A DNA stretch of 64,000 nt from a virus: the IMG/VR virus record IMGVR_UViG_3300023199_000204, positions 248,001 to 312,000 of that record; one strand, given 5' to 3'. Positions within the stretch are counted from its first letter, which is position 1. Every line of letters begins with the position of its first letter. A program made the translations under genes and the position numbers. A model generated the notes under the pieces. That model was not told the origin of the DNA. It searched no databases and worked only from the letters and a program-made list of their open reading frames with translations. Below, piece after piece: positions 1-64,000 of this stretch.

Positions 1-141
1 ACTCTTAGAGCATTTGTAATGATGTGGTGTCATTTAACTCCTGAATGGTTTGATGAGGAACCTAATCCAAAAAATGGTTCTATCAGACTCATTGAAAATG
101 GAATTGATAAAGAATATATCTGGAATAGAGGAGTAAAATAA
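1..141 (+). CDS. 3' end of an unidentified protein (partial)
   Basis: The frame is open from the first base of the window to TAA at 139-141 (46 codons), so the start lies outside the window. The stop overlaps the next start (TAATG). The visible residues are charged and aromatic (WFDEEP, YIWNRG), with no family recognised. Confidence 0.6.
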   Translation, partial: TLRAFVMMWCHLTPEWFDEEPNPKNGSIRLIENGIDKEYIWNRGVK

Positions 142-446
142 TGGTAAAATTTAAACCACCTGGTTATTTAAATGGTGCCCCAAATTATGTAGTTAATAAG
201 CCTAAATTCACTTGCCCATTAAGTTCAGGTATTGCTTGGCACTGGGGTTTAACATATCTTTCTTGTCCAGTTAATTCTGATCAAAGGGATATGATGGCTT
301 GTAAAACCTGTCCTTTAAAAAGTGATAATAAAGAGCCTAAAGATGAATACAAGGTAGTTCCAAAGAAAAGAAAAAATAAAGAAGTAGAAGTTATTCCAGT
401 TATTAAAAGAACTTACCATTCACATAAGGAGAAAGGAAATGAATAA
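141..446 (+). CDS. hypothetical protein with Cys pairs
   Basis: A 101-residue protein with several cysteines in its first half (CPL, SCPV, ACKTCPLKSD), which could bind a metal, and a very basic C-terminus. Its start overlaps the upstream stop by one base and its end overlaps the next gene by 8 bases, so it sits in a translationally coupled string. The family is not recognised. Confidence 0.6.
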   Translation: MVKFKPPGYLNGAPNYVVNKPKFTCPLSSGIAWHWGLTYLSCPVNSDQRDMMACKTCPLKSDNKEPKDEYKVVPKKRKNKEVEVIPVIKRTYHSHKEKGNE

Positions 447-687
447 TAATTTAGATAATGTTAGTAGCGGTGATGTAGTTAAATTTATTACTAAAGTAAA
501 TAAATCTGGTCACGATGAGAACACTCAAGAAGTTATCTTGAAAGTGACTGAAGTTGATCACGATAAAGATTTAGTTAAAGGTATCAATGCTATGAGGGCA
601 TTAGATTTGAATGAAGATAGAAAACCATTTAGATCATATAAAATATCAAATATAGTTAAACATTCTATTTGGAAACTAATAGGATAA
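439..687 (+). CDS. hypothetical protein, 82 aa
   Basis: A small acidic/basic protein preceded by GGAGAAAGGA. It overlaps the upstream gene by 8 bases and is the last gene before a 49-base gap that contains a candidate promoter motif. No domain is recognised. Confidence 0.6.
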   Translation: MNNNLDNVSSGDVVKFITKVNKSGHDENTQEVILKVTEVDHDKDLVKGINAMRALDLNEDRKPFRSYKISNIVKHSIWKLIG

Positions 688-709
688 ATCTATCAATTAA
701 TCTATATTA
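688..709 (+). promoter_or_regulatory. candidate phage promoter motif
   Basis: The AT-rich element starts ATCTATCAATTAA and contains TATATTA. The same 13 bases occur at 13957-13969 and a looser copy lies near 50483, each between a stop codon and a new run of genes. Promoter function is inferred from position and recurrence only. Confidence 0.3.
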
Positions 710-736
710 ATTAATATTTCGCGTTGAGGAGAGCTG

Positions 737-1009
737 ATGAGTGAAAAAAACCTAGTATTATTAAAGTTTTATGCGGACTGGTGCGGACCTTGTAAGGCAA
801 TGACACCAGTAGTTAAAGCAGTATTAGAAGGATTTCCTAATATAAAATTAGTAGAAGTTGATATTGAGAAGAAAAATGATATGGTTTCACAGTATTCTAT
901 AAGATCAATTCCTACTTTAGTTTTATTAAGTGATGATAACGAAAAAGAAAGAGTGATTGGTGCATTATCAGCCGAAGAATTAAAGGAATTTCTATCTGCA
1001 AACTCATAA
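737..1009 (+). CDS. thioredoxin-like protein
   Basis: A 90-residue thioredoxin-fold protein with the classical redox site WCGPC at residues 15-19 and the cis-proline motif SIPT near residue 59. Thioredoxins reduce protein disulfides in the cytoplasm, and phage versions can also act as enzyme cofactors. It is slightly shorter than bacterial thioredoxin (about 105 residues) at the N-terminus. A strong GAGGAGAG site precedes the ATG. It follows the candidate promoter and heads a run of genes extending to 3467. The fold is confident; the physiological partner is unknown. Confidence 0.9.
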   Translation: MSEKNLVLLKFYADWCGPCKAMTPVVKAVLEGFPNIKLVEVDIEKKNDMVSQYSIRSIPTLVLLSDDNEKERVIGALSAEELKEFLSANS

Positions 1010-1027
1010 ACTTAGGGAGTTTAAATA

Positions 1028-2809
1028 ATGATAAAAATGTCAAAAGACGAGGTTTTGTCTTCAATAAAATTAGAAGATAAATCTAGTCTTTATTCTTCTT
1101 ATGTTAAGAAGAATAATCCAAAATTATTTAATTCGGCAATAAAGCATTTTAAATCTTGGAGAAATGCTATTACGGCAGCAGGAATTAATTATACAGATGT
1201 AAGTAAAAGAGTTTCTTGGAACAAAGACAATGTAATTAAAAAATTACAAAGCCTTCCTAAAGAGGAACTTGTAGATAAAATTTTAAGAAAAGAGAATTCT
1301 GGTTTATACACAGCGTGTATTAGACTTTTTGGTTCAAGGAAAGCTGCTTTAATGGCAGCAGGAATAGATTATGAAGAAACACTATTAAGTATTCCGTGGA
1401 CAAAAGAAAGAGTTATAAGTGATATACAAATGTATCATATTAATGGAGTTCCATTAAAATATAAATTTATTAATACTTATAATAAAAAGTTTAGACAACA
1501 AGCTGAAAAGTTTTTTGGTTCTTGGGGCGATGCCGTAAAGGCAGCGGGAATAGATTATGATTCTATTAAGAACAATAAAGATTGGAATAAACCTTTTCTT
1601 TCAGATGATGGAAAGCTTTATAATTCAAAAATAGAAGGACTTATTGCTAATGAATTACATTCTTTAAAGACATTAGATAAAATTACAGAGTATTCTTCTA
1701 GCGAAAATTTAACTCAAGATAAAACCTTATGTTGCGATTTTTTGGTTGTGTTAAATAATTCTGCCAAACTTTATTTGGAACTTGACACTCCTTCTAAAAA
1801 TCAAGATCTTATAAATGACAAAATTAAATTTTATGAAAAGACTAATTATTTATTTCATAAAATTTCAACACATAGGAACCTATCAAATATTATAGATAGA
1901 TATACAACTTGGTTTAGCATTCCTCTCGTCAACACTTTAATAACGTCTCACAAAAATCCAGATGGAGATGCTCTAGCATCTATAAAAGCAGTTTATAATC
2001 ATTTGAAATCTAATGATAAAGATTGTTGTGTAAAAATTTATGGCGAACTTCCTAAGAATTTAGATTGGGTTTTAGATGGAGTAGAGTTAGTTAAAAAAAT
2101 TCCGGATTGGGTTGAAAATATTGTTGTTTTAGATTGTGCTCCTACTAAAGATAGATTGGGATGGGACCTTCCTACCAATATTCCAATTTTTAATATTGAT
2201 CATCATATGATAAGAGAAGAGGAAAATGATCCTGACAACAATATACACGTTATTAAAGGTTGTAGTACTTGTAGTTTATTATATAGTAGATTTGGTATAA
2301 ATGATGATATTTTAGCATTGGGTGTATATACTGATACTTTATTTACAAAAAGTATATTTGAAGTATTACATTTTATTTTGGATTCTAAAATAGAAGAAGA
2401 GGTTGTTAGTAATTACATTGCTAAGGTAAATAGCAATCCAGATAAAAAGGTATGGGATATATTATCTAATATTAAAACTCATAGGTGTAGAAATGGATTT
2501 TTAATAGCAGAATATGATGGATTTGCTTCACCAGATGTTATAGAATCTATAATTCAGATTTTATTTAAATTAAGTGAATCAGTTTGTTTTATCTATGGAA
2601 AACATAAAAAAGTAAAGTTAAGAACATCAAATGACAATATAGATTTATCTGAAATTGCTTCTAAATATAAAGGTGGCGGGCACCCGTTTGCCTCGGTATG
2701 TACTATATCTGGAAAAGTATCAGAATTTAAATCTATAATTAAATCAATGGATGTACCTAAAATATTAATTAGTGAAGACGGTTATGGAGAAGATAATCTA
2801 AATGAATAA
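1028..2809 (+). CDS. homing-repeat / PD-(D/E)XK-like nuclease / DHH phosphoesterase fusion
   Basis: This 593-residue protein appears to have three parts. Residues about 40-180 hold three copies of a repeat ending in AAGI(N/D)Y preceded by F(K/G)S, typical of homing-endonuclease-associated DNA-binding repeats. Residues about 200-275 resemble a PD-(D/E)XK nuclease (CDFLVV near 236, LYLELD near 247). Residues about 300-593 form a DHH/DHHA1 phosphoesterase like NrnA/RecJ, with HKNPDGDALAS near 307, IDHH near 390, TDTLF near 436 and GGGHPFAS near 548. DHH enzymes hydrolyse short oligonucleotides or cyclic dinucleotides with metal ions. The combination is unusual. The 3' end overlaps the protease gene by 8 bases. 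The DHH part is confident and the middle nuclease is a motif-level guess. Confidence 0.8.
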   Translation: MIKMSKDEVLSSIKLEDKSSLYSSYVKKNNPKLFNSAIKHFKSWRNAITAAGINYTDVSKRVSWNKDNVIKKLQSLPKEELVDKILRKENSGLYTACIRLFGSRKAALMAAGIDYEETLLSIPWTKERVISDIQMYHINGVPLKYKFINTYNKKFRQQAEKFFGSWGDAVKAAGIDYDSIKNNKDWNKPFLSDDGKLYNSKIEGLIANELHSLKTLDKITEYSSSENLTQDKTLCCDFLVVLNNSAKLYLELDTPSKNQDLINDKIKFYEKTNYLFHKISTHRNLSNIIDRYTTWFSIPLVNTLITSHKNPDGDALASIKAVYNHLKSNDKDCCVKIYGELPKNLDWVLDGVELVKKIPDWVENIVVLDCAPTKDRLGWDLPTNIPIFNIDHHMIREEENDPDNNIHVIKGCSTCSLLYSRFGINDDILALGVYTDTLFTKSIFEVLHFILDSKIEEEVVSNYIAKVNSNPDKKVWDILSNIKTHRCRNGFLIAEYDGFASPDVIESIIQILFKLSESVCFIYGKHKKVKLRTSNDNIDLSEIASKYKGGGHPFASVCTISGKVSEFKSIIKSMDVPKILISEDGYGEDNLNE

Positions 2810-3467
2810 CTTATTACAAAGAAGTTTTTCTTCAGGATTAAAGCCACTTGGTGTTCCTCTAGGGATCCATTGGTCAGCAATATTATTACCATTTTTATTT
2901 ATCTTTCAATATGGATTGATAGGTATTCCATTGTATCTGATACTTTTAGCCTCGCTGTTGTTTCACGAATACTCTCACGTTTTTGCCGCTCAAAAAAGAG
3001 GTCATTATGTAGGAGGAGTTAGTGTATTAGCAATTGGTGCGTCAGCTATGATTAATATGAAAGGTTTTGTTAATCCAAAGGATGAGCTTATAATTGCTGC
3101 GGCAGGACCTATTGGTTCTTTTATATTAGCATTAATACTATTACCAATATATTTTGTATATTCAAATATAACATTAATAATGTTTGCTTATACTATAAAT
3201 GTAGTATTATTTCTATTCAATTTACTTCCATTATACCCAATGGATGGGGGGCGGATACTTAACTCATTATTAGGATTTATTTTTAAACAAAAAACCGCTC
3301 TTGAAATTTCTGTCATATTTTCCAATATATTATCATTAATTGGGGCGGGAATATGTTTATATTATAAACAATATTGGGTAGCAATGATCTTAGGAATAAT
3401 ATTCTTATTTGCTAGGCAGCAAAGGAGTGCTATAATAAAGAATATTAAGGAATCAGAAAGTGTATAG
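2802..3467 (+). CDS. site-2-protease-type (M50) membrane zinc protease
   Basis: A 221-residue protein with about five hydrophobic segments. The zinc motif HEYSH is at residues 55-59 within a membrane segment, and the second S2P signature LYPMDGGR lies near 147, so both catalytic elements are present. S2P proteases cleave substrates inside the membrane, often anti-sigma factors. It overlaps the DHH fusion gene by 8 bases and ends an apparent operon. The role in a phage is unknown; acting on host envelope-stress signalling is a speculative possibility. Confidence 0.85.
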   Translation: MNNLLQRSFSSGLKPLGVPLGIHWSAILLPFLFIFQYGLIGIPLYLILLASLLFHEYSHVFAAQKRGHYVGGVSVLAIGASAMINMKGFVNPKDELIIAAAGPIGSFILALILLPIYFVYSNITLIMFAYTINVVLFLFNLLPLYPMDGGRILNSLLGFIFKQKTALEISVIFSNILSLIGAGICLYYKQYWVAMILGIIFLFARQQRSAIIKNIKESESV

Positions 3468-3550
3468 ATATTTTCCTCGGCTGCTGTTATTAGTTACTTA
3501 CCAGGAAATTTCACTTTGTCAATCTTTTTTTTTCAAAAAAAAAATGAGTT

Positions 3551-4327
3551 ATGAAACAAGATGATATAAAAAAAATTGAAGTTGTTGAGTCTTCTATCAA
3601 GGTAAAGACCGAAACCATAAGAAATCTTTATGAAAGTCATAAAGATAAGCTACCAGAATTTTCTTTCATAAGAAACATCTATGAAGAAATAGGAGAGTTA
3701 GATGATACTATTTTTATAAATGATTTCATATGGTGTGGGGAAAATAGTTTAAAATATTTTCCAATATTTACTAATATACTTAAAGAAATTTCTGAGCAAT
3801 ACGGAACTCATTGTAAATTGATATTGATTTTAAATGAGAATAAAGAAAAAAAAATAGCTTTTTGGAGTGGATTATATAGAAATGATCATAATGGATATTG
3901 TTTTCCTGAGCAGAATTTAGTTATGAATTTTAATGTATTTGAGTCAAATACAGGTAGTTTAATACCTATGGAATTTAATGACCTTCCTTTTATTCCAAAA
4001 AGAGTATTTACTGTCGCAGGTAATAAGAGAGAAAATCCTCCCTATAAGTGGAGAGGTAATCACTCAAGTATAAAAAATAAGCAGGTGATAGTTTGTATAA
4101 AAGGTGAAATGTTATTTTGTATATCAGATGAATGGAGAGTTCAAAATTCTTATTTTTTAAAAGAAGGGGAGTGGATACACTGCCCTAATTTAAAATGGGT
4201 AAAGTATAGGTTTTTAAAAAATAATACTATTATGTTGTCCTTATGCTCTCATTCTTATAATGAAGATGATTACTTAAATAATATAAGTGATTTTATAGAT
4301 TATCATAAAAAGATAAGAAATGAATAA
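3551..4327 (+). CDS. WxcM/FdtA-like cupin protein, sugar 3,4-ketoisomerase-like
   Basis: A 258-residue protein whose C-terminal half resembles the cupin of dTDP-4-oxo-6-deoxyglucose 3,4-ketoisomerases (FdtA/QdtA). It has RGNHSSIKNKQVIVCIKG around 170-190 and the tail SYNEDDYLNNISDFIDYH, which matches the family's usual end. These enzymes act in dTDP-sugar synthesis for surface glycans. The first 140 residues are not recognised. The usual RG.HAHK is changed to RGNHSSIK, so activity is uncertain. Its stop overlaps the next gene by 8 bases. Confidence 0.6.
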   Translation: MKQDDIKKIEVVESSIKVKTETIRNLYESHKDKLPEFSFIRNIYEEIGELDDTIFINDFIWCGENSLKYFPIFTNILKEISEQYGTHCKLILILNENKEKKIAFWSGLYRNDHNGYCFPEQNLVMNFNVFESNTGSLIPMEFNDLPFIPKRVFTVAGNKRENPPYKWRGNHSSIKNKQVIVCIKGEMLFCISDEWRVQNSYFLKEGEWIHCPNLKWVKYRFLKNNTIMLSLCSHSYNEDDYLNNISDFIDYHKKIRNE

Positions 4328-4610
4328 GTGTAAATTATGTGAAAGAAAATCAGATAAATTAAACGAACATCATCTAATTCCAAAAAGTAGAGGTGGAAAG
4401 GAAACTATACTAATATGTGTAGATTGTCATAGGCAAATACACGCTTTATTCGACAATAAGATGCTAGAGACTTCTTTAAATACTATAAAGGCATTGAAAG
4501 AAGATGAGCAGATTGTTAAGTATCTAAAGTGGGTTAAGAAAAAACCTGTGAGGGTGGTACATAAAGCAAAAAGGTCTAACAAAACAAAGAAAAGAGATAG
4601 GCGAGGATAA
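4320..4610 (+). CDS. HNH endonuclease
   Basis: A 96-residue HNH nuclease with CKLC at the N-terminus, EHHLIPKSRGG (the H-N core start) around 16-26 and CVDCHRQIH around 33-41, followed by a lysine/arginine-rich tail. HNH enzymes nick or cut DNA with a divalent metal. It is free-standing, as expected of a mobile endonuclease, and begins inside the preceding gene's end. Confidence 0.85.
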   Translation: MNKCKLCERKSDKLNEHHLIPKSRGGKETILICVDCHRQIHALFDNKMLETSLNTIKALKEDEQIVKYLKWVKKKPVRVVHKAKRSNKTKKRDRRG

Positions 4611-4621
4611 AAAAAGTAATT

Positions 4622-4951
4622 TTGGTTATGATGATTTTAATGGGCTCTGTTAGTATATCTTATGCTCAAAAAATTGATTTAAATAAAATATGTAAGAAAA
4701 CTAACAAAAAGCTTATTATATCTAAAGCGGGAATGTTTTTAAAAATAGAGCTTTTAAAATGTATTCCAGGCGACATTGTTGCTGCTAGAACTAATGTTCC
4801 ACTAGATATTAAAACTCTACAATTGGTAGATAGAATAACTAAAAAGTGGGCGAAACATAATAAAATTAAAAAGTTAAGTATGACCTATCTAACTACCACT
4901 AAAGTAGAAAAAAAAGATAATAATATACATTATTTATACCAACTTAGTTAA
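4622..4951 (+). CDS. small exported protein with signal peptide
   Basis: The 109-residue product has a short hydrophobic N-terminus ending in SISYA before QKID, which looks like a type I signal peptide and cleavage site. The mature part is basic with three cysteines. The start may be TTG at 4622 or ATG at 4628. Function not recognised. Confidence 0.55.
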   Translation: MVMMILMGSVSISYAQKIDLNKICKKTNKKLIISKAGMFLKIELLKCIPGDIVAARTNVPLDIKTLQLVDRITKKWAKHNKIKKLSMTYLTTTKVEKKDNNIHYLYQLS

Positions 4952-5041
4952 AAAAACAAAACATAAGATATATTATATTTAATTACTACTAATAATTTAG
5001 CATACTCATCGAAATGATATACAAAATTATGGAGGTGTGAT

Positions 5042-5149
5042 ATGGCATTTGTATTAGGTCTTTTACTAGGAGCTGTAGTTAGTCCTCCACTTTACCTATT
5101 AGGAAAGTGGGGCTACGGAAAATTGAAAGAGAAATTTTCAAAGGAATAA
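5042..5149 (+). CDS. single-pass membrane peptide, 35 aa
   Basis: A 35-residue peptide with one hydrophobic segment (AFVLGLLLGAVVSPPLYLL) and a lysine-rich tail, preceded by a strong GGAGGTG site. A GGGGC/GCCCC hairpin follows at 5157-5170. Function unknown. Confidence 0.6.
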   Translation: MAFVLGLLLGAVVSPPLYLLGKWGYGKLKEKFSKE

Positions 5150-5154
5150 TAAAG

Positions 5155-5183
5155 ATGGGGCTTTAGCCCCTATTTAATTTTGA
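5155..5183 (+). terminator. weak hairpin, possible terminator
   Basis: The sequence GGGGCTTTAGCCCC forms a 5-bp hairpin followed by an imperfect U-rich tract (TATTTAATTTT). The short stem makes termination uncertain. Confidence 0.35.
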
Positions 5184-5190
5184 GGTTTAA

Positions 5191-5469
5191 ATGAAATTTG
5201 AAGAAGAAATATCCCAAGTTATAGATGACTTAATAAATCCAGCGTTAAGCGCACACGGCGGGTTTATTGAGCTTGAATACATAGATGGGTATGATGTTTA
5301 TATAAGAATGGGTGGTGGTTGCCAAGGTTGTGCTGCTTCTAAATATACTTTAAAATCTGGTATAGAAACTCTATTAAGAGAAGAAGTAGATGGGATCAAT
5401 TCTATAATAGATGTTACTGATCACGAAGCAGGACTTAGTCCCTATTACTTTAAATTTGAAGAGGAATAA
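5191..5469 (+). CDS. NFU-type iron-sulfur scaffold protein
   Basis: A 92-residue stand-alone NifU C-terminal (NFU) domain. It has the AHGG motif near 21-24 and the cluster-binding GGGCQGCA with C44 and C47, at the usual spacing. NFU proteins bind and pass on 4Fe-4S clusters, and a phage copy could support host or viral Fe-S enzymes. It is followed by a coiled-coil membrane protein overlapping by one base (TAATG). Family assignment is confident. Confidence 0.85.
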   Translation: MKFEEEISQVIDDLINPALSAHGGFIELEYIDGYDVYIRMGGGCQGCAASKYTLKSGIETLLREEVDGINSIIDVTDHEAGLSPYYFKFEEE

Positions 5470-5699
5470 TGAAGATATTTTTTGATTGGAAACTCGTTGC
5501 TCCCATCTTAACTGCCGCGAGTACCGCAGTTATTGGAGGAATAAAACTTCTTCAATGGGAGAAAGAACAGAAGCAGAAAAGAAAACAATGGGAGTTTGAA
5601 CAGAAAAGAAAATTTGATCAGTGGAAAACTGAATTTGAAAATAAGAATAGACAGTGGGAAAAAGACTTTGAAATTAAAATCAATAAACTCAAATCATAA
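5469..5699 (+). CDS. membrane-anchored coiled-coil protein
   Basis: 76 residues with an N-terminal hydrophobic stretch (about 8-29) followed by a highly charged helix with regular WE/WEFEQKRKF/W repeats, suggesting a coiled coil facing the cytoplasm. It starts on the stop of the NFU gene. Function unknown. Confidence 0.6.
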   Translation: MKIFFDWKLVAPILTAASTAVIGGIKLLQWEKEQKQKRKQWEFEQKRKFDQWKTEFENKNRQWEKDFEIKINKLKS

Positions 5700-5835
5700 T
5701 CCTAAAAAAACTAGAAGTTGTATTTATTGTCCATTTCCAGTTATAAAAGGAAAATTAATTTGTCATTGGTGTTTTAGTGAATTTATACTAGAGATAAAAT
5801 ATAATTTAATATGGGAAAGAAAATGGAGAAAATAG
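5668..5835 (+). CDS. small Cys-pair (zinc-ribbon-like) protein
   Basis: The frame overlaps the previous gene and ends at TAG directly before the PurA-type ATG. It contains CIYC and CHWC, likely four zinc ligands. The start is unclear: ATG 5596 lies deep in the upstream gene, and TTG 5668 would give 55 residues. Low certainty. Confidence 0.35.
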   Translation: MKLKSINSNHNPKKTRSCIYCPFPVIKGKLICHWCFSEFILEIKYNLIWERKWRK

Positions 5836-6831
5836 ATGATTGCTACTATTACTAAAGTAGATATGGTTGTGGATTTGGATCACGGAGATTGCGGAAAAGG
5901 AAAGATAAGTCACTGTTTGCTTTCCGAAAAAAAATATAATTATGTTTGTAAAGCTTCTGGTGGGAACAATGCTGGTCATACTATCTATCATAATAATGAG
6001 AAGTTTATAACCCATTATTCTCCGTCTGGAGTATTTAAGAATATTAATTCAGTAATATGTTCAGGATGTGTTGTACATCCTGAATCGTTTTTAGAGGAAG
6101 TTGGAAATTTAGTTTCACGAGGAATTCCTGCTGATAAGTTATTGAAAATTGCTTATAATGCTCATTTAGTAACTGATGAACATATAAAAGAAGATGTTGA
6201 AAATAATGTAGTTGGCAGTACTGGCAAAGGAATAGCACCAGCTTATAGAGATAAATATAATAGAACTGGACACCGAGTAGAAAAGTCTAAGCTTCTTCAA
6301 CCATTTTTATTTGATCCTATTATCTTACACAAGGCATCTAGAATTTTAGTTGAGGGTTCTCAAGGAATGTGGTTGTGTCCTGATCACGGAGATTACCCTT
6401 ATGTTACATCTAGTCCTCCTACTTCTTCTTACGCTCTACATTCTTTGGGCATGGCTCCAAGGAACGTAGGAGAGGTAATAGGAGTGTGTAAGCCATATTC
6501 AACATATGTTGGAACAAAAGATTTTCAACCAGATGGCAACATATATAAACAAATTCAAGATGTTGGAAAAGAATTTGGAGCCACGACTGGTCGTATGAGA
6601 CAAGTTCGAGAACTAAATCTATTAAAATTATATAAAGCAGCTCAAATTAATGGAGTAGATTATATAGTAATAAACAAGATGGATGTGTTAAGAGAAGTCA
6701 ATTATTGGAAATTATTAATAGACAAGGATAAACTTATTGACCGAAAAAATGAAGATAGTTTTAAAGAATACATAGTACAGTATATGAACAAATTTGAAAT
6801 AAAATTCTCATATAGTCCTAATAAGATATGA
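5836..6831 (+). CDS. short adenylosuccinate synthetase (PurA/PurZ superfamily)
   Basis: A 331-residue member of the adenylosuccinate synthetase family. The P-loop-like HGDCGKGK is at 16-23 and the catalytic NNAGH around 44-48, followed by STGKGIAPAYRDK and TTGRMRQVR signatures. The family joins aspartate to IMP using GTP; phage PurZ relatives act on dGMP for 2-aminoadenine DNA. The protein is about 100 residues shorter than bacterial PurA and similar in size to archaeal and phage forms. The aspartate of GDxGKGK is kept, as in PurA. It stands alone, with no other Z-genome gene visible. PurA versus PurZ-like substrate use cannot be settled here. Confidence 0.8.
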   Translation: MIATITKVDMVVDLDHGDCGKGKISHCLLSEKKYNYVCKASGGNNAGHTIYHNNEKFITHYSPSGVFKNINSVICSGCVVHPESFLEEVGNLVSRGIPADKLLKIAYNAHLVTDEHIKEDVENNVVGSTGKGIAPAYRDKYNRTGHRVEKSKLLQPFLFDPIILHKASRILVEGSQGMWLCPDHGDYPYVTSSPPTSSYALHSLGMAPRNVGEVIGVCKPYSTYVGTKDFQPDGNIYKQIQDVGKEFGATTGRMRQVRELNLLKLYKAAQINGVDYIVINKMDVLREVNYWKLLIDKDKLIDRKNEDSFKEYIVQYMNKFEIKFSYSPNKI

Positions 6832-6833
6832 TC

Positions 6834-6880
6834 TATACGTGCGTGCGTGAATTTTGATTTTTCGGCATCGACGATTTTAT
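6834..6880 (+). repeat. dispersed motif, copy 1 (ACGTGCGTG ... TCGACGATTTTA)
   Basis: The segment contains TACGTGCGTG, an AT-rich middle and TCGACGATTTTA. A second copy lies at 43992-44034 with the same order and spacing. Copy 1 sits between the PurA-type gene and an HNH gene, copy 2 after the frameshifted restriction-modification genes. Role unknown. Confidence 0.55.
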
Positions 6881-6940
6881 GTCCTGTTGAAGTTTTAAAA
6901 TGTCGACATAATTCTTATAAAATAATAATGGTTAAAAGAT

Positions 6941-7582
6941 ATGGGAAAATTCAAAGGTCCTGACTGGGCTCGTAATATAGGGGGAGCAGTCTCTGCCAAT
7001 AAGCAAAGAAAGGAGGCTATCCGTAAATATTATGAAAATCCTAATATATGTTTCAATTGTTTAAAAACAATTGAAGTGGGATCAAATAAAGTAAAAAACG
7101 TTAGACAAAAGAAATTTTGTAATAATTCTTGTTCAGCTTCATTTAATAACAAATATAGAAAAGTTAATAAATGGGCAAAAAAGAAATTATGTAAATATTG
7201 TGAAAAAGAAACCCCAACTAAAGATTCAACAACTTGTGTGGATTACAATCCAAATAAAATAGATTGGACAGTTATAACAATAAAAGAACTTAAGGAAAGA
7301 TATAATTCTAAACCTAAGTTTTACTTTCAAGGGAGAATAAGGTTATTATCAAGAAATGTTTATAAAAATTCAGGACTGCCAAATTATTGTGTAAATTGTA
7401 AATATGAATTACAATATGATGTTTGTCACATTAAATCAATTAAAGATTTTTCAGAAGAAGCTAGAATTTCCGAAGTTAATAATATTAATAATTTAATTGC
7501 ATTATGTAAAAGATGCCATTGGGAATTTGATAATGGTTATTTAAAATTGGAAAAAATTACGGGAAGAGTGTCGGAAGATTAA
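6941..7582 (+). CDS. HNH endonuclease with Cys-rich N-terminus
   Basis: A 213-residue protein with CFNC, CNNSC and CKYC pairs in the first half and an HNH core at the C-terminus (CVNCKY near 148, DVCHIKSI near 160, NLIALCKRCHWEFDNG near 187-202). The metal-binding histidines and cysteines are retained. It stands alone behind the dispersed motif at 6834, as expected of a mobile nuclease. Target unknown. Confidence 0.8.
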   Translation: MGKFKGPDWARNIGGAVSANKQRKEAIRKYYENPNICFNCLKTIEVGSNKVKNVRQKKFCNNSCSASFNNKYRKVNKWAKKKLCKYCEKETPTKDSTTCVDYNPNKIDWTVITIKELKERYNSKPKFYFQGRIRLLSRNVYKNSGLPNYCVNCKYELQYDVCHIKSIKDFSEEARISEVNNINNLIALCKRCHWEFDNGYLKLEKITGRVSED

Positions 7583-7659
7583 GCTTGAATAAGTTTAATC
7601 GTCTTGGACAGGCATCATAAGCTTGGCTTTCACAGGTTTGATTTCCGCCCCCGTTATTT

Positions 7660-7759
7660 GGAGCAGTAAAAGAGTTAGTAGAACAGCTCGGAACGAGAAA
7701 CGAAAGCTCAGCCTTCTTAGGAAGTGTGGAAAATGTAGGTTCGAGTCCTACCTGCTCCG
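7660..7759 (+). tRNA. tRNA-Ser(CGA)-like, atypical
   Basis: The acceptor GGAGCAG pairs perfectly with CTGCTCC, G is the discriminator, and the T arm is GTAGG-TTCGAGT-CCTAC. A CTTC/GAAG variable stem marks a class II tRNA. CGA is the best anticodon reading, but the anticodon loop lacks U33 and the D arm is shifted. An orthodox tRNA-Ser(CGA) occurs at 46077. Confidence 0.5.
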
Positions 7760-7791
7760 CAAAGGACAAGGGAATCATAGAGGAGGCTTCT

Positions 7792-7989
7792 ATGAAACAT
7801 TTAAATCAAGAAAAAATGAAAGTTGTTAGTTTAGAAACTAATGGTAAGAACAAAGAAGTTATTTCTAAAGAGCGAGACTTTGGTGCCCGAATAGGGGCTA
7901 TTATATCTTATGTAGATTGGAAACCTATATCAAAATTAGTCAATAGAATGTTAGGAAAAATAAATGGCATTACAAAATCCAAGTCATAA
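7792..7989 (+). CDS. hypothetical protein, 65 aa
   Basis: It starts at ATG 7792 behind GAGGAGG, 33 bases after the tRNA. The product is basic with no recognised motif. Its end overlaps the next gene by 26 bases. Confidence 0.55.
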   Translation: MKHLNQEKMKVVSLETNGKNKEVISKERDFGARIGAIISYVDWKPISKLVNRMLGKINGITKSKS

Positions 7990-8233
7990 ATTATACGAAG
8001 AAATGTATAATAAAAAAGAGCATATAAAAAACTATGCTAAGTCAATATCAAGATATTTTGGATTAGGATTTTCTTTATATGGCATATTAGATAATCCTAA
8101 TAGACTTGTATATGATTTAGATTTACATTTAACGGCTTTAAGTGAAGAAAAAGTTCTATTCATAGTAGATTTAATATCTGAAAAATTAGGAGATTTTCTA
8201 GCCTCCCCAGACAAAGAGGCAGAAAAGAAATAA
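7964..8233 (+). CDS. hypothetical protein, 89 aa
   Basis: An 89-residue helical protein starting inside the previous gene and ending 19 bases before tRNA-Trp. No family recognised. Confidence 0.6.
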   Translation: MALQNPSHKLYEEMYNKKEHIKNYAKSISRYFGLGFSLYGILDNPNRLVYDLDLHLTALSEEKVLFIVDLISEKLGDFLASPDKEAEKK

Positions 8234-8252
8234 AAAAGAGAAATATAAAAGT

Positions 8253-8324
8253 AGGGCACGCTCGGGGTAAGCTGGCTGGTCTCCAAAACCGACTGAATGC
8301 TGGGTTCGAGTCCCAGGTGCCCTG
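8253..8324 (+). tRNA. tRNA-Trp(CCA)
   Basis: The acceptor AGGGCAC pairs with GTGCCCT, with G73. The anticodon loop is CTCCAAA and the T arm CTGGG-TTCGAGT-CCCAG. The anticodon CCA reads UGG only, so it is not a UGA suppressor by base pairing. Confidence 0.9.
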
Positions 8325-8339
8325 AAAAGGAATGTTAGA

Positions 8340-8624
8340 ATGCTTATAAAAACACTGTTTAAAGATCCACATCAATTTGTTTTAAATATATTAAGAGATC
8401 ATAATTTTAAAGAAATGGATAAAAGTGATGCTCATAGCTACCAAAATTTTAAATGTTGTAGATCATTTAAAAAAAATAATATAATCGTTAAAATATGTGA
8501 TGCTGTTAAAGAACTTTCTATATTGGCAGTGGCAGAGGGCAAATGTAGTGAGTATGTTTCTTACTTTAATAGGAACTTTTATTCAAACGTAAAGCAGTTA
8601 ATAAATAAATATGAAAATTTTTAA
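8340..8624 (+). CDS. small-protein cluster member 1
   Basis: A 94-residue protein, first of four overlapping genes of similar size (8340-9564) that all place a short helix ending near HNFKE/GF.L/GFKR at residues 20-35. The resemblance suggests but does not prove a paralogous family. It overlaps the next gene by 14 bases. Function unknown. Confidence 0.6.
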   Translation: MLIKTLFKDPHQFVLNILRDHNFKEMDKSDAHSYQNFKCCRSFKKNNIIVKICDAVKELSILAVAEGKCSEYVSYFNRNFYSNVKQLINKYENF

Positions 8625-8886
8625 TATAAACTCTAACGCCTCTATTTTAGGATATAATAAAGCGGTGTCTATCGCAAAACAATACGGATTTTATTTGTCT
8701 TCTAAGACATTGTGTTGTAATACTTTCGTTAATATTTATACTTATGAAATAGTTAAAATCTGCGAAGGTTTTGTCGAAGCATTCTTTATAAATCCTAGAA
8801 ATGATCAATATTATCTCGATGATAAAGATTCATTTAAATCTTTTGAAGAAGAACTTAAAAAAAGAGGATTTGTAAATGAAAGTTAG
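8611..8886 (+). CDS. small-protein cluster member 2
   Basis: A 91-residue protein with the AKQYGFYLSS segment in the position of HNFKEM (previous gene) and FGFKRNEY (next gene). It overlaps both neighbours. Function unknown. Confidence 0.6.
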   Translation: MKIFNINSNASILGYNKAVSIAKQYGFYLSSKTLCCNTFVNIYTYEIVKICEGFVEAFFINPRNDQYYLDDKDSFKSFEEELKKRGFVNES

Positions 8887-9160
8887 TTCGCTTAATACAT
8901 CTTCTTTTTATCCATCTATAACATCTAATGGTATAAAAAATACTAGAAGACTATTAACTAGCTTTGGTTTTAAAAGAAATGAATACGTATTAATGGTAAG
9001 TGGTGAAGAGTGGGAGTATAACTATCGCGGCCTGAGAAAATTTGCGTTTCTATATTATAATCCTCTTATAGAATTGAAAATTATGAAGCGTACATTCTAC
9101 ATTATGAAATTTGAAGAAAGATTAAATCTTGTTAAGTATTTAAGAGAAAGTTATGTTTAG
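8876..9160 (+). CDS. small-protein cluster member 3
   Basis: 94 residues, with LLTSFGFKRNEYVL near 27-40 and many aromatic residues. It overlaps neighbours by 8-11 bases, consistent with coupled translation. Function unknown. Confidence 0.6.
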   Translation: MKVSSLNTSSFYPSITSNGIKNTRRLLTSFGFKRNEYVLMVSGEEWEYNYRGLRKFAFLYYNPLIELKIMKRTFYIMKFEERLNLVKYLRESYV

Positions 9161-9323
9161 ATATTCAAATAAAGAACTTAAGTCTTTAATTGAAACAGAA
9201 GGGTTTTGGAAAATAATTGGTCTAATAGATATAGATACAATATCTAATAATAAAGTTAAGAAACTTATTTTAAAAATGAAAAAGCTTGAAAATAATATTT
9301 ATAGAAAACTGAATGAAAATTAA
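9153..9323 (+). CDS. hypothetical peptide, 56 aa
   Basis: ATG 9153 lies inside the previous stop region and TAA (9321-9323) overlaps the next ATG at 9313. The product is lysine-rich and probably helical. Tight overlaps on both sides support it as a gene. Confidence 0.5.
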   Translation: MFRYSNKELKSLIETEGFWKIIGLIDIDTISNNKVKKLILKMKKLENNIYRKLNEN

Positions 9324-9564
9324 AAAAATAGAAGCAGATAAGCAAATTATAATAGATGTTAGAAAAAAATTATTAAGTCTTGGTTTAAAGAGAATTAAAA
9401 ATTCCCCCAGCGAGCCTCCTTTTTCAAAAGAAATATGGGAAGGTGGAATTTATCTTTATAAAGATCCACCAGATCTTCTGGTATTTGAAGCTCTATTTTA
9501 TAGAATTAATATACCAGAAGAACTACAACAAGCTTATATTCATTTAGAAAAGGTGTTTAAATAA
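9313..9564 (+). CDS. small-protein cluster member 4
   Basis: An 83-residue protein with LLSLGLKRIKN near 19-29, in register with the GFKR segment of the upstream cluster genes. TAA overlaps the next ATG (TAATG). Function unknown. Confidence 0.6.
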   Translation: MKIKKIEADKQIIIDVRKKLLSLGLKRIKNSPSEPPFSKEIWEGGIYLYKDPPDLLVFEALFYRINIPEELQQAYIHLEKVFK

Positions 9565-9659
9565 TGAAAATTTATATTGTTAAAGATATAATAAAAATAT
9601 ATGGAAAATCATTTAATACAATTAAAAATTTCACTAGTAAAAAAATGGAAAATTTATAA
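9564..9659 (+). CDS. basic peptide, 31 aa
   Basis: This short open frame starts on the previous stop (TAATG). It encodes a lysine- and isoleucine-rich peptide with no recognised motif. It may be a real small gene or a decayed cluster member. Confidence 0.35.
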   Translation: MKIYIVKDIIKIYGKSFNTIKNFTSKKMENL

Positions 9660-9677
9660 AGGAACTCTTAAATTAAT

Positions 9678-9761
9678 ATGACATTTAGAATTGGAGATAT
9701 ATATCGAACAGAATCTATTCCAAGATATATTGTCGTCTCTTCAGAGTTCTGTTTAATATAG
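9678..9761 (+). CDS. peptide, 27 aa
   Basis: A short frame preceded by GGAACT. It ends 5 bases before the next ATG. Weakly supported. Confidence 0.3.
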   Translation: MTFRIGDIYRTESIPRYIVVSSEFCLI

Positions 9762-9766
9762 AATAT

Positions 9767-10153
9767 ATGAACGAATCTATCGCACCATTTGAAATCAATA
9801 AGCCACGCTGGAGATTTGATCATTGGCACGCAAATTATGAAGTTTCGATAAATAGATATTTATATACTGTTAAAGATTTTGATAAAAGAAGAGAACTTAA
9901 AATAAAAGCAAAGGAACTTCTTGGTGAAAGATTATATCTTTATCACTTTGACAATAATTTTTATAAACAGAGTGTTAAATATGAAAAATTTGCTTTGGAA
10001 TTTAATTCCAAATTTAATAATCTTAAAATAGATTATAATATTATATCAGAAGAATATGAAGTAAAAAGAAAGTTTTCATTGAAGAATGAAGATGAAGTAA
10101 ATGTTTTTTCAGACTATCTGTCTGAATTTGGTGTAATAGAAGAGGCAGAATAA
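9767..10153 (+). CDS. family A protein (DYLSEFGVIE C-terminus)
   Basis: A 128-residue protein whose end, VNVFSDYLSEFGVIEE, matches VLLDYLKEFGAIEE (gene at 12278) and VFVDYLSDFGVLE (gene at 12612), defining a three-member paralogous family in this window. The N-terminus differs from the other two and lacks their cysteines. Function unknown. Confidence 0.65.
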   Translation: MNESIAPFEINKPRWRFDHWHANYEVSINRYLYTVKDFDKRRELKIKAKELLGERLYLYHFDNNFYKQSVKYEKFALEFNSKFNNLKIDYNIISEEYEVKRKFSLKNEDEVNVFSDYLSEFGVIEEAE

Positions 10154-10165
10154 AAGGAAGTAAGT

Positions 10166-10348
10166 ATGGAATTATCACCATTAGAGCTAGTATTTTTAGT
10201 ACCTCTTATTGTTGCGGTGGGTTGGTTCATAGTAACTAATTTATTTATGGGAGGTTTCGCAGATTACAAAACAAGGAGTACATCATTTTATCGAAGAGGC
10301 TTAGGAGGCAGTATTAGAAGGACTCCTGCTCCTGTTAATGGAGGATAG
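10166..10348 (+). CDS. single-pass membrane protein, 60 aa
   Basis: One hydrophobic segment at about residues 7-30 (LVFLVPLIVAVGWFIVTNLF) is followed by an arginine- and glycine-rich tail. GGAAG precedes the start. Function unknown. Confidence 0.6.
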   Translation: MELSPLELVFLVPLIVAVGWFIVTNLFMGGFADYKTRSTSFYRRGLGGSIRRTPAPVNGG

Positions 10349-10366
10349 AATAAAAATATTCATATT

Positions 10367-10753
10367 ATGACAAAAGAAGAACTAGCAAATAAGTATTTAG
10401 AATTAATGGAATTTAAAAACAATATGACAGTTAATTTAATTAATATGCTCCTTGTAATTCACGAAGGCAATTTAAGCTCTGAAGGTGCGGAGAAAATAAT
10501 TAAGTTAGCTAATATTGATTCTTTGGTAAATAGATTTAAGAATCACGTATTAGAGACTTTTACAGAGGAAGAAATAGAAAAATTAGTAAAATTTTCTGAG
10601 GACCCTTTGTATAAAAAAGTAATTTCAAATGAGTATCTTGAATCATTACAAAAACTTTCTGTAGATTGGTGGATTAATCAATACTCAGGATTAAATGATG
10701 AAGTAAATAAGATCTTAATGGAAGAAAGGAGCAACAAAATATGTTTGAATTAG
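10367..10753 (+). CDS. hypothetical helical protein, DUF2059-like tail
   Basis: 128 residues, largely helical. FTEEEIEKLVKFSEDPLYKK near 65-85 is reminiscent of DUF2059 proteins, but no signal peptide is present. It overlaps the following small gene by 13 bases. Confidence 0.5.
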   Translation: MTKEELANKYLELMEFKNNMTVNLINMLLVIHEGNLSSEGAEKIIKLANIDSLVNRFKNHVLETFTEEEIEKLVKFSEDPLYKKVISNEYLESLQKLSVDWWINQYSGLNDEVNKILMEERSNKICLN

Positions 10754-10827
10754 TTGTAGGAACGGGGCTACTTGCTGCAGGATGGTTTGCCAGAAAGTAT
10801 TTCTCTGAAAAGAAAAAACGCAGATAA
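10741..10827 (+). CDS. membrane peptide, 28 aa
   Basis: The peptide has a hydrophobic segment (VVGTGLLAAGWFA) and a basic tail (KKKRR), overlapping the genes on both sides. GGAAGAAAGGAG precedes the start. It resembles other small membrane peptides here. Confidence 0.5.
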   Translation: MFELVVGTGLLAAGWFARKYFSEKKKRR

Positions 10828-11141
10828 TGTTTCCTCATACTATATTCTTATCGGAAGATAGAAATGTTGATGATGATATAGATCTCATTTTTAATATTGT
10901 GAATAACTTGGTAAAGGCAGAGCAATGGGACACGATTAGTGATTATTTTCAAGCTATAGTTGAAAAAGATTATTACAAACAAACTCAAACTCACGGTGCT
11001 CAATTGATGGCTTTTTTGGCAACAACAAGAATGTTTAAAAAAGAAATAGGTCATTGGAGAAAAGTTATGAAGAAGAAAGTAAAAAAGCTTTTTAAAAAAG
11101 AAAATAAAAATATAACAGAAAAGATTGTTGAAGAAATATAA
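10827..11141 (+). CDS. hypothetical protein, 104 aa
   Basis: An acidic N-terminus (DRNVDDDIDL) and a lysine-rich C-terminus. The start overlaps the previous stop and the stop overlaps the next start. No family recognised. Confidence 0.6.
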   Translation: MFPHTIFLSEDRNVDDDIDLIFNIVNNLVKAEQWDTISDYFQAIVEKDYYKQTQTHGAQLMAFLATTRMFKKEIGHWRKVMKKKVKKLFKKENKNITEKIVEEI

Positions 11142-11281
11142 TGCCCATTGTTGAAAATCAGCCAGTAGGTCAATGTGAAATTTGTGATAAATTGTGGCTA
11201 TATGAAACCTTTTCTGAAAAATGCGAAGTGTGTATGGGAGTATTTTGTAAAACACATCTTAAAAAGAGGAAGATACTATAA
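11141..11281 (+). CDS. small zinc-finger protein, 46 aa
   Basis: CEIC near 12-15 and CEVC near 28-31, plus a later C and H, fit one zinc site. The TAATG overlap with the upstream gene supports translation. Function unknown. Confidence 0.55.
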   Translation: MPIVENQPVGQCEICDKLWLYETFSEKCEVCMGVFCKTHLKKRKIL

Positions 11282-11284
11282 CGA

Positions 11285-11932
11285 ATGAGGAAAAATATGA
11301 AGCTGGTTTTAGGGTCGCGGAATCCAGGTAAATTGGTAGAGCTTAAAGAACTCTTCAATATTGAGGGATTAGAATTGGTTCCCATAACTGATTTTAATGT
11401 TCCAGACGTTGAGGAAACAGGCTCAACATTTGCTTCTAATGCTGTATTAAAGGCAAGATATGCTGCTGTTAAAACAGGGATTCCTGCTATTGCTGATGAT
11501 TCTGGTATGGAAATATATGTTCTAAACGATTTTCCAGGAATATATTCAGCAAGATGTGCTGGTGAAGACGCAACTGATGAAGAAAAAAAGAATTTTATTT
11601 TGGAAAAAATGAAAGGCATTCAAGACAGGAAAGCACGATTTGTGTGTGTGATGGCGTATTGTGAACCTGACAATAATATTCCAACTTATTTTACTGGAAC
11701 TGTAGAAGGAGAAATTCTAACTTTTGCTTTAGGGAAATCAAAGCCAAATCTTCAATATGATAGTATTTTTTATTATGAGCCCGCTAAGCAATCATTTGCT
11801 ATGATGCCAGAAGATGAAAAAAATAAAGTTAGTCATAGAAGCAGAGCGTCAAAAAGTATGAGAAAGTTTCTTGAAGAGAAAATTAAATCTAAATTTAGGA
11901 GAGAATACTCCATTATTAATGAAGAGGGCTAA
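11285..11932 (+). CDS. RdgB/HAM1-type nucleoside triphosphate pyrophosphatase
   Basis: A 215-residue (or 211 from ATG 11297) Ham1-like protein. It has LGSRNPGKLVELK near 9-21, EETGSTFASNAVLKA near 47-61, ADDSGMEI, and a late SHRSRASK motif, all at family positions. These enzymes hydrolyse dITP, XTP and similar non-canonical purine nucleotides to monophosphates, cleaning the dNTP pool. ATG 11297 has the better-spaced GAGG site. With the PurA-type gene it suggests management of purine nucleotides. Family confident, substrate inferred. Confidence 0.85.
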   Translation: MRKNMKLVLGSRNPGKLVELKELFNIEGLELVPITDFNVPDVEETGSTFASNAVLKARYAAVKTGIPAIADDSGMEIYVLNDFPGIYSARCAGEDATDEEKKNFILEKMKGIQDRKARFVCVMAYCEPDNNIPTYFTGTVEGEILTFALGKSKPNLQYDSIFYYEPAKQSFAMMPEDEKNKVSHRSRASKSMRKFLEEKIKSKFRREYSIINEEG

Positions 11933-11934
11933 AT

Positions 11935-12116
11935 GGATATTATATCAGATATTGTTGTGTGTTATTAATCATTAGCAGTACTAGCTAATATTATTAGTTT
12001 TTTTTGGATGGACTGGTGGTGATGTTTCTAACCAAGCTTTAGCAAAAATATTTTTGGGGACCTTGTGTCCATTAGTAGGTTTGTATTTTGTTTGGAAAGT
12101 AGCATTTTCAGAATGA
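11935..12116 (+). pseudogene. disrupted small membrane protein
   Basis: ATG 11935 opens a 10-codon frame. The other two frames then encode SLAVLANIIS and, after another shift, FFGWTGGDVSNQALAKIFLG followed by a second hydrophobic segment to TGA near 12116. Joined, they would make a two-helix membrane protein, so the gene looks broken by two frameshifts, one near a run of eight T. Inferred from hydrophobic pattern only. Confidence 0.4.
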
Positions 12117-12193
12117 TATATGTATTAGGAACTATATTCTTTTTACTTTTTATAGTTATGATAATAGCTTTAATTAAGCTAAGTATTGATTAA
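12113..12193 (+). CDS. membrane peptide, 26 aa
   Basis: One hydrophobic helix (VLGTIFFLLFIVMIIALI) overlaps the end of the disrupted gene by ATGA. Probably a small membrane peptide. Confidence 0.45.
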   Translation: MIYVLGTIFFLLFIVMIIALIKLSID

Positions 12194-12277
12194 TATGAAA
12201 TATAATGAAAGATTTAATTTCACAGGGCATATACTAAATTTTAATTGTTTTTTTCTACGCAAAAAAAAGAAAAAAAA

Positions 12278-12637
12278 ATGGAAGGAATGGACAGATATAA
12301 TCAGGTTTATTCTTCTTTTTTTAAGAAGGATGAATACATAATTTTTTCAGCTTATTGCTCAAACTACAAGTATTTAGCTATTAAATGTGATGAAGAACTT
12401 ACTAAAATTAGTGAAGAAGAAGTTAGTTGTAATAAATGTAAAAAATTTTATCACATATATGATAGATTGCTAACCGCTCGTAATAATTATAAAAATGTTA
12501 AAATAATTTATGATAAAAATAAGGAAAGATATACTTTAAGACTTTCCTATAAGGCTAAGGATTTTGATAGAATTGAAGTTCTTCTAGATTATTTAAAGGA
12601 GTTTGGGGCAATTGAAGAAAAAAAATCCAACTCATAA
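12278..12637 (+). CDS. family A protein, Cys-rich paralogue 1
   Basis: About 119 residues from ATG 12278 (ATG 12287 also possible). It has YCSNYKYLAIKC and SCNKCKKF cysteines, likely a zinc site, and ends in VLLDYLKEFGAIEE, shared with genes at 9767 and 12612. It overlaps the next paralogue, so the pair probably arose by tandem duplication. Confidence 0.6.
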   Translation: MEGMDRYNQVYSSFFKKDEYIIFSAYCSNYKYLAIKCDEELTKISEEEVSCNKCKKFYHIYDRLLTARNNYKNVKIIYDKNKERYTLRLSYKAKDFDRIEVLLDYLKEFGAIEEKKSNS

Positions 12638-12995
12638 AGAGTTTGTAAAGAAAATTAAGGATGTTCATCTCCTTAATAGAACAAGGAAATTTCAAGCGAA
12701 CTGGCGATATCCACAGAATTGTAAATATAAAACATTTTGTAATAAGAAATATCTTGTCCCAAATTCATCTTTAAGCACACAGGATGTCGACAAAGTCACT
12801 TGTAAAGACTGTCTTAAATATATAGATAAGTTTAATTTTGTGGAAGAAATAATTAAAAATTATAAAAATGTTCGCTTTGATAATAAGAAGGGAGATGAAT
12901 ATAGTATTATTGTTAAATGTAAATTTAAAAATATGGAAAATGTTAGAGTATTTGTAGATTATCTGTCTGATTTCGGAGTGTTAGAAGTAAAGTAA
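12612..12995 (+). CDS. family A protein, Cys-rich paralogue 2
   Basis: About 127 residues from TTG 12612, inside the previous gene. NCKYKTFC and TCKDCLKY align with the cysteines of the 12278 product, and VFVDYLSDFGVLE closes the protein. The start is uncertain (ATG 12660 is an alternative). Confidence 0.6.
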   Translation: MKKKNPTHKEFVKKIKDVHLLNRTRKFQANWRYPQNCKYKTFCNKKYLVPNSSLSTQDVDKVTCKDCLKYIDKFNFVEEIIKNYKNVRFDNKKGDEYSIIVKCKFKNMENVRVFVDYLSDFGVLEVK

Positions 12996-13001
12996 ATATT
13001 A

Positions 13002-13076
13002 CTGGGCGTGTTCTAGTCTGGCTAAGATTCCTCATTTGGAATGAGGAGATCGTAGGTTCAAATCCTGCCGCCCAGA
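13002..13076 (+). tRNA. tRNA-Pro(UGG)
   Basis: The acceptor CTGGGCG pairs with CGCCCAG, with A73. The anticodon stem CCTCA/TGAGG closes loop TTTGGAA. The T arm is GTAGG-TTCAAAT-CCTGC. Confidence 0.9.
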
Positions 13077-13110
13077 TTAAAGTAGCTTGTTTAACAAGTA
13101 GAGGTTAGTT

Positions 13111-13500
13111 ATGAAAACATTGGTAGTTAATGTTCGCGACAAAAACTATGATGTATATATTGGTAGAGAAGGCCGAGGCGAAACAGGTTACTTTGGTAAT
13201 CCTGTAATAAGAGGTAAGGTCTGCACAGTGTGTGGAAATGTACATCCCAATAGAGGCAGCACGCTGCCTTGTTATGAGAAATACGCACGCGAGCGACTAT
13301 CTGATGATGCTGATTTTTGTTCTGCCGTACGCAAACTTAGGGGCAGAGCGCTCGGATGTTTTTGTGCGGGTAACAAGGTTCTAACAAAAGACGACCACCC
13401 TCACTGTTGCCATGGTCAGGTATTAGCAGAATTAGCCGAGGAGCTAGAGGCTGCTGTAGAAAAGTTTGTAGAACTTGGTGGACTTGATGAAACACCTTAA
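13111..13500 (+). CDS. DUF4326-like phage protein
   Basis: A 129-residue protein with the DUF4326 layout: VYIGREGRGETGYFGNPV near 17-34, LPCYEKYARERL near 53-64, then LRGRALGCFC and HCCHGQVLAELAEE. The conserved CFC and CHG motifs suggest metal or nucleotide binding, but the family has no settled function. It is more GC-rich than its neighbours, suggesting recent acquisition. Confidence 0.7.
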   Translation: MKTLVVNVRDKNYDVYIGREGRGETGYFGNPVIRGKVCTVCGNVHPNRGSTLPCYEKYARERLSDDADFCSAVRKLRGRALGCFCAGNKVLTKDDHPHCCHGQVLAELAEELEAAVEKFVELGGLDETP

Positions 13501-13509
13501 GGAGATTAT

Positions 13510-13737
13510 ATGGAAAAAGTAGAACTAGACCTACCAAAGCTGGTTGAAGCTGATGATTATCACGAATTTAAATGGCTAGAAAAACATCTTCAAAAGTTAA
13601 ATAAAGAATTATATGTTGAAGAATTGACTCCATATTATGAAACAATAGACTATATAGCTATCATCTATTATAAAAACAAAGATGCTAAATATCATCAGTT
13701 AAAAGCAAGTGTTGAAATGGAAGTTAATAGTGGATAA
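13510..13737 (+). CDS. hypothetical acidic protein, 75 aa
   Basis: It is preceded by AAGGAG and overlaps the next gene by 8 bases. Tyrosine-rich, with no recognised domain. Confidence 0.55.
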   Translation: MEKVELDLPKLVEADDYHEFKWLEKHLQKLNKELYVEELTPYYETIDYIAIIYYKNKDAKYHQLKASVEMEVNSG

Positions 13738-13954
13738 ATTTATTTTAAAAAATTTGAAAGAAATTAAAAGATCTTTAATAAAGGACCAAGAATTTACTAT
13801 AAAAGTATCCGAAGAAGCAATTCACCTAATAGATGAAATTTTAAAAAATAAGGCATTGTTCAAAAGACAAACAAGAAAATTGCTAAATAGACTTGAAAAA
13901 TTAGATAATTGTGTAGATATTGGAGAAATGATATATTATCAAGATTATAGTTAA
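13730..13954 (+). CDS. hypothetical helical protein, 74 aa
   Basis: GTG 13730 is the best start; TTG 13709 would extend it into the upstream gene. The product is lysine- and isoleucine-rich, probably helical. A candidate promoter follows the stop. Confidence 0.5.
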   Translation: MDKFILKNLKEIKRSLIKDQEFTIKVSEEAIHLIDEILKNKALFKRQTRKLLNRLEKLDNCVDIGEMIYYQDYS

Positions 13955-13956
13955 AA

Positions 13957-13978
13957 ATCTATCAATTAAATTATATTA
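13957..13978 (+). promoter_or_regulatory. candidate phage promoter motif
   Basis: ATCTATCAATTAAATTATATTA, which begins with the 13 bases seen at 688-700. It lies just upstream of a short peptide gene, a terminator-like hairpin and the first large tRNA group. Promoter activity is inferred. Confidence 0.3.
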
Positions 13979-13986
13979 GGATTACT

Positions 13987-14082
13987 ATGATTGTTTTTAA
14001 TCTAAACCTATCAAATTTAGAACACGCCCATAGCGAAGAGCACGGACTCTCTTCAGCGGCAGGGAGAGGTGTAACTATTTAA
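13987..14082 (+). CDS. 31-aa peptide upstream of terminator and tRNAs
   Basis: The peptide begins MIVFNLNLSN and is followed by a strong hairpin and, after one gene, a tRNA group. The peptide at 28845 begins MSIFNLRLKL and is likewise followed by a terminator and tRNAs, so the two may be related leader-type peptides. Confidence 0.4.
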   Translation: MIVFNLNLSNLEHAHSEEHGLSSAAGRGVTI

Positions 14083-14108
14083 TAGGTCTGGGATTATAAT
14101 ATTTTACG

Positions 14109-14139
14109 AAGCCTGGGCCATTTGGTCTGGGCTTTTTTT
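14109..14139 (+). terminator. intrinsic terminator
   Basis: AGCCTGGGCC and GGTCTGGGCT pair over 10 positions including G-U pairs, around a 4-nt loop, followed by seven T. It separates the 13987 peptide from the 14159 gene. Confidence 0.75.
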
Positions 14140-14158
14140 ATTATGAGAAAGAGGCTAA

Positions 14159-14620
14159 ATGAATAAATTAAGTACCGCTACCAAAATGGATGAAGTTATG
14201 ATAAAACTCCTTGACGGCATAACTTTTGAAGGAACAGATATAACGAACGATCAATATAAAAATTTACTCAAATACTATGAATATGATTTAGATCATTCAG
14301 ATACTATGTCTAAACTGTCTGCTAAATTGACAGATGAAAAATATGAAAAAGAATGTAGCGAATGGGAAGAAGAAGAAGCAAGTAATAATATATATTATAA
14401 TGTTCCTAAACAAAAAAAACCTGATATAGAGAATATTTTAAAAGAAACAAAAAGGTTTTATGAGGCAGGAAATATAAAAAATATAATGAGAGAGGCGAGT
14501 CACGACGGACGTAGAATTATGGCTTTCATATCAAAGTTTCTTGAAAAAGGAGAAGACCCTGTTAAATTAATAGCAGAGTGTATGAGTCAAGTGGGATTTG
14601 ATGTTCAGTTAGAAGAGTAA
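14159..14620 (+). CDS. hypothetical acidic protein, 153 aa
   Basis: A mostly helical, acidic protein (SEWEEEEASN near 67-76) preceded by AGAAAGAGG and followed 7 bases later by a tRNA. No family recognised. Confidence 0.6.
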   Translation: MNKLSTATKMDEVMIKLLDGITFEGTDITNDQYKNLLKYYEYDLDHSDTMSKLSAKLTDEKYEKECSEWEEEEASNNIYYNVPKQKKPDIENILKETKRFYEAGNIKNIMREASHDGRRIMAFISKFLEKGEDPVKLIAECMSQVGFDVQLEE

Positions 14621-14627
14621 ATTAAAA

Positions 14628-14702
14628 GCTCCTGAGAGCCATTAGGAAGGCTATCAGATTTCCAATCTGACTATCGTGCGGGTTCGAATCCCGTCAGGAG
14701 CT
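14628..14702 (+). tRNA. tRNA-Gly(UCC), copy 1
   Basis: The acceptor GCTCCTG pairs with CAGGAGC. Stem TCAGA/TCTGA closes loop TTTCCAA. The T arm is GCGGG-TTCGAAT-CCCGT. Confidence 0.9.
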
Positions 14703-14706
14703 TTAT

Positions 14707-14779
14707 GGTGGATATGGTGTAATGGTAGCACAAAACACTGTGAATGTTTAGGAGAGGGTTCGTATCCCTCTATCCACCC
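14707..14779 (+). tRNA. tRNA-His(GUG)
   Basis: The acceptor GGTGGAT pairs with ATCCACC, and C73 is the histidine-type discriminator. Stem AAACA/TGTTT closes loop CTGTGAA. Confidence 0.9.
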
Positions 14780-14829
14780 TCGTTGAAGTCCCTTTGACTA
14801 TAAACGTAAGGAGTGACGACCTTACATTT

Positions 14830-14903
14830 GCGACTGTAGCTCAATTTGGTAGAGCACTACATTGCCAATGTAGAGGTTGTGGGTTCAAGTCCCATCAGTT
14901 GCT
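14830..14903 (+). tRNA. tRNA-Gly(GCC)
   Basis: The acceptor GCGACTG pairs with CAGTTGC. Stem CTACA/TGTAG closes loop TTGCCAA. The T arm is GTGGG-TTCAAGT-CCCAT. Confidence 0.9.
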
Positions 14904-14967
14904 TAAAGTTGTGAGTTTGAACACAGGCTCTTTACCCTTAAAATCCTAAGGGGCTCATAACTTTTTT

Positions 14968-15057
14968 GGGAGAGTGGCAGAGTCTGGCTTATTGCGTTGG
15001 TTTTGAAAATCAAAGAGTACTGAAAGGTCTCCGGGGGTTCAGATCCCTCCTCTTCCG
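14968..15057 (+). tRNA. tRNA-Ser(UGA)
   Basis: A class II tRNA with acceptor GGGAGAG/CTCTTCC, G73, loop TTTGAAA and a long variable arm. A run of T precedes the 5' end. Confidence 0.9.
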
Positions 15058-15062
15058 TTTAT

Positions 15063-15136
15063 GCGGGTGTAACTTAATTTGGTAGAGTGTGAGATTTCCA
15101 ATCTTAAGATTGCGAGTTCGAGTCTCGTCTCCCGCT
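15063..15136 (+). tRNA. tRNA-Gly(UCC), copy 2
   Basis: The acceptor GCGGGTG/CTCCCGC has one mismatch. Stem TGAGA/TCTTA closes loop TTTCCAA. It duplicates the anticodon of the tRNA at 14628, with divergent arms. Confidence 0.85.
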
Positions 15137-15155
15137 TTTAATAAGGAGGAAGCTA

Positions 15156-15350
15156 ATGGCAGATATAGAGTGTTCAAAATGGTCTGGTTTTTATAATGTT
15201 CCCGAAGGAAGGTGGGATACTAATCATCCTAAATGGGAAAAATATTATGGTGGTAAATCAACGAATGTTAATTCTCCAGATTATGATCCAAAGTATTCTG
15301 ACGAAACAGGAGCTTCTTGGTTGAGACGTTTTAAACAGAGGATAAAATGA
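15156..15350 (+). CDS. hypothetical protein, 64 aa
   Basis: A small aromatic-rich protein preceded by AAGGAGG. Its TGA overlaps the next ATG (ATGA). No family recognised. Confidence 0.6.
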   Translation: MADIECSKWSGFYNVPEGRWDTNHPKWEKYYGGKSTNVNSPDYDPKYSDETGASWLRRFKQRIK

Positions 15351-15730
15351 ATCGAAAAGGACATAAAAGGTTAGATGTTAAAGTAAGAACTGGTGGTAAT
15401 GGACTATGGTCAAGGGTAGCAAAAGAAGTAATTATTACTAAAATAGAATGGGAAATGTCTGACATTTTAGATGAAACTTATGTGAAACTATATCTTGATC
15501 CCGAAACTTGGAATCAAAAAGAAGATGGTTTAATTTATACAGATGATACTTTTGAAGCAAATATGCGAAATATATTATGTAATATGAAATGTGAAAGAAA
15601 ACTTATTGATTTGCCTTGGGAGAAACTTTCATATACTGAACAAGGAATGCAGGGAGGACATAAATTTTGTTGTCCAGATGACTGTAATTCTTGTCCCATA
15701 TATGTAAGTATGATATTAGGATCTTGGTAG
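15347..15730 (+). CDS. hypothetical protein, C-terminal Cys cluster
   Basis: 127 residues, ending in FCCPDDCNSCPIYV, a four-cysteine cluster that may bind zinc or an Fe-S centre. Coupled to the previous gene by ATGA. No family recognised. Confidence 0.6.
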   Translation: MNRKGHKRLDVKVRTGGNGLWSRVAKEVIITKIEWEMSDILDETYVKLYLDPETWNQKEDGLIYTDDTFEANMRNILCNMKCERKLIDLPWEKLSYTEQGMQGGHKFCCPDDCNSCPIYVSMILGSW

Positions 15731-15738
15731 GAGAGCAA

Positions 15739-15846
15739 ATGAAGCTTAAAGAAAGGCCACAAGAGCCGACAGAAAAAATAGTATATGAAAAACTTAAGAA
15801 GAATATATATTCATACTACGAATATGTTAAAAAAAGAAGACCTTGA
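15739..15846 (+). CDS. basic peptide, 35 aa
   Basis: ATG 15739 follows GAGAGC; the frame closes at TGA 15844-15846 inside the next gene. It could be a small gene or a shifted N-terminus of that gene. Confidence 0.35.
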   Translation: MKLKERPQEPTEKIVYEKLKKNIYSYYEYVKKRRP

Positions 15847-16321
15847 AGATGATGAAGAATTTGCCATAGAAGATTGGAATGATGACGATGACCGCCTAAT
15901 TGGCGGATGGGTCACAAGAAATGTTAGTGTATCTTTACAAGATATTGTTGATTTCTTTATAGAAAGAAACATAGATCTCAATGAAGTTTATCCATATTAT
16001 GAAGAAGAAGTTAGAGTAGATGATGCTTTTATGCTAGGATATGCTGAGCCATTTTTTCATTATACGAAAGAAGAAGCTGATGAAGATTTTGAAAAAAGAG
16101 TTAAGCAATATAAGAAAGATTTAAAAAACTATAAGAAATGGTATAATGAAAATAAAGAAGAAATAAAAGCAGAAAAGGCAAGGATAAGAGAGGAAAAGAA
16201 AAGATTAAAAGAAGAAGAAAAGCAGAATAAAAAATTAGAAAAGTTAAAGAAAAAAAAAATAAATTATAAAAGAGCTTATGGAGTTAGAAAAATAGTATGT
16301 CAAATCACTGGGATCCTTTAA
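15824..16321 (+). CDS. acidic protein with C-terminal coiled coil
   Basis: About 165 residues from ATG 15824 (ATG 15785 is an upstream alternative). The start is acidic (KKEDLEDDEEF), the middle has YPYYEEEVRVDD, and the last 70 residues are a charged coiled coil (EKARIREEKKRLKEEEKQ). Similar tails occur in the 28441 gene and the 30367 pseudogene. Function unknown. Confidence 0.55.
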   Translation: MLKKEDLEDDEEFAIEDWNDDDDRLIGGWVTRNVSVSLQDIVDFFIERNIDLNEVYPYYEEEVRVDDAFMLGYAEPFFHYTKEEADEDFEKRVKQYKKDLKNYKKWYNENKEEIKAEKARIREEKKRLKEEEKQNKKLEKLKKKKINYKRAYGVRKIVCQITGIL

Positions 16322-16800
16322 AGGATATTACAATCTTTGCGTTTGAATTATCTCAAAATTCACAAGTAATGAATTTGCTAACTGATAAAGGAATTATTAA
16401 AATTCACGCTGACGGGGACTGATGTGCTTTTGCGTGGATAGAAGAATTCTCCACACCAGCACTGGGGTTCCCAGCCAAAATAATTGAAATGAAAGAGGGA
16501 ACTTATTTTGCTGGAATTAATGAAGATTATGAAGTAACTGATGTTTGTTTTTATAACTTGGAAACTGACAGAGGAACTTTCGCGATGGAATTGAGAGTAT
16601 CTCATAACGGTTATTATGGAGGCTCCCTATGTATATTAGAGGCTCCAAAAGATAATGGTTATAAAGATCTTACAGAAGAAGACAAAGTATTAATTGATGG
16701 TATGTGGTCAAAGCAAATATCTGATGAAGAATTTAATGATTTGTTGAAAAGAACAGATTGGAAAATAAAGGATAAAGAAAGTGAAAATAACGGAAGATGA
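16297..16800 (+). pseudogene. conserved-looking gene with in-frame TGA
   Basis: A single frame runs from ATG 16297 to TGA 16798-16800, interrupted only by TGA at 16420-16422. The context HADGD-stop-CAFAWIEEF would suit tryptophan. There are 126 codons after the stop in the same frame. The end overlaps the next ATG (ATGA), so TGA is also used as a real stop here. Nonsense mutation, readthrough or sequence error are all possible. Confidence 0.6.
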
Positions 16801-17042
16801 AGCTTGGGGAAATTTTAGAAGGTAAAGATTTAATAGTAAAACAATATGAGTATGTGAGAAGATAGAGTGTTTTATTTTCAATAGTTTTTAAAAGAGATGA
16901 TAAGTTTTATAGTTTTGCTTGGGATCAGTCAGCAATTAAATATCAAGATGGACAGGAGCAATTACATATTGATCATGAAGGAATGATAGGTTGTAGAGAA
17001 GTGGAACCATATGAAAAAACTATGTATAGAGTTAAAAAATGA
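16797..17042 (+). pseudogene. small gene with in-frame TAG
   Basis: The frame from ATG 16797 to TGA 17040-17042 (82 codons) contains TAG at 16863-16865 after YEYVRR, then 58 further open codons (FYSFAWDQSA, HIDHEGMIG). The function is not recognised. Confidence 0.5.
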
Positions 17043-17049
17043 ATTAAAC

Positions 17050-17123
17050 GGTCCCATAGTCTAATGGTTTATGATTTCGCTCTTTCAAAGCGAAGGTGTT
17101 GGGTTCAATTCCCACTGGGATCA
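17050..17123 (+). tRNA. tRNA-Glu(UUC)
   Basis: The acceptor GGTCCCA pairs with TGGGATC. Stem TCGCT/AGCGA closes loop CTTTCAA. The T arm is TTGGG-TTCAATT-CCCAC. Confidence 0.9.
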
Positions 17124-17129
17124 AAGGAA

Positions 17130-17305
17130 AATATTAAAGTTAAAGAAAAAAAAGAAGCAATAAAATTAAGAAAAAAAAAGGAAAATCCGTTAATTATATA
17201 TCTAAAAAATTAAAAGTAGGAAAAGGAAGCGTATCTACTTGGTGTAGAGATATTATTTTAACTGAAGAACAAAAAAGAAATCTATTAAAAAATAGTAATA
17301 AATAA
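17130..17305 (+). pseudogene. HTH N-terminal fragment between two tRNA-Glu genes
   Basis: An open frame without a normal start, ending at TAA 17303-17305. It encodes YISKKLKVGKGSVSTWCRDI followed by LTEEQ, the helix-turn-helix domain typical of the N-terminus of some phage HNH-type proteins. No nuclease part remains. It lies exactly between tRNA-Glu(UUC) and tRNA-Glu(CUC), as if the rest was replaced by the second tRNA. Confidence 0.5.
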
Positions 17306-17309
17306 AAAA

Positions 17310-17383
17310 GGCCCTATCGTCTAATTGGTTTAGGATACGGCGTTCTCAATGCTGAGATCGGAGTTCAAATCTCCGTAGGGTTA
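17310..17383 (+). tRNA. tRNA-Glu(CUC)
   Basis: The acceptor GGCCCTA pairs with TAGGGTT using two terminal G-U pairs. The anticodon loop is TTCTCAA. The T arm is CGGAG-TTCAAAT-CTCCG. Confidence 0.88.
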
Positions 17384-17396
17384 ATAAGGAAATACA

Positions 17397-17735
17397 ATGT
17401 TTTTTAATTTCTTGAATAAATTGTTTAGAAAGACTAGTCCCAATGTTAAAAAGTGTGGTATTTATTTATGTGATTATGAAATACCAAATACTTTTAATAG
17501 AAATTACTGTGATTTTCATAGGGAAAATGGATTTAATGGGGAGCCACTAGTATGTTCAGTATGTAATAAATGTGCGAGGATTAATTCAAATGGAACCAAT
17601 TATTGCGATCTCTGCTATTCATTAAAGAATAAAGAGGAAATAGTTAAAACAATTGTTAAATTATGGAATCAAAACATTAAAAACATATCATCTTGGGAAG
17701 ATATGGCGAGGATGGCAGTAGAAGAGTTTAGTTGA
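17397..17735 (+). CDS. zinc-ribbon-like protein, 112 aa
   Basis: Cysteine pairs at KKCGIYLCDYE, NYCDFH, LVCSVCNKC and NYCDLCY suggest two zinc sites. The C-terminus is helical. Function unknown. Confidence 0.6.
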   Translation: MFFNFLNKLFRKTSPNVKKCGIYLCDYEIPNTFNRNYCDFHRENGFNGEPLVCSVCNKCARINSNGTNYCDLCYSLKNKEEIVKTIVKLWNQNIKNISSWEDMARMAVEEFS

Positions 17736-17750
17736 AAGGATTTAAATTAA

Positions 17751-18166
17751 ATGTACAGAACTAATGCTTTTAAAAATGATGACAAGTCTATTGAGGATTT
17801 TATTAGGAGGGCCCTAAGGACAAATTTTAATCGCTGGGAAAGAATAGATATTCAACCAATTGGCTCATTCTTTCATCATAAAGTTTTTACACTATCTAAA
17901 ACAGAAGAGGATTCAAAAGTAAATATTTTAAGTTTTGTGTTTAGAAAATATTATACAAGACCTGGATATAAAATAATAATGTTATTGGGGGAAAGAAAGA
18001 ACCTTACTATATTTATAGAGATAAGAGAAGTAAAAATAGATTTGAAATTCCAAAGAAATTACATAAACAGATAATATCTTTTTATAATGATTTTATTAAT
18101 TGGGCTGATGAACAAAAAGAAATGAAAAGATTAAAAGAATTTGAAAAGCTATATGAGAAAATATAA
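17751..18166 (+). pseudogene. hypothetical gene with a frameshift
   Basis: The frame from ATG 17751 is coherent to about YKIIMLLGE (near 17985). A shift at the following G run then gives YYIYRDKRSKNRFEIPKKL and a helical tail to TAA 18164-18166. The continued sense quality of the second frame indicates one gene with an indel. Confidence 0.5.
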
Positions 18167-18173
18167 GGAAATA

Positions 18174-18350
18174 ATGAAAATTAAAGATGAATTTGATTTA
18201 GCTAGAGTTATTCATGATATTTTGATGGAAGATTATATTATTTGGAACACGTTTAATTTGGTGAGTAGCAAAGGTAAAGAAATATATTTAGATAAAGATG
18301 ATGTAGAGTATGTAATTACGATAAATAAAAATGTTGTTTCAAAAGTATAA
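18174..18350 (+). CDS. hypothetical protein, 58 aa
   Basis: It starts at ATG 18174 behind AAGGAAAT. A small acidic protein with no recognised family. Confidence 0.5.
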   Translation: MKIKDEFDLARVIHDILMEDYIIWNTFNLVSSKGKEIYLDKDDVEYVITINKNVVSKV

Positions 18351-18361
18351 TGTGGAGTTAA

Positions 18362-19114
18362 ATGTCTAAAAAGAGAGAAGATATAGATAAAAAGAAAGAT
18401 ATAATAATTTCTATGCTTAAATCAGGAATTTCTAAGGCAGAAGTCTGTAGATATCTTAAGTGTAAATATATAACTCTAAAATCTAGATTGGATAAATGGG
18501 GATGTAACATAAAAAATACGCATAGAAAAAGTTTCCCGAGACTCAATAATAGAAAACACGTATCTGAATATTTACATCACGACAGTAATATTAATTCTTT
18601 TAAGCTCAAAAAAAAATTATGGCAGGATGGTTATAAAGCAAAATTTTGTGAAGAGTGTGGAATATATAAATGGCGTGGAAAACCAGCACCTTTAGAGTTA
18701 GATCATACTGATGGTTACAAATTTAATAATTGTATAGAAAATTTAAAGATTCTGTGTGCAAACTGTCACGCTAAAAAATCAACTAATGGTGGGAAAAATA
18801 AAGGTACTTATAAAATTAGCTCCGTCTCTCAATTGGCAGAAGAAACGCGCTTAGACCGCGTACGGTGTGAGTTCGAATATCACCGGAGCTATAATAAAAA
18901 ATCTAAAAATAAATGTATTGATTGTAAAAAAGAAATAAAAAAAACTAGTAAAAGGTGTAAGAAATGCTTTTCTCTCAGTTCAAGAAAAATAGAATGGCCT
19001 CCTGTAGAAAAAATACTAGAAATACTAAAAGAGGAAAATTATACAAAGCTTGCTAAAAGATTAGGAGTGACTGATAACGCAATTAGAAACTATTTAAAAA
19101 GAAACAATAAATAG
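18362..19114 (+). CDS. HNH endonuclease whose reading frame contains a tRNA gene
   Basis: A 250-residue protein. Residues 1-60 form a helix-turn-helix; residues about 95-145 are an HNH core (FCEECGIYKW, LELDHTDGYKFNN, ILCANCHAKK, GGKNKG). Residues about 150-178 are translated straight through a tRNA cloverleaf. The C-terminus has CIDCKKEI, CKKC and a second HTH (YTKLAKRLGVTDNAIRNYL), typical of this nuclease family. The frame is uninterrupted across the tRNA, so the tRNA occupies the linker between two conserved parts. Confidence 0.8.
   Translation: MSKKREDIDKKKDIIISMLKSGISKAEVCRYLKCKYITLKSRLDKWGCNIKNTHRKSFPRLNNRKHVSEYLHHDSNINSFKLKKKLWQDGYKAKFCEECGIYKWRGKPAPLELDHTDGYKFNNCIENLKILCANCHAKKSTNGGKNKGTYKISSVSQLAEETRLDRVRCEFEYHRSYNKKSKNKCIDCKKEIKKTSKRCKKCFSLSSRKIEWPPVEKILEILKEENYTKLAKRLGVTDNAIRNYLKRNNK
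18820..18891 (+). tRNA. tRNA-Leu(UAG)-like, inside the HNH gene
   Basis: The acceptor AGCTCCG pairs with CGGAGCT. Stem ACGCG/CGCGT closes loop CTTAGAC, giving anticodon UAG, which reads CUA. The variable region is only about 5 nt, unlike the long arm of bacterial tRNA-Leu, so the charging identity is uncertain. Confidence 0.7.
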
Positions 19115-19205
19115 ATGGAACCAACTATAAAAAGTGGAACAGAGCTAAAAGAACAAGTTTAAAATGCTAGTATTATGATTACATAACATATTTTAAGGAA
19201 AAAAA

Positions 19206-19475
19206 ATGAAAGTTTATGTTTTAAAATGGGAAGATAATAGAAATAATAATTGGAATAAATTTAACTTATTTGAAACAAGAAAGTCAGCCAATGAAAAGGT
19301 TAGGGAATATCTTACAAATATTTATATAGAAGAGGAAATGGAAGGCTTTGACACAAATAGTCCAACGGAAGAGAAATTAAGAAAGAAGGCATCAAAAATA
19401 TCCTTAAAAGAATTAAGTAAGAAAGTTGGATGTTTATGTTATTATGAAATCATTAGAACAGAAGTCGAAAAATAG
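19206..19475 (+). CDS. hypothetical protein, 89 aa
   Basis: It is preceded by AAGGAAAA. Charged, with VYVLKWEDNR at the N-terminus. No family recognised. Confidence 0.55.
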   Translation: MKVYVLKWEDNRNNNWNKFNLFETRKSANEKVREYLTNIYIEEEMEGFDTNSPTEEKLRKKASKISLKELSKKVGCLCYYEIIRTEVEK

Positions 19476-19482
19476 GAGAGAA

Positions 19483-19881
19483 ATGGGAACTAGATCGATT
19501 ACCATTGTTAAAGAAAAAGAACTTAAAAGTAAGAATAATTATTTAGTAATGTATAGACAAATGGATGGTCATCCTGAAACTCACGGCTACGAGCTTGCCA
19601 GCTTTTTAAATGGAATGAAGATAGTAAATGGAATTCCATATGGAGAGGACACTTCTCAAATCGCCAATGGAATGGATTGTTTGGCAGCTCAGATAGTTGC
19701 TTATTTTAAAGACGGTCCTGGTAGTATATATTTATGTCCCTCAAATGAGTTACAACACGAGTGTTTTGATTATTATGTTTATTTAAACAAGGGCAACAAA
19801 ATAATGATTAAGTGTATGAGTGGAGACGAAACATTGTTTAAAGGCACGCCAAAACAATATTTAAAATGGGTAAATAAATAA
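19483..19881 (+). CDS. conserved phage-type protein (MGTRS family)
   Basis: A 132-residue protein starting MGTRSITIVKEKE, with YRQMDGHPETHGYELASFL near 22-40 and YYVYLNKGNKIMI near 94-106, a layout seen in widespread uncharacterised phage and bacterial proteins. ATG 19483 follows AGGAGAG. TAA overlaps the next start. Function unknown. Confidence 0.65.
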   Translation: MGTRSITIVKEKELKSKNNYLVMYRQMDGHPETHGYELASFLNGMKIVNGIPYGEDTSQIANGMDCLAAQIVAYFKDGPGSIYLCPSNELQHECFDYYVYLNKGNKIMIKCMSGDETLFKGTPKQYLKWVNK

Positions 19882-20090
19882 TGATAGAAGCTCTTTTTGT
19901 CGTAGAAGGTTCGCAGGCTTATAATGCTGGTGTTAGGAAAGGTGATAAAATACTTGCCTTTAATGATGTTGTTGTTAAGTCTTTAATAGATTATATAAGA
20001 GCGAAGAGAAATTCAGGCGAATATGAAACCATTCTCGTTAGTAGGTATGGAGAACAAAAGTATTTTAGATGGAAAAAGAATAGAGGGTAG
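19881..20090 (+). CDS. PDZ-like domain protein, 69 aa
   Basis: VVEGSQAYNAGVRKGDKILA followed by FND closely matches the PDZ carboxylate-binding loop region. A free-standing PDZ domain could tether a host protease or partner. Its TAG lies inside the acceptor stem of the following tRNA. Confidence 0.65.
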   Translation: MIEALFVVEGSQAYNAGVRKGDKILAFNDVVVKSLIDYIRAKRNSGEYETILVSRYGEQKYFRWKKNRG

Positions 20091-20171
20091 GCATATGTTG
20101 GTTTGATGCGACCGCCTGCTAAGCGGTTGGCTCCGTGATGGAGTCCGCGAGTTCGATTCTCGTGCCCTCTG
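20082..20171 (+). tRNA. tRNA-Ser(GCU)
   Basis: A class II tRNA with acceptor AGAGGGT/GCCCTCT, G73, stem ACCGC/GCGGT around CTGCTAA and a GGCTCC/GGAGTC variable arm. It overlaps the end of the PDZ gene by 9 bases. Confidence 0.9.
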
Positions 20172-20206
20172 CTTAAAGGAGAAAGAATGAGATTTTGAAT
20201 ATCTTG

Positions 20207-20296
20207 GGAAGATAGGTAGATATGGTTTGCTACGTCAGTTTGGAAAACTGATCTGTCTTGTAAAAGACAGTGCGGGTTCGAATCCCGTGTCTTCCG
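20207..20296 (+). tRNA. tRNA-Ser(GGA)
   Basis: A class II tRNA with acceptor GGAAGAT/GTCTTCC, G73, stem TCAGT/ACTGA around TTGGAAA and a CTGTCTT/AAGACAG variable arm. Confidence 0.9.
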
Positions 20297-20316
20297 TTGT
20301 TTAAAAGGAGAGACTT

Positions 20317-20727
20317 ATGTTTAGAAAGTTTAGAAGCATAGTTTTGATATTTTTTATTCCATTCGTTCTGATTTTTGAAGGATTACGAAAAGTTTTAAAA
20401 CATTTGAGAAGATTTCTTTCTTTACTTGGACACGAAAGAATAATTAGTCATTATAAAAGAAGCAAGTTTAATCCATATGAAGAAGCCAATAAGATGGGAT
20501 ATTATATATGCTTAGATCCTTATGAAGCAGAAAAATATATAACAATTCCATTACCAAATCCTAGTAGTATTAATGATGTTAAATCATATTGGGCTAAAAG
20601 TTTTATAGATTATCCAAAAGAAAGAGCACCTAAGGGCAAACAATGGAAACTTTTTACTGGAAAAAATGAAGGTGTTAATTTTGCTGATGGAATGCCAGAA
20701 TGGAGATTAGTTGATGAAAGTAATTAA
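20317..20727 (+). CDS. membrane-anchored hypothetical protein
   Basis: 136 residues with one N-terminal hydrophobic segment (IVLIFFIPFVLIFEGL) and a soluble remainder. It overlaps the next gene by 14 bases. Function unknown. Confidence 0.55.
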   Translation: MFRKFRSIVLIFFIPFVLIFEGLRKVLKHLRRFLSLLGHERIISHYKRSKFNPYEEANKMGYYICLDPYEAEKYITIPLPNPSSINDVKSYWAKSFIDYPKERAPKGKQWKLFTGKNEGVNFADGMPEWRLVDESN

Positions 20728-20968
20728 TTCAGGATATTTAAAATATATTCAAAACTTTTATAATTATTTGTCTAAAATAAGGGCAAAAAGTGTAGATGTT
20801 AGTGGATCAGTTTATAAAGAAATTCGAAATCATTTAGTTGATGTTTTTAATCCCTGTTCTTCATTATCGATAATCAGAAAACATTCGGACCCTACACGCA
20901 TTTTTGTTGGTCATTTAATTTTAGAAAATAATGAGGCCGCGGAGTTTTATGTTAAAAGGAAAAAATGA
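20714..20968 (+). CDS. hypothetical protein, 84 aa
   Basis: ATG 20714 follows TGGAGA. Its stop overlaps the metallophosphoesterase start (ATGA). No family recognised. Confidence 0.55.
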   Translation: MKVINSGYLKYIQNFYNYLSKIRAKSVDVSGSVYKEIRNHLVDVFNPCSSLSIIRKHSDPTRIFVGHLILENNEAAEFYVKRKK

Positions 20969-22131
20969 AATATATAATATTAAGTGATCTTCATTTAGGG
21001 CACAAAGGGATCCAGAATAATGGATTTGTATCTTTACTTTCTAATATTCCAGAGGGTGCGGATGGATATGGCAAGAGTAAGTTAGACAGTTTTTCTACAG
21101 CCATAAAAGATTTTTGTGGAGAAGATAAAGCAGTTTTGATTTTAAATGGTGATTTATTAGAGCTTTCATTAGCGACAATGAGAGATGCTCTTGACAGCTT
21201 TTTAGATGTGATTGCTACAATAAAAGACAATGTAAGTAAAATAATATTAATTGTTGGAAATCACGATCATCATATTTGGTCTTTACATTCAGAGTATAGC
21301 AGGTCATTAAATCATTTACTTTCTGGAGATTTGCCAGCAGTGGGGACGGCTTATAGGACAACGATATTTGCTGAGAAAGCACATCTTTTAGATCCGCTTA
21401 TTAAAAAACAAATTGACGAAAACATTGACTTTAAAGTATCATATCCTTCTTTACGGCTCCATTTAAATAATGGAGATGAACCAGTTTATTGTTATATTAC
21501 ACACGGTCATTTATTGAGTGGATTATATAATTTAACTTCAAGAATACTAAAACCTTTTGCTATTGGTAGAGAAACAGAATATACAATTGCCGAAGTTAAT
21601 TCTGCCTTAATTGAGTTTATGTATTGGTCAGCAGGAGAAATGGGCGATGGGATGGGAGTTGATGGGATCCTTGAGGCAATGTACACGGACTTAGAAAAGG
21701 GAAAGAGTTCTAAAATGAAGGAACTTCTTGTTAATTTATCTAATACATTGTTTCCAGATGGAGTTTTATCGTTTGTCCCAGATGTTTTGGAAAGAAAAAT
21801 ATTTAGTTGGCTAGCAGAAAAGATGTCCAAGAAACTATCAAAGGATAGAGATAAGCCCATATCCTCAGTTGATAGATACGCTTCTTTGGAAGATACTAGA
21901 AATTACGTTAATGATTGGACTAACAATGTTGTTGATTTATCACCTCCATATAAAAGAATGATTTTTGTTTCTGGTCATACGCATCGTGCTGACGAGTTTA
22001 ATATTAATGAAACTGTTAAATATTATAACACTGGATCGTGGTTATTAGAGCCAGCCCATCCTGAACCAGAGTCAAGACTCCTTTTTATAGAGGACGGAGA
22101 AGAACTGAAAATTGAGTTTAAGGTAATATAA
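20965..22131 (+). CDS. calcineurin-like metallophosphoesterase
   Basis: A 388-residue protein with the full motif set: SDLHLGH near 7-13, NGDLLEL near 61-67, VGNHDHH near 95-101, ITHGH near 178, and VSGHTHRADEF near 337-347. These ligands bind two metals that hydrolyse phosphomonoesters or diesters. A large middle insertion (about 190-330) is not recognised. Possible substrates are nucleic acid ends, cyclic nucleotides or lipid-linked phosphates; none can be chosen. It is coupled to the genes on both sides. Confidence 0.85.
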   Translation: MKYIILSDLHLGHKGIQNNGFVSLLSNIPEGADGYGKSKLDSFSTAIKDFCGEDKAVLILNGDLLELSLATMRDALDSFLDVIATIKDNVSKIILIVGNHDHHIWSLHSEYSRSLNHLLSGDLPAVGTAYRTTIFAEKAHLLDPLIKKQIDENIDFKVSYPSLRLHLNNGDEPVYCYITHGHLLSGLYNLTSRILKPFAIGRETEYTIAEVNSALIEFMYWSAGEMGDGMGVDGILEAMYTDLEKGKSSKMKELLVNLSNTLFPDGVLSFVPDVLERKIFSWLAEKMSKKLSKDRDKPISSVDRYASLEDTRNYVNDWTNNVVDLSPPYKRMIFVSGHTHRADEFNINETVKYYNTGSWLLEPAHPEPESRLLFIEDGEELKIEFKVI

Positions 22132-22132
22132 A

Positions 22133-22495
22133 ATGAACAACTTTGATTATAAAAAAGCGTTTGAGTGGATATTAAAGCACGGAGCATATATTAAACTTCC
22201 CTATAAAGAAGAACTTGATGACTGGTATAGAGAGATTGGATGTCCAACTTTAGGAATAATAAATGGAAAATATACTGTTAGATCTATTAGAAATATGTAT
22301 GGAAAGAATTTTGATTCATTGAAAGAGGCATTAGAAGAGTTTATTCCTAATTGTGATAATATAGGTGCTATACAATGCTATACTGAAAATGAGTTAGGGA
22401 TTAACTCTGAAGAAAATTGGGATGAAATGGTAGAGGCAATTAAAAAAGAAAAAGAAAAAAGAGATGCTAACAAAAGCAGAAATGATGATTGTTAG
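22133..22495 (+). CDS. hypothetical protein, 120 aa
   Basis: It starts 1 base after the phosphoesterase stop. Acidic, with a lysine-rich tail. No family recognised. Confidence 0.6.
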   Translation: MNNFDYKKAFEWILKHGAYIKLPYKEELDDWYREIGCPTLGIINGKYTVRSIRNMYGKNFDSLKEALEEFIPNCDNIGAIQCYTENELGINSEENWDEMVEAIKKEKEKRDANKSRNDDC

Positions 22496-22516
22496 GAAAT
22501 ATAATATTGGAGTAAT

Positions 22517-22876
22517 ATGGGACACTGGTGCTACGAAATAGTAGATAATTATAATGCTTTAATAGCAAGGTGCGAAGATATATTTTGGTTTTGGTTGAGC
22601 AAAAAAATGTATCTTGATATAGATGAAAAAGATTATTATTGTGCTCATATAAATATTTCTTTTGATAAAAATAATGATTTAATCAAATGTGAGTATAAAG
22701 GAAAAAGATGGGAGTTCCCATCATCTTATATAGATAATGATAAATGGATGACTGAATTAGAATTTCAAATAAAAGAAGAAAATATTGAAGAACAAATTGT
22801 AAATATTAAAAATCGCTTTGCTAATGAAAATGAAGAAAAGAAACTTTATTTAAAATTAAAAGAGAAATATGAATGA
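22517..22876 (+). CDS. hypothetical protein, 119 aa
   Basis: An aromatic N-terminus (WCYEIVDNYN, FWFWLSKKMY) and a charged helical end, preceded by TTGGAG. No family recognised. Confidence 0.6.
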   Translation: MGHWCYEIVDNYNALIARCEDIFWFWLSKKMYLDIDEKDYYCAHINISFDKNNDLIKCEYKGKRWEFPSSYIDNDKWMTELEFQIKEENIEEQIVNIKNRFANENEEKKLYLKLKEKYE

Positions 22877-22904
22877 TAGATATAAGAAAGTAAATAACAA
22901 AATA

Positions 22905-22977
22905 GGGGATGTAGTTTAGTTGGGAAAACCTCTGATTTGCGATCAGAAGAGCGTCGGTTCGAGTCCGACCATCTCCA
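22905..22977 (+). tRNA. tRNA-Ala(UGC)
   Basis: The acceptor GGGGATG pairs with CATCTCC and has the G3-U70 pair that marks tRNA-Ala. Loop TTTGCGA gives anticodon UGC, with A73. Confidence 0.88.
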
Positions 22978-23008
22978 ATAATTTCAAATTTATTAGGAGG
23001 ATAGGAAT

Positions 23009-23418
23009 ATGCGAAAAGCAAAAAGAAAAGTTTTTTAAAAATATCTGGAAAGACGACAGACGGAAAGTTAGTATATAGTGGTCTTTATGAACTTAGGAAT
23101 ACTTACGGAATTCCATTAGATATAAGTATTCCATTTATTCACGATAATGATGGAATTCCAGACTGGTTTAATATATATGAAGAGGCTTTAAAATATAACC
23201 TTCCATATGATAGATTAAGAAATAATTTAAGTGTTATAATAGTTGATCTATATAGTGAAGACATATGTAATTCAATATTATTTAAACTTGATAAAGTTAA
23301 TGAAATTGGATTAGTTAAAATAAAAGGGGCTGTAGCTCAATTGGGAGATCAACTCTCTGGCAGAGAGAAGGTTTGTGAGTTCGAGTCTCATCAGCTCCAA
23401 AAGGACGATTATGGATAA
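23009..23418 (+). pseudogene. frameshifted gene reading into tRNA-Ala
   Basis: ATG 23009 behind TAGGAGGATAGG opens MRKAKRKVF and stops at TAA 23036. At the TTTTTT run a shift gives a long coherent frame (TTDGKLVYSGLYELRNTYG, DNDGIPDWFNIYEEAL). It stays open through the whole tRNA-Ala(GGC) gene to TAA 23416-23418. The original C-terminus was probably replaced by the tRNA. Confidence 0.5.
23326..23399 (+). tRNA. tRNA-Ala(GGC)
   Basis: The acceptor GGGGCTG pairs with CAGCTCC and includes G3-U70. The stem around CTGGCAG gives anticodon GGC, with A73. It lies inside an open protein frame. Confidence 0.85.
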
Positions 23419-23659
23419 AGAAGAACTTAATAAAAAAAGAGAAAATTTAATGCTAGAAATTAGAGCTATGGAAAAGGAAATAGCATTACTTGCTTGTTAT
23501 TTTTACGATAGCCTTTCTAAAAAAGAAGCTAGAAAAAGACCAGAGCTAAAATATCTTTTATGGCAACAAGTAGATGACTTCCAAAGTACTTTAAAAGAAA
23601 TGGAAAAGCTCGATGACATAACATCTAAAAGGATACTTAATGAAAGTTTTAAACACTAA
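23411..23659 (+). CDS. hypothetical coiled-coil protein, 82 aa
   Basis: A charged helical protein preceded by AAAAGGACG. It overlaps the next gene by 20 bases. No family recognised. Confidence 0.55.
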   Translation: MDKEELNKKRENLMLEIRAMEKEIALLACYFYDSLSKKEARKRPELKYLLWQQVDDFQSTLKEMEKLDDITSKRILNESFKH

Positions 23660-23978
23660 TCAAAATACTCCCTTTAACCTTCTCCAAAGGGGAGTTGTAA
23701 AATATCTAGGAAAATTCCCACCACCTGAAAATATAAAAAAAGACAGATATAAAGCCATTTGTTTGTGGAGATACGGACTTGAACTTCAATATGTTGCTAT
23801 TAGAAAAAATGAAAATAATCCTAAATTATGGGTAGTAACCGTTGCCTCTAGAAAAAAAGATTTGGAAAAAGCAATATTTTGGGGACCAATGACACCAGAA
23901 CAAATTGTTGATATTCTTGGCGACACGATTAAAGTTCAAGAAAATTCAACAACTCAAGTTTTATCGATGCTTAAATAA
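23640..23978 (+). CDS. hypothetical protein, 112 aa
   Basis: It contains KYLGKFPPPENIKKDRYKAI near 22-41 and WVVTVASRKKDLEKA near 73-87. No domain recognised. Confidence 0.6.
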   Translation: MKVLNTNQNTPFNLLQRGVVKYLGKFPPPENIKKDRYKAICLWRYGLELQYVAIRKNENNPKLWVVTVASRKKDLEKAIFWGPMTPEQIVDILGDTIKVQENSTTQVLSMLK

Positions 23979-23988
23979 GGAGATTTTT

Positions 23989-24276
23989 ATGGGCGTTTTG
24001 TCTTGTGAAAGAAGAGGCTGTGATAATGTAATGTGTGATCATATAGTTACAGTTTCTCCTAAAGAATATTATCACACAGAAAGCAGATATATGAGCCGAT
24101 ATATTTGTGATGAATGTCTTTCATTATTTCTTGATATTAAGAATCAATTAAGTGCTAATGCTACGGAAGAAGAAGTGTGTATAGCGATAGACAACTTCTT
24201 TGATAATGGTAATTACATTTCTGGTGGAACTGGAAGCAATGTTTTTGCTGAAATTGTTAAAGTAACGAGGAGTTAA
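23989..24276 (+). CDS. zinc-binding hypothetical protein, 95 aa
   Basis: CERRGCDNVMCDH near 6-18 and ICDEC near 42-46 suggest one zinc site. ATG 23989 follows AAGGAGA. Resembles small phage proteins of unknown role. Confidence 0.6.
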   Translation: MGVLSCERRGCDNVMCDHIVTVSPKEYYHTESRYMSRYICDECLSLFLDIKNQLSANATEEEVCIAIDNFFDNGNYISGGTGSNVFAEIVKVTRS

Positions 24277-24309
24277 AAAGTAGGTAGTTTTATTAAAAAG
24301 GTGATTACA

Positions 24310-24516
24310 ATGAACTTTGATATTAAAGATGAGTTTTATTTTAAAGAAGAACCAGATGAGTTATATAAAGTTGTTGGCTTTTGTTCCTTTCTATCTGGCG
24401 AAGAGGCAGGAGTATATGTAATATATAAATGTATTAATTCTCACGTTTTAAATAAAATTAATGAAACCTTCCGCGAAGAGTATAAAACCTTAGAGTATAA
24501 GGTAATCAAACTGTGA
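24310..24516 (+). CDS. hypothetical protein, 68 aa
   Basis: ATG 24310 is chosen; GTG 24301 would add three residues. TGA overlaps the next GTG start. No family recognised. Confidence 0.5.
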   Translation: MNFDIKDEFYFKEEPDELYKVVGFCSFLSGEEAGVYVIYKCINSHVLNKINETFREEYKTLEYKVIKL

Positions 24517-24863
24517 ATAAAATATATATAATTACCAGCCTCTCTTTAAAAAAATCAAGAGAAGAGGCAGAGCATTTGTGCCCTCAAGGCTGGCACTATA
24601 ATCTTGAGGACGCTATAAAGTTAGTAGAGGAGCTTGATAGCGAGGCAGGATGGTTTTCTCATATTGTTATAGAAGAGTTAAAGGAGGGCTTGAATCTACA
24701 ATCTTTTACTGGTAAAGATGAAGTTTGGTTTGAGTTTTGTGAGGGAGAGGAATTTAAGAAGAAAAAAGTTGTGCGACCAGAGGAATTGAAAATGTATAAT
24801 CTTCACGGAATTCATGGGCTATATGGCCCAAGTATAAAGGAAAGGAAAAAAAATGGATCATAA
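24513..24863 (+). CDS. hypothetical protein, 116 aa
   Basis: It starts with GTG overlapping the previous stop. Sequence features CPQGWHYNLEDAIKLVEELD. It overlaps the next gene by 10 bases. Function unknown. Confidence 0.55.
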   Translation: MNKIYIITSLSLKKSREEAEHLCPQGWHYNLEDAIKLVEELDSEAGWFSHIVIEELKEGLNLQSFTGKDEVWFEFCEGEEFKKKKVVRPEELKMYNLHGIHGLYGPSIKERKKNGS

Positions 24864-25404
24864 TTGTACTGGAGAAGATTGTATATTTTGTCCACGAACG
24901 GATGAAGAAATTAAAAATATTTCAGAAAAAATAAAAGAAAGGGAAGAAGAAAGAAAGAAAGAGATTGAAAAATTCAATATAGAGATTGAAGAGAAAGCAG
25001 TTGCCGACGCCAAAGAATTATTTATAAAATATTGTTTTTCAGCAAAAAATGTTGAAGTTTTGTATTTTCCAAAAAGCATTACTCCTCACCTTCGTGTTGG
25101 CGGTCATAGCACTTCTTATAATGCTGGGCTCAATATTATAACAAAAATAAATGTTCATTCCCATAATACTGGAATTAATTTAATTAAATTTAATGGATTT
25201 GTTAATATAGTATCTGGTGATATGTTTTATGCTCATTTTAATAAATCAAAAATTGAGTACAAGAAAGACATTTATCTTTGGAAAGATAAACCATATAAAA
25301 AGCAATATATTATTGAAATAGATTTCAAAGCAGAAGAGACTGCTTTTCAAATAGATAAAATTAATGATTATAAACAAACAATAGCAACCTACAAAACTTT
25401 ATAA
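24853..25404 (+). CDS. hypothetical protein, 183 aa
   Basis: The N-terminus has CTGEDCIFC, then a coiled-coil segment (about 18-55), then a beta-rich domain. No family recognised. Confidence 0.6.
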   Translation: MDHNCTGEDCIFCPRTDEEIKNISEKIKEREEERKKEIEKFNIEIEEKAVADAKELFIKYCFSAKNVEVLYFPKSITPHLRVGGHSTSYNAGLNIITKINVHSHNTGINLIKFNGFVNIVSGDMFYAHFNKSKIEYKKDIYLWKDKPYKKQYIIEIDFKAEETAFQIDKINDYKQTIATYKTL

Positions 25405-25405
25405 T

Positions 25406-25852
25406 ATGGAAGAAAAAGTAAAAATTATTTGGGGGAAGTCAAAACATCTATCTCTAAAGAAAAAAAAGAAATTAGAAGAAGTAAAAAAGATGTTTGTAAT
25501 ATGGAAAGAGACTTTATGTCTTCATCCAGATGATGAGATTCATATTAAATATGTTGGAAAGAAAAAATTTAAGATGCGAGTTAATTATAAATTGGCTGAA
25601 TATAAAAGATATATTTTAGAAGTTTCTAAGTCTTGCTTAAAAGATAAGAGAGATTTTAAAAGAGAAGCTGATGTTATTCACGAGACAGTTCATATAGTAA
25701 TATATCCATATACTGAGTTAGCAGAAAATTTTACTGAGATGGTAAAGGGAGAGAAGGGGGAGATTTTAAAAGAACTTCTTGTGAAGGCTGAAGAAAGTGT
25801 GGTTTCTAGGCTAGAATTAGCATTGGCAAGAATGGTAGGAATTCAAATTTAA
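25406..25852 (+). CDS. HExxH zinc-protease-like protein
   Basis: 148 residues with VIHETVHIVIY near 90-100, an HExxH zincin motif, followed by ELAENFTEMVKG, which could supply the third ligand glutamate. The size and layout resemble small phage or bacterial metallopeptidase-like proteins. Substrate unknown. Confidence 0.6.
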   Translation: MEEKVKIIWGKSKHLSLKKKKKLEEVKKMFVIWKETLCLHPDDEIHIKYVGKKKFKMRVNYKLAEYKRYILEVSKSCLKDKRDFKREADVIHETVHIVIYPYTELAENFTEMVKGEKGEILKELLVKAEESVVSRLELALARMVGIQI

Positions 25853-25853
25853 A

Positions 25854-26942
25854 ATGAAACTTAAAAAATCTGGTCTCCCTGAAATTTACAAAAACATAAT
25901 AAAAGAGAAAAATTTCATATACTTGTTGGTATTTTTATTTATGTTTGGCGGTATTATATTTAAAATACCAATAATAGCGGGTTGGTTTGGATTTATATTG
26001 GCAAGTTATTCTGTCGTTTCCAATGATAGTATTCAAACAATAGGCACATTCTTAGCGTCTAACAGGAGTAAAAATTGGATTATATTATGGGTATATATAG
26101 GATTAATATTTTTATTAACAACAACCTATAGTTGGTTAATATATTCTGGAGATGTTTCATATGGGAGACTTGCTTCAAAAGGGTTTGAGAATAGTCCAAC
26201 TAGTTTTAATTACTTACAAGTTGTAGCTCCATTATTTTTGCTTATATTAACTAAACTTAAAATGCCAGTATCAACTACTTTTTTAATACTAAGTAGTTTT
26301 GCGACTACTGGAAGTAGCATAGGTAAAATTCTATTTAAAAGTGTTTCAGGTTATTTTCTAGCATTTTCAGTTGCGTTAATTATCTGGCTCTTTATTCACT
26401 CCTATATTAAAAAGGCTATAAAAAAAAAGAAAAAAGCAAGTTCTGTGTGGAGAATATTTCAATGGCTCACTTCTGGAACGTTGTGGTCAATTTGGCTGAT
26501 GCAAGATGCGGCAAATATTGCGGTATACCTACCTAGAGAAATGAGTTTATTAACATTCGGTTTGTTTTGCTCTATAATAATAGCAGGTCTTGGAATTTTG
26601 ATGTATTATAGAGGTGGGAAAATTCAAACCATAATTCTTGAAAAGAGTTATGTTGAGGATGTTAGACCAGCAACTATAATAGATGTTATATATTCAGGAA
26701 TTCTTTTTTATTTTAAAATGATTAACAAAATACCATTAAGTACTACTTGGGTTTTTGTTGGATTTTTAGGTGGAAGGGAATTAGCAATTAATATTATGTC
26801 CAAAGAAAAAAAGAGAAATTATAAAAAAGTTGGTAGGATGTTGGCGAGAGATATAACATATTTAATTATAGGATTGCTAGTGTCCTTAATACTTTCAATA
26901 TCAATAAATCCTATAATTAGAAAATCCATACTAGGATTTTAG
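25854..26942 (+). CDS. PiT-type inorganic phosphate transporter-like protein
   Basis: A 362-residue protein with about ten hydrophobic segments. Two inverted halves carry the PiT-like motifs NDSIQTIGTFLASN near 58-71 with MPVSTTF near 139, and DAANIAVYL near 222 with IPLSTTWVFVGFLGGREL near 297-314. PiT carriers import phosphate coupled to a cation. A phage copy would fit phosphate demand during DNA synthesis. Moderately confident on the family; the sequence is short for PiT (usually over 400). Confidence 0.65.
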   Translation: MKLKKSGLPEIYKNIIKEKNFIYLLVFLFMFGGIIFKIPIIAGWFGFILASYSVVSNDSIQTIGTFLASNRSKNWIILWVYIGLIFLLTTTYSWLIYSGDVSYGRLASKGFENSPTSFNYLQVVAPLFLLILTKLKMPVSTTFLILSSFATTGSSIGKILFKSVSGYFLAFSVALIIWLFIHSYIKKAIKKKKKASSVWRIFQWLTSGTLWSIWLMQDAANIAVYLPREMSLLTFGLFCSIIIAGLGILMYYRGGKIQTIILEKSYVEDVRPATIIDVIYSGILFYFKMINKIPLSTTWVFVGFLGGRELAINIMSKEKKRNYKKVGRMLARDITYLIIGLLVSLILSISINPIIRKSILGF

Positions 26943-26950
26943 GAGAAGCT

Positions 26951-27241
26951 GTGTCGCGAATATTAATGATTTTAGGAATTATTACGCTAGCTACAGCGTG
27001 TGGGTTTTTTGGTCAGATTGAAAAAGTAAGTATTAAAAATAAGGTAGGAGTGGAATTTAGAAATGTTTCTACTACTGATAGTAATGAAAGATATAGTTTA
27101 GGAACAGGAATCGATATAAAATCAACAACTGGATACGGAGCAAACATCTTTTATAGATTTAGAGACACAAATTGGAGTGTTTTTGAACAAGAGCACGGGG
27201 TGTTTTTTGGATTTAATGTTCCTTTGTATAAGAAAAAGTAG
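26951..27241 (+). CDS. small lipoprotein
   Basis: It starts with GTG 26951. A hydrophobic segment ends in LATACG, a plausible lipobox with C17. The rest is beta-rich (YGANIFYRFRD, GVFFGFNVPLY), suggesting an outer-membrane-associated protein, which supports a Gram-negative host. Confidence 0.6.
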   Translation: MSRILMILGIITLATACGFFGQIEKVSIKNKVGVEFRNVSTTDSNERYSLGTGIDIKSTTGYGANIFYRFRDTNWSVFEQEHGVFFGFNVPLYKKK

Positions 27242-27249
27242 GTAATTAA

Positions 27250-27444
27250 ATGAAGAAAGCTTCAGGATTATATGATGTTAATACAATTATTAATATATCA
27301 TCAGAAAATTTAATGAATGACGGATTTGAAGAGTGGGTGCCCTCTCGCCCAATTGGAACATTTGGTTTCTTGTCGAGATGTAAAAAAGCTTGGATGGTTT
27401 TTACAGGGAAGGCAGATGCTCTTATATGGCCTAAAGGACAGTGA
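27250..27444 (+). CDS. hypothetical protein, 64 aa
   Basis: A small protein with VPSRPIGTFGFLSRCKKAWM near 30-50, overlapping the next start (GTGATG). No family recognised. Confidence 0.55.
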   Translation: MKKASGLYDVNTIINISSENLMNDGFEEWVPSRPIGTFGFLSRCKKAWMVFTGKADALIWPKGQ

Positions 27445-27689
27445 TGAGAAAGATTAATAAAGTTTGCGGTAGCATTTTAAAACAGTTAGAAATACCAGAT
27501 AATCTTGAATATTGTTGTGAATTTATAGAGCAACAACTTAATTATGATTGTAAGCAGCACGGTTCGGGATGTCCAGATATAGGAATTAGATTAACAAAGA
27601 ATATTGAATTAATGCTTATAGCACCAAATGCTGAGTATATATGTAATTATTGTCCAAGTTGTGGAAAAAAATGGTCTAAGGAGAGATAA
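27444..27689 (+). CDS. zinc-binding hypothetical protein, 81 aa
   Basis: It contains EYCCEF, CKQHGSGCPDIGIRL and a terminal YCPSCGKKW zinc ribbon. TAA overlaps the next ATG. The layout is common in small phage proteins. Confidence 0.6.
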   Translation: MRKINKVCGSILKQLEIPDNLEYCCEFIEQQLNYDCKQHGSGCPDIGIRLTKNIELMLIAPNAEYICNYCPSCGKKWSKER

Positions 27690-28420
27690 TGTTTTATGAT
27701 TTTAGGCAGAATAATTCTGGAGGTTCTTTTAAAGTAACTGATAGTGTTGGACATTATGTAATAATAGAAGCTGATAATGCTCAAGAAGCTAACGAAAAAG
27801 CAGAGCAAGTGGGCATATATTTTGATGGTTGTTCAACTGGAAAAGATTGTAATTGTTGTGGAGACAGATGGTATCCACAATGGGATTCCGATGGTAGTGA
27901 AGAACCATCCATTTATGGAGAAAATATAGAAGAATATAAGAATTCAATAAGATATTCTGTTTCAGATGAAGAAGTAATTTTTGTTTACTATAAAGGCGGA
28001 CACTCTAAAAAAATAGTCATTGATGTTAAATCAGAAAAATAAAAGACCGAAAAGGCTTTAAGAGATGAGGCAGATAAAACTTGGGCAGCTTTTGCTGGGA
28101 TAAGCTATTGTTATAAAAATCCTGAAAGAATGTATCAAGCTGATTTTTACGATAAATATTATGATGAGTCAGGCAATAGAAGTATTGAGAAAAAAGGACT
28201 TGTAGTTAATAATGATTATAATTATCTCACATTTTCTTCTGATAATAAAGAAGAAGTGGAAGATTTTATAAAAGGGTATAGAACATATGCTGAGGCAGTT
28301 AGAGAGGCTATAATTAATTTATCAGATTTGAACAGAGATGAGTTCAGTAGCAAGGGAGAGAAAGCTTTAAAGGATATGCTTTTGAATGCACTGAAAAATG
28401 TAATGTCGACATATTCATAA
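27689..28420 (+). pseudogene. two-part phage gene interrupted by in-frame TAA
   Basis: ATG 27689 opens FRQNNSGGSFKV and GIYFDGCSTG-KDCNCCGDRWYP, a layout seen in uncharacterised phage proteins. TAA occurs at 28040-28042, but the same frame stays open for 125 more codons (EKALRDEADKTWAAFAG..., YRTYAEAVREAI) to 28420 with no start codon for the first 29. It may be a fusion read through TAA, or a nonsense mutation. The downstream part could also restart at ATG 28130. Confidence 0.55.
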
Positions 28421-28440
28421 TATAAAAACTAAGAGCTGGT

Positions 28441-28815
28441 ATGAAAAGATACAATATAAAAAAACAATTAGCTTACTATGAAATTTCATTTTTAAACAAC
28501 AAGAATCTTAATGATTTGATAAATGAATTCAATTCATTAAAAAAGAAGTTCGGAAGAAAATGGAATCTTTCAATCAAGTTGGAAGACTCTTATGATAGTT
28601 ATGAGTCCGAGCCTTCATATAATAGCTTTTGCGTTTATGGTGAAAGATTAGAAACTATAAAAGAAGCAAAGAAGAGAATTAAAGAGGAAGAGGAATATAA
28701 AGCTTTAAGAAAAGAGCAAGCAAGGGCTCGGGCAAAGGAAAGAATAAAGGCTGAAAAGGAAACTTATTTAAGACTTAGGAAAAAATTTGAAAAAAAAAAT
28801 CTTAATTTATATTAA
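28441..28815 (+). CDS. hypothetical protein with basic coiled-coil tail
   Basis: 124 residues; the second half is a charged helix (KEEEEYKALRKEQARARAKE) like the tails of the 15824 gene and the 30367 pseudogene. Function unknown. Confidence 0.55.
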   Translation: MKRYNIKKQLAYYEISFLNNKNLNDLINEFNSLKKKFGRKWNLSIKLEDSYDSYESEPSYNSFCVYGERLETIKEAKKRIKEEEEYKALRKEQARARAKERIKAEKETYLRLRKKFEKKNLNLY

Positions 28816-28844
28816 TAATAATATATTAGGACAGGAATATAATT

Positions 28845-28964
28845 ATGTCTATATTTAATTTACGCTTGAAATTAAAATCTATCCAAATTACTGATCAAGT
28901 TGATCAGAAGGATAGATGTGTGCGCCAATATAATACCACAAATATTGGAGGCTCAAGCGTATAA
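28845..28964 (+). CDS. 39-aa peptide upstream of terminator and tRNAs
   Basis: Begins MSIFNLRLKL, similar to MIVFNLNLSN at 13987. Both follow TATATTAGGA and precede an intrinsic terminator and tRNAs. Probably a real short peptide; function unknown. Confidence 0.4.
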   Translation: MSIFNLRLKLKSIQITDQVDQKDRCVRQYNTTNIGGSSV

Positions 28965-28991
28965 GACATTAATATTATTAGATGTTTTATC

Positions 28992-29027
28992 AAGCCGCTT
29001 GGGTCAAAAGCCCTGGCGGCTTTTTTA
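28992..29027 (+). terminator. intrinsic terminator
   Basis: AAGCCGC pairs with GCGGCTT around an inner GGG/CCC step and is followed by TTTTTT. tRNA-Cys begins 3 bases downstream. Confidence 0.8.
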
Positions 29028-29029
29028 TT

Positions 29030-29101
29030 GACGTGCTCCTTGGGACTGAGGGTTAGGCTCTGCAAAAGCTTGAATTTGGGGTTCAACTCCCCAGCACGTC
29101 T
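29030..29101 (+). tRNA. tRNA-Cys(GCA)
   Basis: The acceptor GACGTGC pairs with GCACGTC, and U73 is the cysteine-type discriminator. Loop CTGCAAA. The T arm is TGGGG-TTCAACT-CCCCA. Confidence 0.9.
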
Positions 29102-29115
29102 TGGAAATAAAATAA

Positions 29116-29248
29116 GGATGCGTTGAGCAGTGCGGTGAGCTTGGCGGGCTGTGGGGATTGATTAAATGGTAATTTTAATGAGTTCGATTCTCACATTCCC
29201 AAAACCCCGTGGTCTTCGGGCTTGTAGGTTCGATTCCTACCGCATCCA
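29116..29248 (+). tRNA. tRNA-Tyr(GUA) interrupted in the anticodon by a tRNA-like element
   Basis: The outer gene has acceptor GGATGCG/CGCATCC, D stem GAGC/GCTT, anticodon stem GCGGG (29144-29148)/CCCGT (29206-29210), variable arm GGTC-TTCG-GGCT, T arm GTAGG-TTCGATT-CCTAC and A73. Between anticodon positions 35 (U29152) and 36 (A29203) lie 50 extra bases. Removing them gives loop CTGTAAC with anticodon GUA. The class II variable arm and A73 both fit bacterial tRNA-Tyr. No other tRNA-Tyr is present in the window. Confidence 0.75.
29153..29202 (+). other. inner tRNA-like element 1 (no anticodon arm)
   Basis: GGGGAT pairs with ATTCCC, extendable by U29152-A29201. A D-like hairpin ATT/AAT has GG in its loop. 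Only TTTAA separates it from a T arm TGAG-TTCGATT-CTCA. There is no anticodon arm. It shares TGAGTTCGATTCTCAC with element 2 at 31135-31150. The exact ends are uncertain by one base. Confidence 0.6.
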
Positions 29249-29262
29249 ATAGGAGAAAGAAA

Positions 29263-29620
29263 ATTAATTTAGGAAGCATTTTAGATGACTATAATAAATT
29301 TTATAGTAGGATATTAAGTTATTTTAATATAAATTATTTAAGTGGAGATATATCAGACTCCAGAGAGTATTACTGGTTTAATGATTATGATTCACTTTAT
29401 TTCTTTTCAAAAAAAACCAAAATATAAAACTGTATATGAAAAAGGACCAGAATATAAAAGTACGATAAGTTCTTATCACGGAGTAGGCGTAGTAAATGGT
29501 GGAGATTTGACACTTGTTCAAGTTATTGATGACTGCGGAGGTGGTGATATAGCTATGATTCTCGATAATAAAAAGAAAATAACAGATGAGAAAATTATAG
29601 AATTAGTTGAAGAATTTTAG
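29263..29620 (+). pseudogene. frameshifted hypothetical gene with ATT start
   Basis: AGGAG at 29250-29254 is correctly spaced to ATT 29263, not to an ATG. The frame runs through NLGSILDDYNKF to SLYFFSKK, then a shift at the A8 run (about 29408-29416) leads to YKTVYEKGPEYKSTISSYHG and VIDDCGGGDIAMILDN, ending at 29620. Read as one gene it gives about 118 residues of unknown function. Confidence 0.5.
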
Positions 29621-29629
29621 GTAGAGAGG

Positions 29630-30167
29630 ATGATAAAAGGATTTCGTGAATATGGCTACAATACGGAAATAAAAAATATAAAAGAGGTGGTTTTTGAAGA
29701 TTTTAAGGTAAGGGAAGAGGACAGGGAAGGTGTTAATATATTATTTGCTGTATATAGACACCCACCTTATTGAAGGATATGCTCTCGTTTTCTTTGAAAA
29801 AAATGGGAAGTTATATGAGGTTCAAAGCTCTCACTGTTCTTGTAGGGGACTTGAGGAGCAGTGGTCCCCATAAGAAACTAACTATGAGACTGTAAAATTT
29901 AGAATTAAGGGCAATAGCTATTGGGGTTGGGATGAATATTCAAATGATATTCTTAAGATTTTAAAAGAAAGGTTTGGTATTATGAAACAAAAAGATTGGA
30001 CGCTTGAGCAAGAGTATTTTAGTTGGAAAAGATGGGATCAATGTGATACACTATCAGTAATTTTTTACGAGGTTCAGTTTAAGAAAAGCTTTGGCGTGTT
30101 TAGTAAAGGAGAGGAATTCGGAAGCATTATGCTTTCTTATAAAGATGGAATTATTGAAGCTTATTAA
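29630..30167 (+). pseudogene. conserved-looking gene with a frameshift and an in-frame TAA
   Basis: ATG 29630 follows GAGAGG. After YRHPPY one base is extra. The next frame, IEGYALVFFEKNGKLYEVQS then HCSCRGLEEQW, resembles phage proteins with a similar HCSC.GLE segment. TAA at 29871-29873 follows QWSP, and the frame then stays open for 98 codons to 30167. Two independent lesions suggest decay or error. Confidence 0.5.
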
Positions 30168-30280
30168 AAAGATGGAGAAGAAGTTTTAAAGACTCAAAAA
30201 TTTAGATTACAACCATTTATGGAACAATAATCAACATCATTTGTTTTCTAGGATATAGTGATTTAATTTAATAGGAAAAA

Positions 30281-30352
30281 TCCGGGTTAGTGAAATGGCA
30301 TCATCGCACGGCTGTTAACCGTGAATTAGAGGTTCGAGTCCTCTACCCGGAG
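30281..30352 (+). tRNA. tRNA-Asn(GUU), copy 1
   Basis: The acceptor TCCGGGT pairs with ACCCGGA, with G73. Stem CACGG/CCGTG closes loop CTGTTAA. The T arm is AGAGG-TTCGAGT-CCTCT. Confidence 0.9.
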
Positions 30353-30366
30353 ATAAGGAGAAAGGA

Positions 30367-30751
30367 ATGTCTAATAAATAAAAAAGAAGTTCTAGAGGTG
30401 TTAGAAAGGTATGAAGAGATTAAAAGTGAAATTAAAGGAACATTCTTAATTTATGCTAAATATTGTGGTATTTAAGTTTCAGAAATAGTTCATATTGAGG
30501 TAAACGAAAGTGAGGTTGAAGTAGAATACACTGAGCCAGGCGGATGTAGCTGTTGCTATACTAGTAGATACTCTACTTTTCCTATTAGTTATTTATGGGA
30601 AGAGAATTGGATTGAAAAGCTAAAAGCTAAGCATCAAGTGGAATTAGCCGAAAAAATTAAAAAGAAAGAAGAGGAAAAAGAAAGAAGAGAAAGAGAGCAA
30701 CTAGAGCTGGATAAAAAGCTTTATAAAAGATTAAAAGAAAAATTCGGCTAA
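30367..30751 (+). pseudogene. coiled-coil protein gene with frameshift and in-frame TAA
   Basis: ATG 30367 behind AAGGAGAAAGG gives MSNK then TAA; a one-base shift in the A run gives KKEVLEVLERYEEIKSE. TAA at 30473-30475 is followed in the same frame by 91 codons, including GGCSCCYTSRYSTFPISYLW and a charged helical tail, to TAA 30749. The CSCCY...S..P.S.LW layout is common in phage proteins of unknown role. Confidence 0.5.
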
Positions 30752-30803
30752 AATAATCTTAGAGGCAGATTCCACTGGGTGAGTTAATAAGGAAAGTAAA
30801 ATA

Positions 30804-31028
30804 ATGAATTTCGCAAAATGGTTTAGAGAACAGCAAAAAGACGCTAAGGCTGTAATTAATTTAACAAAACTTGATGTCAGAGATGAGCCTTGTCTTACCC
30901 TAAAGGGCAATAATAAATATAAAGTTTTGATAACACAAAATACATTTATTTCGAATGTATGTGGAATTTTCGTTGAAGATGTAAATTATGTATTAATGGA
31001 GGCACAAAATGAAGAAACGAAAACGTAA
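30804..31028 (+). CDS. hypothetical protein, 74 aa
   Basis: It is preceded by AAGGAAAG. Begins MNFAKWFREQQKDAK. No family recognised. Confidence 0.55.
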   Translation: MNFAKWFREQQKDAKAVINLTKLDVRDEPCLTLKGNNKYKVLITQNTFISNVCGIFVEDVNYVLMEAQNEETKT

Positions 31029-31048
31029 ATAAAAATCAGGCAAACTAT

Positions 31049-31196
31049 GCCTCCGTGGTGTTAATGGCTTAGCACACTGGATTTTGCGAAAGACATTTGG
31101 TATGTAGATGTTAGAGGCAACTCTTTGGTCTAAGTGAGTTCGATTCTCACCTTTCGCGTAATCCATGAAGTGTGGGTTCGAATCCTACCGGGGCTA
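31049..31196 (+). tRNA. tRNA-Lys(UUU) interrupted in the anticodon by a tRNA-like element
   Basis: The outer gene has acceptor GCCTCCG/CGGGGCT (one mismatch), D stem GTGT/GCAC, anticodon stem CTGGA/TCCAT and T arm GTGGG-TTCGAAT-CCTAC, with A73. Bases 31086-31158 split the anticodon after position 35. Joining TTTT to TAA restores the 7-nt loop TTTTTAA with anticodon UUU. This is the same insertion point as in the tRNA-Tyr gene at 29116. No uninterrupted tRNA-Lys(UUU) is present in the window. Confidence 0.75.
31086..31158 (+). other. inner tRNA-like element 2 (no usable anticodon)
   Basis: GCGAAAG pairs perfectly with CTTTCGC, with discriminator G. A D-like arm ACAT/ATGT encloses TTGGTATGTAG, and the T arm is GTGAG-TTCGATT-CTCAC. 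Where an anticodon arm should be there is AGAG-GCAA-CTCT, a GNRA-capped hairpin without a 7-nt loop. The length is 73 nt. Confidence 0.65.
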
Positions 31197-31254
31197 TAAA
31201 ATAGATTAGATAAGAGGATTTAGTTAATATTTATTATTAAAAGGAAAGGAAAAA

Positions 31255-31365
31255 ATGAAAAGTAAAATTTTATCAGTTGTATTGTCAGTTTGTTTGTTAA
31301 TTGGAACGGTATTTGCGACTTCTGCCTGTGGAGACGACTTAGTTGTTAATGGAAAAAACATATAA
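31255..31365 (+). CDS. small lipoprotein, 36 aa
   Basis: A basic start and hydrophobic core (VVLSVCLLIGTVFATSAC) end at a lipobox-like ATSAC, leaving only an 11-residue mature tail (GDDLVVNGKNI). It overlaps the next membrane protein in another frame by 17 bases. AAGGAAAGG precedes the start. Confidence 0.55.
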   Translation: MKSKILSVVLSVCLLIGTVFATSACGDDLVVNGKNI

Positions 31366-31540
31366 AACCAAAGGTATTTTTACTCAAGATGAAAAAGACC
31401 CTTGTATTAAATATAGTTTAATTGCTGGAAATGTTGCTTGGGCAATTATATTTTTTGGAACAGCAGTTGCTCCAGTTTATTTTTTTGGATTTTCTTTATG
31501 GGAGCCAGCGAGAGTTAAGTCAGAATGCGAAAAGAAATAA
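31349..31540 (+). CDS. membrane protein, 63 aa
   Basis: Two hydrophobic stretches (SLIAGNVAWAIIFFGTAVAP and YFFGFSLW). ATG 31349 lies within the lipoprotein gene. The pair could be an envelope-acting unit, but no family is recognised. Confidence 0.5.
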   Translation: MEKTYKTKGIFTQDEKDPCIKYSLIAGNVAWAIIFFGTAVAPVYFFGFSLWEPARVKSECEKK

Positions 31541-31830
31541 AGTCTCCAAAAATAGGAATGGGAGCAACCATTCAACTTTGGTCAGATAGAATTGCTGGAA
31601 CAATCGTGAGAATTACAAAAACTAAAAAGACAATCTTTATTCAAGAAGATGCGGCATCAAGAATTGATAGAAACGGAATAAGTGAAAGCCAAAGATATGA
31701 ATATACTCCAAATTCTAAAGGAAATGTATATCGTGCTTCTTTAAGAAAATATGGAAGGTTTAGAGTATCAAAAACCAATGAATTAGTTAGTATTAGAGTA
31801 AGACGCAAGTTTTACGATTATTTTTTTTAA
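31525..31830 (+). CDS. conserved phage-type protein, 101 aa
   Basis: MGATIQLWSDRIAGTIV near 12-28 and IFIQEDAASRIDRNGISESQ near 37-56 match the layout of a widespread uncharacterised phage protein, which usually ends YYDYSF (here FYDYFF). Function unknown. Confidence 0.65.
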   Translation: MRKEIKSPKIGMGATIQLWSDRIAGTIVRITKTKKTIFIQEDAASRIDRNGISESQRYEYTPNSKGNVYRASLRKYGRFRVSKTNELVSIRVRRKFYDYFF

Positions 31831-31837
31831 GGACATT

Positions 31838-32110
31838 ATGGGAAGATTAAAAGTAGCTAGTTATATTGAAGAGTGGTTGAAATTAGAATGCCCACACTGT
31901 GAAGAGTCAAATTGGCTTCAATCATCATTTGGAGACATATTAGACCCTGATGTTGATGCGATTAGATGCCTATCCTGTAAAGAGTTGTTTCTTGTTTGTG
32001 AAAGAGAGGAATGGGAGAGTGAAGATAATTTATACATAGAAGATGGAGTGACTGATCCGTCTGAAATAAAAGAGTTAGATTTTTATAATGAAGAGATTTG
32101 GAATGATTAA
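31838..32110 (+). CDS. zinc-ribbon protein, 90 aa
   Basis: CPHCEESNW near 16-24 and CLSCKELF near 46-53 form a zinc ribbon. The remainder is acidic. Function unknown. Confidence 0.6.
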   Translation: MGRLKVASYIEEWLKLECPHCEESNWLQSSFGDILDPDVDAIRCLSCKELFLVCEREEWESEDNLYIEDGVTDPSEIKELDFYNEEIWND

Positions 32111-32114
32111 ATAA

Positions 32115-32187
32115 GGGTTTGTGGTGTCAATGTAGCATATTCGCCTCTTAAGCGAAAAGGTGATGGGTTCAAGTCCCTCCGAGCCTA
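32115..32187 (+). tRNA. tRNA-Lys(CUU)
   Basis: The acceptor GGGTTTG pairs with CGAGCCT including G-U pairs. Stem TTCGC/GCGAA closes loop CTCTTAA, with A73. Confidence 0.88.
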
Positions 32188-32207
32188 CAATAATTGAAAG
32201 GAGAAAA

Positions 32208-32462
32208 ATGAAAGATTTGAAAGACTATTCAATCGAAGATTTACAAAAAGAAATTAATAGAAGGGAAAAGTTAAGTAGTGTTCCAGAATTGATTGAAAAT
32301 CCTGATTTTTCCAATGCGATAAGGGAAGCAGAAGAAATCATCAACTCAGTGTTGGTAAATGATGGGCGTCCTGGGAAGGATTATAAAAATGGTATTTTCT
32401 CAGAAATAATGAAGGCATTATATGGACCAAGCTTTTTTTTGAATGGTGGAACAGTAATGTGA
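32208..32462 (+). CDS. hypothetical protein, 84 aa
   Basis: ATG 32208 follows AAAGGAG. Helical N-terminus (SIEDLQKEINRREKL). TGA at 32460 precedes the next gene by 7 bases. Confidence 0.55.
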   Translation: MKDLKDYSIEDLQKEINRREKLSSVPELIENPDFSNAIREAEEIINSVLVNDGRPGKDYKNGIFSEIMKALYGPSFFLNGGTVM

Positions 32463-32469
32463 GGCATTA

Positions 32470-32874
32470 ATGTTTGGAGTTAAAAGTGTTTCAGCATTAG
32501 TTCTTAACGAACTCATCCAAACTCAAGATGAGTATGTAAGAAAAAAAGCTTTGTCAAGGATACACAAAAGCATTAAGAGGCTTAAAAATATATTTGATGA
32601 ACTTGAAGGTATAAAAAACAGAAATGTATTTGATGATCTTTATTTTTCAACATAGGAGGCTATACTTGATAAAGTATTAGATGATAAGTGTATTCCATAT
32701 AAGGTAGCATCATATATTCATACAACATTAACTTCTTATATTAGAAGTAGAAGAAGAGAGATATATCTTAAAAATTATTTTGTTAAGAAGAAAAGGGGTA
32801 GGAAGAGATTAATAAACAAGACCAAAAAACATTTGGAAGAATATGAAAGTTATATAAATTCAGCTGTCTTCTAA
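32470..32874 (+). pseudogene. hypothetical gene with in-frame TAG
   Basis: ATG 32470 opens a helical protein; TAG at 32653-32655 follows DDLYFST. The frame then continues for 72 codons (EAILDKVLDDKCIPYKVA..., SYIRSRRREIYL) to TAA 32872-32874. Its last codons overlap the truncated tRNA-Gln. Confidence 0.5.
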
Positions 32875-32933
32875 CTGGATAAGATCCCTGGCTTTGAACT
32901 AGGGCAATGTGGGTTCGAATCCCATTATTCCCG
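32865..32933 (+). tRNA. tRNA-Gln(UUG), 5' acceptor strand missing
   Basis: D stem TCTT/AAGA, anticodon stem CCTGG/CTAGG around CTTTGAA (UUG) and T arm GTGGG-TTCGAAT-CCCAT are intact. The 3' strand TATTCCC has no partner upstream, where the end of a protein gene lies instead. Probably a truncated tRNA. Confidence 0.55.
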
Positions 32934-32935
32934 TC

Positions 32936-33003
32936 ACAGGAAGCTCAAAGTCGCGAGCAGCTCACTTACGGGCGAGGTTGATGGTTTAGCGCCCATCCCT
33001 GTC
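32936..33003 (+). other. degenerate tRNA-like sequence
   Basis: ACAGG/CCTGT outer pairs, a D-like GCTC/GAGC hairpin and a T-like GATGG/CCATC hairpin are present. The central region does not form a proper anticodon arm. It lies between tRNA-Gln and tRNA-Leu and is probably a decayed tRNA. Confidence 0.35.
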
Positions 33004-33008
33004 ACTCT

Positions 33009-33092
33009 GCCCCTATGACGGAATTGGTGAGACGTGCGCGATTCAAAATCCCGTGCCCTAGAGGTGTGTAGGTTCGAATCCTACTAGGGGTA
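33009..33092 (+). tRNA. tRNA-Leu(CAA)
   Basis: A class II tRNA with acceptor GCCCCTA/TAGGGGT, A73, loop TTCAAAA (anticodon stem with one mismatch) and a long variable region. The T arm is GTAGG-TTCGAAT-CCTAC. Confidence 0.85.
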
Positions 33093-33111
33093 TAAAAAAG
33101 AAAGGAGAAAA

Positions 33112-33540
33112 ATGAGACTTACGAAAAAAGATAGATTTATAGTTTCCTGCGAAAATCCCTGTTTTGAGTTCTCAGACACAGAGATAAAAGAATCATATGA
33201 AAAAGCCAAAGGACATTATTGGAGGGATGATGAACAAGAAGAGTATGTTTCTGTTTGTCCAGTTGGGAGGGCAGAAAAATTTGAGTATTTCTCATCATCT
33301 GATGAATTAAATGACTTAAAGTTTAGAAAGCAAGTAAGAAAAGCAGCCTCTTTATGGTCAATGGGAGAATATAATAAAGCTAATAAAATATTTGAAACTT
33401 CATTTAATTTACATTACAACAGTGAGTAAAAACATTATGAAGTTGTTAATAGAGACCTTGCTGATGCTATGATATAAAATGGTTTGGAAATAATATTGTT
33501 AGAATATTTGGTGCCCAGAACAGAAAGGATTTATTTATAA
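33112..33540 (+). pseudogene. hypothetical gene with two in-frame TAA codons
   Basis: ATG 33112 opens a 105-codon frame (SCENPCFEFSDTEIKESYEK, ALWSMGEYNKANKIFE) ending at TAA 33427. The frame continues KHYEVVNRDLADAMI, a second TAA at 33475, then 20 codons to TAA 33538. The first stop could be genuine; the run-on is suggestive rather than conclusive. Confidence 0.45.
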
Positions 33541-33731
33541 TGAGAATGAAAAAGAGAGACGCATATAGAAGGCATATTGAAAAAATGATTAATTAAATTG
33601 AAAATAAATCTCACGGCTTAAAAGATGTAAATTATGGGAATAGATTATTTATGGAAATAGATGGACGTTTCATTATTGCTTGGATCAATAAATTTTACGA
33701 CATTAAAGGAAATAATGGTAAAGAAGACTAG
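33540..33731 (+). pseudogene. small gene with in-frame TAA
   Basis: ATG 33540 overlaps the upstream TAA. TAA at 33594-33596 follows HIEKMIN; the frame then runs 44 codons (YGNRLFMEIDGRFIIAWINK) to TAG 33729-33731. The overlapping start supports one gene. Confidence 0.45.
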
Positions 33732-33764
33732 CGAAGGAATGTTATAAATTAAAGAGAGGAAAAA

Positions 33765-34097
33765 ATGAGTGTATGGCATAGAGCTTATTTATATTTAGGA
33801 TGGCATTTAAATTATAAGGAAGAATATGAACTTGTTAAATATTTAAGAAAAAGATCTTATGAACTTTATGATAATCAGGAAGAAGTTAAATTAGACTGTG
33901 TTGATGATTGTATGTGTGCTCGCTATTTTGTTATAGGTAAAAAAATACAAATGGTCGCTAGTGAAGATGAGAACAAGTTTTTTAATGTCGAATTACCTAA
34001 AGAAAAAGACTATAGTGAAGTGGTAGAGATATTAAAAGAAAAATATGAAGTAGATTTAGGAAGACCGGAATTATTTATGTTTTCTCACGGAGATTAA
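33765..34097 (+). CDS. hypothetical protein, 110 aa
   Basis: It is preceded by AGAGAGGA. Aromatic N-terminus (MSVWHRAYLYLGWHLNY) and CVDDCMC near 44-50. It ends 1 base before the next gene. No family recognised. Confidence 0.6.
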   Translation: MSVWHRAYLYLGWHLNYKEEYELVKYLRKRSYELYDNQEEVKLDCVDDCMCARYFVIGKKIQMVASEDENKFFNVELPKEKDYSEVVEILKEKYEVDLGRPELFMFSHGD

Positions 34098-34098
34098 A

Positions 34099-34404
34099 AT
34101 GACTAGTAAAGAAAGTAAAAATCCTAAACCTAAAGCTAAAGCTAAAATTATTGCTTATTATGATTGGTATAAGGTAGCAGAATATATTTGTGATAAATAT
34201 GAGGACGTTAGTTATGATGATTTAGAGAATTATAGAATTGAACTTCACGATATTAATTCGGCCGGAAATGGCGTAATGGCTAAGGTAGATGATTATTATT
34301 TTAAATTTGAAGAAAATGAAAATAATCGCAGAGTTATTAAACATATACTTGATGAATTTAGTAAAGAAGAAAATAGAAAAGTTATGGTTAAAATAGAATG
34401 GTAG
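34099..34404 (+). CDS. hypothetical protein, 101 aa
   Basis: A lysine/alanine/proline N-terminal tail (PKPKAKAKI) precedes a compact domain. It ends 6 bases before a tRNA. No family recognised. Confidence 0.6.
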   Translation: MTSKESKNPKPKAKAKIIAYYDWYKVAEYICDKYEDVSYDDLENYRIELHDINSAGNGVMAKVDDYYFKFEENENNRRVIKHILDEFSKEENRKVMVKIEW

Positions 34405-34410
34405 AACAAA

Positions 34411-34483
34411 CGGTCCATAGTTTAATTGGTTAAAACAAGGTCCTGATAAGACTTAGCCGAAAGTTCGAATCTTTCTGGACCGA
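34411..34483 (+). tRNA. tRNA-Ile(GAU), copy 1
   Basis: The acceptor CGGTCCA pairs with TGGACCG. Stem AGGTC/GACTT closes loop CTGATAA, with A73. Confidence 0.9.
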
Positions 34484-34494
34484 TAGGAGAGTAT

Positions 34495-34737
34495 ATGGTT
34501 TTAAGAAAATATGTTGTAGTAAGTGAAATGCTTACAAGAACGGAATGGGTAGAGTATCCCGTAGCGGGCTATGAAGAATGTTATCATATCTATAATGTTG
34601 TTGAGGCAGAAAGTCACGCAAAAGCAAAATGGAAAGTTTGGAAAAACTCTGATGATTATAAAAAATATGGTGGATATGATATAAGAGATATGCCGAAATT
34701 TTCTATAAAATTATATAAAGAAGAGTTTAATGATTAA
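34495..34737 (+). CDS. hypothetical protein, 80 aa
   Basis: It is preceded by AGGAGAG. Contains EWVEYPVAGYEECYHIYNVV near 17-36, a pattern of small phage proteins. Function unknown. Confidence 0.55.
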   Translation: MVLRKYVVVSEMLTRTEWVEYPVAGYEECYHIYNVVEAESHAKAKWKVWKNSDDYKKYGGYDIRDMPKFSIKLYKEEFND

Positions 34738-34789
34738 ATAATCAAGAAATGGTTCTGATTTGAAAGTTGAACTGAAGGCTGATTGAAAG

Positions 34790-34870
34790 GATTAAATAAC
34801 ATCGCATTGGGCTGACCAAAAAACGCAGCTGGGTTAAAGCTCCCGGCAGGTTTAATCTAAGTAGATGTTA
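34790..34870 (+). ncRNA. possible pseudoknotted RNA
   Basis: GATTAAA (34790-34796) can pair with TTTAATC (34851-34857), and the adjacent TAACATC (34797-34803) with GATGTTA (34864-34870). The two 7-bp stems cross, as in an H-type pseudoknot, and a GC-rich hairpin (CTGGG/CCCGG) sits in the large loop. No coding frame of note covers it. No known RNA family is recognised. Confidence 0.35.
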
Positions 34871-34914
34871 GTATGAAAGATTAGTAGATGTTCCGAGTAT
34901 TGATTATTAAAGAC

Positions 34915-35000
34915 ATTCCGATAGTTTAATGGCAAAAACGCCCGCACCCAGCACAATGCGATTTGAAGCGGGAGATGTTGGTTCGAGTCCGACAGAGTTT
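34915..35000 (+). other. tRNA-Gln-like sequence with enlarged anticodon loop
   Basis: D stem GTTT/AAAC, anticodon stem CCCGC/GCGGG and T arm GTTGG-TTCGAGT-CCGAC are present. The loop has 22 nt instead of 7; dropping 15 would leave ATTTGAA (anticodon UUG). The acceptor strands do not pair. Probably degenerate. Confidence 0.4.
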
Positions 35001-35005
35001 GTTGA

Positions 35006-35078
35006 ACACTGATAGCATAACGGTTAATGCCCTCGCCTGATGAGTGAGCGAATGTAGGTTCAAATCCTACTCAGTGTA
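35006..35078 (+). tRNA. tRNA-Ile(GAU), copy 2
   Basis: The acceptor ACACTGA pairs with TCAGTGT. D stem GCAT/ATGC. Stem CTCGC/GTGAG closes loop CTGATGA. The T arm is GTAGG-TTCAAAT-CCTAC. Confidence 0.88.
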
Positions 35079-35093
35079 TAATAAAGAGAGGTT

Positions 35094-35291
35094 GTAATAA
35101 TAATATTTAAAGCGGTAGTTAACGCAACTAAACAGGTTGAAGACATTTGGAAATGTAAAGTTATAAAAACTTTTATTGTCCAAAAAGGAGATATATTTGT
35201 TATTTATAGTGAAACCGATGATGGAATTACGATGATGAATTATAGCTCCGTTTATAATGGAGAAATTACAAATGACATCTGTTTTAATTAG
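35094..35291 (+). pseudogene. small gene lacking a normal start codon
   Basis: GAGAGG is followed by GTT GTA ATA ATA ATA in the only long frame, with no ATG, GTG or TTG. The frame then reads FKAVVNATKQVEDIWKCKVI and IVQKGDIFVIYSETDDG to TAG 35289-35291. A changed start codon is likely. Confidence 0.4.
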
Positions 35292-35805
35292 TGATCTAGA
35301 ATATTTTAATATAAATGATTCTAAAAAATCAATAGAAATTTTAAAAAGAAATAATATTCCAAAGTTAAAAGAAAGTGATATAAAGTTCGATTTCAGTGTA
35401 GGACATAGAGATGGTCCAGCAACAGGCATCTGCTCTGCTAATGGAAAAAAATGTTGGTTCGAAAGAGTAAACGAAGGCTATGTTAAATACAATGATGGTG
35501 AATTCATATTAAGATTATATGTTATTGTTCCAATTTCAGATAAAGAATATCAAAAAGAATTGGAAATTCATAATATTTTTAAGAAGAACGTAGGAAAGCA
35601 CACAACTTATAAGTCAGACGGGAAAACACGATACAAAGTAGATGGCATTTTAGTTTCGTTAATAAAAACTTTGCTTGGAAGAAAAAGAAGTAAATATTAT
35701 AATAATCCAGAGGTTAGGAAGTTTCAGCAAGAAGTAAATTATGACCATCGAGCAATAATTGGTTGGTGGATTGAAGAGGTCCCGTATTATAGGTGGTTAA
35801 AATGA
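35272..35805 (+). CDS. hypothetical protein, 177 aa
   Basis: ATG 35272 is 9 bases after GGAG (ATG 35257 also possible). GHRDGPATGICSANGKKCWFE is a distinctive central segment, similar in style to uncharacterised phage proteins. Overlaps the next frame by ATGA. Confidence 0.6.
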   Translation: MTSVLISDLEYFNINDSKKSIEILKRNNIPKLKESDIKFDFSVGHRDGPATGICSANGKKCWFERVNEGYVKYNDGEFILRLYVIVPISDKEYQKELEIHNIFKKNVGKHTTYKSDGKTRYKVDGILVSLIKTLLGRKRSKYYNNPEVRKFQQEVNYDHRAIIGWWIEEVPYYRWLK

Positions 35806-36122
35806 TTTTTAAAAAAAATTGAAACTAAAAAAAAGCGAAAGAAAATATATTTAATATTTTAAAAAGTTATAATGAAAAGCTCTGGAAGAACTATGATTAT
35901 GATATATCAGTTAATAAGGATAAAAAAGAAATAAGAATAATAGTTAGTTGTATATATAGATTAGGAAATTTTGTATCTTTTGAGCTACTTTCGAGATTTT
36001 CAGATATGTTTAATACCAAGAAAATTAAACTAATTGATGCGAATTATACATTAGGATGTGAAAGTTGTGATTATGGGTCAAGTGATGAAATAACTATTTT
36101 AATAGAGGGAGCAGAAGTTTAA
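35802..36122 (+). pseudogene. gene with in-frame TGA and TAA near its start
   Basis: ATG 35802 overlaps the previous TGA. TGA (35820) and TAA (35826) follow within nine codons, after which 97 codons are open (NIFNILKSYNEKLWKNYDYD, CIYRLGNFVSFELLSRF, GCESCDYGSSDEI) to TAA 36120-36122. Alternatively the gene starts downstream at an unusual codon. Confidence 0.4.
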
Positions 36123-36479
36123 ATGAAATACATAATATTAATAATTTTAGCTTTATTGATTGCTGATGCTGGAACGTATTATTTAAGTACGGAAAGAAAA
36201 CAAGTGAGCCTTTCTTATATTAGCATTTATAAACTTTATTCTAAAATTAGAAACATAAATCCCAGTAAATGGAAAGAAGAGAAGTTTCTAGAATACAGCG
36301 TAAGTATCAAGTCTCATACAATAAGGTTAGGAAAATATAAATTATATTTTGATGGTTCAATAATAAGGACCAGTTTGCTTCAAACATTTATGTTTGGCTC
36401 CTTATATAATGATATTGAAGATCATTACAATCCTGGAAAAATAAATGTTAAAAAATCAATGAAAAAAGTTCTGGAATGA
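36123..36479 (+). CDS. membrane-anchored hypothetical protein
   Basis: 118 residues with an N-terminal hydrophobic segment (IILIILALLIADAGTYYL) and a soluble basic domain. Its TGA overlaps the GIY-YIG gene start. Function unknown. Confidence 0.55.
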   Translation: MKYIILIILALLIADAGTYYLSTERKQVSLSYISIYKLYSKIRNINPSKWKEEKFLEYSVSIKSHTIRLGKYKLYFDGSIIRTSLLQTFMFGSLYNDIEDHYNPGKINVKKSMKKVLE

Positions 36480-36742
36480 AAAAATATTTTGTTTATATAG
36501 TTAGGTCATCAAAGGATAAATTATATACTGGAATAGCGATTGATGTAGAGGATAGGATTAAGACACATAATAAGGGAAAAGGTTCAAAAGCTTTAAGGGG
36601 GCAATTACCAGTAAAACTTTGTTGGGAATATGGACCAATTGATAAATCACAAGCAATGAAGATTGAAACAGCAATTAAAAGGCTGCCTCAGTTTGTGAAA
36701 GATGCTATTGTAGGAGGCAAGAAAGTTTATGGCAACTGTTAG
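36476..36742 (+). CDS. GIY-YIG nuclease domain protein (YhbQ type)
   Basis: An 88-residue single-domain protein with YFVYIVRSSKDKLYTGIAID near 4-23, HNKGKGSKALRG near 31-42 and a late METAIKRLP segment. It has the GIY-YIG tyrosines, the arginine in DRIKTHN and the metal-site glutamate. The family cleaves or repairs DNA; these small forms are of uncertain role. Coupled to its neighbour by ATGA. Confidence 0.8.
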   Translation: MKKYFVYIVRSSKDKLYTGIAIDVEDRIKTHNKGKGSKALRGQLPVKLCWEYGPIDKSQAMKIETAIKRLPQFVKDAIVGGKKVYGNC

Positions 36743-36743
36743 A

Positions 36744-36941
36744 ATGGAAGCAACCAGAGTTTATTATTTAACTGAAATATGGTTAAAAGAATATAAATAA
36801 GGCATTAATTCCCAATACAATCAGCATATCGATAATATTATAAAATTAAAAAATTCATCAAAAATACGTCGTTTATTTAAACTTACTAATTGGAACAGAA
36901 ACCGTGCCATTTCTTATCTAGATAAAAAAAACTATGTTTAG
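36744..36941 (+). pseudogene. small gene with in-frame TAA
   Basis: From ATG 36744 the frame reads TRVYYLTEIWLKEYK, TAA at 36798-36800, then 46 codons (RLFKLTNWNRNRAISYL) to TAG 36939-36941, overlapping the next ATG. Confidence 0.4.
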
Positions 36942-37119
36942 TGATTATAAAGATTATCTTCATTATAGATATAAAAATTATTTATGGATAGATATAAAAG
37001 AATTACATAGAACATCTTATAAATTAAAATCACAAGATATAATTGATGTTCCTATAAAGCTAGTAAATGAAATTCTTAATTTAGAAGAAAGCAATAATAA
37101 TGATAGTATATATAGATAA
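36934..37119 (+). CDS. hypothetical protein, 61 aa
   Basis: Tyrosine-rich N-terminus (DYKDYLHYRYKNYLW). It ends directly at the 5' end of tRNA-Asn. No family recognised. Confidence 0.5.
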   Translation: MFSDYKDYLHYRYKNYLWIDIKELHRTSYKLKSQDIIDVPIKLVNEILNLEESNNNDSIYR

Positions 37120-37191
37120 TCTCCTGTAGCTCAGAGGTAGAGCGGTCGCCTGTTAAGTGAATGGTCGCAAGTTCGAATCTTGCCGGGAGAG
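37120..37191 (+). tRNA. tRNA-Asn(GUU), copy 2
   Basis: The acceptor TCTCCTG pairs with CGGGAGA, with G73. D stem GCTC/GAGC, loop CTGTTAA, T arm GCAAG-TTCGAAT-CTTGC. Confidence 0.88.
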
Positions 37192-37213
37192 CTTAAATGA
37201 AAGGAGAAATAAA

Positions 37214-37604
37214 ACGTATAAAGTAGATAGTTTTAAAATTACGGTTAATACAAAAAAAGCTATTGAGTTCATTGGAGAAAAACAGAGAAGAACATTTAAA
37301 AGAGTATCAGGAGCTTCAAGAACTTTTTCTTAAAAAAGTTTTATCTGAGTTTAAAAAGAGGAGTAAGATAATCTTAAAAACAACGCCACAGAGCATTAAT
37401 AATGATGAGTTGTTAAGATTTAATAATATAATTATTCCTAGGTCTTATATAAAAGAATATGATGACGTAATATCTATGCTTGAATTTACTTTACAAGAAT
37501 CAGTGGAAATAACTGGTGAGCAATATAAATCTTGGATAAAGAATGAATGGAATTGGATGAGCACTTTTAAGAATACTTTGGAAAGTTATAAGGCAGTAAG
37601 ATGA
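37214..37604 (+). pseudogene. frameshifted gene with ACG in place of a start codon
   Basis: AAAGGAGAAATAAA is followed by ACG (37214) and YKVDSFKITVNTKKAIEF. A shift near 37278 leads to EKNREEHLKEYQELQELFLK and a helical protein to TGA 37602-37604. The missing ATG plus a frameshift suggest decay. A TTG at 37263 could start a shorter product. Confidence 0.45.
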
Positions 37605-38020
37605 AAACTAATGTTAATCTATATATTAAGTGTATGAGAACTGGAAAAGTTCTGGGCGTGACAAAAGGTGTTGGAACAAATAATTGGAATTTACCTGGCG
37701 GAAAGCTTGAAGAAAACGAAGACTTTATAAGTGGAGCTTTTAGAGAAGTTAAAGAAGAAACGGGAGTTGATTTTAACCGACCAAGCGTAGGTTATACTTG
37801 GGATCCCATTCCTTTTATATCTCTTTGTAAGGCTCAGGATGATGGTGATGTTGAGTATGTTTTAGTATTTTGGGGGATACTATGTGATTCGAAATTCTTT
37901 GAGCCGATGTCCTCATCAGAGGGCGATGCTGCTTGAATTGATAAAGAACTACTGCTTGATGGTAGGTTTAAAGAAGTAAATAAACTTGTTATTGAACATT
38001 TTAAAGGATTTGTAAGTTAA
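37601..38020 (+). pseudogene. NUDIX hydrolase gene with in-frame TGA
   Basis: The Nudix box GGKLEENEDFISGAFREVKE followed by ETG is complete near residues 34-56, with the EE metal ligands. TGA at 37934-37936 follows SSEGDAA, where many NUDIX proteins have tryptophan (EGxAxW), and the frame continues 27 codons (IDKELLLDGRFKEVN) to TAA 38018-38020. NUDIX enzymes hydrolyse nucleoside diphosphate derivatives. A product stopping at the TGA would lack only the last helix and might still work. Confidence 0.7.
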
Positions 38021-38439
38021 TGAATAATCCATATAAGAGTGAACTTGAGGCGGCACATAATAGAATTCAAGCTCTTGAAAAAGAGCTTAATTTTAAAAAA
38101 AATAAAGCCCCTTTAAAAACAAAGAAAAAGATAACAATGAGCAAGAAAACAATTTCCTTTCTAAAAAGAAACTACAAGATTATGATTTTTTGTTTTGCCG
38201 CACTATCTGTTTTTTTATGTTTTACTTTTGGAAATTCCAGAGCAAAAATTGAAAGTTGTTATACAAACCTTACGCATGAAAGTTGCTCAAAAATATGTGA
38301 AAGGAATGGGAAAACAAAATTAATCGGCGGAGAGTGGACGATAAAAAATCTTTCGGCAAACTGTTTTTGTTATTATGAAGACGGATCTTTTAAGAAAAAA
38401 AAAATAACTTGGATTAATAAAAAACTATGTAATAAATAA
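38020..38439 (+). CDS. membrane protein with Cys-rich external domain
   Basis: 139 residues: an N-terminal coiled coil, one hydrophobic segment (about 52-72) and a C-terminal domain with six cysteines (SCYTNLTHESCSKICERNGK, NCFCYYEDG), likely disulfide-bonded outside the cytoplasm. It ends where tRNA-Thr begins. Confidence 0.55.
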   Translation: MNNPYKSELEAAHNRIQALEKELNFKKNKAPLKTKKKITMSKKTISFLKRNYKIMIFCFAALSVFLCFTFGNSRAKIESCYTNLTHESCSKICERNGKTKLIGGEWTIKNLSANCFCYYEDGSFKKKKITWINKKLCNK

Positions 38440-38514
38440 GCTAGTGTAGCTTAGTTTGGCAAAAGCACCTCGGTGGTATTGAGGAAATTAGGAGTTCGAG
38501 TCTCCTCGCTAGCT
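38440..38514 (+). tRNA. tRNA-Thr(GGU)
   Basis: The acceptor GCTAGTG pairs with CGCTAGC. Stem CCTCG/TGAGG closes loop GTGGTAT. The T arm is AGGAG-TTCGAGT-CTCCT. Confidence 0.88.
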
Positions 38515-38551
38515 CTAGCTAATTCATAATTTTAAAAGGAAGGAAGATAAT

Positions 38552-38995
38552 ATGAAGTGTATAAAACACCCTCATTATACTGTATCTAGAAAGCCGACAT
38601 CTGGGTGTGAAGATTGTTTAAGAATTTTTATACAAACAAAAACCGCATTTAAAAATGACGTTAATTCCCTTTTAGACAAAATAGATTTGTCTAACACAGA
38701 AACAGCTAAATGCTTAGATGTTTCGCCTCAAACTTTGAAAAGATGGAAAGAAGGAAAAAGCATGCCTTCAGAAAGATTTAGAGATGATATTCTTTTTTAT
38801 TTAGAACGAGTGTCCCAAGGGAATTATAACAAAACTTTAAAAGAGCATTTGGCTAAAATCGAAGAAGATAAAAAAGCTGAAGAAGATAAAGTTAAAAGAA
38901 AAGAAATGATAAACTATTTTTCTGTTTGGAAAGAGGGAGAGCTTGTTTCAAAAGACGATCTTATTGAGAACCTTTTAGAAGAAAGAATAGATTAA
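38552..38995 (+). CDS. HTH DNA-binding protein with HxxC zinc knuckle
   Basis: 147 residues: an N-terminal CIKHPHYTVSRKPTSGCEDC module, seen in many phage proteins, then an XRE-like helix-turn-helix (NTETAKCLDVSPQTLKRWK near 50-68) and a helical tail. Likely a transcriptional regulator; target unknown. Confidence 0.65.
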   Translation: MKCIKHPHYTVSRKPTSGCEDCLRIFIQTKTAFKNDVNSLLDKIDLSNTETAKCLDVSPQTLKRWKEGKSMPSERFRDDILFYLERVSQGNYNKTLKEHLAKIEEDKKAEEDKVKRKEMINYFSVWKEGELVSKDDLIENLLEERID

Positions 38996-39006
38996 AGGAG
39001 ATATTA

Positions 39007-39048
39007 ATGTGGAAACTTATTGTAAGATGGGGAACTTCTTCTAGTTAA
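39007..39048 (+). CDS. 13-aa leader peptide
   Basis: ATG 39007 follows AAGGAGATATTA. The peptide MWKLIVRWGTSSS ends at TAA 39046-39048, inside the 5' arm of the hairpin at 39035-39068. Its position fits a translational attenuator, by analogy with erm-type leaders. Confidence 0.45.
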   Translation: MWKLIVRWGTSSS

Positions 39049-39068
39049 GTTATTTAACTAGAGGAGGT
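39035..39068 (+). promoter_or_regulatory. hairpin sequestering a ribosome-binding site
   Basis: CTTCTTCTAGTTAA pairs with TTAACTAGAGGAGG over 14 positions including two G-U pairs, with a 6-nt loop. The 3' arm contains the AGGAGG site of the gene starting at GTG 39074, so the hairpin would block its translation until opened. Confidence 0.5.
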
Positions 39069-39073
39069 TTCAA

Positions 39074-39698
39074 GTGTATGAGATTAAAAAATCTGGAAAG
39101 TTTTATGTTCTTGATCGTAATAATAAACACACTGAGTTTATAAGTTATGAAGAACTACTTAAATGGTTAAGGAGGTTTAAACTACATTGTTTTCATTTAC
39201 CTAACTTTTTCCGTAAGAATGGTATTGGAAAAATTGATCGCGTTGGTAATAATTGGAATAATATTTGTATATTGCCTCAAAGAAAAGGAACTGGATGGAA
39301 AAAGTATAGTTTTTTTACAGAGAGGCACCCCCGTTGATTATATTGTTTTTGACGAATATTATCGGGTAATTAATACTGATGTCTTAATAAAAGATTTAGA
39401 AAATCTACCCGAGCCTAAATATTATTATAGAAAATGGAAATTTAAAAATAATAAAAATTGGCCAGGTTTTAGAAATGGTCCAGTTCCTTATACTGGGGTT
39501 AAAAGATTTAGATTTAGCTCTTATTATAAAAGTCCTAGAACTACATCAGAAAGAAGATATGTATATGCTCATCCTGAATATGTAAGACCAAAAAGAGGGA
39601 TTAGAGCATTACCAAATGACTGGGATGACATACCAAAAGGGCGTCGCTCTCGTGGGTGGAAAGAACAGTCTAAAAAGAAAAGGCAGTGGATGAAATAA
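39074..39698 (+). pseudogene. conserved-looking phage gene with a frameshift at a C run
   Basis: GTG 39074 opens YEIKKSGKFYVLDRNNKH. After FFTERHP a CCCCC run carries a shift to VDYIVFDEYYRVIN, then YRKWKFKNNKNWPGFRNGP and a basic tail with LPNDWDD and RSRGWKEQSKKKRQWMK. The tail resembles a widespread phage protein ending in an RSWK-KQW motif. The gene is preceded by the leader peptide and hairpin. Confidence 0.5.
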
Positions 39699-39703
39699 TC
39701 ATC

Positions 39704-39776
39704 GCCCCTATGGTGTAACTGGATAGCATCTATCGCTACGAACGATAAGGTTTGGGTTCGAGTCCTAATAGGGGTT
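39704..39776 (+). tRNA. tRNA-Arg(ACG)
   Basis: The acceptor GCCCCTA pairs with TAGGGGT. Stem TATCG/CGATA closes loop CTACGAA. The T arm is TTGGG-TTCGAGT-CCTAA. Confidence 0.88.
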
Positions 39777-39794
39777 TTTTAAAAGGAGAAAGAT

Positions 39795-40136
39795 ATGAAA
39801 AAGTATATTCTTGGAGAAATGTGGCTTGATGAAAATCTTGGTATAAGATATATTTAGGAACCGTTTAACTCTACTTATCTAGAAGTTATTACAATAAGTA
39901 AAAAAGGAAAAGCCAAGGTTAGAAAGATAGTTCCTGATATGGCTTTAATATTACAAAATTTTGTTTCTCAAGCGAATGAGTTATTAAGAAAACATCAACT
40001 TTTTGAAAAGTCTTGTGAAGCTTTAGATGAAATAAAAGGTTTAAGACACCCTAAAAATGAAGAAGAAATAACTGAAGAACAACTGAAGTTTATAAAGTTA
40101 ATGACTGGTTCAGAGCTACCAGAGGCTGATTTATAA
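39795..40136 (+). pseudogene. hypothetical gene with in-frame TAG
   Basis: ATG 39795 behind AAAGGAG opens LGEMWLDENLGIRYI, then TAG at 39855-39857, then 92 codons (EPFNSTYLEVITISKKGKAK, SCEALDEIKGLRHPKN) to TAA 40134-40136. The stop overlaps the next ATG. Confidence 0.45.
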
Positions 40137-40273
40137 TGCCAACTAAAGGAATGTATCAGGTGTGGTGGTGTGGCAGAGGGGAAGAATATTTTGATAGAGA
40201 GTTCAATAATTTTGAATCTGCCATACAATACATAAGATCAGAATGGGGCTATGGGGCTATCCACAGAAACTAA
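40136..40273 (+). CDS. hypothetical protein, 45 aa
   Basis: It contains YQVWWCGRGEEYFDREFNNF then SAIQYIRSEWGYG. The next gene starts inside it in another frame and its beginning continues naturally after SEWGYG, so the two may be one gene split by a frameshift. Confidence 0.45.
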   Translation: MPTKGMYQVWWCGRGEEYFDREFNNFESAIQYIRSEWGYGAIHRN

Positions 40274-40623
40274 TTCTGCCAGATGGGACTAATTATTCTT
40301 TTGACGAACCAGAATTTAATAATTATGTCGTTTTAAGTCTCTTTTCTTTAAAAGATGAAATATTAATTAATCCCAATACTAGGCAAGTTTATGTAATTAA
40401 TATAATTAATAAAGATAAAAGAGTATGGAAATATTTAAGAAACGCTAATAGAATTACTAATATTAGAGAGCGTATGGATGACTATATGAAAAATGTTAAT
40501 GCTAATGAAATTGTTGATCTTCTTTTAGATTATGATATGTTAGAACCAATTAGTTGTGGAATATCTTCTGGCGTAGAGGATATGAGGTTTACCCAAAGTG
40601 GAAGAAGAAAGAGAGGAGATTAA
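40243..40623 (+). CDS. hypothetical protein, 126 aa
   Basis: LILPDGTNYSFDEPEFNNYV near 9-29 and a helical C-terminus. Overlaps the previous gene by 31 bases. No family recognised. Confidence 0.5.
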   Translation: MGLWGYPQKLILPDGTNYSFDEPEFNNYVVLSLFSLKDEILINPNTRQVYVINIINKDKRVWKYLRNANRITNIRERMDDYMKNVNANEIVDLLLDYDMLEPISCGISSGVEDMRFTQSGRRKRGD

Positions 40624-40634
40624 AAATAAATAAC

Positions 40635-40717
40635 GCATCCCGTTCCAGACGCCTGTCTTCTAAATAGGTTCCTTAATAGTTTGGGGGAGGTAAGAGGTTC
40701 GAGTCCTCCGGGGTGTT
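40635..40717 (+). tRNA. tRNA-Arg(UCU)-like, atypical arms
   Basis: The acceptor GCATCCC pairs with GGGGTGT, stem CCTGT/ATAGG closes loop CTTCTAA, and the T arm is GAGG-TTCGAGT-CCTC. Only about 10 nt lie where the D arm should be and about 24 nt form the variable region, so the fold is unusual. Confidence 0.6.
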
Positions 40718-40733
40718 TAAAAAAGAGAAAGAT

Positions 40734-41349
40734 ATGTCAATGAGAATTAAGCAACATAAGTTATTCATAGAGACTAAAAAAAAGAATTGAGGCTGGCTAC
40801 GATCTTCAAACAGAGGCAATGGTTTTGTCGGATAGGCTTATGGATATTGGAGATCCAGACAGAAGGGGAGAGTTTATAAAACACTCCATAATTATAGAAA
40901 CCTCTAATTCAAAACCTAGATTAAGAAAGTTAAAAAGAAAGGGAGAACAAATTTGGAAAACAAATGCTAAAAAGTGGTTTAATCTTCCTTTGAAAATAGA
41001 TTCTAATAAAGTAAAAGCACAAGGAAAGGTTTATACTAGTATAGATTGTCTTTTAATGTATGAATATGAAGTTGGAAAATCTGGAGTTCCGTTTTACCCA
41101 AATAAAGGCGATCCAGATAAACATTTAATGTTTATTGCTAATCAGAGATCTAATTGGAGAGCTTTAACTAATACTAGTAATTACTATACCTCCTTTCACG
41201 AAGAGTATATTTATATATTTATGAAAAGTGGTTTGGTAAATAAAATAATCTATACTCCTAAATTAAAAAAAACGGTAAATAAAATTCTAATAAAAGAGCC
41301 ACTATATACAGAAGAAAGGAAAATTTACATTAAAGATAATGGGCATTAA
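40734..41349 (+). pseudogene. hypothetical gene with a frameshift at A8
   Basis: ATG 40734 behind AGAGAAAG opens SMRIKQHKLFIETKK; a shift in the A run near 40776 gives RIEAGYDLQTEAMVLSDRLM and a continuous frame of about 180 codons to TAA 41347. RRGEFIKHSIIIETSNSKPR is a distinctive segment. Function unknown. Confidence 0.5.
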
Positions 41350-41351
41350 TT

Positions 41352-41507
41352 ATGTCACCAAATCCAGAAGTATATAAAAAATTTGAAGTTTTAAGGCATT
41401 ACGAAGACTTTATCGTTTCCCTCTTATATATTAAGAGGGATATTAGGAATGGGTTTAATTTAGGTAGAAAGAAAGAAGTAAAAAAAAGAAATAATTGTTT
41501 TAAATAA
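41352..41507 (+). CDS. hypothetical protein, 51 aa
   Basis: Starts 2 bases after the previous stop. EVYKKFEVLRHYEDFIVSLL followed by a basic tail. No family recognised. Confidence 0.5.
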   Translation: MSPNPEVYKKFEVLRHYEDFIVSLLYIKRDIRNGFNLGRKKEVKKRNNCFK

Positions 41508-41533
41508 AAAGGATTTTTTTATATAAAAAGAAA

Positions 41534-41722
41534 ATGTTCTGGAAGGAATTATTTTCAAAAATTGATAGTTATAATATTCCTTATAAAGACAGAAAAGAGA
41601 TTATAAAAAGAATAAGACAAGAAAGGTATTATCTTAAACTACCCCGTCCTGAAAATTGGGAACAGAGATATGGAAAAATAATAAGTTGGTGGGCAAAATG
41701 GGTAATAAGAAAAAAAATATAG
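41534..41722 (+). CDS. hypothetical protein, 62 aa
   Basis: Basic helical protein. Overlaps the next gene by 25 bases. Support is moderate. Confidence 0.45.
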   Translation: MFWKELFSKIDSYNIPYKDRKEIIKRIRQERYYLKLPRPENWEQRYGKIISWWAKWVIRKKI

Positions 41723-41886
41723 ATGATCCTTGTGTAAGCAACTACCGACTTGCGAGAGTTAATGATAAACACTGGGTTAAAAGATATTATTTACAACAGG
41801 ATAGGAGCTGTTGTGGAGTCTTTGATGTTAGGAAAATAGGACCAGATTTGCGTGTATATCTTATTGGATGTAATTATGGGCACTAA
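41698..41886 (+). CDS. hypothetical protein, 62 aa
   Basis: ATG 41698 within the previous gene. Contains YYLQQDRSCCGVFDVRKIGP. No family recognised. Confidence 0.5.
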   Translation: MGNKKKNIDDPCVSNYRLARVNDKHWVKRYYLQQDRSCCGVFDVRKIGPDLRVYLIGCNYGH

Positions 41887-41897
41887 TGGAGTAGGTA

Positions 41898-42255
41898 ATG
41901 AATATAGAAGATTTAATAAAATTAATTGGGAAAGCATATGATTCATATTTTAACTTAGTTGTTAATTAATCTCAAGATAAATATTTGGCAAAAAGTTATT
42001 GTGAATGTTTCATTCTGCAAAATATAGATTAAAAATATATTTTGCCAAAAAAAGTATTCTTTGTTTTATAAAGAAGCGAGAAGAGGAGAGAAAATAAAAT
42101 GTTTATCAGAGTTGGATTCTTGCTTATATTCAGTTTTAAAATGCTTTAGAAAGTCAAGTGAAGAGGCATTTAAAATTATAAAATTGATTAAGAAATATTA
42201 TGAAAAGTTATATAAACATAAATTAAATTATAAAGGAGAGAATGTTAGTGTCTAA
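41898..42255 (+). pseudogene. hypothetical gene with two in-frame TAA codons and a frameshift
   Basis: ATG 41898 opens MNIEDLIKLIGKAYDSYFNL, TAA at 41967, SQDKYLAKSYCECFILQNID, TAA at 42030, KYILPKKVFF. A frame change near 42060 then gives FYKEARRGEKIKCLSELDSC and a helical end at 42255. The parts read as one protein of about 118 residues. Confidence 0.4.
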
Positions 42256-43239
42256 AATATTACTAAAGTTTATAGATCTATTTTGTGGAATCGGAGCATT
42301 TCATCAAGCAATTATTAATCTCAAGAATAAATCTATAATTAAAGATTATAAATGCATTCTATCTTGTGATATAGATAAAGATGCAAAGGAAACTTATCAA
42401 AAAAACTTTGATACAGATTTATTTATAAATGATGTTAAAGATGTATCAGACATTAATAATACTTATAGCTTATTATGTGCAGGATTTCCTTGTCAACCGT
42501 TTAGTATTTCAGGAAATAAACGGGGTTTTAATGATGAGAGAGCAGGTCTATTTTTTAAAGTTGTTGATATTGTAAAAAAAACTAATCCTAATTTTATAAT
42601 AATAGAAAACTCGCCTCGTTTAATTAGGAATAGTAGTTATTTCTCAGTCATACAAAATGAATTAGATAATGCTGGATATAATGTTAATGCTGAGATTATT
42701 AATTCTAATAAATTCGCAACTCCTAAAAAAAAGAATCAAAGGTTATATAGTTGCTATCAATAAAAATATTAATATTAATTATATATTTTCCTAAAGGGGA
42801 GGAACATAATTTATCAGTCCATGATATATTAGATTCTTCAGTTCAGAAACACTTAATCGAAAAAAGATATGAAATAATATGGAATAAAACTGTTAATGAA
42901 AACAAAAAATACGGACCTATTAGAATAGGATATGTTTTAAAGAGAAGACAAGGAGAACGCATTTATAGTGTTGACGGGCATTCAATAACCTTAACTGCTT
43001 CGGGAGGAGGCCCTGGTAGAAGTACTGGATTATATTGTGTAGATAAAAGTAAAAACATTATTAGAAGATTATCAGTTAATGAATGTAGGAAATTATCAGG
43101 CTTTAATAATGATTTTATTGTTAATAAAAATAAAAGAGTTGCTTATAAACAATTTGGAAATACTATTGTAGTTCCTGTAGTAGAAGCTATTATAAAAAAT
43201 TTAGTTTTACAGACAAAAGAAGAGAATTGGAGTGACTAG
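42242..43239 (+). pseudogene. DNA C5-cytosine methyltransferase, frameshifted
   Basis: Motif I FIDLFCGIGAFHQAI, catalytic PCQPFS (motif IV), motif VI as ENSPRLI, the late block HSITLTASGGGPGRSTGLY and motif X FGNTIVVPVVEAI are all present. The total length, about 330 codons, is normal for M.HhaI-size enzymes. The frame changes near 42745-42790 (motif VIII region), so the gene is split into 42242-42763 and 42751-43239. Such enzymes methylate cytosine for restriction-modification. The stop overlaps the endonuclease gene. Confidence 0.8.
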
Positions 43240-43988
43240 GTCTGGTGCGGTTAAAGGAAATCTCAAAGAGAGAGCAGTATTAACTGTCCTTAAAGAACAC
43301 ATTAAATACACCGAATTTCACTCAATTTTTGGTATTAGAGTTTGTATAAATTGTTACGATAACATCACTTTCTCCCACCTTTCAAGAAAAAAAAACAGAT
43401 TTTATAGTAGTTTTTCCTAAATGTGAGAATTGCATTAGAGAAAAAAATATATTAAATATACAGCATAAATTTGGTGCAGGCAATTCAGTAGCTAGATGTA
43501 AACAAATTAAGTTTTTAACTTTACTTAATTTAGATGACAATAAATCATATATAATTAAAAAGTTTTTTGGTACAAAAAATACAAAAGGAACTGGCATTTC
43601 TGTCACAGAAAGAGAGGTATTTAAGAATAATATTAAAAATAATATACAAGGTGTTATTAAATTTTTTCTTTTTGGAAATGAAGAAGATTATATTCCTAAT
43701 ATTTTGTTAAAGCAAAATAAAAATAAGATTGATGTTTATTATAATTACAATATTATATTGAATAATATTAACAGCACTGCTTTTGATATTAATATCAAAA
43801 CCAATACTATAAATATTTCAATTAACAGATTTAAAGCATTATCTTTTCAAAGAAAAGGCGGGGGAAAGAAGGAGAAAAATCCGCAAGATATTCAATGCAA
43901 AATACTTAAAAGTTTTTATGATTTATTAAATGAATTAACATATAAAAATACTGTTAATTTAAATGAATTGTCTTTTAAAGTATTTTAA
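43232..43988 (+). pseudogene. putative restriction endonuclease, frameshifted
   Basis: Starts 8 bases inside the methylase gene. The frame shifts in the A run near 43385, then reads KKTDFIVVFPKCENCIREKN and LNIQHKFGAGNSVARCKQIK. The TDFIVV ... IQHKF spacing suits a PD-(D/E)XK variant with Q-x-K. Position next to a C5 methylase is the main evidence. Total about 252 codons. Specificity unknown. Confidence 0.55.
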
Positions 43989-43991
43989 TTA

Positions 43992-44034
43992 CACATACGT
44001 GCGTGAAATTTAATTTCATCGTCTCGACGATTTT
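43992..44034 (+). repeat. dispersed motif, copy 2 (ACGTGCGTG ... TCGACGATTTTA)
   Basis: Contains ATACGTGCGTG, an AT-rich middle and CTCGACGATTTTA, matching copy 1 at 6834-6880 in order and spacing. It lies directly downstream of the putative endonuclease stop and upstream of GGGAGAGAAGG, the next gene's ribosome site. Confidence 0.55.
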
Positions 44035-44047
44035 AGGGAGAGAAGGA

Positions 44048-44245
44048 ATGGCGAGATTTAAATCAGCTTATGGAGAGTTAAAACTTACTTGGAACTGTAG
44101 AAAGTGTAAAATAACTCATACAACAGATGATTTATTTATAGAGTGTAAGCGAGAATCATATGCTTTAAATGAAGACCAAAGGGAGCATCATTTTTTAATG
44201 TTGTGTTCAAAATGTAATAAATTTTATAATGTAGAGGTTATTTAA
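44048..44245 (+). CDS. zinc-ribbon protein, 65 aa
   Basis: NCRKCKITH near 16-24 and LCSKCNKFY near 51-59. ATG 44048 follows GAGAAGG. TAA overlaps the next ATG. Confidence 0.6.
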   Translation: MARFKSAYGELKLTWNCRKCKITHTTDDLFIECKRESYALNEDQREHHFLMLCSKCNKFYNVEVI

Positions 44246-44520
44246 TGGATGAAAATAAATTAAATTTAATGAAGCGAATTAAATATTCAATAAGCAAAAC
44301 TTGTTCTATGTGTAAATGGGCAACATTTTAAAACCATAAAGAATTTGGAAGTTGTTATAAACAAAGTTATAGGCATAAAAAACATAATGATATTCTTAGT
44401 ATGACCATTCATAAGAGTGGAATATGTGATAAATTTGAGTTTTCACATAAGGATTTTTATAAACTTGGAGATTACATTCCTTTTTTGAAAGGAGCGATTA
44501 ATGAACCCACAAGCTATTAG
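44245..44520 (+). pseudogene. Cys-containing gene with in-frame TAA
   Basis: From ATG 44245: SISKTCSMCKWATF, TAA at 44329-44331, then NHKEFGSCYKQSYRHK and SMTIHKSGICDKFEFSHKDF to TAG 44518-44520. The cysteines before and after the TAA would together make one zinc site, supporting a single protein. Confidence 0.5.
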
Positions 44521-44944
44521 ATTATATCACGTTGGCTACCATAACAAACCAGGACAGATATACAGGTTTTATACTATAAGGCTAAAATGGGATGATGGTG
44601 GGAGAATGGATTTTCCAAGTGAGGAGCACGCAAATGCTTACTTAGAAGGAAGACCAGCAAATTTTGTAAGTAATATTAAATTATCATCAAAAGTCCCTGT
44701 TAAAAAGGAAGAGGTTATTGCTGAAGCAACAGAATTTAATGTTATGTTAAATTCCTATGGAGTAAATAAAGTTCCTGTAATCAAGGTTGTGAGAGAAATA
44801 ACTTCTCTTGGTCTCAGAGATGCGAAGAATCTCGTTGAGTCTGCCCCTGTTGCGATACAGGAGGGTTTAGAGAAAGAGCAAGCCGAAAAGACAGCAAGGA
44901 AGTTAAAAGAGCTTGGAGCGGAAGTGGAAGTGGTTTCAGCTTAA
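44501..44944 (+). CDS. protein with ribosomal bL12 (L7/L12) C-terminal domain
   Basis: 147 residues. Residues about 75-147 match the L7/L12 C-terminal domain: [20 protein letters not shown] then [20 protein letters not shown] and [13 protein letters not shown]. That domain recruits elongation and release factors to the ribosome. The first 70 residues ([20 protein letters not shown]) replace the usual dimerisation and hinge region and are not recognised. It could dock phage-favoured factors or compete with host L12. An adjacent hairpin and tRNA-Val follow. Confidence 0.8.
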
Positions 44945-44948
44945 AAAT

Positions 44949-44968
44949 ATAGCACCTAATGGTGCTAT
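44949..44968 (+). terminator. hairpin, possible terminator or processing site
   Basis: ATAGCACC-TAAT-GGTGCTAT is a perfect 8-bp hairpin beginning 5 bases after the L12-like stop and abutting the 5' end of tRNA-Val. No U tract follows, so RNA processing is as likely as termination. Confidence 0.4.
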
Positions 44969-45040
44969 AGATGAGTAACTCAGTGGAAGAGTGGGTGTTT
45001 TACGAGCACTTGGTCGGGGGTTCAAATCCCTCCTCATCCA
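44969..45040 (+). tRNA. tRNA-Val(UAC)
   Basis: The acceptor AGATGAG/CTCATCC has an A-C mismatch at the first pair. D stem ACTC/GAGT, anticodon stem GGTGT/GCACT with loop TTTACGA, A73. Confidence 0.8.
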
Positions 45041-45056
45041 AATAGGATCTCTAACT

Positions 45057-45209
45057 ATGAGAAATATTAAGCAAAAAACTGAATTGATGGAAAAAGAAAA
45101 AAGTATTTTAAATAGTTATATAAAAGTTCTGCTTAAAACAAGTAGGTCTTTTACTAAACTTGTATATAATTGGGCAAATAAAAATAAGATTAATAAACAT
45201 GACAAATAA
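45057..45209 (+). CDS. hypothetical protein, 50 aa
   Basis: ATG 45057 follows ATAGGATC. Lysine-rich helical peptide. Weakly supported. Confidence 0.4.
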   Translation: MRNIKQKTELMEKEKSILNSYIKVLLKTSRSFTKLVYNWANKNKINKHDK

Positions 45210-45269
45210 TTATTCGTGGGGGAATGAAACAAAATCTATAGTTGATTAAATAATTTTACAATATGGTGA

Positions 45270-45533
45270 ATGATGTCTTTAAAAGAAATAAAATATTATG
45301 GCTTAATGTGTGATTTGTGTGGTAAAATAGAAAAAATAGAGAATTATGCTGGAACCATAGGTGTAAAGCTTCCTTCAAATTGGGCAAAAATAAGTTATAA
45401 TCTGCCTCAGAAGGGAAGGTTTAGGGCGGCATTTACTATTCATAAGTGTCCAACCTGTGAGAGAGAGAAGCCATCAGACGCCGAAATCCTAATTCCAGAG
45501 GACGCAATAAACATTAATAAAGAAGTATATTAA
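45270..45533 (+). CDS. zinc-binding hypothetical protein, 87 aa
   Basis: LMCDLCGKIE near 12-21 and HKCPTCEREK near 58-67 form a zinc ribbon. TAA overlaps the next ATG (TAATG). Confidence 0.6.
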   Translation: MMSLKEIKYYGLMCDLCGKIEKIENYAGTIGVKLPSNWAKISYNLPQKGRFRAAFTIHKCPTCEREKPSDAEILIPEDAININKEVY

Positions 45534-46090
45534 TGAAATATCATATAAAAGCAACAATAGAATTATTTAATAAAAGACCAATATTTAGCGGACTAAGATC
45601 TCAGTTTTATTATATGGGTAGGGACTGGGATTGTGTTATTTCTTTTGAAGATGAAAAACTTTTTAGTAAAGAATTAAATGATGTCTATTTAACACTGCTA
45701 AGTCCCGATTTACAAAAAGATAATATAAAAGTTGGAATGCCGTTTTTATTAAGAGAAGGAGCCAGAGTTATTGCTTTTGGTTCAGTTTTAGAAATTAATG
45801 AAGAAACTTTTTCAGAAGGAATGAATATAAAAATTGTTAATAAAGAAAGAATGATTTAAACTCTTGTTAGATTTGAATATCTTGATATAGATGAATATGC
45901 TTATTTTTTAATTCCCGGATGGGATAGAAACATTCAGCTTTCTATTTCATTAAAGGAACTTCCATTTGAATTATCCAGAGAATTAGTGGAATAATTAAAT
46001 GAGGGCAATCCTTATAGGTGTTTCGTTGAAACAAATATTGGTGCCGAGTCAAAGTTTAAATTGAGATTCCAAAATTGGAAACTTGGCTGA
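45533..46090 (+). pseudogene. hypothetical gene with two in-frame TAA codons
   Basis: ATG 45533 opens 108 codons (FNKRPIFSGLRSQFYYMG, ...NKERMI). TAA at 45857 is followed by 44 open codons (TLVRFEYLDIDEYAYFLIPG), a second TAA at 45992, and 31 more (NEGNPYRCFVETNIGAESKF) to TGA 46088. The end overlaps tRNA-Ser. The length and coherence of the later parts argue for one original protein of 185 residues. Confidence 0.5.
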
Positions 46091-46161
46091 ATGGTATAGC
46101 GTCGGTTTCGAAAGCCGTAGCTGGAGTAACATCCGTGAAGGTTCGAATCCTTCAGTTTCCG
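46077..46161 (+). tRNA. tRNA-Ser(CGA)
   Basis: A class II tRNA with acceptor GGAAACT/AGTTTCC, G73, loop TTCGAAA and variable arm. The T arm is GAAGG-TTCGAAT-CCTTC. Confidence 0.9.
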
Positions 46162-46162
46162 T

Positions 46163-46396
46163 TTGAAAGGATTTTCTCTTGTTAATAAAGAATTTTTTAT
46201 AAGAAATATTTATAATTCTAATTTTATTATGTTGGTAGAATCATTATATAAATGTTTCCCAACAATAGGAGGCAATAGATATGTACTTTTAAGTATTAGG
46301 GAAAATACAAAAGCATTATTATTTCCTGCTAATTACAAAGGAGAAACAACCTCTTTTAAAAGTTTAATTCCTAAGACTATTGAAGAAAAAAAATAA
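46163..46396 (+). CDS. hypothetical protein, about 77 aa
   Basis: TTG 46163 directly after the tRNA is the only convenient start, with no good ribosome site before it. Contains RNIYNSNFIMLVESLYKCFP. The start is uncertain. Confidence 0.4.
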   Translation: MKGFSLVNKEFFIRNIYNSNFIMLVESLYKCFPTIGGNRYVLLSIRENTKALLFPANYKGETTSFKSLIPKTIEEKK

Positions 46397-46592
46397 CGTG
46401 GCTCGTTGTGTATTTGAAAAATTAAAATACTCAATCTCACATTATGAAAAATATATTAATTACATTGGTGAAGAAAAATGTAATAATTGTTTTACTAGGG
46501 ATGGGTTGGCATTAGAACCAAGATTATGTGAAAAAATACATAAATTCTGTAATTGTTGTTATGGGTGTAGAAACTATTGTTTAAACTCTTGA
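46380..46592 (+). CDS. Cys-rich hypothetical protein, 70 aa
   Basis: Eight cysteines (EEKCNNCF, FCNCCYGCRNYC) suggest metal binding. TTG 46380 or GTG 46398 could start it. No family recognised. Confidence 0.5.
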   Translation: MKKKNNVARCVFEKLKYSISHYEKYINYIGEEKCNNCFTRDGLALEPRLCEKIHKFCNCCYGCRNYCLNS

Positions 46593-46603
46593 GAGGGGGT
46601 AGT

Positions 46604-46936
46604 ATGAAAGTAGCAATTATTTCGTTTTTAGCATTGTTTGGATATATATTTTTTATTGAAGTTAGCTTATTAACTTTTAGACTATGGTACCCAAAAAGAA
46701 AATATGAAAAGCATTTAAGCGATTTTAGAAGAACTAATTCTCATTCTAATATATATACATTATCTATAATATGGCCTGTTATAATTATAGGTTGGATAGC
46801 AAGAATGTTTTATTTACTTCCAGCAAAACTTGCTAATTTTTGCTTCCTTAAAGTAAAAACAATAAAAGAACCTTCATTTCAAAAAAAATCTGTTAAAAGA
46901 AAGCGAGATGATCAGAAAAAACAATATGAATATTAA
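46604..46936 (+). CDS. membrane protein, 110 aa
   Basis: Two hydrophobic segments (ISFLALFGYIFFIEVSLLTF near 5-24 and LSIIWPVIIIGWIARMFYLL near 53-72) and a basic tail. ATG 46604 follows GAGAGGGGG. Confidence 0.55.
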   Translation: MKVAIISFLALFGYIFFIEVSLLTFRLWYPKRKYEKHLSDFRRTNSHSNIYTLSIIWPVIIIGWIARMFYLLPAKLANFCFLKVKTIKEPSFQKKSVKRKRDDQKKQYEY

Positions 46937-47147
46937 ATTAAAAGTTAAACAACAAACACAAGTAAGATTAAGTGAAGAACAACTTCTCGAAGCTATAGTG
47001 TCATATATAGATGAAGCTCATTGTGGAAAATTAGCAAGTGCCTTAGGAAGTGGCAAAGTTATGATGGATTTTGATCCTGAGACAAGTGAATTTGTTTTAA
47101 TTTTAGATGGAATTTTAGATGATGAACCGGAGTATCATTTTCAATAA
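46926..47147 (+). CDS. hypothetical protein, 73 aa
   Basis: ATG 46926 lies in the end of the previous gene. VRLSEEQLLEAIVSYIDEAH near 13-32 and MMDFDPETSEFVLILDG near 46-62. TAATG overlap with the next gene. Confidence 0.55.
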   Translation: MNIKLKVKQQTQVRLSEEQLLEAIVSYIDEAHCGKLASALGSGKVMMDFDPETSEFVLILDGILDDEPEYHFQ

Positions 47148-47701
47148 TGAAAAAAATAATGAATGAGCTTAGAAAGCTTAGAGAAGACCAATTAAAGCTA
47201 GAAGAAAAGATAAGAGAAAAAACTGAAGAGACATTTAAATTAGGAGTAGATTCTCTATTTGAGGAAAATTCAAAACTAGAAAGTTTTTCTTGGATTCAAA
47301 CAGATATTGACCTTGAAGAAGAATTTTTGATTAAAGATTTTTGTGTTAATTATCATAAAATAAAAAAGTTGGCATATGAGTTTGAACAAGAAGACTTAAT
47401 AGAAATAGTTGAAGATATATCGTTTTCTTATTTAATTCAGAAGTTTTCCTATATGTTAAAAGAGAAAACTCCAATAGAGGAAATTATTGAAAATTGTTAT
47501 TTGGAAGAAACTCCAAATGAGTTTATAGAGTTATGTTATGAGGCAGCCATTTTGTTTCCAAGAATAAACAAATTTTTTACTTCTTTTGAAAAAGAAGATT
47601 ATAGGTTTATTTTTGGAGAAAATTTAAAAGTCTCTGTTTTTCGAAATAAAATTGATATAGAAGAACTTTCAGAAGATTATGAAAACTATGGAATATACTA
47701 A
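47147..47701 (+). CDS. hypothetical protein, 184 aa, coiled-coil N-terminus
   Basis: Residues 1-40 are a coiled coil (LRKLREDQLKLEEKIREKTE); the rest is acidic and helical. Coupled to both neighbours. No family recognised. Confidence 0.55.
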   Translation: MKKIMNELRKLREDQLKLEEKIREKTEETFKLGVDSLFEENSKLESFSWIQTDIDLEEEFLIKDFCVNYHKIKKLAYEFEQEDLIEIVEDISFSYLIQKFSYMLKEKTPIEEIIENCYLEETPNEFIELCYEAAILFPRINKFFTSFEKEDYRFIFGENLKVSVFRNKIDIEELSEDYENYGIY

Positions 47702-47702
47702 T

Positions 47703-47933
47703 ATGAATAATTTTTTTAAAGAACTCGTTGATAATCAGAAAGAAAATGTTGAAGAAGTTAATTATGATGAAATCTATAATGAAATAGATTCGTTATTAGA
47801 TGAATGGTTAAATGATAATGATGAGGTGGGTGATAGGGTTTTTGAGCTAATAGAGAAACTTAAACCTACTCCCACTCCTTCTAAAAATATGGAAAATATT
47901 AAAATGGATATTGTTCCAATTAAACTATTATAG
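47703..47933 (+). CDS. acidic hypothetical protein, 76 aa
   Basis: ATG 47703 is one base after the previous stop. Acidic helix (EIDSLLDEWLNDNDEVGD) then a proline-rich TPTPS tail. Confidence 0.5.
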   Translation: MNNFFKELVDNQKENVEEVNYDEIYNEIDSLLDEWLNDNDEVGDRVFELIEKLKPTPTPSKNMENIKMDIVPIKLL

Positions 47934-47941
47934 GAAACATA

Positions 47942-48419
47942 ATGGATAAAGAACTATTGTTGCTTTTAAATGAACACATGATGAAAGAATTTGATGCCTA
48001 TTTTCAATACTTAGCAACGGCATCCTTTTTTGAAAAGAAAGAGTGGCTTCGCACATTGGGCAAGGGTTCAAGCTGAAGAAGAAAGGGCTCACGCAATGAA
48101 AATATATGAGCATTTAATCGAAAGAGATTTAATACCTAACTTTTCAAATATAACTATTCCTCAGCTTGATTTTAACGGACCAGAAGATGCGTTTGCCTCG
48201 GCTTATAACGATGAAGTAAATCTTACAAGGAACGTTCAAAACTTAGCTGAGATATCTTTATCTTATAAAGATTACGCAGCATTTGATTTAATGACTTGGT
48301 TCGCCAAAGAGCAAATTGAAGAAGAAGATATGCTAGATAATATAACCACTAGGATTACTATGGCTGGGAATAATATATCAGCAATGTTATTCTTGGATCA
48401 AGAACTAGGAAAAAGATAA
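47942..48419 (+). pseudogene. ferritin-family gene with a frameshift
   Basis: ATG 47942 gives LLLLNEHMMKEFDAYFQYLA, the first ferritin helix with its iron-ligand glutamates. After FFEKK, at about 48043, a one-base shift leads to SGFAHWARVQAEEERAHAMK (helix 2, ligands EE..H) and DYAAFDLMTWFAKEQIEEED (helix 4). All ferroxidase elements exist across the two frames, total about 158 residues, normal for bacterial ferritin. Ferritins oxidise and store iron. Whether the shift is real decides whether the phage makes ferritin. Confidence 0.8.
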
Positions 48420-48420
48420 G

Positions 48421-48900
48421 TTGAACATATTTATTTTAGACAATGATTTAAAAAAATGTGTTGAATATTATGTAGATAAGCATTGTGTGAAAATGATATT
48501 AGAACATACTCAAATTTTATGTAGCGTTCATCACATATCTGGTTCTAAATTAGAAATACCATATAGGAAAACACATCAACATCATCCAGTTGTTAAATGG
48601 GCAACAAAAAGCCTAAGTAATTATAATTGGTTAATTAAGCTGACAGAAAGCCTTTGTAAAGAATATTCTTATAGATATGACAAAATTCATAAATGTGAAA
48701 AAGTTTTAAAATGGGCAAAAGAAAATACGCCAAATATTCCTGAGTTAGGATTAACTCCATTTGCCCAAGCAATGCCTGATGATTGTAAAAATGAGAACAC
48801 GGTGGTTGCTTATCGCAACTATTATAGAAAGCATAAGAGGCATCTTTTTGCTTGGAAAAGGAGAGAGCCTCCTTACTGGATAAAGGATGAAGAGAATTGA
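48421..48900 (+). CDS. conserved phage-type protein (DKHCVKMILE family)
   Basis: A TTG start, 159 residues. LDNDLKKCVEYYVDKHCVKM near 6-25, QHHPVVKWATKSLSNYNWL near 53-71, LTPFAQAMPDDCK near 110-122 and YRNYYRKHKRH match a widespread phage protein. Conserved His/Cys/Asp residues suggest an enzyme, but none is established to my knowledge. Overlaps the next gene by 14 bases. Confidence 0.65.
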   Translation: MNIFILDNDLKKCVEYYVDKHCVKMILEHTQILCSVHHISGSKLEIPYRKTHQHHPVVKWATKSLSNYNWLIKLTESLCKEYSYRYDKIHKCEKVLKWAKENTPNIPELGLTPFAQAMPDDCKNENTVVAYRNYYRKHKRHLFAWKRREPPYWIKDEEN

Positions 48901-49459
48901 TTTTGAAAAACTCACATATATAGCTAAAAATAATGGTTTAAAAGCAATAGTTTCTCACGATTATTGGATTGAGCCACTTGAATATTATGGACACGTCGCT
49001 TTATTCTACAATAATAATGAAGTTGGAAGGTTTTGTTATGAGGATAGAGGTGAGTCTAAAACTGGAATAAGATTATTTTCTATTCATAGTGATCTTGATC
49101 ACGAACATAACGGAAAGGGTTGGGGCCTTCTAGGATATTTATTATTGTTAGAACAACTACAAAAAAAGTTTCCAAAATCCTATGTTGGTCCAAGCGAAGA
49201 GTTTGGTTCATATACTTCTCCAAGTGCTGCGAAAGTATGGGAAATTATCATAAAGAGCAAAATACTTAGGACTTCTATGTTAAGTCCAGTAATAGGGAAA
49301 GTAAATAAAGTAAGAGTTTTTAAATACATAGGACCCAAGATATTAGGAAATGTAATAGGCAAGTTTAAGGGGGTCCATAGTTTAGGGGAAGAACGCTGCT
49401 TTGACGTAGCAGAAGTCGAAGGTTTAAATCCTTCTGGACCTATAAGGAGGGAAATATGA
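48887..49459 (+). CDS. GNAT-like protein running into a tRNA gene
   Basis: 190 residues. A region like an acetyltransferase acceptor loop (HEHNGKGWGLLGYLLLLEQL near 64-84) suggests a GNAT fold. From about residue 160 the frame is translated through the whole tRNA-Val(GAC) gene to TGA 49457-49459, so the natural C-terminus may be lost. Domain call is tentative. Confidence 0.45.
   Translation: MKRIDFEKLTYIAKNNGLKAIVSHDYWIEPLEYYGHVALFYNNNEVGRFCYEDRGESKTGIRLFSIHSDLDHEHNGKGWGLLGYLLLLEQLQKKFPKSYVGPSEEFGSYTSPSAAKVWEIIIKSKILRTSMLSPVIGKVNKVRVFKYIGPKILGNVIGKFKGVHSLGEERCFDVAEVEGLNPSGPIRREI
49371..49442 (+). tRNA. tRNA-Val(GAC)
   Basis: The acceptor GGGTCCA pairs with TGGACCT. Stem CTGCT/AGCAG closes loop TTGACGT. 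The T arm is GAAGG-TTTAAAT-CCTTC. It lies within the 3' end of the upstream reading frame. Confidence 0.85.
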
Positions 49460-49542
49460 AAACAAATTGGTGGGAAAGCATTAAGTTTAAGGTCTTAATG
49501 TTTATTATATATATAAAGTATAAATTAAAAAGTAAAGAATGA
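49456..49542 (+). CDS. peptide, 28 aa
   Basis: ATG 49456 follows a strong AAGGAGGGAAAT. A hydrophobic core with a lysine tail. TGA overlaps the next ATG. Confidence 0.5.
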   Translation: MKTNWWESIKFKVLMFIIYIKYKLKSKE

Positions 49543-49985
49543 CAATATTAAAAAAAATGATTAATTACATAAAGTCAGTTTTTAACAGAAATAAATATCC
49601 AGAACTTAGAACTATATCTAAAGAAGAAGCTGAAATAGTTTGTGAGCATATTAATAATGACACAGAAACAAAAAAGGCTTGGAAAACTATAATGCTTTCT
49701 TTATTTGGAGATAGAATGCCTCATTCATATAAATATAATATATGGTATGGTTTTGAATTACCAAAAGTTATAACTCACGAGTTTTTAAACAATCTTTTAT
49801 ATAAAGTTAATAATGATGAAGATATGCCGAGGCATCAAAAAGTATTTGTTACCAAAATAATTAATAAGATGTTAGAGCACAATATTGATTACCCAATAAA
49901 AAAATATAATACTGATACTGAAGAGTTAATGAATAAGTTGGAAAGTTTCATCACTGAAATTTCTTCCAGTTGTAAAAGGGAGTAG
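49539..49985 (+). CDS. hypothetical protein, 148 aa
   Basis: Starts by ATGA overlap. Contains RTISKEEAEIVCEHINNDTE near 25-45. No family recognised. Confidence 0.55.
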   Translation: MTILKKMINYIKSVFNRNKYPELRTISKEEAEIVCEHINNDTETKKAWKTIMLSLFGDRMPHSYKYNIWYGFELPKVITHEFLNNLLYKVNNDEDMPRHQKVFVTKIINKMLEHNIDYPIKKYNTDTEELMNKLESFITEISSSCKRE

Positions 49986-49989
49986 TTTT

Positions 49990-50265
49990 TTGGACCCAAA
50001 AGATTTTAAAGAATTTTTTAACAAGAATTTAACAAAAATTTTGGAAACAGATAATCATTTAAAAGTTGAGGAAGGTATAATTAAAAACTGGGCTTCTGGA
50101 GAATGGGCTCCAATGTCTCCATATTGTAGGGAATATTTTGTAAATGAATTTTCTAAACTTCTTAATTTTAAGAAAAATAATAAAGTTTCTTTTTCAAAAA
50201 AGAAAAAAACATCAGAGATAGATAAATTAGTTAAGTCAATTTTACAGGAGGTTGGTGTTGGATAG
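49990..50265 (+). CDS. hypothetical protein, 91 aa, possible HTH
   Basis: A TTG start behind GGGAG. VEEGIIKNWASGEWAPMSPY then REYFVNEFSKLL resembles the recognition region of small phage HTH proteins. Tentative. Confidence 0.45.
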   Translation: MDPKDFKEFFNKNLTKILETDNHLKVEEGIIKNWASGEWAPMSPYCREYFVNEFSKLLNFKKNNKVSFSKKKKTSEIDKLVKSILQEVGVG

Positions 50266-50383
50266 AAGGTTAAGAAGACACTTAATTTCAGAAAAAAGAA
50301 GAATATTAAAACCATATATTTGTTGGACAGAATGGTGTATGGATTGGGATTGTAGGCATATTGAAACCTTATGGTTCTATTAG
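50258..50383 (+). CDS. small Trp/Arg-rich protein, 41 aa
   Basis: A TTG start overlapping the previous gene. RRLRRHLISEKRRILKPYIC then WTEWCMDWDCRHIETLWFY ends at TAG 50381. Another frame continues at 50371, so a frameshift is possible. Confidence 0.35.
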   Translation: MDRRLRRHLISEKRRILKPYICWTEWCMDWDCRHIETLWFY

Positions 50384-50484
50384 CATTAAATAAAGCAAGA
50401 TATAATGGTGACTTCGTAATTGATGATGAGGGTAATCGCAAACGCATAGATCTTTATTTAGGAATTTATAGATCAAGTTTATAA
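50371..50484 (+). CDS. small protein, 37 aa
   Basis: MVLLALNKARYNGDFVIDDE then a basic end, stopping at TAA 50482-50484 just before a promoter-like motif. May be the 3' part of the previous gene. Confidence 0.35.
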   Translation: MVLLALNKARYNGDFVIDDEGNRKRIDLYLGIYRSSL

Positions 50485-50510
50485 TCCTATCAAATTATAT
50501 TTATATTTAG
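50483..50510 (+). promoter_or_regulatory. looser copy of candidate promoter motif
   Basis: AATCCTATCAAATTATATTT resembles ATCTATCAATTAA...TATATT at 688 and 13957. It lies between a stop codon and the AGTAGGGGG site of the 50524 gene. Confidence 0.25.
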
Positions 50511-50523
50511 TAGGGGGACTTAG

Positions 50524-50751
50524 ATGAAAATATCAAATTATTTACTTTTAATATGTTTGCCATTAGCCATATTATTTCTTTCAATATATATGTCAGACAT
50601 CTATGATGTGGTTTGCGATAGACAAACAAAGGGAATTATTAAGTTTTTTCAAAGAATTGGAGATTATTGCCAAAACTATATAGCAATTATAGTTTCTGTT
50701 TTAATAATATTAAGTGGTCTATTGAAGTTAGTGGAATTTTGTTTACAATAA
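50524..50751 (+). CDS. two-pass membrane protein, 75 aa
   Basis: Two hydrophobic segments (LLLICLPLAILFLSIYM and YIAIIVSVLIILSGLLKLV). AGTAGGGGGAC precedes the start. Function unknown. Confidence 0.6.
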   Translation: MKISNYLLLICLPLAILFLSIYMSDIYDVVCDRQTKGIIKFFQRIGDYCQNYIAIIVSVLIILSGLLKLVEFCLQ

Positions 50752-50762
50752 AAAGGTAATAT

Positions 50763-51197
50763 ATGTATAAGTATAAATTTCCTATTGGGGATTGGTCAAA
50801 AGATGGTCACGAAAAATGTGAATGGTTTTTGGTTCACGGTCTAAAGCCTGTTGAAGAAGTTAGAGAAGCTCATTATGAGGCAGAGAAACTATTGGGATTT
50901 TCTATTGGTGACATATGTGGTCAATATGAGGAAAATTATATTACTAAAGAGTATTTAGAAAAATTAAATGAATTGAGAATCTATCTTCCTGAAATAGATG
51001 TAGAAGAATATTCTAAGCGTTTTTGTCCAAACGCAGAAGAGTTGCTACATATATAGCTTAATATCCTTAATAAAGTTGATGAAAGTTTAGAATTATCTTT
51101 ACTTCCAAAGGAAGAGGATTACCCAACAATCAATTTTTATGGTTTTGATGAGAAGGAACGACATCTAAGAACTCCTGGGTATGGTTTATTTTATTAA
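50763..51197 (+). pseudogene. hypothetical gene with in-frame TAG
   Basis: ATG 50763 opens FPIGDWSKDGHEKCEWFLVH and SIGDICGQYEENYITKEYL. TAG at 51054-51056 follows AEELLHI, then 46 codons (LNILNKVDESLELSLLPKEE, NFYGFDEKERHL) to TAA 51195-51197, directly before tRNA-Met. Confidence 0.5.
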
Positions 51198-51271
51198 GCC
51201 TCGGTGGTGTAATCGGTTTAGCATTCGAGTTTCATAAGCTTGAGGTCTGAGTTCAAATCTCAGCTGAGGTA
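51198..51271 (+). tRNA. tRNA-Met(CAU)
   Basis: The acceptor GCCTCGG pairs with CTGAGGT including G-U pairs. Stem CGAGT/GCTTG closes loop TTCATAA, with A73. Elongator, initiator or lysidine-modified Ile type cannot be distinguished. Confidence 0.88.
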
Positions 51272-51288
51272 TATATATAGGAGAAGAA

Positions 51289-51585
51289 ATGCCAAGACTT
51301 AAGGATTGGGGAATAAGACAAGGATATTTGGTAGACATTGTTTACGGAATAATAAGACTTTCTGGAATTGTTTATGATCATCATAGGTTAGAAGATGGAA
51401 AGGACATAATTACATCTTCGTTAATGACTCTTGATTTAAAAAACAGAAAAGCTACAACAAAATCTGGAAGTGAATATATTCTTGAAGGAGACCCAGATCC
51501 TGAGTATATACAGTTTTTAAAAGACAAAGGCTTATGGGATAAATATAAAGATGAAATTTATCCCCCAACACTAGGACTTAATTAA
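51289..51585 (+). CDS. hypothetical protein, 98 aa
   Basis: It is preceded by AGGAGAAG. Contains LVDIVYGIIRLSGIVYDHHR near 15-34 and an acidic end. No family recognised. Confidence 0.6.
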   Translation: MPRLKDWGIRQGYLVDIVYGIIRLSGIVYDHHRLEDGKDIITSSLMTLDLKNRKATTKSGSEYILEGDPDPEYIQFLKDKGLWDKYKDEIYPPTLGLN

Positions 51586-51661
51586 AAATAATGATTATAA
51601 AAAAATAGAAAGTAATATACCTTCCTATTGGAAAATAGGATATTCAAGAGCATTTAATAAT

Positions 51662-51895
51662 TTGTATATAAAAAGCGAATATTATAATAATAGGATTGAT
51701 AGGTTTGGAACTCTTTATTTAAATGAGAAAGATTTGATAAGAGAGAATGGACCTATTAATATTGGAAACTTAGCAGTTCCTTTAAGACCCTTACATAACG
51801 CTCACAAAATAGTATTTATTAGCAAAGACAATGAAGAATTTATTTTAAAAGATAGAACAAATACTCAAGAAGTATCTTCAAGATATTTTAGATAA
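51662..51895 (+). CDS. hypothetical protein, start uncertain
   Basis: The frame is open from about 51580 (NNDYKKIESNIPSYWKIGYS) but lacks an ATG; TTG 51662 gives 77 residues. RPLHNAHKIVFISKDNEEFI is a coherent segment. A start codon may be lost. Confidence 0.45.
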   Translation: MYIKSEYYNNRIDRFGTLYLNEKDLIRENGPINIGNLAVPLRPLHNAHKIVFISKDNEEFILKDRTNTQEVSSRYFR

Positions 51896-51906
51896 AGGAA
51901 AAGAAA

Positions 51907-53214
51907 ATGTCAGTAATAGCAATGGAAGTAATGGAGGCGTTTGATCATCCAAATGCTGATTCATTAAGAGTTTATAAATTTATAGCACCAGGGCAAGCAT
52001 CAAAAGAGCGTCCACTTCAAATAGTTGCGAATCTTGAAAATGTGTATGAGGTTGGCGATGTCGTTGCTGTTGCGTTGGTTGGAACTGTTTTAAAAGATGA
52101 AACCACTATCAAAAAAGTAAATCTTCGTGGAGAGTCTTCATACGGAATGGCTTTGGGAAAAGTCGATGCCAAGGTCGGCGAAAATCTTTCTGATAAATAT
52201 GAGGCAGAAGAGATAAAACCTTCAATGGCAGGATTTATTAAATGGCCGAGCATTTCAGGTTTTCATAATATTAGAAAATCATTAGAGAAAATAAAAGAAT
52301 ATGAGGGAGGTGCTTTTACTTATCCAAAACTTGATTACAAATGTAAAGTGAAATTACACGGAACGAATTCGGGTGTTCATTTACATTCTGATGGAACATT
52401 TGCTGTTCAAAGTCGTTCAAGAATATTAACTCCTGAGCACGATAATTTGGGGTTTTATAGATGGACGCAGGATAGGAAAAATCATTTTGAAAAGTGGGCA
52501 AAATCTGCCGGTAGAAATTTAACCGTATTCGGAGAATTTTGTGGAGAGGGAATTCAAAAAGGCGTTGCTGTATCCAAGATAGAGAGGAAGATATTTGTTG
52601 TTTTCGCAGTCCAAGTTGATGAAAATACACTAATAACCGATCCAGAAGAAATCAATGGTTATGTTTTGGAACACGAAGATATAAAAGTTTTACCTTGGTA
52701 TGATGCTAATTTCTTCATTGATTATTCAAATACTGATTTGTTAAGGGCTGTTATTAAGGATATAAATGCTGAGGTAGATAAAGTAGAAAAAGAAGACCCT
52801 TGGGTAAAAGAAGTTTTTGGAGTGAGTGGTATAGGCGAAGGGTTAGTTTTTTATCCTTATAAAGAATATGATAGGGATAGAATATCTTTATTAATGTTTA
52901 AAGCGAAAGGAGAGAAGCATCAGGTTGCTGTTCAAAATAAGCCAGTCCAACTAGATCCAGAAGTATTAAATTCAATTAATGAGTTCTCTGATAAATTCAT
53001 TACAGAGGCAAGACTTGAACAAGGAGTTGCTGAAGGTTGTGATGGCAAGTTGGAAATGAAAATGATGGGTAAGTTTATTAAATGGATTATGTCTGATGTT
53101 AATAAAGAATCAAAAGACGAATTGGAAGCTTCGGGACTTAAATGGAAACAAGTAGGAAAAGAAGTTTCAAGTCGAGCCAGAAATTGGTATAAACAAAAGG
53201 TGGAAGAAATATAA
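51907..53214 (+). CDS. RNA ligase with N-terminal tRNA-binding domain
   Basis: 435 residues. Residues 1-105 match the OB-fold tRNA-binding domain of MetG/PheT: EAFDHPNADSLRVYKF near 10-25, QIVANLENVYEVGD and VNLRGESSYGMALGKVD. From about 135 comes a nucleotidyl-transferase RNA ligase: motif I KVKLHGTN with the adenylated lysine near 148, EFCGEGIQKGV, EGLVFYPYKE and motif V MFKAKGEKH. Rnl2/DraRnl-type ligases join 3'-OH and 5'-phosphate RNA ends with ATP. The added domain points to tRNA as substrate. It starts behind AAAGGAAAAG with no overlap. Two interrupted tRNA genes lie 20-23 kb upstream. Confidence 0.85.
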   Translation: MSVIAMEVMEAFDHPNADSLRVYKFIAPGQASKERPLQIVANLENVYEVGDVVAVALVGTVLKDETTIKKVNLRGESSYGMALGKVDAKVGENLSDKYEAEEIKPSMAGFIKWPSISGFHNIRKSLEKIKEYEGGAFTYPKLDYKCKVKLHGTNSGVHLHSDGTFAVQSRSRILTPEHDNLGFYRWTQDRKNHFEKWAKSAGRNLTVFGEFCGEGIQKGVAVSKIERKIFVVFAVQVDENTLITDPEEINGYVLEHEDIKVLPWYDANFFIDYSNTDLLRAVIKDINAEVDKVEKEDPWVKEVFGVSGIGEGLVFYPYKEYDRDRISLLMFKAKGEKHQVAVQNKPVQLDPEVLNSINEFSDKFITEARLEQGVAEGCDGKLEMKMMGKFIKWIMSDVNKESKDELEASGLKWKQVGKEVSSRARNWYKQKVEEI

Positions 53215-53228
53215 TGGGCACTTTATAA

Positions 53229-53510
53229 ATGATAATTAATTCCATTAACTCATTAAAAATATTACCAAAAAGTATATTTGCAATTGTTGACGAGATAGGA
53301 AAATTAAGTGAAATTGGACTTTATCAAAGCCAAGCATATTTTGAAAGATTAATATATGAGAAGCTTGACGGCTTAAGCTATTATTATAATTTTACATTTA
53401 ATCCTCATTTTAATATTTTTGATAGAATAATTATTTGTGTTGATGAATATAAAAACAAGTGGAAAATTGATTTTAGGAATTTATTTAATGTTAAAGCCAG
53501 AATGTGTTGA
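53229..53510 (+). CDS. hypothetical protein, 93 aa
   Basis: ILPKSIFAIVDEIGKLSEIG near 11-30, with an aromatic C-terminus. Starts 14 bases after the ligase. No family recognised. Confidence 0.55.
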   Translation: MIINSINSLKILPKSIFAIVDEIGKLSEIGLYQSQAYFERLIYEKLDGLSYYYNFTFNPHFNIFDRIIICVDEYKNKWKIDFRNLFNVKARMC

Positions 53511-53543
53511 TTGAAAAAATAAAGGGAAATAATATTTTCCTAT

Positions 53544-53616
53544 GCCAGCGTAGCTCAATGGTAGTAGCAACGGTTTTGTAAACCGTAGGTTGTAGGTTCA
53601 AGTCCTATCGCTGGCT
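53544..53616 (+). tRNA. tRNA-Thr(UGU)
   Basis: The acceptor GCCAGCG pairs with CGCTGGC. Stem ACGGT/ACCGT closes loop TTTGTAA. The T arm is GTAGG-TTCAAGT-CCTAT. Confidence 0.9.
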
Positions 53617-53637
53617 TTTATGAAAGGAGGTTCCTAT

Positions 53638-53918
53638 ATGGTAAGTATGAAAATAGAATATCCTATTAATAAGCCAAGTGAATTTGGAATAACAGGAAAT
53701 GTAAAAAAAAGGAGTGGGCGACAGTTATAGGAGAATATTTGAGAACTCAGATAGGAAAAGGAAAAGATATTTCAAAACCAAATACAGATAGTGATTTGTA
53801 TGTAATTGATATTAACTTAGATCTAAGCTATGATACTTTTTATTGTAAAAGCAATTGTGGAAATTTAGGTCTTGAAACAGGTATTTTGTTAGATGTTATT
53901 CAAAGAATTGAGAAATAA
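53638..53918 (+). pseudogene. hypothetical gene with a frameshift at A8
   Basis: ATG 53638 behind GAAAGGAGG opens SMKIEYPINKPSEFGITGNV; a shift in AAAAAAAA near 53706 gives EWATVIGEYLRTQIGKGKDI and DLYVIDINLDLSYDTFYC to TAA 53916. One gene of about 93 residues is likely. Confidence 0.5.
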
Positions 53919-53919
53919 T

Positions 53920-53964
53920 AAGGAGCGAATGGCTTGGATAAAAGCCACGCTCCTTTTGTTTTTT
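53920..53964 (+). terminator. strong intrinsic terminator
   Basis: AAGGAGCG pairs with CGCTCCTT, with an inner TGGCTT/AAGCCA stem, followed by TTTTGTTTTTT. The next small gene starts within the hairpin. Confidence 0.75.
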
Positions 53965-54021
53965 ATAACTATCATAATTGCTGTCGTTACGGCAATAATA
54001 GTTCATATAATTATTAACTGA
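53929..54021 (+). CDS. membrane peptide, 30 aa
   Basis: One long hydrophobic helix (LLLFFITIIIAVVTAIIVHI). ATG 53929 follows AAGGAG but lies inside the terminator hairpin. Confidence 0.45.
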   Translation: MAWIKATLLLFFITIIIAVVTAIIVHIIIN

Positions 54022-54032
54022 AAGGAAATAAA

Positions 54033-54542
54033 ATGAAAAAAGTATTATGTTTAATTGTTGTAACCGTTTTCTTATCAGCCTGTGGTTTACCTTCTGGAAC
54101 AGTCCATGTCCTCAGTGGAGATGACGAATATATTACAGATCACGGAATGTATGTTTTAGTTGAAAATGTTAATAGACCAAGTAAAAGTACAGTCGAAAAT
54201 TGGACAAATGAAGCTTTTATGTTTTGGTGGAAGTTATATCCTAAGCTTGGAAGATGTATGATAAATAGAATATATATCGTTAATGCTCATTTTTGGGATC
54301 AAAATTATATTCCATATGAAGGAACAGCTGTCGGAAATGGAAAGGTTGCTGGGCTATCATATGGAAATAATATAGATATATCATATAGTTATACTCTTGA
54401 AGATCCTTATTTAAAGGTAAGAGGTGTTTTTATACACGAATTATCTCATCAGTTGCTAACTTGTTATAAAAACAGACTTCCTCCTGAAGACGACCATTCT
54501 TTAATGAAGCGAACAGGAATGGATGAATTCACTGAATGGTAG
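54033..54542 (+). CDS. lipoprotein with HExxH zinc-protease motif
   Basis: 169 residues. Signal sequence LCLIVVTVFLSACG contains a clear lipobox (LSAC, C17). FIHELSHQLLTC near 133-144 is an HExxH zincin motif, with DDHSLMKRTGMDE downstream offering a third ligand. The protein would be anchored in the host envelope, where a metallopeptidase might act on surface proteins or incoming phages. Both visible features are solid; the role is inferred. AAAGGAAATAAA precedes the start. Confidence 0.7.
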   Translation: MKKVLCLIVVTVFLSACGLPSGTVHVLSGDDEYITDHGMYVLVENVNRPSKSTVENWTNEAFMFWWKLYPKLGRCMINRIYIVNAHFWDQNYIPYEGTAVGNGKVAGLSYGNNIDISYSYTLEDPYLKVRGVFIHELSHQLLTCYKNRLPPEDDHSLMKRTGMDEFTEW

Positions 54543-54626
54543 TAATTCATTTTCACCGATGTTATTAAAATACTAATATTATTTCATATATATATCTATG
54601 ATAATTAGAAGCTCTGGAGATTAAAT

Positions 54627-55295
54627 ATGTCTAATAAATTAGTATCAATTCTCATCATATCAAGAGGTAGATTTAATAGCTTACTAAAAGCCTTAGACTC
54701 TATTATAAAGAAATCTAAAGATATAAGTAGAGTAGAAGTAATATTAAGATTTGATGAAGATGATAAAGAATCACTAGATAGGATAGACGAGCTACCTAAA
54801 GATAAGGTTGATATTAATGTAATAGTGGGAAAAAGATACTTTTACGAGTTTCTTCATAAATATGTAAATGAAGCCTGTGAGGAAACAAAAGGTGAATTTA
54901 TACTTTGGTTTAATGATGATTGCGTTATAGAAACTCAGAATTGGGATGATATAGTAGCAGAGTATAGAGGAAGAATAGTTTGTTTATATCCAAATAATAA
55001 AGGAACTGGCTCTGGTAATATATTTCCATTAATAAGTAGGAAAGTATATGAAATTCTTGGACATTTCGCAAAGTCACAACAAGTAGATTCTTGGCAGTTT
55101 ATTGTTGGGAGTAGAGCAGGGATTGAAGTTAAAAGGGATGATTTAATATTTATTCATAATCGCAAACAGGCTTATGTTTCAGATGAAGATAGAAATGCTG
55201 TTTTAAAAAGAACGCGAACTGTTTGGAAAAAATCAGACAAATTAATTACTGAGGATGCCGATAAAATAAAAGAATATGTTAAAAATAACAAATAA
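54627..55295 (+). CDS. GT-A fold glycosyltransferase-like protein
   Basis: 222 residues. SILIISRGRFNSLLKALDSI near 7-26 is the GT2 nucleotide-binding start, and FILWFNDDCVI near 90-100 supplies the DxD-like metal site. Such enzymes transfer sugars from nucleotide donors. It overlaps the epimerase by 20 bases and begins a surface-glycan group (54627-58050). Confidence 0.7.
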   Translation: MSNKLVSILIISRGRFNSLLKALDSIIKKSKDISRVEVILRFDEDDKESLDRIDELPKDKVDINVIVGKRYFYEFLHKYVNEACEETKGEFILWFNDDCVIETQNWDDIVAEYRGRIVCLYPNNKGTGSGNIFPLISRKVYEILGHFAKSQQVDSWQFIVGSRAGIEVKRDDLIFIHNRKQAYVSDEDRNAVLKRTRTVWKKSDKLITEDADKIKEYVKNNK

Positions 55296-56151
55296 TTTTA
55301 CATACTTAGTATTAGGTTCGGAAGGTCAGATAGGAAATCCTCTTGTTAATTGGATAAAGAGGCAAGGGGATACTGTTATAGAACACGACATTAAGCGAAC
55401 AGATTTGGAAGATATAAGGTTGCTTCCTCCTAATAGTGAGAGAAAAGAGCATCTTTTAAGGAATAATATTAAAAATTGTGATTTTATATTTTTTTTAGCT
55501 TGGGATGTTGGAGGAAGTAAATATTTATCAAATGCTGAAAAGTCTTATGATTTAGTTAATAATAATATACTGATTATGAAATCAGTATTTTCCCTCCTTA
55601 AAGAATATAATAAACCTTTTATATTTACTTCAAGTCAAATGTCAAATATGATACATTCCACTTATGGCAACACAAAGCTAATAGGCGAAAAATATACTAG
55701 AGCACTAAATGGTCTTTCTGTTAAGTTGTGGAATGTATATGGTTATGAGAAGGTAGATAAAAAATCTCACGTTATAACTGACTTTATTAATATGGCGTTG
55801 GAAGACAATCACATTAATATGAGAACTGATGGTTCAGAAGAAAGGCAATTTCTATATGTAGAAGATTGTTGTAATGCCCTTTACACTTTAAGTAAATCAT
55901 ATAATAAAATATCTAGAGAACAAGATTATCATATCTCAAGTGGCGAGTGGCTTTCTATAGAAAAAATAGCATCAATAATAAGTAATTTAACTAACTCAAA
56001 ATATACAAAAGGTTCGTATGTAGATAATGTTCAGATGAATATGAAACTAGAACCAAATGACTCTATGAAGAATATTTGGAATCCTAAATATAATATAAAA
56101 GAGGGGATTGAAATTCTTATAAAAAAAATTAAATTGGAGCTTAATAAATGA
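55276..56151 (+). CDS. NAD-dependent sugar epimerase/dehydratase (extended SDR)
   Basis: 291 residues. GSEGQIG near 14-20 is the Rossmann glycine motif; FTSSQMSN with YGNTK near 131-135 gives the catalytic Ser-Tyr-Lys set. YVEDCCNAL and WNPKYNIKEGI are typical late motifs. These enzymes modify nucleotide sugars. Overlaps genes on both sides. Confidence 0.8.
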   Translation: MLKITNNFTYLVLGSEGQIGNPLVNWIKRQGDTVIEHDIKRTDLEDIRLLPPNSERKEHLLRNNIKNCDFIFFLAWDVGGSKYLSNAEKSYDLVNNNILIMKSVFSLLKEYNKPFIFTSSQMSNMIHSTYGNTKLIGEKYTRALNGLSVKLWNVYGYEKVDKKSHVITDFINMALEDNHINMRTDGSEERQFLYVEDCCNALYTLSKSYNKISREQDYHISSGEWLSIEKIASIISNLTNSKYTKGSYVDNVQMNMKLEPNDSMKNIWNPKYNIKEGIEILIKKIKLELNK

Positions 56152-56444
56152 AAATTTACGTTGATATAGATGAAACAATTTGTGATACACCGGGCGATAG
56201 GGATTACACCAAGTCAATTCCTATTGAAAAAAGAATAGAAAAAATAAACAAATTGTATGATTCGGGACACACGATAATCTACTGGACAGCTCGTGGAACA
56301 AAGTCTGGAATTAACTGGCGAGAAATAACAGAAAAACAATTAAATGATTGGGGAGCTAGGCATCATAAACTTAAAATGTGGAAACCAGATTATGATGTTT
56401 TTATATGTGATAAGGCAATAAATTCAAATGACTTCTTTAAATAA
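56148..56444 (+). CDS. HAD-family phosphatase, capsule/LPS-locus type
   Basis: 98 residues. IYVDIDETICDTP near 3-15 has the DxD nucleophile; YWTARGTKSGINW near 44-56 and CDKAINSNDFF at the end match small HAD proteins common in sugar-biosynthesis loci. Likely dephosphorylates a sugar phosphate. Start overlaps the epimerase stop. Confidence 0.75.
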   Translation: MKIYVDIDETICDTPGDRDYTKSIPIEKRIEKINKLYDSGHTIIYWTARGTKSGINWREITEKQLNDWGARHHKLKMWKPDYDVFICDKAINSNDFFK

Positions 56445-56718
56445 AATTATTACAATATTAATTATAACTTTATTTGTTTTGATTCTTTTCAAATCAAGTT
56501 CTGCTCATAAGGTTGATATTCCTCATTATAGATATAAGCATAAAACGGAAGCGATCATTGTAAATCCTTCCATTTTTAATGCTAAGTTGAAAGTAAAATG
56601 TGATTGGAATGGTAAGAGGTGGCTAAGAGTAAAAGTTTTTCCTCTGAAAAGAAAAAGTAGTGTTTCAATATCAGTTCCAAATGGTTCTAGATGTGTGGTT
56701 ATTCCCTCTTTATGGTAA
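56428..56718 (+). CDS. exported or membrane-anchored small protein
   Basis: 96 residues with an N-terminal hydrophobic segment (IITILIITLFVLILFKSSSA) that may be a signal peptide cleaved after SSA. The mature part is beta-rich with two cysteines. Function unknown. Confidence 0.55.
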   Translation: MTSLNKIITILIITLFVLILFKSSSAHKVDIPHYRYKHKTEAIIVNPSIFNAKLKVKCDWNGKRWLRVKVFPLKRKSSVSISVPNGSRCVVIPSLW

Positions 56719-56729
56719 AGGAAGAATTT

Positions 56730-56918
56730 ATGAACAAAATTTATTTATCAATGAAATCTGAAGTTCCGAATATTTCGGACAAAGAAGCGATGTTTTGGGC
56801 AAAGTTTATTAGGCTAGTTCCCACTCTTGATAAGGCAGACTCAGAATTTCTTTATGCGACAATGGCTTTATTAGTTGAAGAATTTTCTGAAAAATATAAT
56901 AAGCCAATAAACCATTAA
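56730..56918 (+). CDS. hypothetical helical protein, 62 aa
   Basis: ATG 56730 follows AAAGGAAG. ISDKEAMFWAKFIRLVPTLD near 15-34. No family recognised. Confidence 0.55.
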   Translation: MNKIYLSMKSEVPNISDKEAMFWAKFIRLVPTLDKADSEFLYATMALLVEEFSEKYNKPINH

Positions 56919-56928
56919 ATAAATTAAG

Positions 56929-57363
56929 ATGTGTGTGACAATATATACAGACGCTGGTTGTAAAAATAAAAAATCAACTTGGGCAATTTGGTCTCGTTGT
57001 GAAGAAGGAAGAATAGTAGAAAGTGGCTCGTGCCTAAAATATATTATGTCTGCTAATGCTGCTGAAATATATGCTATTTATAAAGGAATTCAATTAGTAA
57101 CGAGAAAGTGGAATGATTTAGAAGGAATAGATATTCGGACTAATTCGAAGCACGCAATAAGCAGACTTAAATTTGGCATAAGTTATACTGGAAATTTCAC
57201 TGTTTTTGAAAAGCGAGCAAGAGAGAATTTATATAAGTTTCTTGATAAAAAGAATATTAAATTAAAGATGAGATGGGTCAAAGGACATCAAGGTAATAAT
57301 TCAACACCTGCTTGGTTGAATAATAAATGTGATGAATTGACTAAAAAAGCAAGAGGTGAGTAA
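56929..57363 (+). CDS. RNase H-like protein with Asp-to-Asn change
   Basis: 144 residues, the size of RNase HI. YTDAGC near 6-11 (first Asp), AAEIYAIYKG near 46-55 (Glu) and KGHQGNNSTPAWLNNKCDEL near 118-138 (His loop and last Asp) are in place. The third acidic residue, normally in TDS, is Asn here (IRTNSKHAIS). RNase HI needs that Asp to cut RNA in hybrids, so the protein may bind without cutting or use another residue. TAA overlaps the next ATG. Confidence 0.8.
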   Translation: MCVTIYTDAGCKNKKSTWAIWSRCEEGRIVESGSCLKYIMSANAAEIYAIYKGIQLVTRKWNDLEGIDIRTNSKHAISRLKFGISYTGNFTVFEKRARENLYKFLDKKNIKLKMRWVKGHQGNNSTPAWLNNKCDELTKKARGE

Positions 57364-58050
57364 ATGCTATCAATATGTATAGCGTCAAAAAATCGCTCTA
57401 GGTTAAAAACAAGAGATGGACTTAAACTAGAGCCTTTAATTAATTGTATTAAATCAATTAAGAAATCACTAAAGTTTTTTTATGAAGATGTAGAGATAAT
57501 AATAGCCGATTATAGCACTGATGATAAACCTCAAGAGTGGATAAGTGAAATCTTGGAAGACACGCCACATAAAGTAATTAGTGTTTCTGGCGAGTTCTCA
57601 AGAGGGGAGGCAAGAAACATTGCTTTTAGGCATTCTTCTGGAGAGTTTATATTTTTCTTAGATGCCGATATGATAATATATTCTTGTTTTATTTTAAGAA
57701 AATGTGTTGAAATATCTAAACAAGATATTTCAAATTTAGGAACAGCATATTTTCCAATATGTTATTCTTATTATAATCACCAGAAAAAAGATGGTTGGTG
57801 GCGAACGACTGGCTTTGGCAATGTAGCAATGTCAAGAAAGTTAATGAATAAGGTTGGAGAGTGGCAAGAGAAAAAAACTTGGGGCGGAGAAGACGATGAA
57901 ATGTATATGAGGGTTTCAAGAGTTGCTCCAGTTGTTAGAGAAAAAGTTAGTCAGTTTTATCACCAGTGGCATCCATATGAAAGTGAGGATATTAAAACTT
58001 CCTGGTATGATTATTTATTAAATAAGGTTAAACGTGGATTTAAATTATAA
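57364..58050 (+). CDS. family 2 glycosyltransferase
   Basis: 228 residues. SICIASKNRSRLKTRDGLKL near 3-22, SRGEARNIAFRHSSGEFIFF near 79-98 with LDAD as the metal-binding DxD, and TWGGEDDEMYMRV near 178-190 as the catalytic ED region, which resembles GT2/GT7-type enzymes. Probably adds sugars to a surface glycan or DNA. Overlaps the nuclease gene by 17 bases. Confidence 0.8.
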   Translation: MLSICIASKNRSRLKTRDGLKLEPLINCIKSIKKSLKFFYEDVEIIIADYSTDDKPQEWISEILEDTPHKVISVSGEFSRGEARNIAFRHSSGEFIFFLDADMIIYSCFILRKCVEISKQDISNLGTAYFPICYSYYNHQKKDGWWRTTGFGNVAMSRKLMNKVGEWQEKKTWGGEDDEMYMRVSRVAPVVREKVSQFYHQWHPYESEDIKTSWYDYLLNKVKRGFKL

Positions 58051-58714
58051 TATACAACTTAGAAATTCTAATGTAAATCAATCTATAGAAAACAAATTAG
58101 AAGATTTGCGTTATTTTTTAGATAAAAATCTAATGAAGATGTCGTTAATTAGTAGGCTTCCAATTAATGGATTAGTGTTTGAAGAAATATTACATAATTC
58201 TTTCCTAAAAATAGGATTAGAAAGTAATTGGGTTCCAAACTCTCACAAACCTGGTGCCGATATAACAGTGAAAAATTTCATTAATGATATGGACCCTATA
58301 TCTGTTAAAGGTGGGCTTCTTAAAAATAATTATATTCAAATATCTTCTCATAGATTAACGAAACATTCAACTCTTTTAGATAAATTAAATTTTATAAATA
58401 ACTGTTCAAATACATATAACTATTATGTGTTTAATGTTAGAGACTATAATAAAGAAAAAGAAGAAATAAGGAAATATAGAACATTTTTAGTTCCTTCTAA
58501 TTTTATAGATTTAAGCAATTTTGTTTGGTTTGAGACAGATAAATGTTGGAAAACTAGAGAAAGGGTAGAAGATAGAACTTATTTGAGAATTAATAAAAAT
58601 ATGTCTCACCAATATTGGATGTATATTGATTATGAAGCATTTCTAAATAACAGCAATATTGAACAAATAGGTGGTATTACGCTACCAATATCTATGTTGG
58701 GAATTGAAGGATGA
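58034..58714 (+). CDS. putative type II restriction endonuclease
   Basis: 226 residues. GLVFEEILHNSFLKIGLESN near 47-66 supplies a helix with Glu; PGADITVKN and PISVKGG near 76-98 give the D ... (S)xK core of a PD-(D/E)XK nuclease with Ser in place of Glu. No overall homologue is recognised. Its stop overlaps an intact methyltransferase start by 4 bases, so a restriction pair is the best reading. Start lies inside the glycosyltransferase gene. Confidence 0.6.
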   Translation: MDLNYNIQLRNSNVNQSIENKLEDLRYFLDKNLMKMSLISRLPINGLVFEEILHNSFLKIGLESNWVPNSHKPGADITVKNFINDMDPISVKGGLLKNNYIQISSHRLTKHSTLLDKLNFINNCSNTYNYYVFNVRDYNKEKEEIRKYRTFLVPSNFIDLSNFVWFETDKCWKTRERVEDRTYLRINKNMSHQYWMYIDYEAFLNNSNIEQIGGITLPISMLGIEG

Positions 58715-59562
58715 ACCGAACCTATTTGGTTGATGTTCTTGAGGGTCTTGGCAAGATTGAAAATGATTCGATAGATATAATACTAGCAGATCCACCTTAT
58801 AATATTGGAAAGAATTTTGGAACTAATAAAACAAATATTCCAATTAAAGATTATATGGTTTGGTGTAATAGTTGGATTAATGAATGTTATAGAGTATTAA
58901 AACCAACAGGATCTATGTTTATATACGGATTTAGTGAAACACTAGCACATATTTCTTCTTCTATAAATTATGAACATAGGTGGCTAGTTTGGTACTATAC
59001 TAACAAAACCTCTCCAAGGTTAAAGTTTTGGCAACGAAGCCACGAATCAATTTTGTGTGTTTGGAAAGATTCTAAAAGTAGAATATTCAATGTTGATGAT
59101 GTTAGAATTCCTTATACTAATAACTTTATAAAAAATGCTGCTGGAAAGATAAGACAAGCCTCAGTGGGTAGGTTCTCAAAAGGAAGTAAGAAAACAATAT
59201 ACAAGGCTCATAGCAAGGGAGCTTTGCCAAGAGATGTGATTAAAATATCGGCGTTAGCTGGCGGAGCCGGTAGAGCTGAGAGATGGAAGTATTGTAAGTC
59301 TCATAATGAGGTGTTTTTTAATAGAGAACACTCTAATTGTGATGTAATAAAACATCCTACGCAAAAACCATTAGCTTTATCTTTAAGATTATTAAAGTCC
59401 TGTAAGCCTGATTTTGGAGGAGTAGTTTTAATTCCATTTTCTGGCTCTGGAGCAGAGGCATTAGCAGCCAAAAAACTAAATATGAATTTTATAGGATTTG
59501 ATATAAATTCTGATTATGTTAAAATGGCAAATAAAATTCTAGAAAAGGATTTAAATGAATAA
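58711..59562 (+). CDS. N6-adenine/N4-cytosine DNA methyltransferase
   Basis: 283 residues. Catalytic ADPPYNIG near 26-33 comes before the AdoMet-binding IPFSGSGAEALAAKK near 241-255, the order of beta-class methylases. HPTQKP near 222-227 is the usual third landmark. DPPY usually marks N6-adenine methylation. It forms a pair with the upstream putative nuclease. Unlike the pair at 42242 it has no frameshift. Confidence 0.85.
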   Translation: MNRTYLVDVLEGLGKIENDSIDIILADPPYNIGKNFGTNKTNIPIKDYMVWCNSWINECYRVLKPTGSMFIYGFSETLAHISSSINYEHRWLVWYYTNKTSPRLKFWQRSHESILCVWKDSKSRIFNVDDVRIPYTNNFIKNAAGKIRQASVGRFSKGSKKTIYKAHSKGALPRDVIKISALAGGAGRAERWKYCKSHNEVFFNREHSNCDVIKHPTQKPLALSLRLLKSCKPDFGGVVLIPFSGSGAEALAAKKLNMNFIGFDINSDYVKMANKILEKDLNE

Positions 59563-60142
59563 AATTCTAGGGTTGGGAAAAATATTATTAATAACTATCC
59601 TAATATTTTTAGGTATGTTTTCTTTTGGGGCAAGTATAATCATACCAGAGCTAAGTATCTTTAAAAGAATGTTGTTTGGCTCAGTATCATTAATATGTTT
59701 AATATTGACAACTTTATATTTTCTTCTTTTAGAAAACTCAAAATTTATGATAGATAATCAAAAGAACCTAAATACTAGAATTTTAATGGACTTAAACTCT
59801 GTCTCTAAAAATTATAATAAGCTTTTAAAAAGAAAAATGGGATTTGGGCAGGGAGATTTATTTTCAAAAGATATAGAAATAATGTCTATGTTAAGAGAAG
59901 GAATAGTAGAAGAGCCTTCTTTAAAAGTTATAGAAGAATTTTTAAAAGAAATAAAACATTCCGATACATTATTTTTAATTCGTATCGATCATTATAATGG
60001 GCTATGGTGGTTAAGGGTGTGTGGTCAGTCAATTACTCTAAATCAAGCACTTGCTGTTATGGAACTTATAAGTAATAGAATAATTTTAATGTCAGATATA
60101 GATGGCTCTCTTATAGAAAAAAAGGAGATTATATTAAATTGA
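59555..60142 (+). CDS. membrane protein, 195 aa
   Basis: Two hydrophobic segments near 5-27 and 35-58, then a soluble helical domain. Overlaps the methylase and the ATP-grasp gene. Function unknown. Confidence 0.6.
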   Translation: MNKILGLGKILLITILIFLGMFSFGASIIIPELSIFKRMLFGSVSLICLILTTLYFLLLENSKFMIDNQKNLNTRILMDLNSVSKNYNKLLKRKMGFGQGDLFSKDIEIMSMLREGIVEEPSLKVIEEFLKEIKHSDTLFLIRIDHYNGLWWLRVCGQSITLNQALAVMELISNRIILMSDIDGSLIEKKEIILN

Positions 60143-60933
60143 ATCATGTAGTTTTAGCAAGGATAGATGAACAATCTGAAGAAGAATTTTTAATAGCTTC
60201 TAAGATAATACCTATTTACGCAAATAGAAATAATATTCCCAATGGAAGTGTAGTTATGGGAAGATACAGTGTTTTACCGTTTTATAATGGTCAATATGAA
60301 TCTATGCTAAAAAACGGTAGTATTTTAATAAATACTCCAAAACAACACGAAATTGTTTCTAATATGGAGCTTTGGCTTAAGTTTCCTGAGTTGAGAAGTG
60401 TTTCTCCAAAGACTTGGTTTGATAAAAGTGAGGTTCCTAATGATGGTCCATTTGTAGTAAAGGGTAATACTAATTCTAGAAAGCACGAATGGAACACTAA
60501 AATGTTTGCGAAGAGCAGAGATGACTTAGATAGAATATTAAGCAACTTACAAAAAGATACTTTAATATATAATCAAGGCATTTTATTTAGAGAATATGTA
60601 AAGTTAGAAAAAATAGCAGAAGCTCCTAATGAGTTGCCCATTTCAAACGAATGGCGGTTTTTTTATTGGGAAGATAAAAGGGTTGCGACGGGATTTTATT
60701 GGAGCAAATATGCTAATGGCGAGTTTTCTGGGCAAATGGATTATAATGGAATAAAATTTGCTGATAAAATTGCTTCAGTTGTTGCCAACTTTTGTAAGTT
60801 CTTTGTAGTAGATATAGCCAAAACAGAAGAAGGTGATTGGATTTTAATTGAGATAGGAGATGCCCAAATGGCGGGCTTATCAGCCATAGATAAAGAGTTA
60901 TTTTATACTTCTTTGTCAAATTTTTTTATTTGA
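60139..60933 (+). CDS. ATP-grasp domain protein
   Basis: 264 residues. FVVKGNTNSRKHEWNTKMF near 110-128, LFREYVKLEKIAE near 153-165, NEWRFFYWEDKRVATGFYW near 173-191 and DWILIEIGDAQMAGL near 232-246 follow the ATP-grasp order, as in phage ATP-grasp proteins. Such enzymes ligate an acyl phosphate to an amine. Substrate unknown. Overlaps the upstream stop. Confidence 0.7.
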   Translation: MNHVVLARIDEQSEEEFLIASKIIPIYANRNNIPNGSVVMGRYSVLPFYNGQYESMLKNGSILINTPKQHEIVSNMELWLKFPELRSVSPKTWFDKSEVPNDGPFVVKGNTNSRKHEWNTKMFAKSRDDLDRILSNLQKDTLIYNQGILFREYVKLEKIAEAPNELPISNEWRFFYWEDKRVATGFYWSKYANGEFSGQMDYNGIKFADKIASVVANFCKFFVVDIAKTEEGDWILIEIGDAQMAGLSAIDKELFYTSLSNFFI

Positions 60934-60940
60934 GGAAAAT

Positions 60941-61477
60941 ATGATTGGAGTTCCTATTGGATTACTGGTAGCAAATACCACAGAATGGATGTTTCATAAA
61001 TTTGTATTACACGAACTAGGTAAGGCTAAGAATAGTTTTTGGAGGTTTCATTGGAAACCACATCACAATTCTTCTCGAAGAAACAATTTTATAGATGCTG
61101 ATTATGAAAAGTCAGCATTTGAATCAATTGTTGAATGGAATGCTCAAGGAAAAGAGCTGGCGGCACTATTTGTGGCAGCGGTAATCCATATGCCTTTATT
61201 ACCTTTAACTCCTTTTTATACCTTGACTATTTGGTATTGTGTGTTAAATTATTATAGAAAGCACAAAAAATCTCATTTATTCCCTAAATGGGCTAAGAAG
61301 GAGCTATACTGGCATTGGCTTCACCATATGGGAAAAGACCAAAACAAAAACTGGGGAGTAACGCATCCGTTTTTTGATTTCGTAATGGGAACATCAACAA
61401 TGAATCCTCCAGACAGAGTAAGTAAATTAGCATTAAATATAAATAAATTATATAATAAGGTTAGGAAAATACTATGA
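60941..61477 (+). CDS. fatty-acid-hydroxylase/sterol-desaturase superfamily protein
   Basis: 178 residues with histidine boxes HKFVLHE near 14-20, HWKPHHNSS near 33-41 and HWLHHMG near 126-132, the di-iron pattern of this membrane superfamily, plus hydrophobic segments near 67-93. It would hydroxylate or desaturate host lipids or carotenoids. The protein is shorter than most members. Lies just upstream of phosphatase, RpiB and thioesterase genes. Confidence 0.7.
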   Translation: MIGVPIGLLVANTTEWMFHKFVLHELGKAKNSFWRFHWKPHHNSSRRNNFIDADYEKSAFESIVEWNAQGKELAALFVAAVIHMPLLPLTPFYTLTIWYCVLNYYRKHKKSHLFPKWAKKELYWHWLHHMGKDQNKNWGVTHPFFDFVMGTSTMNPPDRVSKLALNINKLYNKVRKIL

Positions 61478-61941
61478 ATATAATTATCACCAATTTAAGC
61501 AAAGCGGGCAAACTGCTTTTAAATGATTGTATAGATCAGAATATCACTCATATAGTGTCTTTAGGAGGACCTAATGATTCTCCTCCTCTCGCTTATAATG
61601 CTCATCCCGCCAAGAAGATAAGGCTTGAGTTCGATGACGTTGTTTTTGATGGTAATGATTATATTGCTCCAAAAGAAGAGCACGTAAGGAAGTTAATTGA
61701 TAAAAAGAAAATGCTTATTCATTGCTATGCTGGAATAAGCAGATCAACTGCGGCAGCATTAATCTTTATGTCGTTGTTTCACGATTTACAAACTTGTAAA
61801 GATAAATTGCTTGAATTAACTCCTTGGGCTCAACCAAATAAAACAATGATAGGATTTGCTGATAAGATATTAGAACATAATGGCAAGTTTTTGGAACTTA
61901 GGGAAGAAATTTATGATTTAACTAAGGACTACGAATGGTAA
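61474..61941 (+). CDS. dual-specificity / tyrosine phosphatase
   Basis: 155 residues. LIHCYAGISRSTAAAL near 84-99 is the HCx5R P-loop, and FDDVVFDGND supplies the general-acid Asp region. Dephosphorylates proteins or small phosphates. Start overlaps the previous stop (ATGA). Confidence 0.8.
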   Translation: MNIIITNLSKAGKLLLNDCIDQNITHIVSLGGPNDSPPLAYNAHPAKKIRLEFDDVVFDGNDYIAPKEEHVRKLIDKKKMLIHCYAGISRSTAAALIFMSLFHDLQTCKDKLLELTPWAQPNKTMIGFADKILEHNGKFLELREEIYDLTKDYEW

Positions 61942-62396
61942 AAAGAATATTTATAGGAATGGATAGTAGTTGTAATTATGAAAGAAATAGGATATTACAA
62001 TTTCTAAGTAGTGATATAATGCTATCAAATTATTCTTTTGAAGAAGTATCTGGTGATAATTATATAGAAGTGGCGGATGAGGTTTGTTCAAAAGTCAGAA
62101 TAAATGGAAGTTATGGAATTTTGATATGCGAATCAGGTTCTGGCTCTGCTATGGTGGCAAACAAAAAAGTTGGGATACGGGCAGCGGTCTGTAATGATTC
62201 TTGTAGTGCTTCTCTTGTAAAGTCTCATAATGATGCTAATGTAATATGTTTAGGAGCCAAAATAATAGGAATGGATGTGCTTAAGGCGGCGATTTCCACA
62301 TTTATATTAACTCCTTTTGATAAGAAATATTTAGAAAACGTTAATAAGATTAAAGTGATTGAAAACACTGAAATTGAAAGTTGGGGTAGGAAATAA
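61935..62396 (+). CDS. RpiB/LacAB-type sugar phosphate isomerase
   Basis: 153 residues. IFIGMDSSCNYER near 5-17, LICESGSGSAMVANKKVGIR near 65-84 and AAVCNDSCSASLVKSHNDAN then VICLGAKIIG near 103 follow ribose-5-phosphate isomerase B. The catalytic Cys seen as CGTGIG in RpiB reads CESGSG here. It could shift host pentose flux toward nucleotide synthesis. Family confident. Confidence 0.8.
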   Translation: MVKRIFIGMDSSCNYERNRILQFLSSDIMLSNYSFEEVSGDNYIEVADEVCSKVRINGSYGILICESGSGSAMVANKKVGIRAAVCNDSCSASLVKSHNDANVICLGAKIIGMDVLKAAISTFILTPFDKKYLENVNKIKVIENTEIESWGRK

Positions 62397-62398
62397 TT

Positions 62399-62986
62399 GT
62401 GAATTATGAAAATCTTAAAGAATTAAGAAGAAGAACTCTTGCTCCGTATATTAAATGTAAATCTGCTTTGATTGACTCTAATGGTGATATAGAGAAAGCA
62501 ATAAAATTGCTTCTTGAGCAAGGGTTTAAAAAACAGCGGAGACTTTTGGGCAACCCAACTGATAGTGGAATTGTTCACGCATATGTTCATCCTGGAGACA
62601 AAATAGGTGTTTTGGTTGAGCTAAAGTGTCAAACTGATTTTGTTGCTAGAACGGAAGAATTTAGAACTTTCGCTCACGAACTTTCTCTACAAGTCGCTTC
62701 AATGAAACCTAAATATATTTCAAGAGATGATGTTCTTCAAGAAGATATTGATAAGGAAAAAGAACTGCTTTTAAAAAATATGAAAAGAAAGAAGATGCCT
62801 GATGAAGATATAAAGAAGGCTTTGCCTTCTGCTATAGAAAGATGGTATGCTGAAATTTGCTTATTGGAACAACCTTATATTAAAAACAGCATAAAGTCAG
62901 TTAAAGATGTTCTTGCCGAATTAATTAATAAAGTGGGAGAGAATTGTAGAATATCTAAATTTTCAAGATGGGAAATAGGTGAATAA
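62399..62986 (+). CDS. tsf: translation elongation factor EF-Ts
   Basis: 195 residues from GTG 62399. The N-terminal UBA-like helixes (LKELRRRTLAPYIKCKSALI then DSNGDIEKAIKLLLEQG) and the core VELKCQTDFVARTEEF near 73-88 with FAHELSLQVASMKPKYISRD are diagnostic. The size matches short EF-Ts forms. EF-Ts reloads EF-Tu with GTP. A phage copy fits with the tRNAs, L12-like protein and tmRNA here as a translation package. Confidence 0.9.
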   Translation: MNYENLKELRRRTLAPYIKCKSALIDSNGDIEKAIKLLLEQGFKKQRRLLGNPTDSGIVHAYVHPGDKIGVLVELKCQTDFVARTEEFRTFAHELSLQVASMKPKYISRDDVLQEDIDKEKELLLKNMKRKKMPDEDIKKALPSAIERWYAEICLLEQPYIKNSIKSVKDVLAELINKVGENCRISKFSRWEIGE

Positions 62987-63076
62987 ATGAATGATCCTTC
63001 TAATTATCGGGACTGGGCTTATTATATCATAATGATATTATTGATTTTTACAATAGTGTCATTTTGTTCAATATAG
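62987..63076 (+). CDS. membrane peptide, 29 aa
   Basis: One hydrophobic helix (YYIIMILLIFTIVSFC) directly after EF-Ts. Similar small membrane peptides are scattered through the window. Confidence 0.45.
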   Translation: MNDPSNYRDWAYYIIMILLIFTIVSFCSI

Positions 63077-63085
63077 GAAATTAAT

Positions 63086-63532
63086 ATGAGTTATGCTGAA
63101 ACAACCGAAATAATAATGCCTGGAGATACAAATCATTATGGAACGGCTTTTGGTGGGAAGATAATGGAATTAATTGATAAAATCGCTGCCATTGCTTCTT
63201 ATAGGTTTGCTAGAAATTGTGTGACTGCTTCAATAGATAGTTTGGAATTTAAACATCCTATTCAATTAGGTGATATAATTACATTAAAAGCTCACGTTAA
63301 TAAGTCTTGGAAAACTTCTATGGAAGTGGGTGTTAAAGTTATTTGTCATAGCAAGAAAACTGGGGAGGAATTTAAAGCTTGTAGAGCATTTCTAACATTT
63401 GTAGCAGTTGATGAAAATGGAAAGAGAAGAGAGATAGAGAATGAAATTAAACCAGAGACAGCACGAAATTGGAGGTGGTTTAATGAAGCAGAAGAAAGAA
63501 GAGAGTTGCGTTTAAAAGCGAGGAAGAAATGA
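63086..63532 (+). CDS. hotdog-fold acyl-CoA thioesterase (YciA type)
   Basis: 148 residues. IMPGDTNHYGTAFGGKIMEL near 10-29 with the catalytic Asp just after (IDKIAAIASYRFA), SLEFKHPIQLGDIITLKA near 52-69 and FLTFVAVDENGKR match YciA-like thioesterases. It hydrolyses acyl-CoA and could affect host lipid metabolism together with the hydroxylase. TGA overlaps the next ATG. Confidence 0.85.
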   Translation: MSYAETTEIIMPGDTNHYGTAFGGKIMELIDKIAAIASYRFARNCVTASIDSLEFKHPIQLGDIITLKAHVNKSWKTSMEVGVKVICHSKKTGEEFKACRAFLTFVAVDENGKRREIENEIKPETARNWRWFNEAEERRELRLKARKK

Positions 63533-63682
63533 TTTGTAAGTATATATTTTCTTTAATAAAAAAACATTATATCTTTTATTAAGGAATTTTTAAATGAGGG
63601 AAAAGATAGTTTAAACGATGATGTTAATATGTATGATCCATTTGATGATGAATGTTTATATGATTTAAATGACTATCATTAA
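63529..63682 (+). pseudogene. small gene with a frameshift at A7
   Basis: ATG 63529 opens MICKYIFSLIKKH; a shift in AAAAAAA near 63559 gives ISFIKEFLNEGKDSLNDD then MYDPFDDECLYDLNDYH to TAA 63680. One acidic peptide of about 50 residues is likely. Confidence 0.4.
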
Positions 63683-63693
63683 TAAGTAAATAC

Positions 63694-64000
63694 GGGGACG
63701 AAATGGATTCGACAGAGGCGACAAAGATAAATAAAGCAAGTAAGGGAATGTCTATTTTCTCTTTGAAAAATATAGGCAAAAATAAGTAACGAAAATTACG
63801 CACTTGCTGCCTAATTAGGTAGCACATCTGAAGTTTTCTCTCACTCGTGACGGAACTTCAAGATGTCAAATGAACGAGGTAATAATTATTCTTTTAGCGA
63901 TTGGGAATAATTATGAAATTTTAATTGCTTCGTAATTTAGTAGCTTGTTTATGGGCGACTTTATTATTAAATTAAATCATAAACTAAACTTGTAGATGTC
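63694..64000 (+). ncRNA. ssrA: tmRNA, 5' part (runs off window end)
   Basis: Starts GGGGACGAAATGGATTCGAC, the conserved tmRNA 5' end. The tag frame begins GCA 63776 and encodes AKISNENYALAA, stopping at TAA 63812-63814, with the usual YALAA end recognised by ClpXP-type proteases. The 3' tRNA-like end and last pseudoknot lie beyond 64000. tmRNA rescues stalled ribosomes; a phage copy may handle the broken messages of this genome or tag host proteins. Identification is strong. Confidence 0.92.

Follow-up and report, generated by a model that had tools for sequence, protein, structure and literature searches.

Two tRNA genes of a large phage, those for tRNA-Tyr(GUA) and tRNA-Lys(UUU), are interrupted within the anticodon loop by an insert that is itself shaped like a tRNA, and it is quite likely that these inserts are introns excised by RNase P together with an RNase Z-type activity, with an RNA ligase of the phage joining the exons. 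Both genes lie in the window, that is, the whole stretch of 64,000 nucleotides analysed here, which covers positions 248001-312000 of the 316-kb virus record IMGVR_UViG_3300023199_000204. The inserts have a defined anatomy and exact boundaries, they recur in tRNA genes of other phages, the exons flanking them covary, and RNA ligases co-occur with them; splicing itself and the enzymes involved in it are what we infer from these sequences. These observations point to a type of intron apparently not described before, which tRNA end-processing would remove and a phage ligase would close.

Anatomy of the split tRNA-Tyr and tRNA-Lys genes

The outer tRNAs at 29116-29248 and 31049-31196 are complete, and each is interrupted in its anticodon loop (Table 1). 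Deletion in silico of 29153-29202 yields tRNA-Tyr(gta) and that of 31086-31158 yields tRNA-Lys(ttt), whereas the unspliced genes give no tRNA call, and a deletion window slid along either gene produces the right isotype and anticodon at the predicted position only; thus, nesting in both genes is far above chance. The spliced tRNA-Tyr carries a long variable arm, as is typical of bacterial tRNA-Tyr, while the exons of tRNA-Lys show one mismatch in the acceptor stem (2-71) and one in the anticodon stem (27-43). When left unspliced, both genes fall below the Rfam tRNA threshold, and they are the weakest members of the nested set described below. ARAGORN recognises 32 tRNAs across the 316-kb genome, tRNA-Tyr and tRNA-Lys being absent from its list, and no further copy of either was found elsewhere in the phage genome. 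CCA is encoded by none of the 26 tRNAs of this phage that were examined.

Table 1. Coordinates of the split tRNA genes and of the RNA ligase gene in the window
Feature	Positions	Strand	Description
tRNA-Tyr(GUA) 5' exon	29116..29152	+	Acceptor 5' strand, D arm, 5' anticodon stem, loop C32 U33 G34 U35
tRNA-Tyr insert, 50 nt, tRNA-shaped	29153..29202	+	Ends set by the uninterrupted homologue in OP820700
tRNA-Tyr 3' exon	29203..29248	+	Loop AAC, anticodon stem, long variable arm, T arm, acceptor 3' strand, discriminator A
tRNA-Lys(UUU) 5' exon	31049..31085	+	Final loop bases U32-U35
tRNA-Lys insert, 73 nt, tRNA-shaped	31086..31158	+	Placed by fold and splicing test
tRNA-Lys 3' exon	31159..31196	+	Loop U36 A37 A38, anticodon stem, T arm, acceptor, discriminator A
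RNA ligase with N-terminal tRNA-binding (OB-fold) domain	51907..53214	+	Pfam RNA_ligase 2.4e-13, tRNA_bind 4.7e-8

The junction of the Tyr gene can be placed to the base by comparison with a cultured phage. A BLAST match of the Tyr gene among cultured phages begins exactly at 29203, the predicted first base of exon 2. The matched tRNA-Tyr, from Aeromonas phage vB_AdhS_TS3 (OP820700), is uninterrupted and reads GCGGGCTGTAACCCCGTGG, where the window gene has GCGGGCTGT, 50 bases and then AACCCCGTGG; as judged by this match, the Aeromonas phage gene is a natural empty site, base-exact to the predicted Tyr junction. Since the acceptor of the Tyr insert can be drawn with either 6 or 7 pairs, its RNase P site is structurally ambiguous by one base, and it is the uninterrupted homologue that settles this ambiguity. 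The predicted site lies one base inside the possible 7-bp acceptor, which counts against the model.

Each insert is embedded in the anticodon loop of its outer tRNA. As the preliminary description had stated, both keep an acceptor stem and a T arm, and neither has an anticodon. The Lys insert is built from a 7-bp acceptor (GCGAAAG/CTTTCGC), a short GG-containing D arm, an arm capped by a GCAA tetraloop that replaces the anticodon arm, a T arm (GTGAG-TTCGATT-CTCAC) and a discriminator G without CCA, and its predicted fold is a four-arm structure (z -3.7). In the Tyr insert, the acceptor GGGGAT/ATTCCC has 6 bp (7 if T29152-A29201 is added) and is accompanied by a GG-containing D-like hairpin and a T arm; the anticodon arm is missing, the 3' end is AA and CCA is absent. 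The T arm is not formed in the minimum-energy fold of this insert.

The same 16 bases, TGAGTTCGATTCTCAC, do occur once in each insert (29179 and 31135) and are confined to these two positions within the window, yet the earlier reading of them as the mark of one family is unsupported. They represent a common T arm, carried by at least 120 viral contigs, and the ordinary T arms of the window agree mutually at 16-17 of 17 bases; this motif, rejected as a family signature, is thus no evidence of common descent for the Tyr and Lys inserts. Aligned to each other, the two inserts score 10.5, against a maximum of 7 for shuffled sequences and 25-71 for related inserts elsewhere, so they are only weakly similar.

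Several other loci of the phage have unusual features. A tRNA-Gln(UUG)-like gene at 34795-35002 has an anticodon loop about 15 bases too long and an acceptor that pairs poorly, the extra loop bases being nearly complementary to 34803-34817, some 150 nt upstream; it could be another kind of interrupted tRNA. A second tRNA-Gln(UUG)-like sequence, at 32850-32933, has good D, anticodon and T arms, with the matching 5' acceptor strand missing alongside, and a tRNA-Arg(UCU)-like gene at 40632-40716 apparently has no D arm and shows a long variable region. Oversized or odd tRNA-like genes with a good acceptor and T arm, uncalled by ARAGORN, are located at 7660-7759 and at G000 175100-175204 (L010) and 209270-209368 (L142), and are possibly the missing Phe and Asp tRNAs. 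Among the protein-coding genes, 5836-6831 encodes a homologue of adenylosuccinate synthetase (Pfam 6e-74), which may be of the type that phages use for modified purines, and 1028-2809 is a DHH/DHHA1 phosphoesterase ORF that also carries a homing-endonuclease-associated repeat.

Nested tRNA genes in other phages and the rule for insert ends

Two T loops separated by 25-60 nt are impossible for ordinary tandem tRNAs and can be used as a signature of nested genes; IMG/VR was searched for it and the candidates were then splicing-tested. At least 31 further distinct nested tRNAs were obtained, 30 of them on IMG/VR viral contigs and one (L497) on a contig of a bacterial metagenome-assembled genome (MAG), and at least 11 isoacceptors are hit when the window pair is included. 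The outer tRNAs listed beyond the window are Leu(UAA), Lys(UUU), Arg(UCU), Ile(UAU), Thr(UGU), Gln(UUG), Asn(GUU), Leu(CAA), Pro(UGG) and Glu(UUC), and one 233-kb phage (L309) has three nested tRNAs. In all 33 curated cases, window pair included, the outer tRNA is complete apart from the insert in its anticodon loop, and the insert length ranges from 50 to 123 nt among the cases listed. A few inserts are complete tRNAs (Phe in L187, Asn in L378, Gly in L613), while the majority have no anticodon. The elements thus recur nested inside other tRNAs, rather than only as the free-standing pseudogenes that the preliminary description had envisaged as the refuting outcome. Sequence queries against cultured phages matched ordinary tRNAs only, with no nested gene, and in a pattern scan of cellular genome contigs only L497 was convincingly nested among the 55 matches listed, L463 being doubtful. 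L497 is a 4.4-kb contig in a Clostridium MAG and is possibly phage.

Some of these loci have features of their own. In L187, at about 5020-5170, a canonical complete tRNA-Phe(GAA) lies within the anticodon loop of a tRNA-Arg(UCU), and this single gene could give rise to two tRNAs. The tRNA-Ile(UAU) insert of L399 and L450 folds as a full tRNA whose anticodon is CUA (amber), and acceptor pair 1 changes from C-G to G-C between the two. Moreover, the tRNA-Leu-like genes of L163, L176, L221 and L259 carry, in the anticodon/variable region, one more hairpin that resembles a T arm (GCTCG-TTCGATT-CGAGC or similar), which the nested model does not explain.

The ends of the inserts follow one rule. Excision from the 5' base of the inner acceptor through the discriminator and CCA, or a one-base variant of it, restores a 7-nt loop in 31 of the 31 cases listed, the 3' ends being NCCA in 29, ACTA in one and ACCC in one. 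Among 57 candidates with 5/5 stem pairs, in which the outer anticodon stem was picked blind to the insert end, 28 placed that end at the acceptor plus 4 nt, as expected for NCCA, and every other offset was found at most four times. In the window phage, tRNAs and inserts alike are without CCA, so that insert ends track the tRNA ends of the genome that hosts them; under this local rule the ends coincide with mature tRNA ends, the window Tyr insert to within one base. Exon 1 ends in U in 29 of 33 cases and in C in the other 4, every insert of the curated set starts with G or C, and in the three tRNAs with G34 (3/3) the junction follows U35 and not position 34. A U before G is a favoured context for RNase P; nevertheless, the loop is U-rich anyway and the U at this position is therefore supporting evidence only.

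The exons flanking the inserts behave as parts of one tRNA. Despite the intervening insert, the two halves of the anticodon stem are paired in 98% of cells, compared with 59% after shuffling of partners (best shuffle 70%), and the insert acceptors are paired at 99.6% versus 57%, these percentages being biased upwards because the curated list required at least 4 of 5 stem pairs. That filter explains neither the variety of pair types nor the offset test: several pair types, with compensatory changes, occur at 27-43, 28-42, 29-41 and 31-39 of the outer anticodon stem. In addition, with the insert left in, four whole nested genes score 39-56 bits under the Rfam tRNA model, as tRNAs with an insertion. 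These observations bear on the possibility that the nested loci are dead genes, namely tRNA genes disrupted by inserted tRNA genes or fragments and persisting as pseudogenes that are never spliced. tRNA genes are recombination hot spots, several more tRNAs of the window phage look degenerate and the Lys exons of the window contain mismatches, all of which would fit such decay. Nevertheless, it appears unlikely, since exon pairing is maintained with compensatory changes across 50-123 nt, one rule describes the insert ends in the 31 cases listed, whole nested genes still score as tRNAs and the split Tyr and Lys genes are the sole copies of their isotypes in the window phage. The loss of constraint expected of a disrupted tRNA is thus not seen, a point that is weaker for the window pair.

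Regarding the origin of the inserts, those of L420 (in tRNA-Thr) and L615 (in tRNA-Pro) are 72% alike over their full length, and further similar inserts occur in unlike tRNAs (L407 Lys and L626 Leu; L631 Leu and L262 Lys; shuffled maximum score 7), which suggests movement between tRNA genes. The range from a complete tRNA to a 50-nt remnant suggests that a tRNA gene was captured first and lost its anticodon arm later; the complete tRNAs are likely the starting form, and the 50-nt armless inserts would be the reduced end form.

RNA ligases and the proposed route of excision

The ligase of the window (51907-53214) is of the Rnl2 type by its PF09414 domain, in which motif I, Kx(H/D)G, is intact as KLHGTN, and it matches family profile A1. 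Its nearest solved relatives are T4 Rnl2 and PheRS-beta, and its AlphaFold model (pLDDT 33) is unusable. This protein is proposed as the enzyme that joins the exons. The same phage genome (G000) has another RNA ligase-like match, weaker than this one, at 219364-219828 (PF09414, 28 bits).

Nested records of at least 80 kb were compared with control records that have tRNAs and no nested gene. An RNA ligase, of Rnl1 type, Rnl2 type or an OB-fold family related to the window ligase, was found in 16 of 19 nested records versus 5 of 24 controls (Fisher p 4e-5, for records that are fragments and not independent by descent), or 7 of 24 controls if every weak Pfam match in them is accepted as a ligase. 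The OB-fold family by itself is present in 10/19 and 1/24, respectively (p 4e-4). Weak PF09414 matches in G007 (387 aa), G012 (669 aa), G013 (643 aa) and G016 (626 aa) were left uncounted because their length and KxDG motif resemble those of DNA ligases, and one in G041 was also left out as a presumed DNA ligase. In three nested records, fragments of 93-108 kb, no ligase was found. RtcB, which joins other kinds of ends than Rnl1 and Rnl2, was considered as the exon ligase and rejected, as it occurs in none of the 19 nested records. A single-protein query retrieved no close relatives of the window ligase from IMG/VR, and an alignment query for its family found distant relatives, mostly on contigs without the nested pattern; hence, the presence of such a ligase does not imply introns.

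The view that the inserts are tRNA-shaped introns delimited by tRNA end-processing, already put forward from the window alone, is strongly supported by this comparison, since the same end rule holds in 31 nested tRNAs, the Tyr gene has an empty site and ligases are enriched. In the precursor, the acceptor stem of the insert would stack as a small tRNA upon the outer anticodon arm. Host RNase P would cut at the mature 5' end of the insert and leave a 3'-OH on exon 1, which would end after nucleotide 34, 35 or 36, almost always with U. An RNase Z-type endonuclease acting at tRNA 3' ends would cut after the discriminator in the window phage, or after CCA in phages that encode it, leaving a 5'-phosphate on exon 2. 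The exon halves would be held together by pairing of the anticodon stem and the tRNA body until the phage RNA ligase joined them, so that the anticodon loop regained its normal 7 nt. A 3'-OH left by RNase P and a 5'-phosphate left by RNase Z-type enzymes are the ends that ligases of the Rnl1 and Rnl2 types join. RNase Z from T. maritima cleaves directly 3' of CCA and that of E. coli is able to process CCA-containing precursors (PMC7479834), thus cuts at the discriminator and at the CCA end both seem feasible. Moreover, T4 Rnl1 reseals breaks in the anticodon loop by joining tRNA-Lys halves after end healing (PMC3400036). No RNase Z encoded by these phages was found, so the 3' cut would have to be the host's.

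The same architecture might instead be read by a dedicated splicing endonuclease, of phage or host, which would recognise the tRNA-like shape in place of RNase P and RNase Z. The phages have no RNase Z, CCA inhibits many bacterial RNase Zs, and another nuclease could equally read the insert ends; nevertheless, we regard this as improbable, given that the ends are mature tRNA ends that switch with CCA encoding, as the ordinary machinery would yield. It is very improbable that the loci are compact genes in which the inner RNA, a small tRNA or tRNA-like molecule, is the wanted product and the outer tRNA a mere carrier: some inserts are indeed complete tRNAs, as noted above for Phe, Asn and Gly, but most have no anticodon and every outer tRNA retains its anticodon and stem pairing. 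Although every case comes from metagenomic contigs, the chance of an assembly or binning artefact seems negligible, because the same nested Gln gene recurs in contigs from three different metagenomes (L272, L325 and L337), true nested genes occur in 0 of 24 control records and the junctions respect structure.

Significance and comparison with known systems

We consider it likely that tRNA-shaped and probably mobile phage introns, cut out by host RNase P and a host 3' endonuclease and closed by a phage ligase, represent a further way of removing introns from tRNAs. If so, RNA splicing can be built from universal tRNA-trimming enzymes and a ligase, and phage RNA ligases would gain a second role besides the one they are usually given, the repair of damage by anticodon nucleases. 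The nested architecture also explains why tRNA finders miss such genes, and phages that seem to be without tRNA-Lys or tRNA-Leu(UAA) may encode them in split form. Neither tRNA-shaped introns nor comparable nested tRNAs were found in the literature searched, mostly open-access journal papers, and an earlier description is possible.

Rfam scans of the window and of five nested loci matched no intron family. Group I introns, which are about 200 nt or more in size, and bulge-helix-bulge introns, in which two 3-nt bulges flank a 4-bp helix at the exon-intron junctions, are both excluded by size, missing core and junction geometry: the inserts have just 50-123 nt and no catalytic core by Rfam, and their junction, as read from the sequences, consists of 3-5 loop bases on one side and NCCA plus 2-4 bases on the other, followed by a 7-bp stem. 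The tRNA introns known from bacteria and phages are self-splicing ribozymes. Group I is the only kind named among the introns of bacterial tRNAs (PMC4090602). As in those genes, the phage inserts occupy the anticodon loop of a bacterial-type tRNA, but group I introns are self-splicing ribozymes, whereas the inserts are smaller and tRNA-structured.

The protein-spliced tRNA introns of archaea and eukaryotes are also small, lie in the anticodon loop and depend on an endonuclease and a ligase, as would the phage inserts. However, the ends of the phage inserts are tRNA ends, set by acceptor stem, discriminator and CCA, and the break would expose a 3'-OH and a 5'-phosphate instead of a cyclic phosphate and a 5'-OH. 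An archaeal tRNA-Trp intron that contains a box C/D RNA is likewise a structured RNA nested within a tRNA, yet it is removed by the splicing endonuclease and its ends are not set by the nested RNA. With its RNA_ligase domain, KLHGTN motif and N-terminal OB/tRNA-binding domain, the window ligase resembles the Rnl2-type/OB-fold ligases (PF09414, PF21189), for which no role in tRNA splicing was found in the literature searched. The proposed reaction is also similar to the repair of PrrC-cut tRNA-Lys by T4 Pnkp and Rnl1, where a phage RNA ligase acts on a break in the anticodon loop. In the phages described here, however, the break would arise by maturation of a genetically encoded insert and, therefore, end healing by a kinase/phosphatase would be unnecessary.

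Follow-up and report, generated by a model that had tools for sequence, protein, structure and literature searches.

A tRNA-like insert in the anticodon loop of tRNA-Lys(UUU) of a giant phage, and similarly interrupted tRNA genes in other phages

Analysis of 64,000 nucleotides from a giant-phage record of 316,473 bases (record positions 248001-312000, hereafter the window) confirmed that the gene at 31049-31196 is a tRNA-Lys(UUU) opened after position 35 by a tRNA-like insert. A second nested gene, tRNA-Tyr(GUA), occupies 29116-29248, and with about 15 more from nine additional, unrelated phages the total comes to about 17 cases in ten phages. We read the insert as a tRNA-like intron that RNase P and 3' processing would release and a phage ligase would seal, in Lys, Tyr and their relatives alike, and we put the probability of this reading at roughly 0.58.

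All features of the two nested genes lie on the plus strand. The 5' half of the outer tRNA-Lys (31049-31085) comprises the acceptor strand GCCTCCG, the D arm, the 5' strand of the anticodon stem and loop positions 32-35 (TTTT). The 3' half (31159-31196) resumes with TAA and the 3' strand of the anticodon stem, followed by the T arm GTGGG-TTCGAAT-CCTAC, the acceptor strand CGGGGCT and discriminator A; neither half is part of another tRNA. The 73-nt insert (31086-31158), the proposed intron between positions 35 and 36, reads in order GCGAAAG-AC, a D-like arm, a GCAA-capped hairpin with an internal loop, a T arm and CTTTCGC-G. Its acceptor 5' strand GCGAAAG (31086-31092) pairs at seven of seven positions with 31151-31157, the strand CTTTCGC, which together with discriminator G fills 31151-31158, and the T arm GTGAG-TTCGATT-CTCAC (31134-31150, stem 5/5) abuts the acceptor directly. 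In the MFE structure the hairpin AGAG-GCAA-CTCT (31113-31124) takes the place of the anticodon arm. CCA is absent from both the insert and the outer tRNA-Lys.

The insert folds with an MFE of -24.1 kcal/mol, compared with -14.7 +/- 2.6 for shuffled sequences (z -3.67; 0/200 shuffles as good), and the entire 147-nt precursor gives a z of -3.63, with the inner fold kept intact within its MFE structure. The first-pass annotation had placed the nested Lys gene correctly, and the elements that it described, namely a perfectly paired acceptor of 7 bp, a D-like arm, a T arm and a GCAA-capped hairpin, are borne out. Excision of 31086-31158 joins TTTT to TAA, and ARAGORN then calls tRNA-Lys(ttt), in agreement with the restoration of the UUU anticodon claimed earlier; a cloverleaf with a 7-nt anticodon loop and U33 is restored for Lys(ttt) and for Tyr variants. 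Run without introns, ARAGORN missed the nested Lys gene, and the Rfam tRNA model, searched up to E=5, found neither the inner nor the outer RNA of the nested genes in the window. The insert, unrecognised by both and carrying the GCAA hairpin instead of an anticodon arm, is not an ordinary tRNA. It was held earlier that an inner RNA scored by a covariance model as an ordinary tRNA, between poorly scoring outer halves, would speak against splicing; in the window the inner RNA is not scored in that way, yet the outer Lys goes unscored by the model as well. The outer Lys is plausible but imperfect because of its mismatches in the acceptor (C2xC71, besides G1.U72) and in the anticodon stem (C27xU43).

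In the tRNA-Tyr(GUA) gene the 5' half, ending GCGGG-CTGT, spans 29116-29152 (boundary ambiguous by about 1 nt), the insert of about 50 nt spans 29153-29202, and the 3' half with a long variable arm, T arm and acceptor strand CGCATCC spans 29203-29248. This insert consists of an acceptor, one D-like hairpin and a T arm without any anticodon arm, and the outer Tyr acceptor is perfect. A split after position 35 is the placement that gives GUA with a 7-nt loop, and the insertion point claimed earlier to be common to Lys and Tyr is supported within the ambiguity of about 1 nt. The claim that chance is unlikely also held: the window has two instances of a pair of T-loops spaced by 38-46 nt, against none in 100 shuffles, and independent cases exist in other phages. 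Overall, the analysis supports the earlier reading of an interrupted tRNA whose tRNA-like insert sits at a shared anticodon position, and the cases in other phages strengthen this reading.

A total of 26 tRNAs were called in the window by ARAGORN, and a tmRNA is also present; across the whole record the tRNA model gave 36 matches. A group I or archaeal-type (bulge-helix-bulge) tRNA intron, though both types break tRNA anticodon loops, is extremely improbable here. Inserts of 50-73 nt are far too short for group I, neither the catalytic core nor any Rfam group I match was found in the window, and the genome is that of a bacterial-type phage with a tmRNA, in which no splicing endonuclease came to notice; this argues against the archaeal type. 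A nucleotide search with window positions 28900-32300 against known phages gave no match, relatives sought in IMG/VR through the ligase or the DHH protein were not found, the exact insert pattern did not occur elsewhere, and the window gave no clear support for an alternative genetic code.

Several other tRNA-like genes of unusual form were observed. A Gln(TTG)-like tRNA at window 34922-34993 has about 15 extra anticodon-loop bases (CCCAGCACAATGCGA), a near complement (12/13) of TCGCATTGGGCTG, which lies about 120 nt upstream. Another Gln(TTG)-like tRNA (window 32846-32931) has good D, anticodon and T arms and lacks a matching 5' acceptor strand. At window 7660-7759 a tRNA-like gene of 100 nt (28 bits, Rfam) has a perfect acceptor, GGAGCAG/CTGCTCC, and a D region with about 20 extra bases. 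The Arg(TCT) tRNAs at window 40636-40716 and in L135 (record 166194-166269) both combine a D region that is very short with a variable region of unusual length, their arms possibly being rearranged, and L135 15096-15204 (record 175096-175204) holds a 109-nt tRNA-like gene with a large interruption and the perfect 7-bp acceptor GTGGTAG/CTACCAC.

Pattern scans covered IMG/VR and GTDB contigs and were followed by an excise-and-refold test, which in its strict form locates an acceptor and T-arm unit, excises it and accepts an ARAGORN tRNA with a 7-nt anticodon loop across the junction. Applied to 1.09 Mb of pattern-selected loci, the test passed seven sites, whereas reversed sequence gave none; the shifted-excision control was uninformative, as its cuts land in adjacent ordinary tRNAs. 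When the junction was allowed anywhere in the outer tRNA, clean cases were mostly anticodon-loop junctions, and other regions gave poor cloverleaves except for a possible D-loop case in L306. The broad T-loop pattern gave many matches that are att-like fragments or chance, and these were left out of the count. Such matches, and the fact that tRNA genes are recombination hot spots, could be taken to mean that the nested genes are dead tandem remnants, with tRNA fragments put into tRNA genes by recombination or mis-insertion and never spliced. This is very unlikely, given restored anticodon loops and paired acceptors in the roughly 17 cases from ten phages (the inserts being chosen by pairing of the acceptor and T-arm unit), the empty reversed-sequence control and one case that is identical in three separate assemblies.

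The further cases comprise Leu, Glu, Gln, Arg, Ile, Asn, Thr, Tyr and Lys genes. Inserts that end in ACCA were found in L009 Leu(TAA) (52 nt, acceptor and T arm alone), L009 Glu(TTC) (77 nt), L209 Leu(CAA) (55 nt) and L222 Arg(TCT) (77 nt), and the insert of L018, of uncertain isotype, also has ACCA. L060 Gln(TTG) has an 83-nt insert ending in TCCA, and L344 has a 73-nt insert ending in GCCA in Ile(TAT) and a 123-nt insert in Gln(TTG); the L344 contig is binned as Mollicutes and is probably phage-like, judging from its tRNA array. Four interrupted tRNAs, Asn(GTT), Tyr(GTA), Thr(TGT) and Lys(TTT), lie within L081 2257-5158, and the identical case mentioned above is an Asn(GTT) in L361, L362 and L363; this Asn and the Asn, Tyr and Thr of L081 were assigned by hand reading of the sequence. 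L044 Arg(TCT) (4972-5124) carries a complete tRNA-Phe(GAA) in its anticodon loop, possibly two functional tRNAs in one. In L078 (6613-6780) an ordinary tRNA-Arg(CCT) was seen inside a larger tRNA-like frame whose anticodon stem is long and bulged.

In these other phages the inserts thus range from a 52-nt acceptor and T-arm minihelix to a complete tRNA-Phe, and in the clear cases the insertion lies between positions 34 and 37. The acceptor and T arm are kept in every insert analysed, a GG-bearing D loop usually and CCA sometimes. With one clear exception, the inserts have an anticodon arm that is degenerate or none at all. With the Rfam tRNA model, the outer tRNAs of L081 Thr, L081 Lys, L060 and L009 score 48-60 bits straight through the insert. 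The excised L009 Glu is 94.5% identical over 97% to uninterrupted phage tRNAs, and the splice point is fixed there by the gapless alignment across the junction. Strict concordance of inner and outer CCA status was considered and rejected, as L018, L044, L209 and L344 Gln disagree.

It may be asked whether the inner RNA, be it a genuine tRNA or a specialised tRNA-like RNA, is the functional product and the outer tRNA a broken relic. The complete tRNA-Phe within the Arg frame of L044 (72.4 bits), the ordinary tRNA-Arg(CCT) of L078 and the mismatches in the outer Lys of the window fit that arrangement. It is unlikely, since in most cases the outer tRNA is intact and the inner RNA has no usable anticodon. 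Moreover, apart from the nested genes, no Lys(UUU) or Tyr(GUA) was found among the 36 matches that the tRNA model gave in the record or by ARAGORN on the stretches read, in a phage whose tRNA set is otherwise broad. The corresponding codons AAA and TAT are heavily used (76 and 41 per thousand in 30 window ORFs), and with sole copies and such codon use the outer Lys and Tyr tRNAs are likely to function.

The intron reading draws on the ends of the inserts. In the window, L009 (twice), L060, L209, L222 and L344, the tRNA-like unit follows directly on the 5' exon, and its discriminator or CCA is followed at once by the 3' exon. Splice points exactly at these positions in most cases point to end-processing enzymes as the cutters, and the inserts retain the features that such enzymes read, namely an acceptor stem stacked on the T stem and a T loop. 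The Lys insert, in which a 7-bp acceptor runs on into a 5-bp T stem closed by a T loop, has the anatomy of the acceptor-stem/T-stem/T-loop hairpin, a classical RNase P model substrate (PMC11143913). In L361-363 the acceptor of the insert is weaker, being imperfectly paired, and about 4 nt are added on the 3' side. In L081 all four inserts carry a hairpin (loop AGTAAA or AGAGAA) and linker of 24-31 nt between exon 1 and the tRNA-like unit, and because of these extra nucleotides RNase P cutting at the tRNA-like 5' end would give a wrong 5' exon; the 5' exon end of L081 needs an additional cut or trimming. The shared hairpin of L081 is possibly a second splicing signal.

From the anatomy, the recurrence, the coincidence of ends in most inserts and the presence of a ligase gene, we infer the following course of cleavage, sealing and function. 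The inner acceptor/T-arm unit would fold independently within the precursor, RNase P would cut at 31085/31086, and RNase Z or another endonuclease acting on tRNA 3' ends would cut at 31158/31159, freeing a 73-nt tRNA-like RNA without anticodon. The tRNA-Lys halves would be left with a 3'-OH and a 5'-phosphate and be held together by the outer cloverleaf until an ATP-dependent RNA ligase of the phage, for which the 51907-53214 protein is the likeliest candidate, sealed the nick and restored UUU; tRNA-Tyr and the nested relatives in other phages would follow the same route. RNase P and RNase Z products carry 3'-OH and 5'-phosphate, and such ends are joined by Rnl1/Rnl2-type ligases. RNase Z is usually inhibited by CCA, so that inserts of the CCA type may need another 3' nuclease.

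The candidate exon ligase (51907-53214, plus strand, 435 aa) has a PheRS-beta-like tRNA_bind domain, an OB fold at the N-terminus, fused to an RNA_ligase domain with the motifs KLHG..EG..K. This combination of an N-terminal OB/tRNA_bind domain and nucleotidyltransferase motifs is of the Rnl2/Rnl5 type, and we take the protein to resemble Rnl5. Its closest phage relatives are 31-38% identical, and the same record has another RNA_ligase gene at a different place. In L209 and L081, ligase genes lie at distances of about 1 kb and about 2 kb, respectively, from nested tRNAs; the records of L009 (93 kb), L018 (125 kb) and L044 (27 kb), which are possibly fragments, yielded none. RNA ligases are common also in large phages without nested tRNAs, and as a discriminating marker the ligase was rejected because tRNA-rich controls often carry one.

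The insert might also be a real intron cut by another nuclease, that is, an anticodon-loop or splicing nuclease of host or phage that would leave different end chemistry, followed by healing and sealing like that of T4 Pnkp/Rnl1, the tRNA shape reflecting ancestry only. T4 mends anticodon-loop-cut tRNA-Lys in such a manner (PMC3400036), the conserved extra hairpin beside exon 1 in L081 would fit this reading, and Rnl1-type ligases occur in two contigs. We regard this as rather unlikely, since the boundaries of most inserts coincide exactly with the mature ends of the tRNA-like unit, and since selection has kept the acceptor and T arm and not any common sequence. In addition, a search for the Rnl1 family in the record of the window gave no match, and RtcB was found in none of eight records searched, where a 3'-OH/5'-phosphate route therefore fits better.

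If the intron reading is right, a tRNA-in-tRNA intron bounded by tRNA-processing sites offers a concrete and easily testable splicing mechanism. It would explain why standard annotation misses important phage tRNAs, in this case Lys(UUU) and Tyr(GUA), suggest a possible normal job for phage RNA ligases, and give insight into the origin of split and interrupted tRNA genes. The tRNA introns of bacteria and phages have been regarded as essentially group I or group II ribozymes. A wider proposal is that phages splice tRNAs without a splicing endonuclease or ribozyme, using tRNA-disguised introns, host RNase P and a 3' nuclease with a phage tRNA-binding ligase, and that this route arose when whole tRNAs came to lie within tRNAs and the inner one was later reduced to a processing minihelix; we consider the chances of this about even.

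Comparison with known systems begins with the tRNA introns of Lak phages (Devoto et al. 2019, PMC6784885), a report overlooked in the first-pass annotation. In the part of that report concerned, the introns, which include Tyr(GTA) and Thr(TGT), are called enigmatic, and the Thr(TGT) intron is said possibly to encode a tRNA itself. The phenomenon is therefore not wholly new: a phage tRNA interrupted by a tRNA-folding insert, as defined there, describes the nested Lys, Tyr is affected here too, and L081 has an interrupted Thr(TGT). The comparison is with the published description, the present records not being established as Lak, and the L081 Thr gene had no full-length match in the phage collection. 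No later paper explaining the Lak introns was found in the literature outside subscription journals and preprints. No excision route is proposed in that part of the Lak report, whereas one is suggested here, together with many isotypes, exact coincidence of tRNA-like and exon ends, acceptor and T-arm minihelices and an RNA ligase with a tRNA_bind domain. Both the architecture, as a recurrent one, and the mechanism appear to be new. The inserts resemble group I introns of bacterial tRNA genes in interrupting the anticodon loop, in bacteria and phages, but those are self-splicing ribozymes of more than 200 nt, and the inserts here are 50-77 nt without Rfam match. Archaeal and eukaryotic introns are likewise short, lie in the anticodon loop and depend on proteins for cutting and ligation, as would be the case here, but their usual site is 37/38, whereas the present site is within 34-37 and the insert itself is tRNA-like. 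In T4 repair by Pnkp/Rnl1 after PrrC, and with Rnl2/Rnl5-type ligases, a phage RNA ligase joins tRNA-Lys halves broken in the anticodon loop, as is suggested here; T4, however, repairs damage by a host nuclease, whereas here an encoded insert would be removed, leaving 3'-OH and 5'-phosphate ends.
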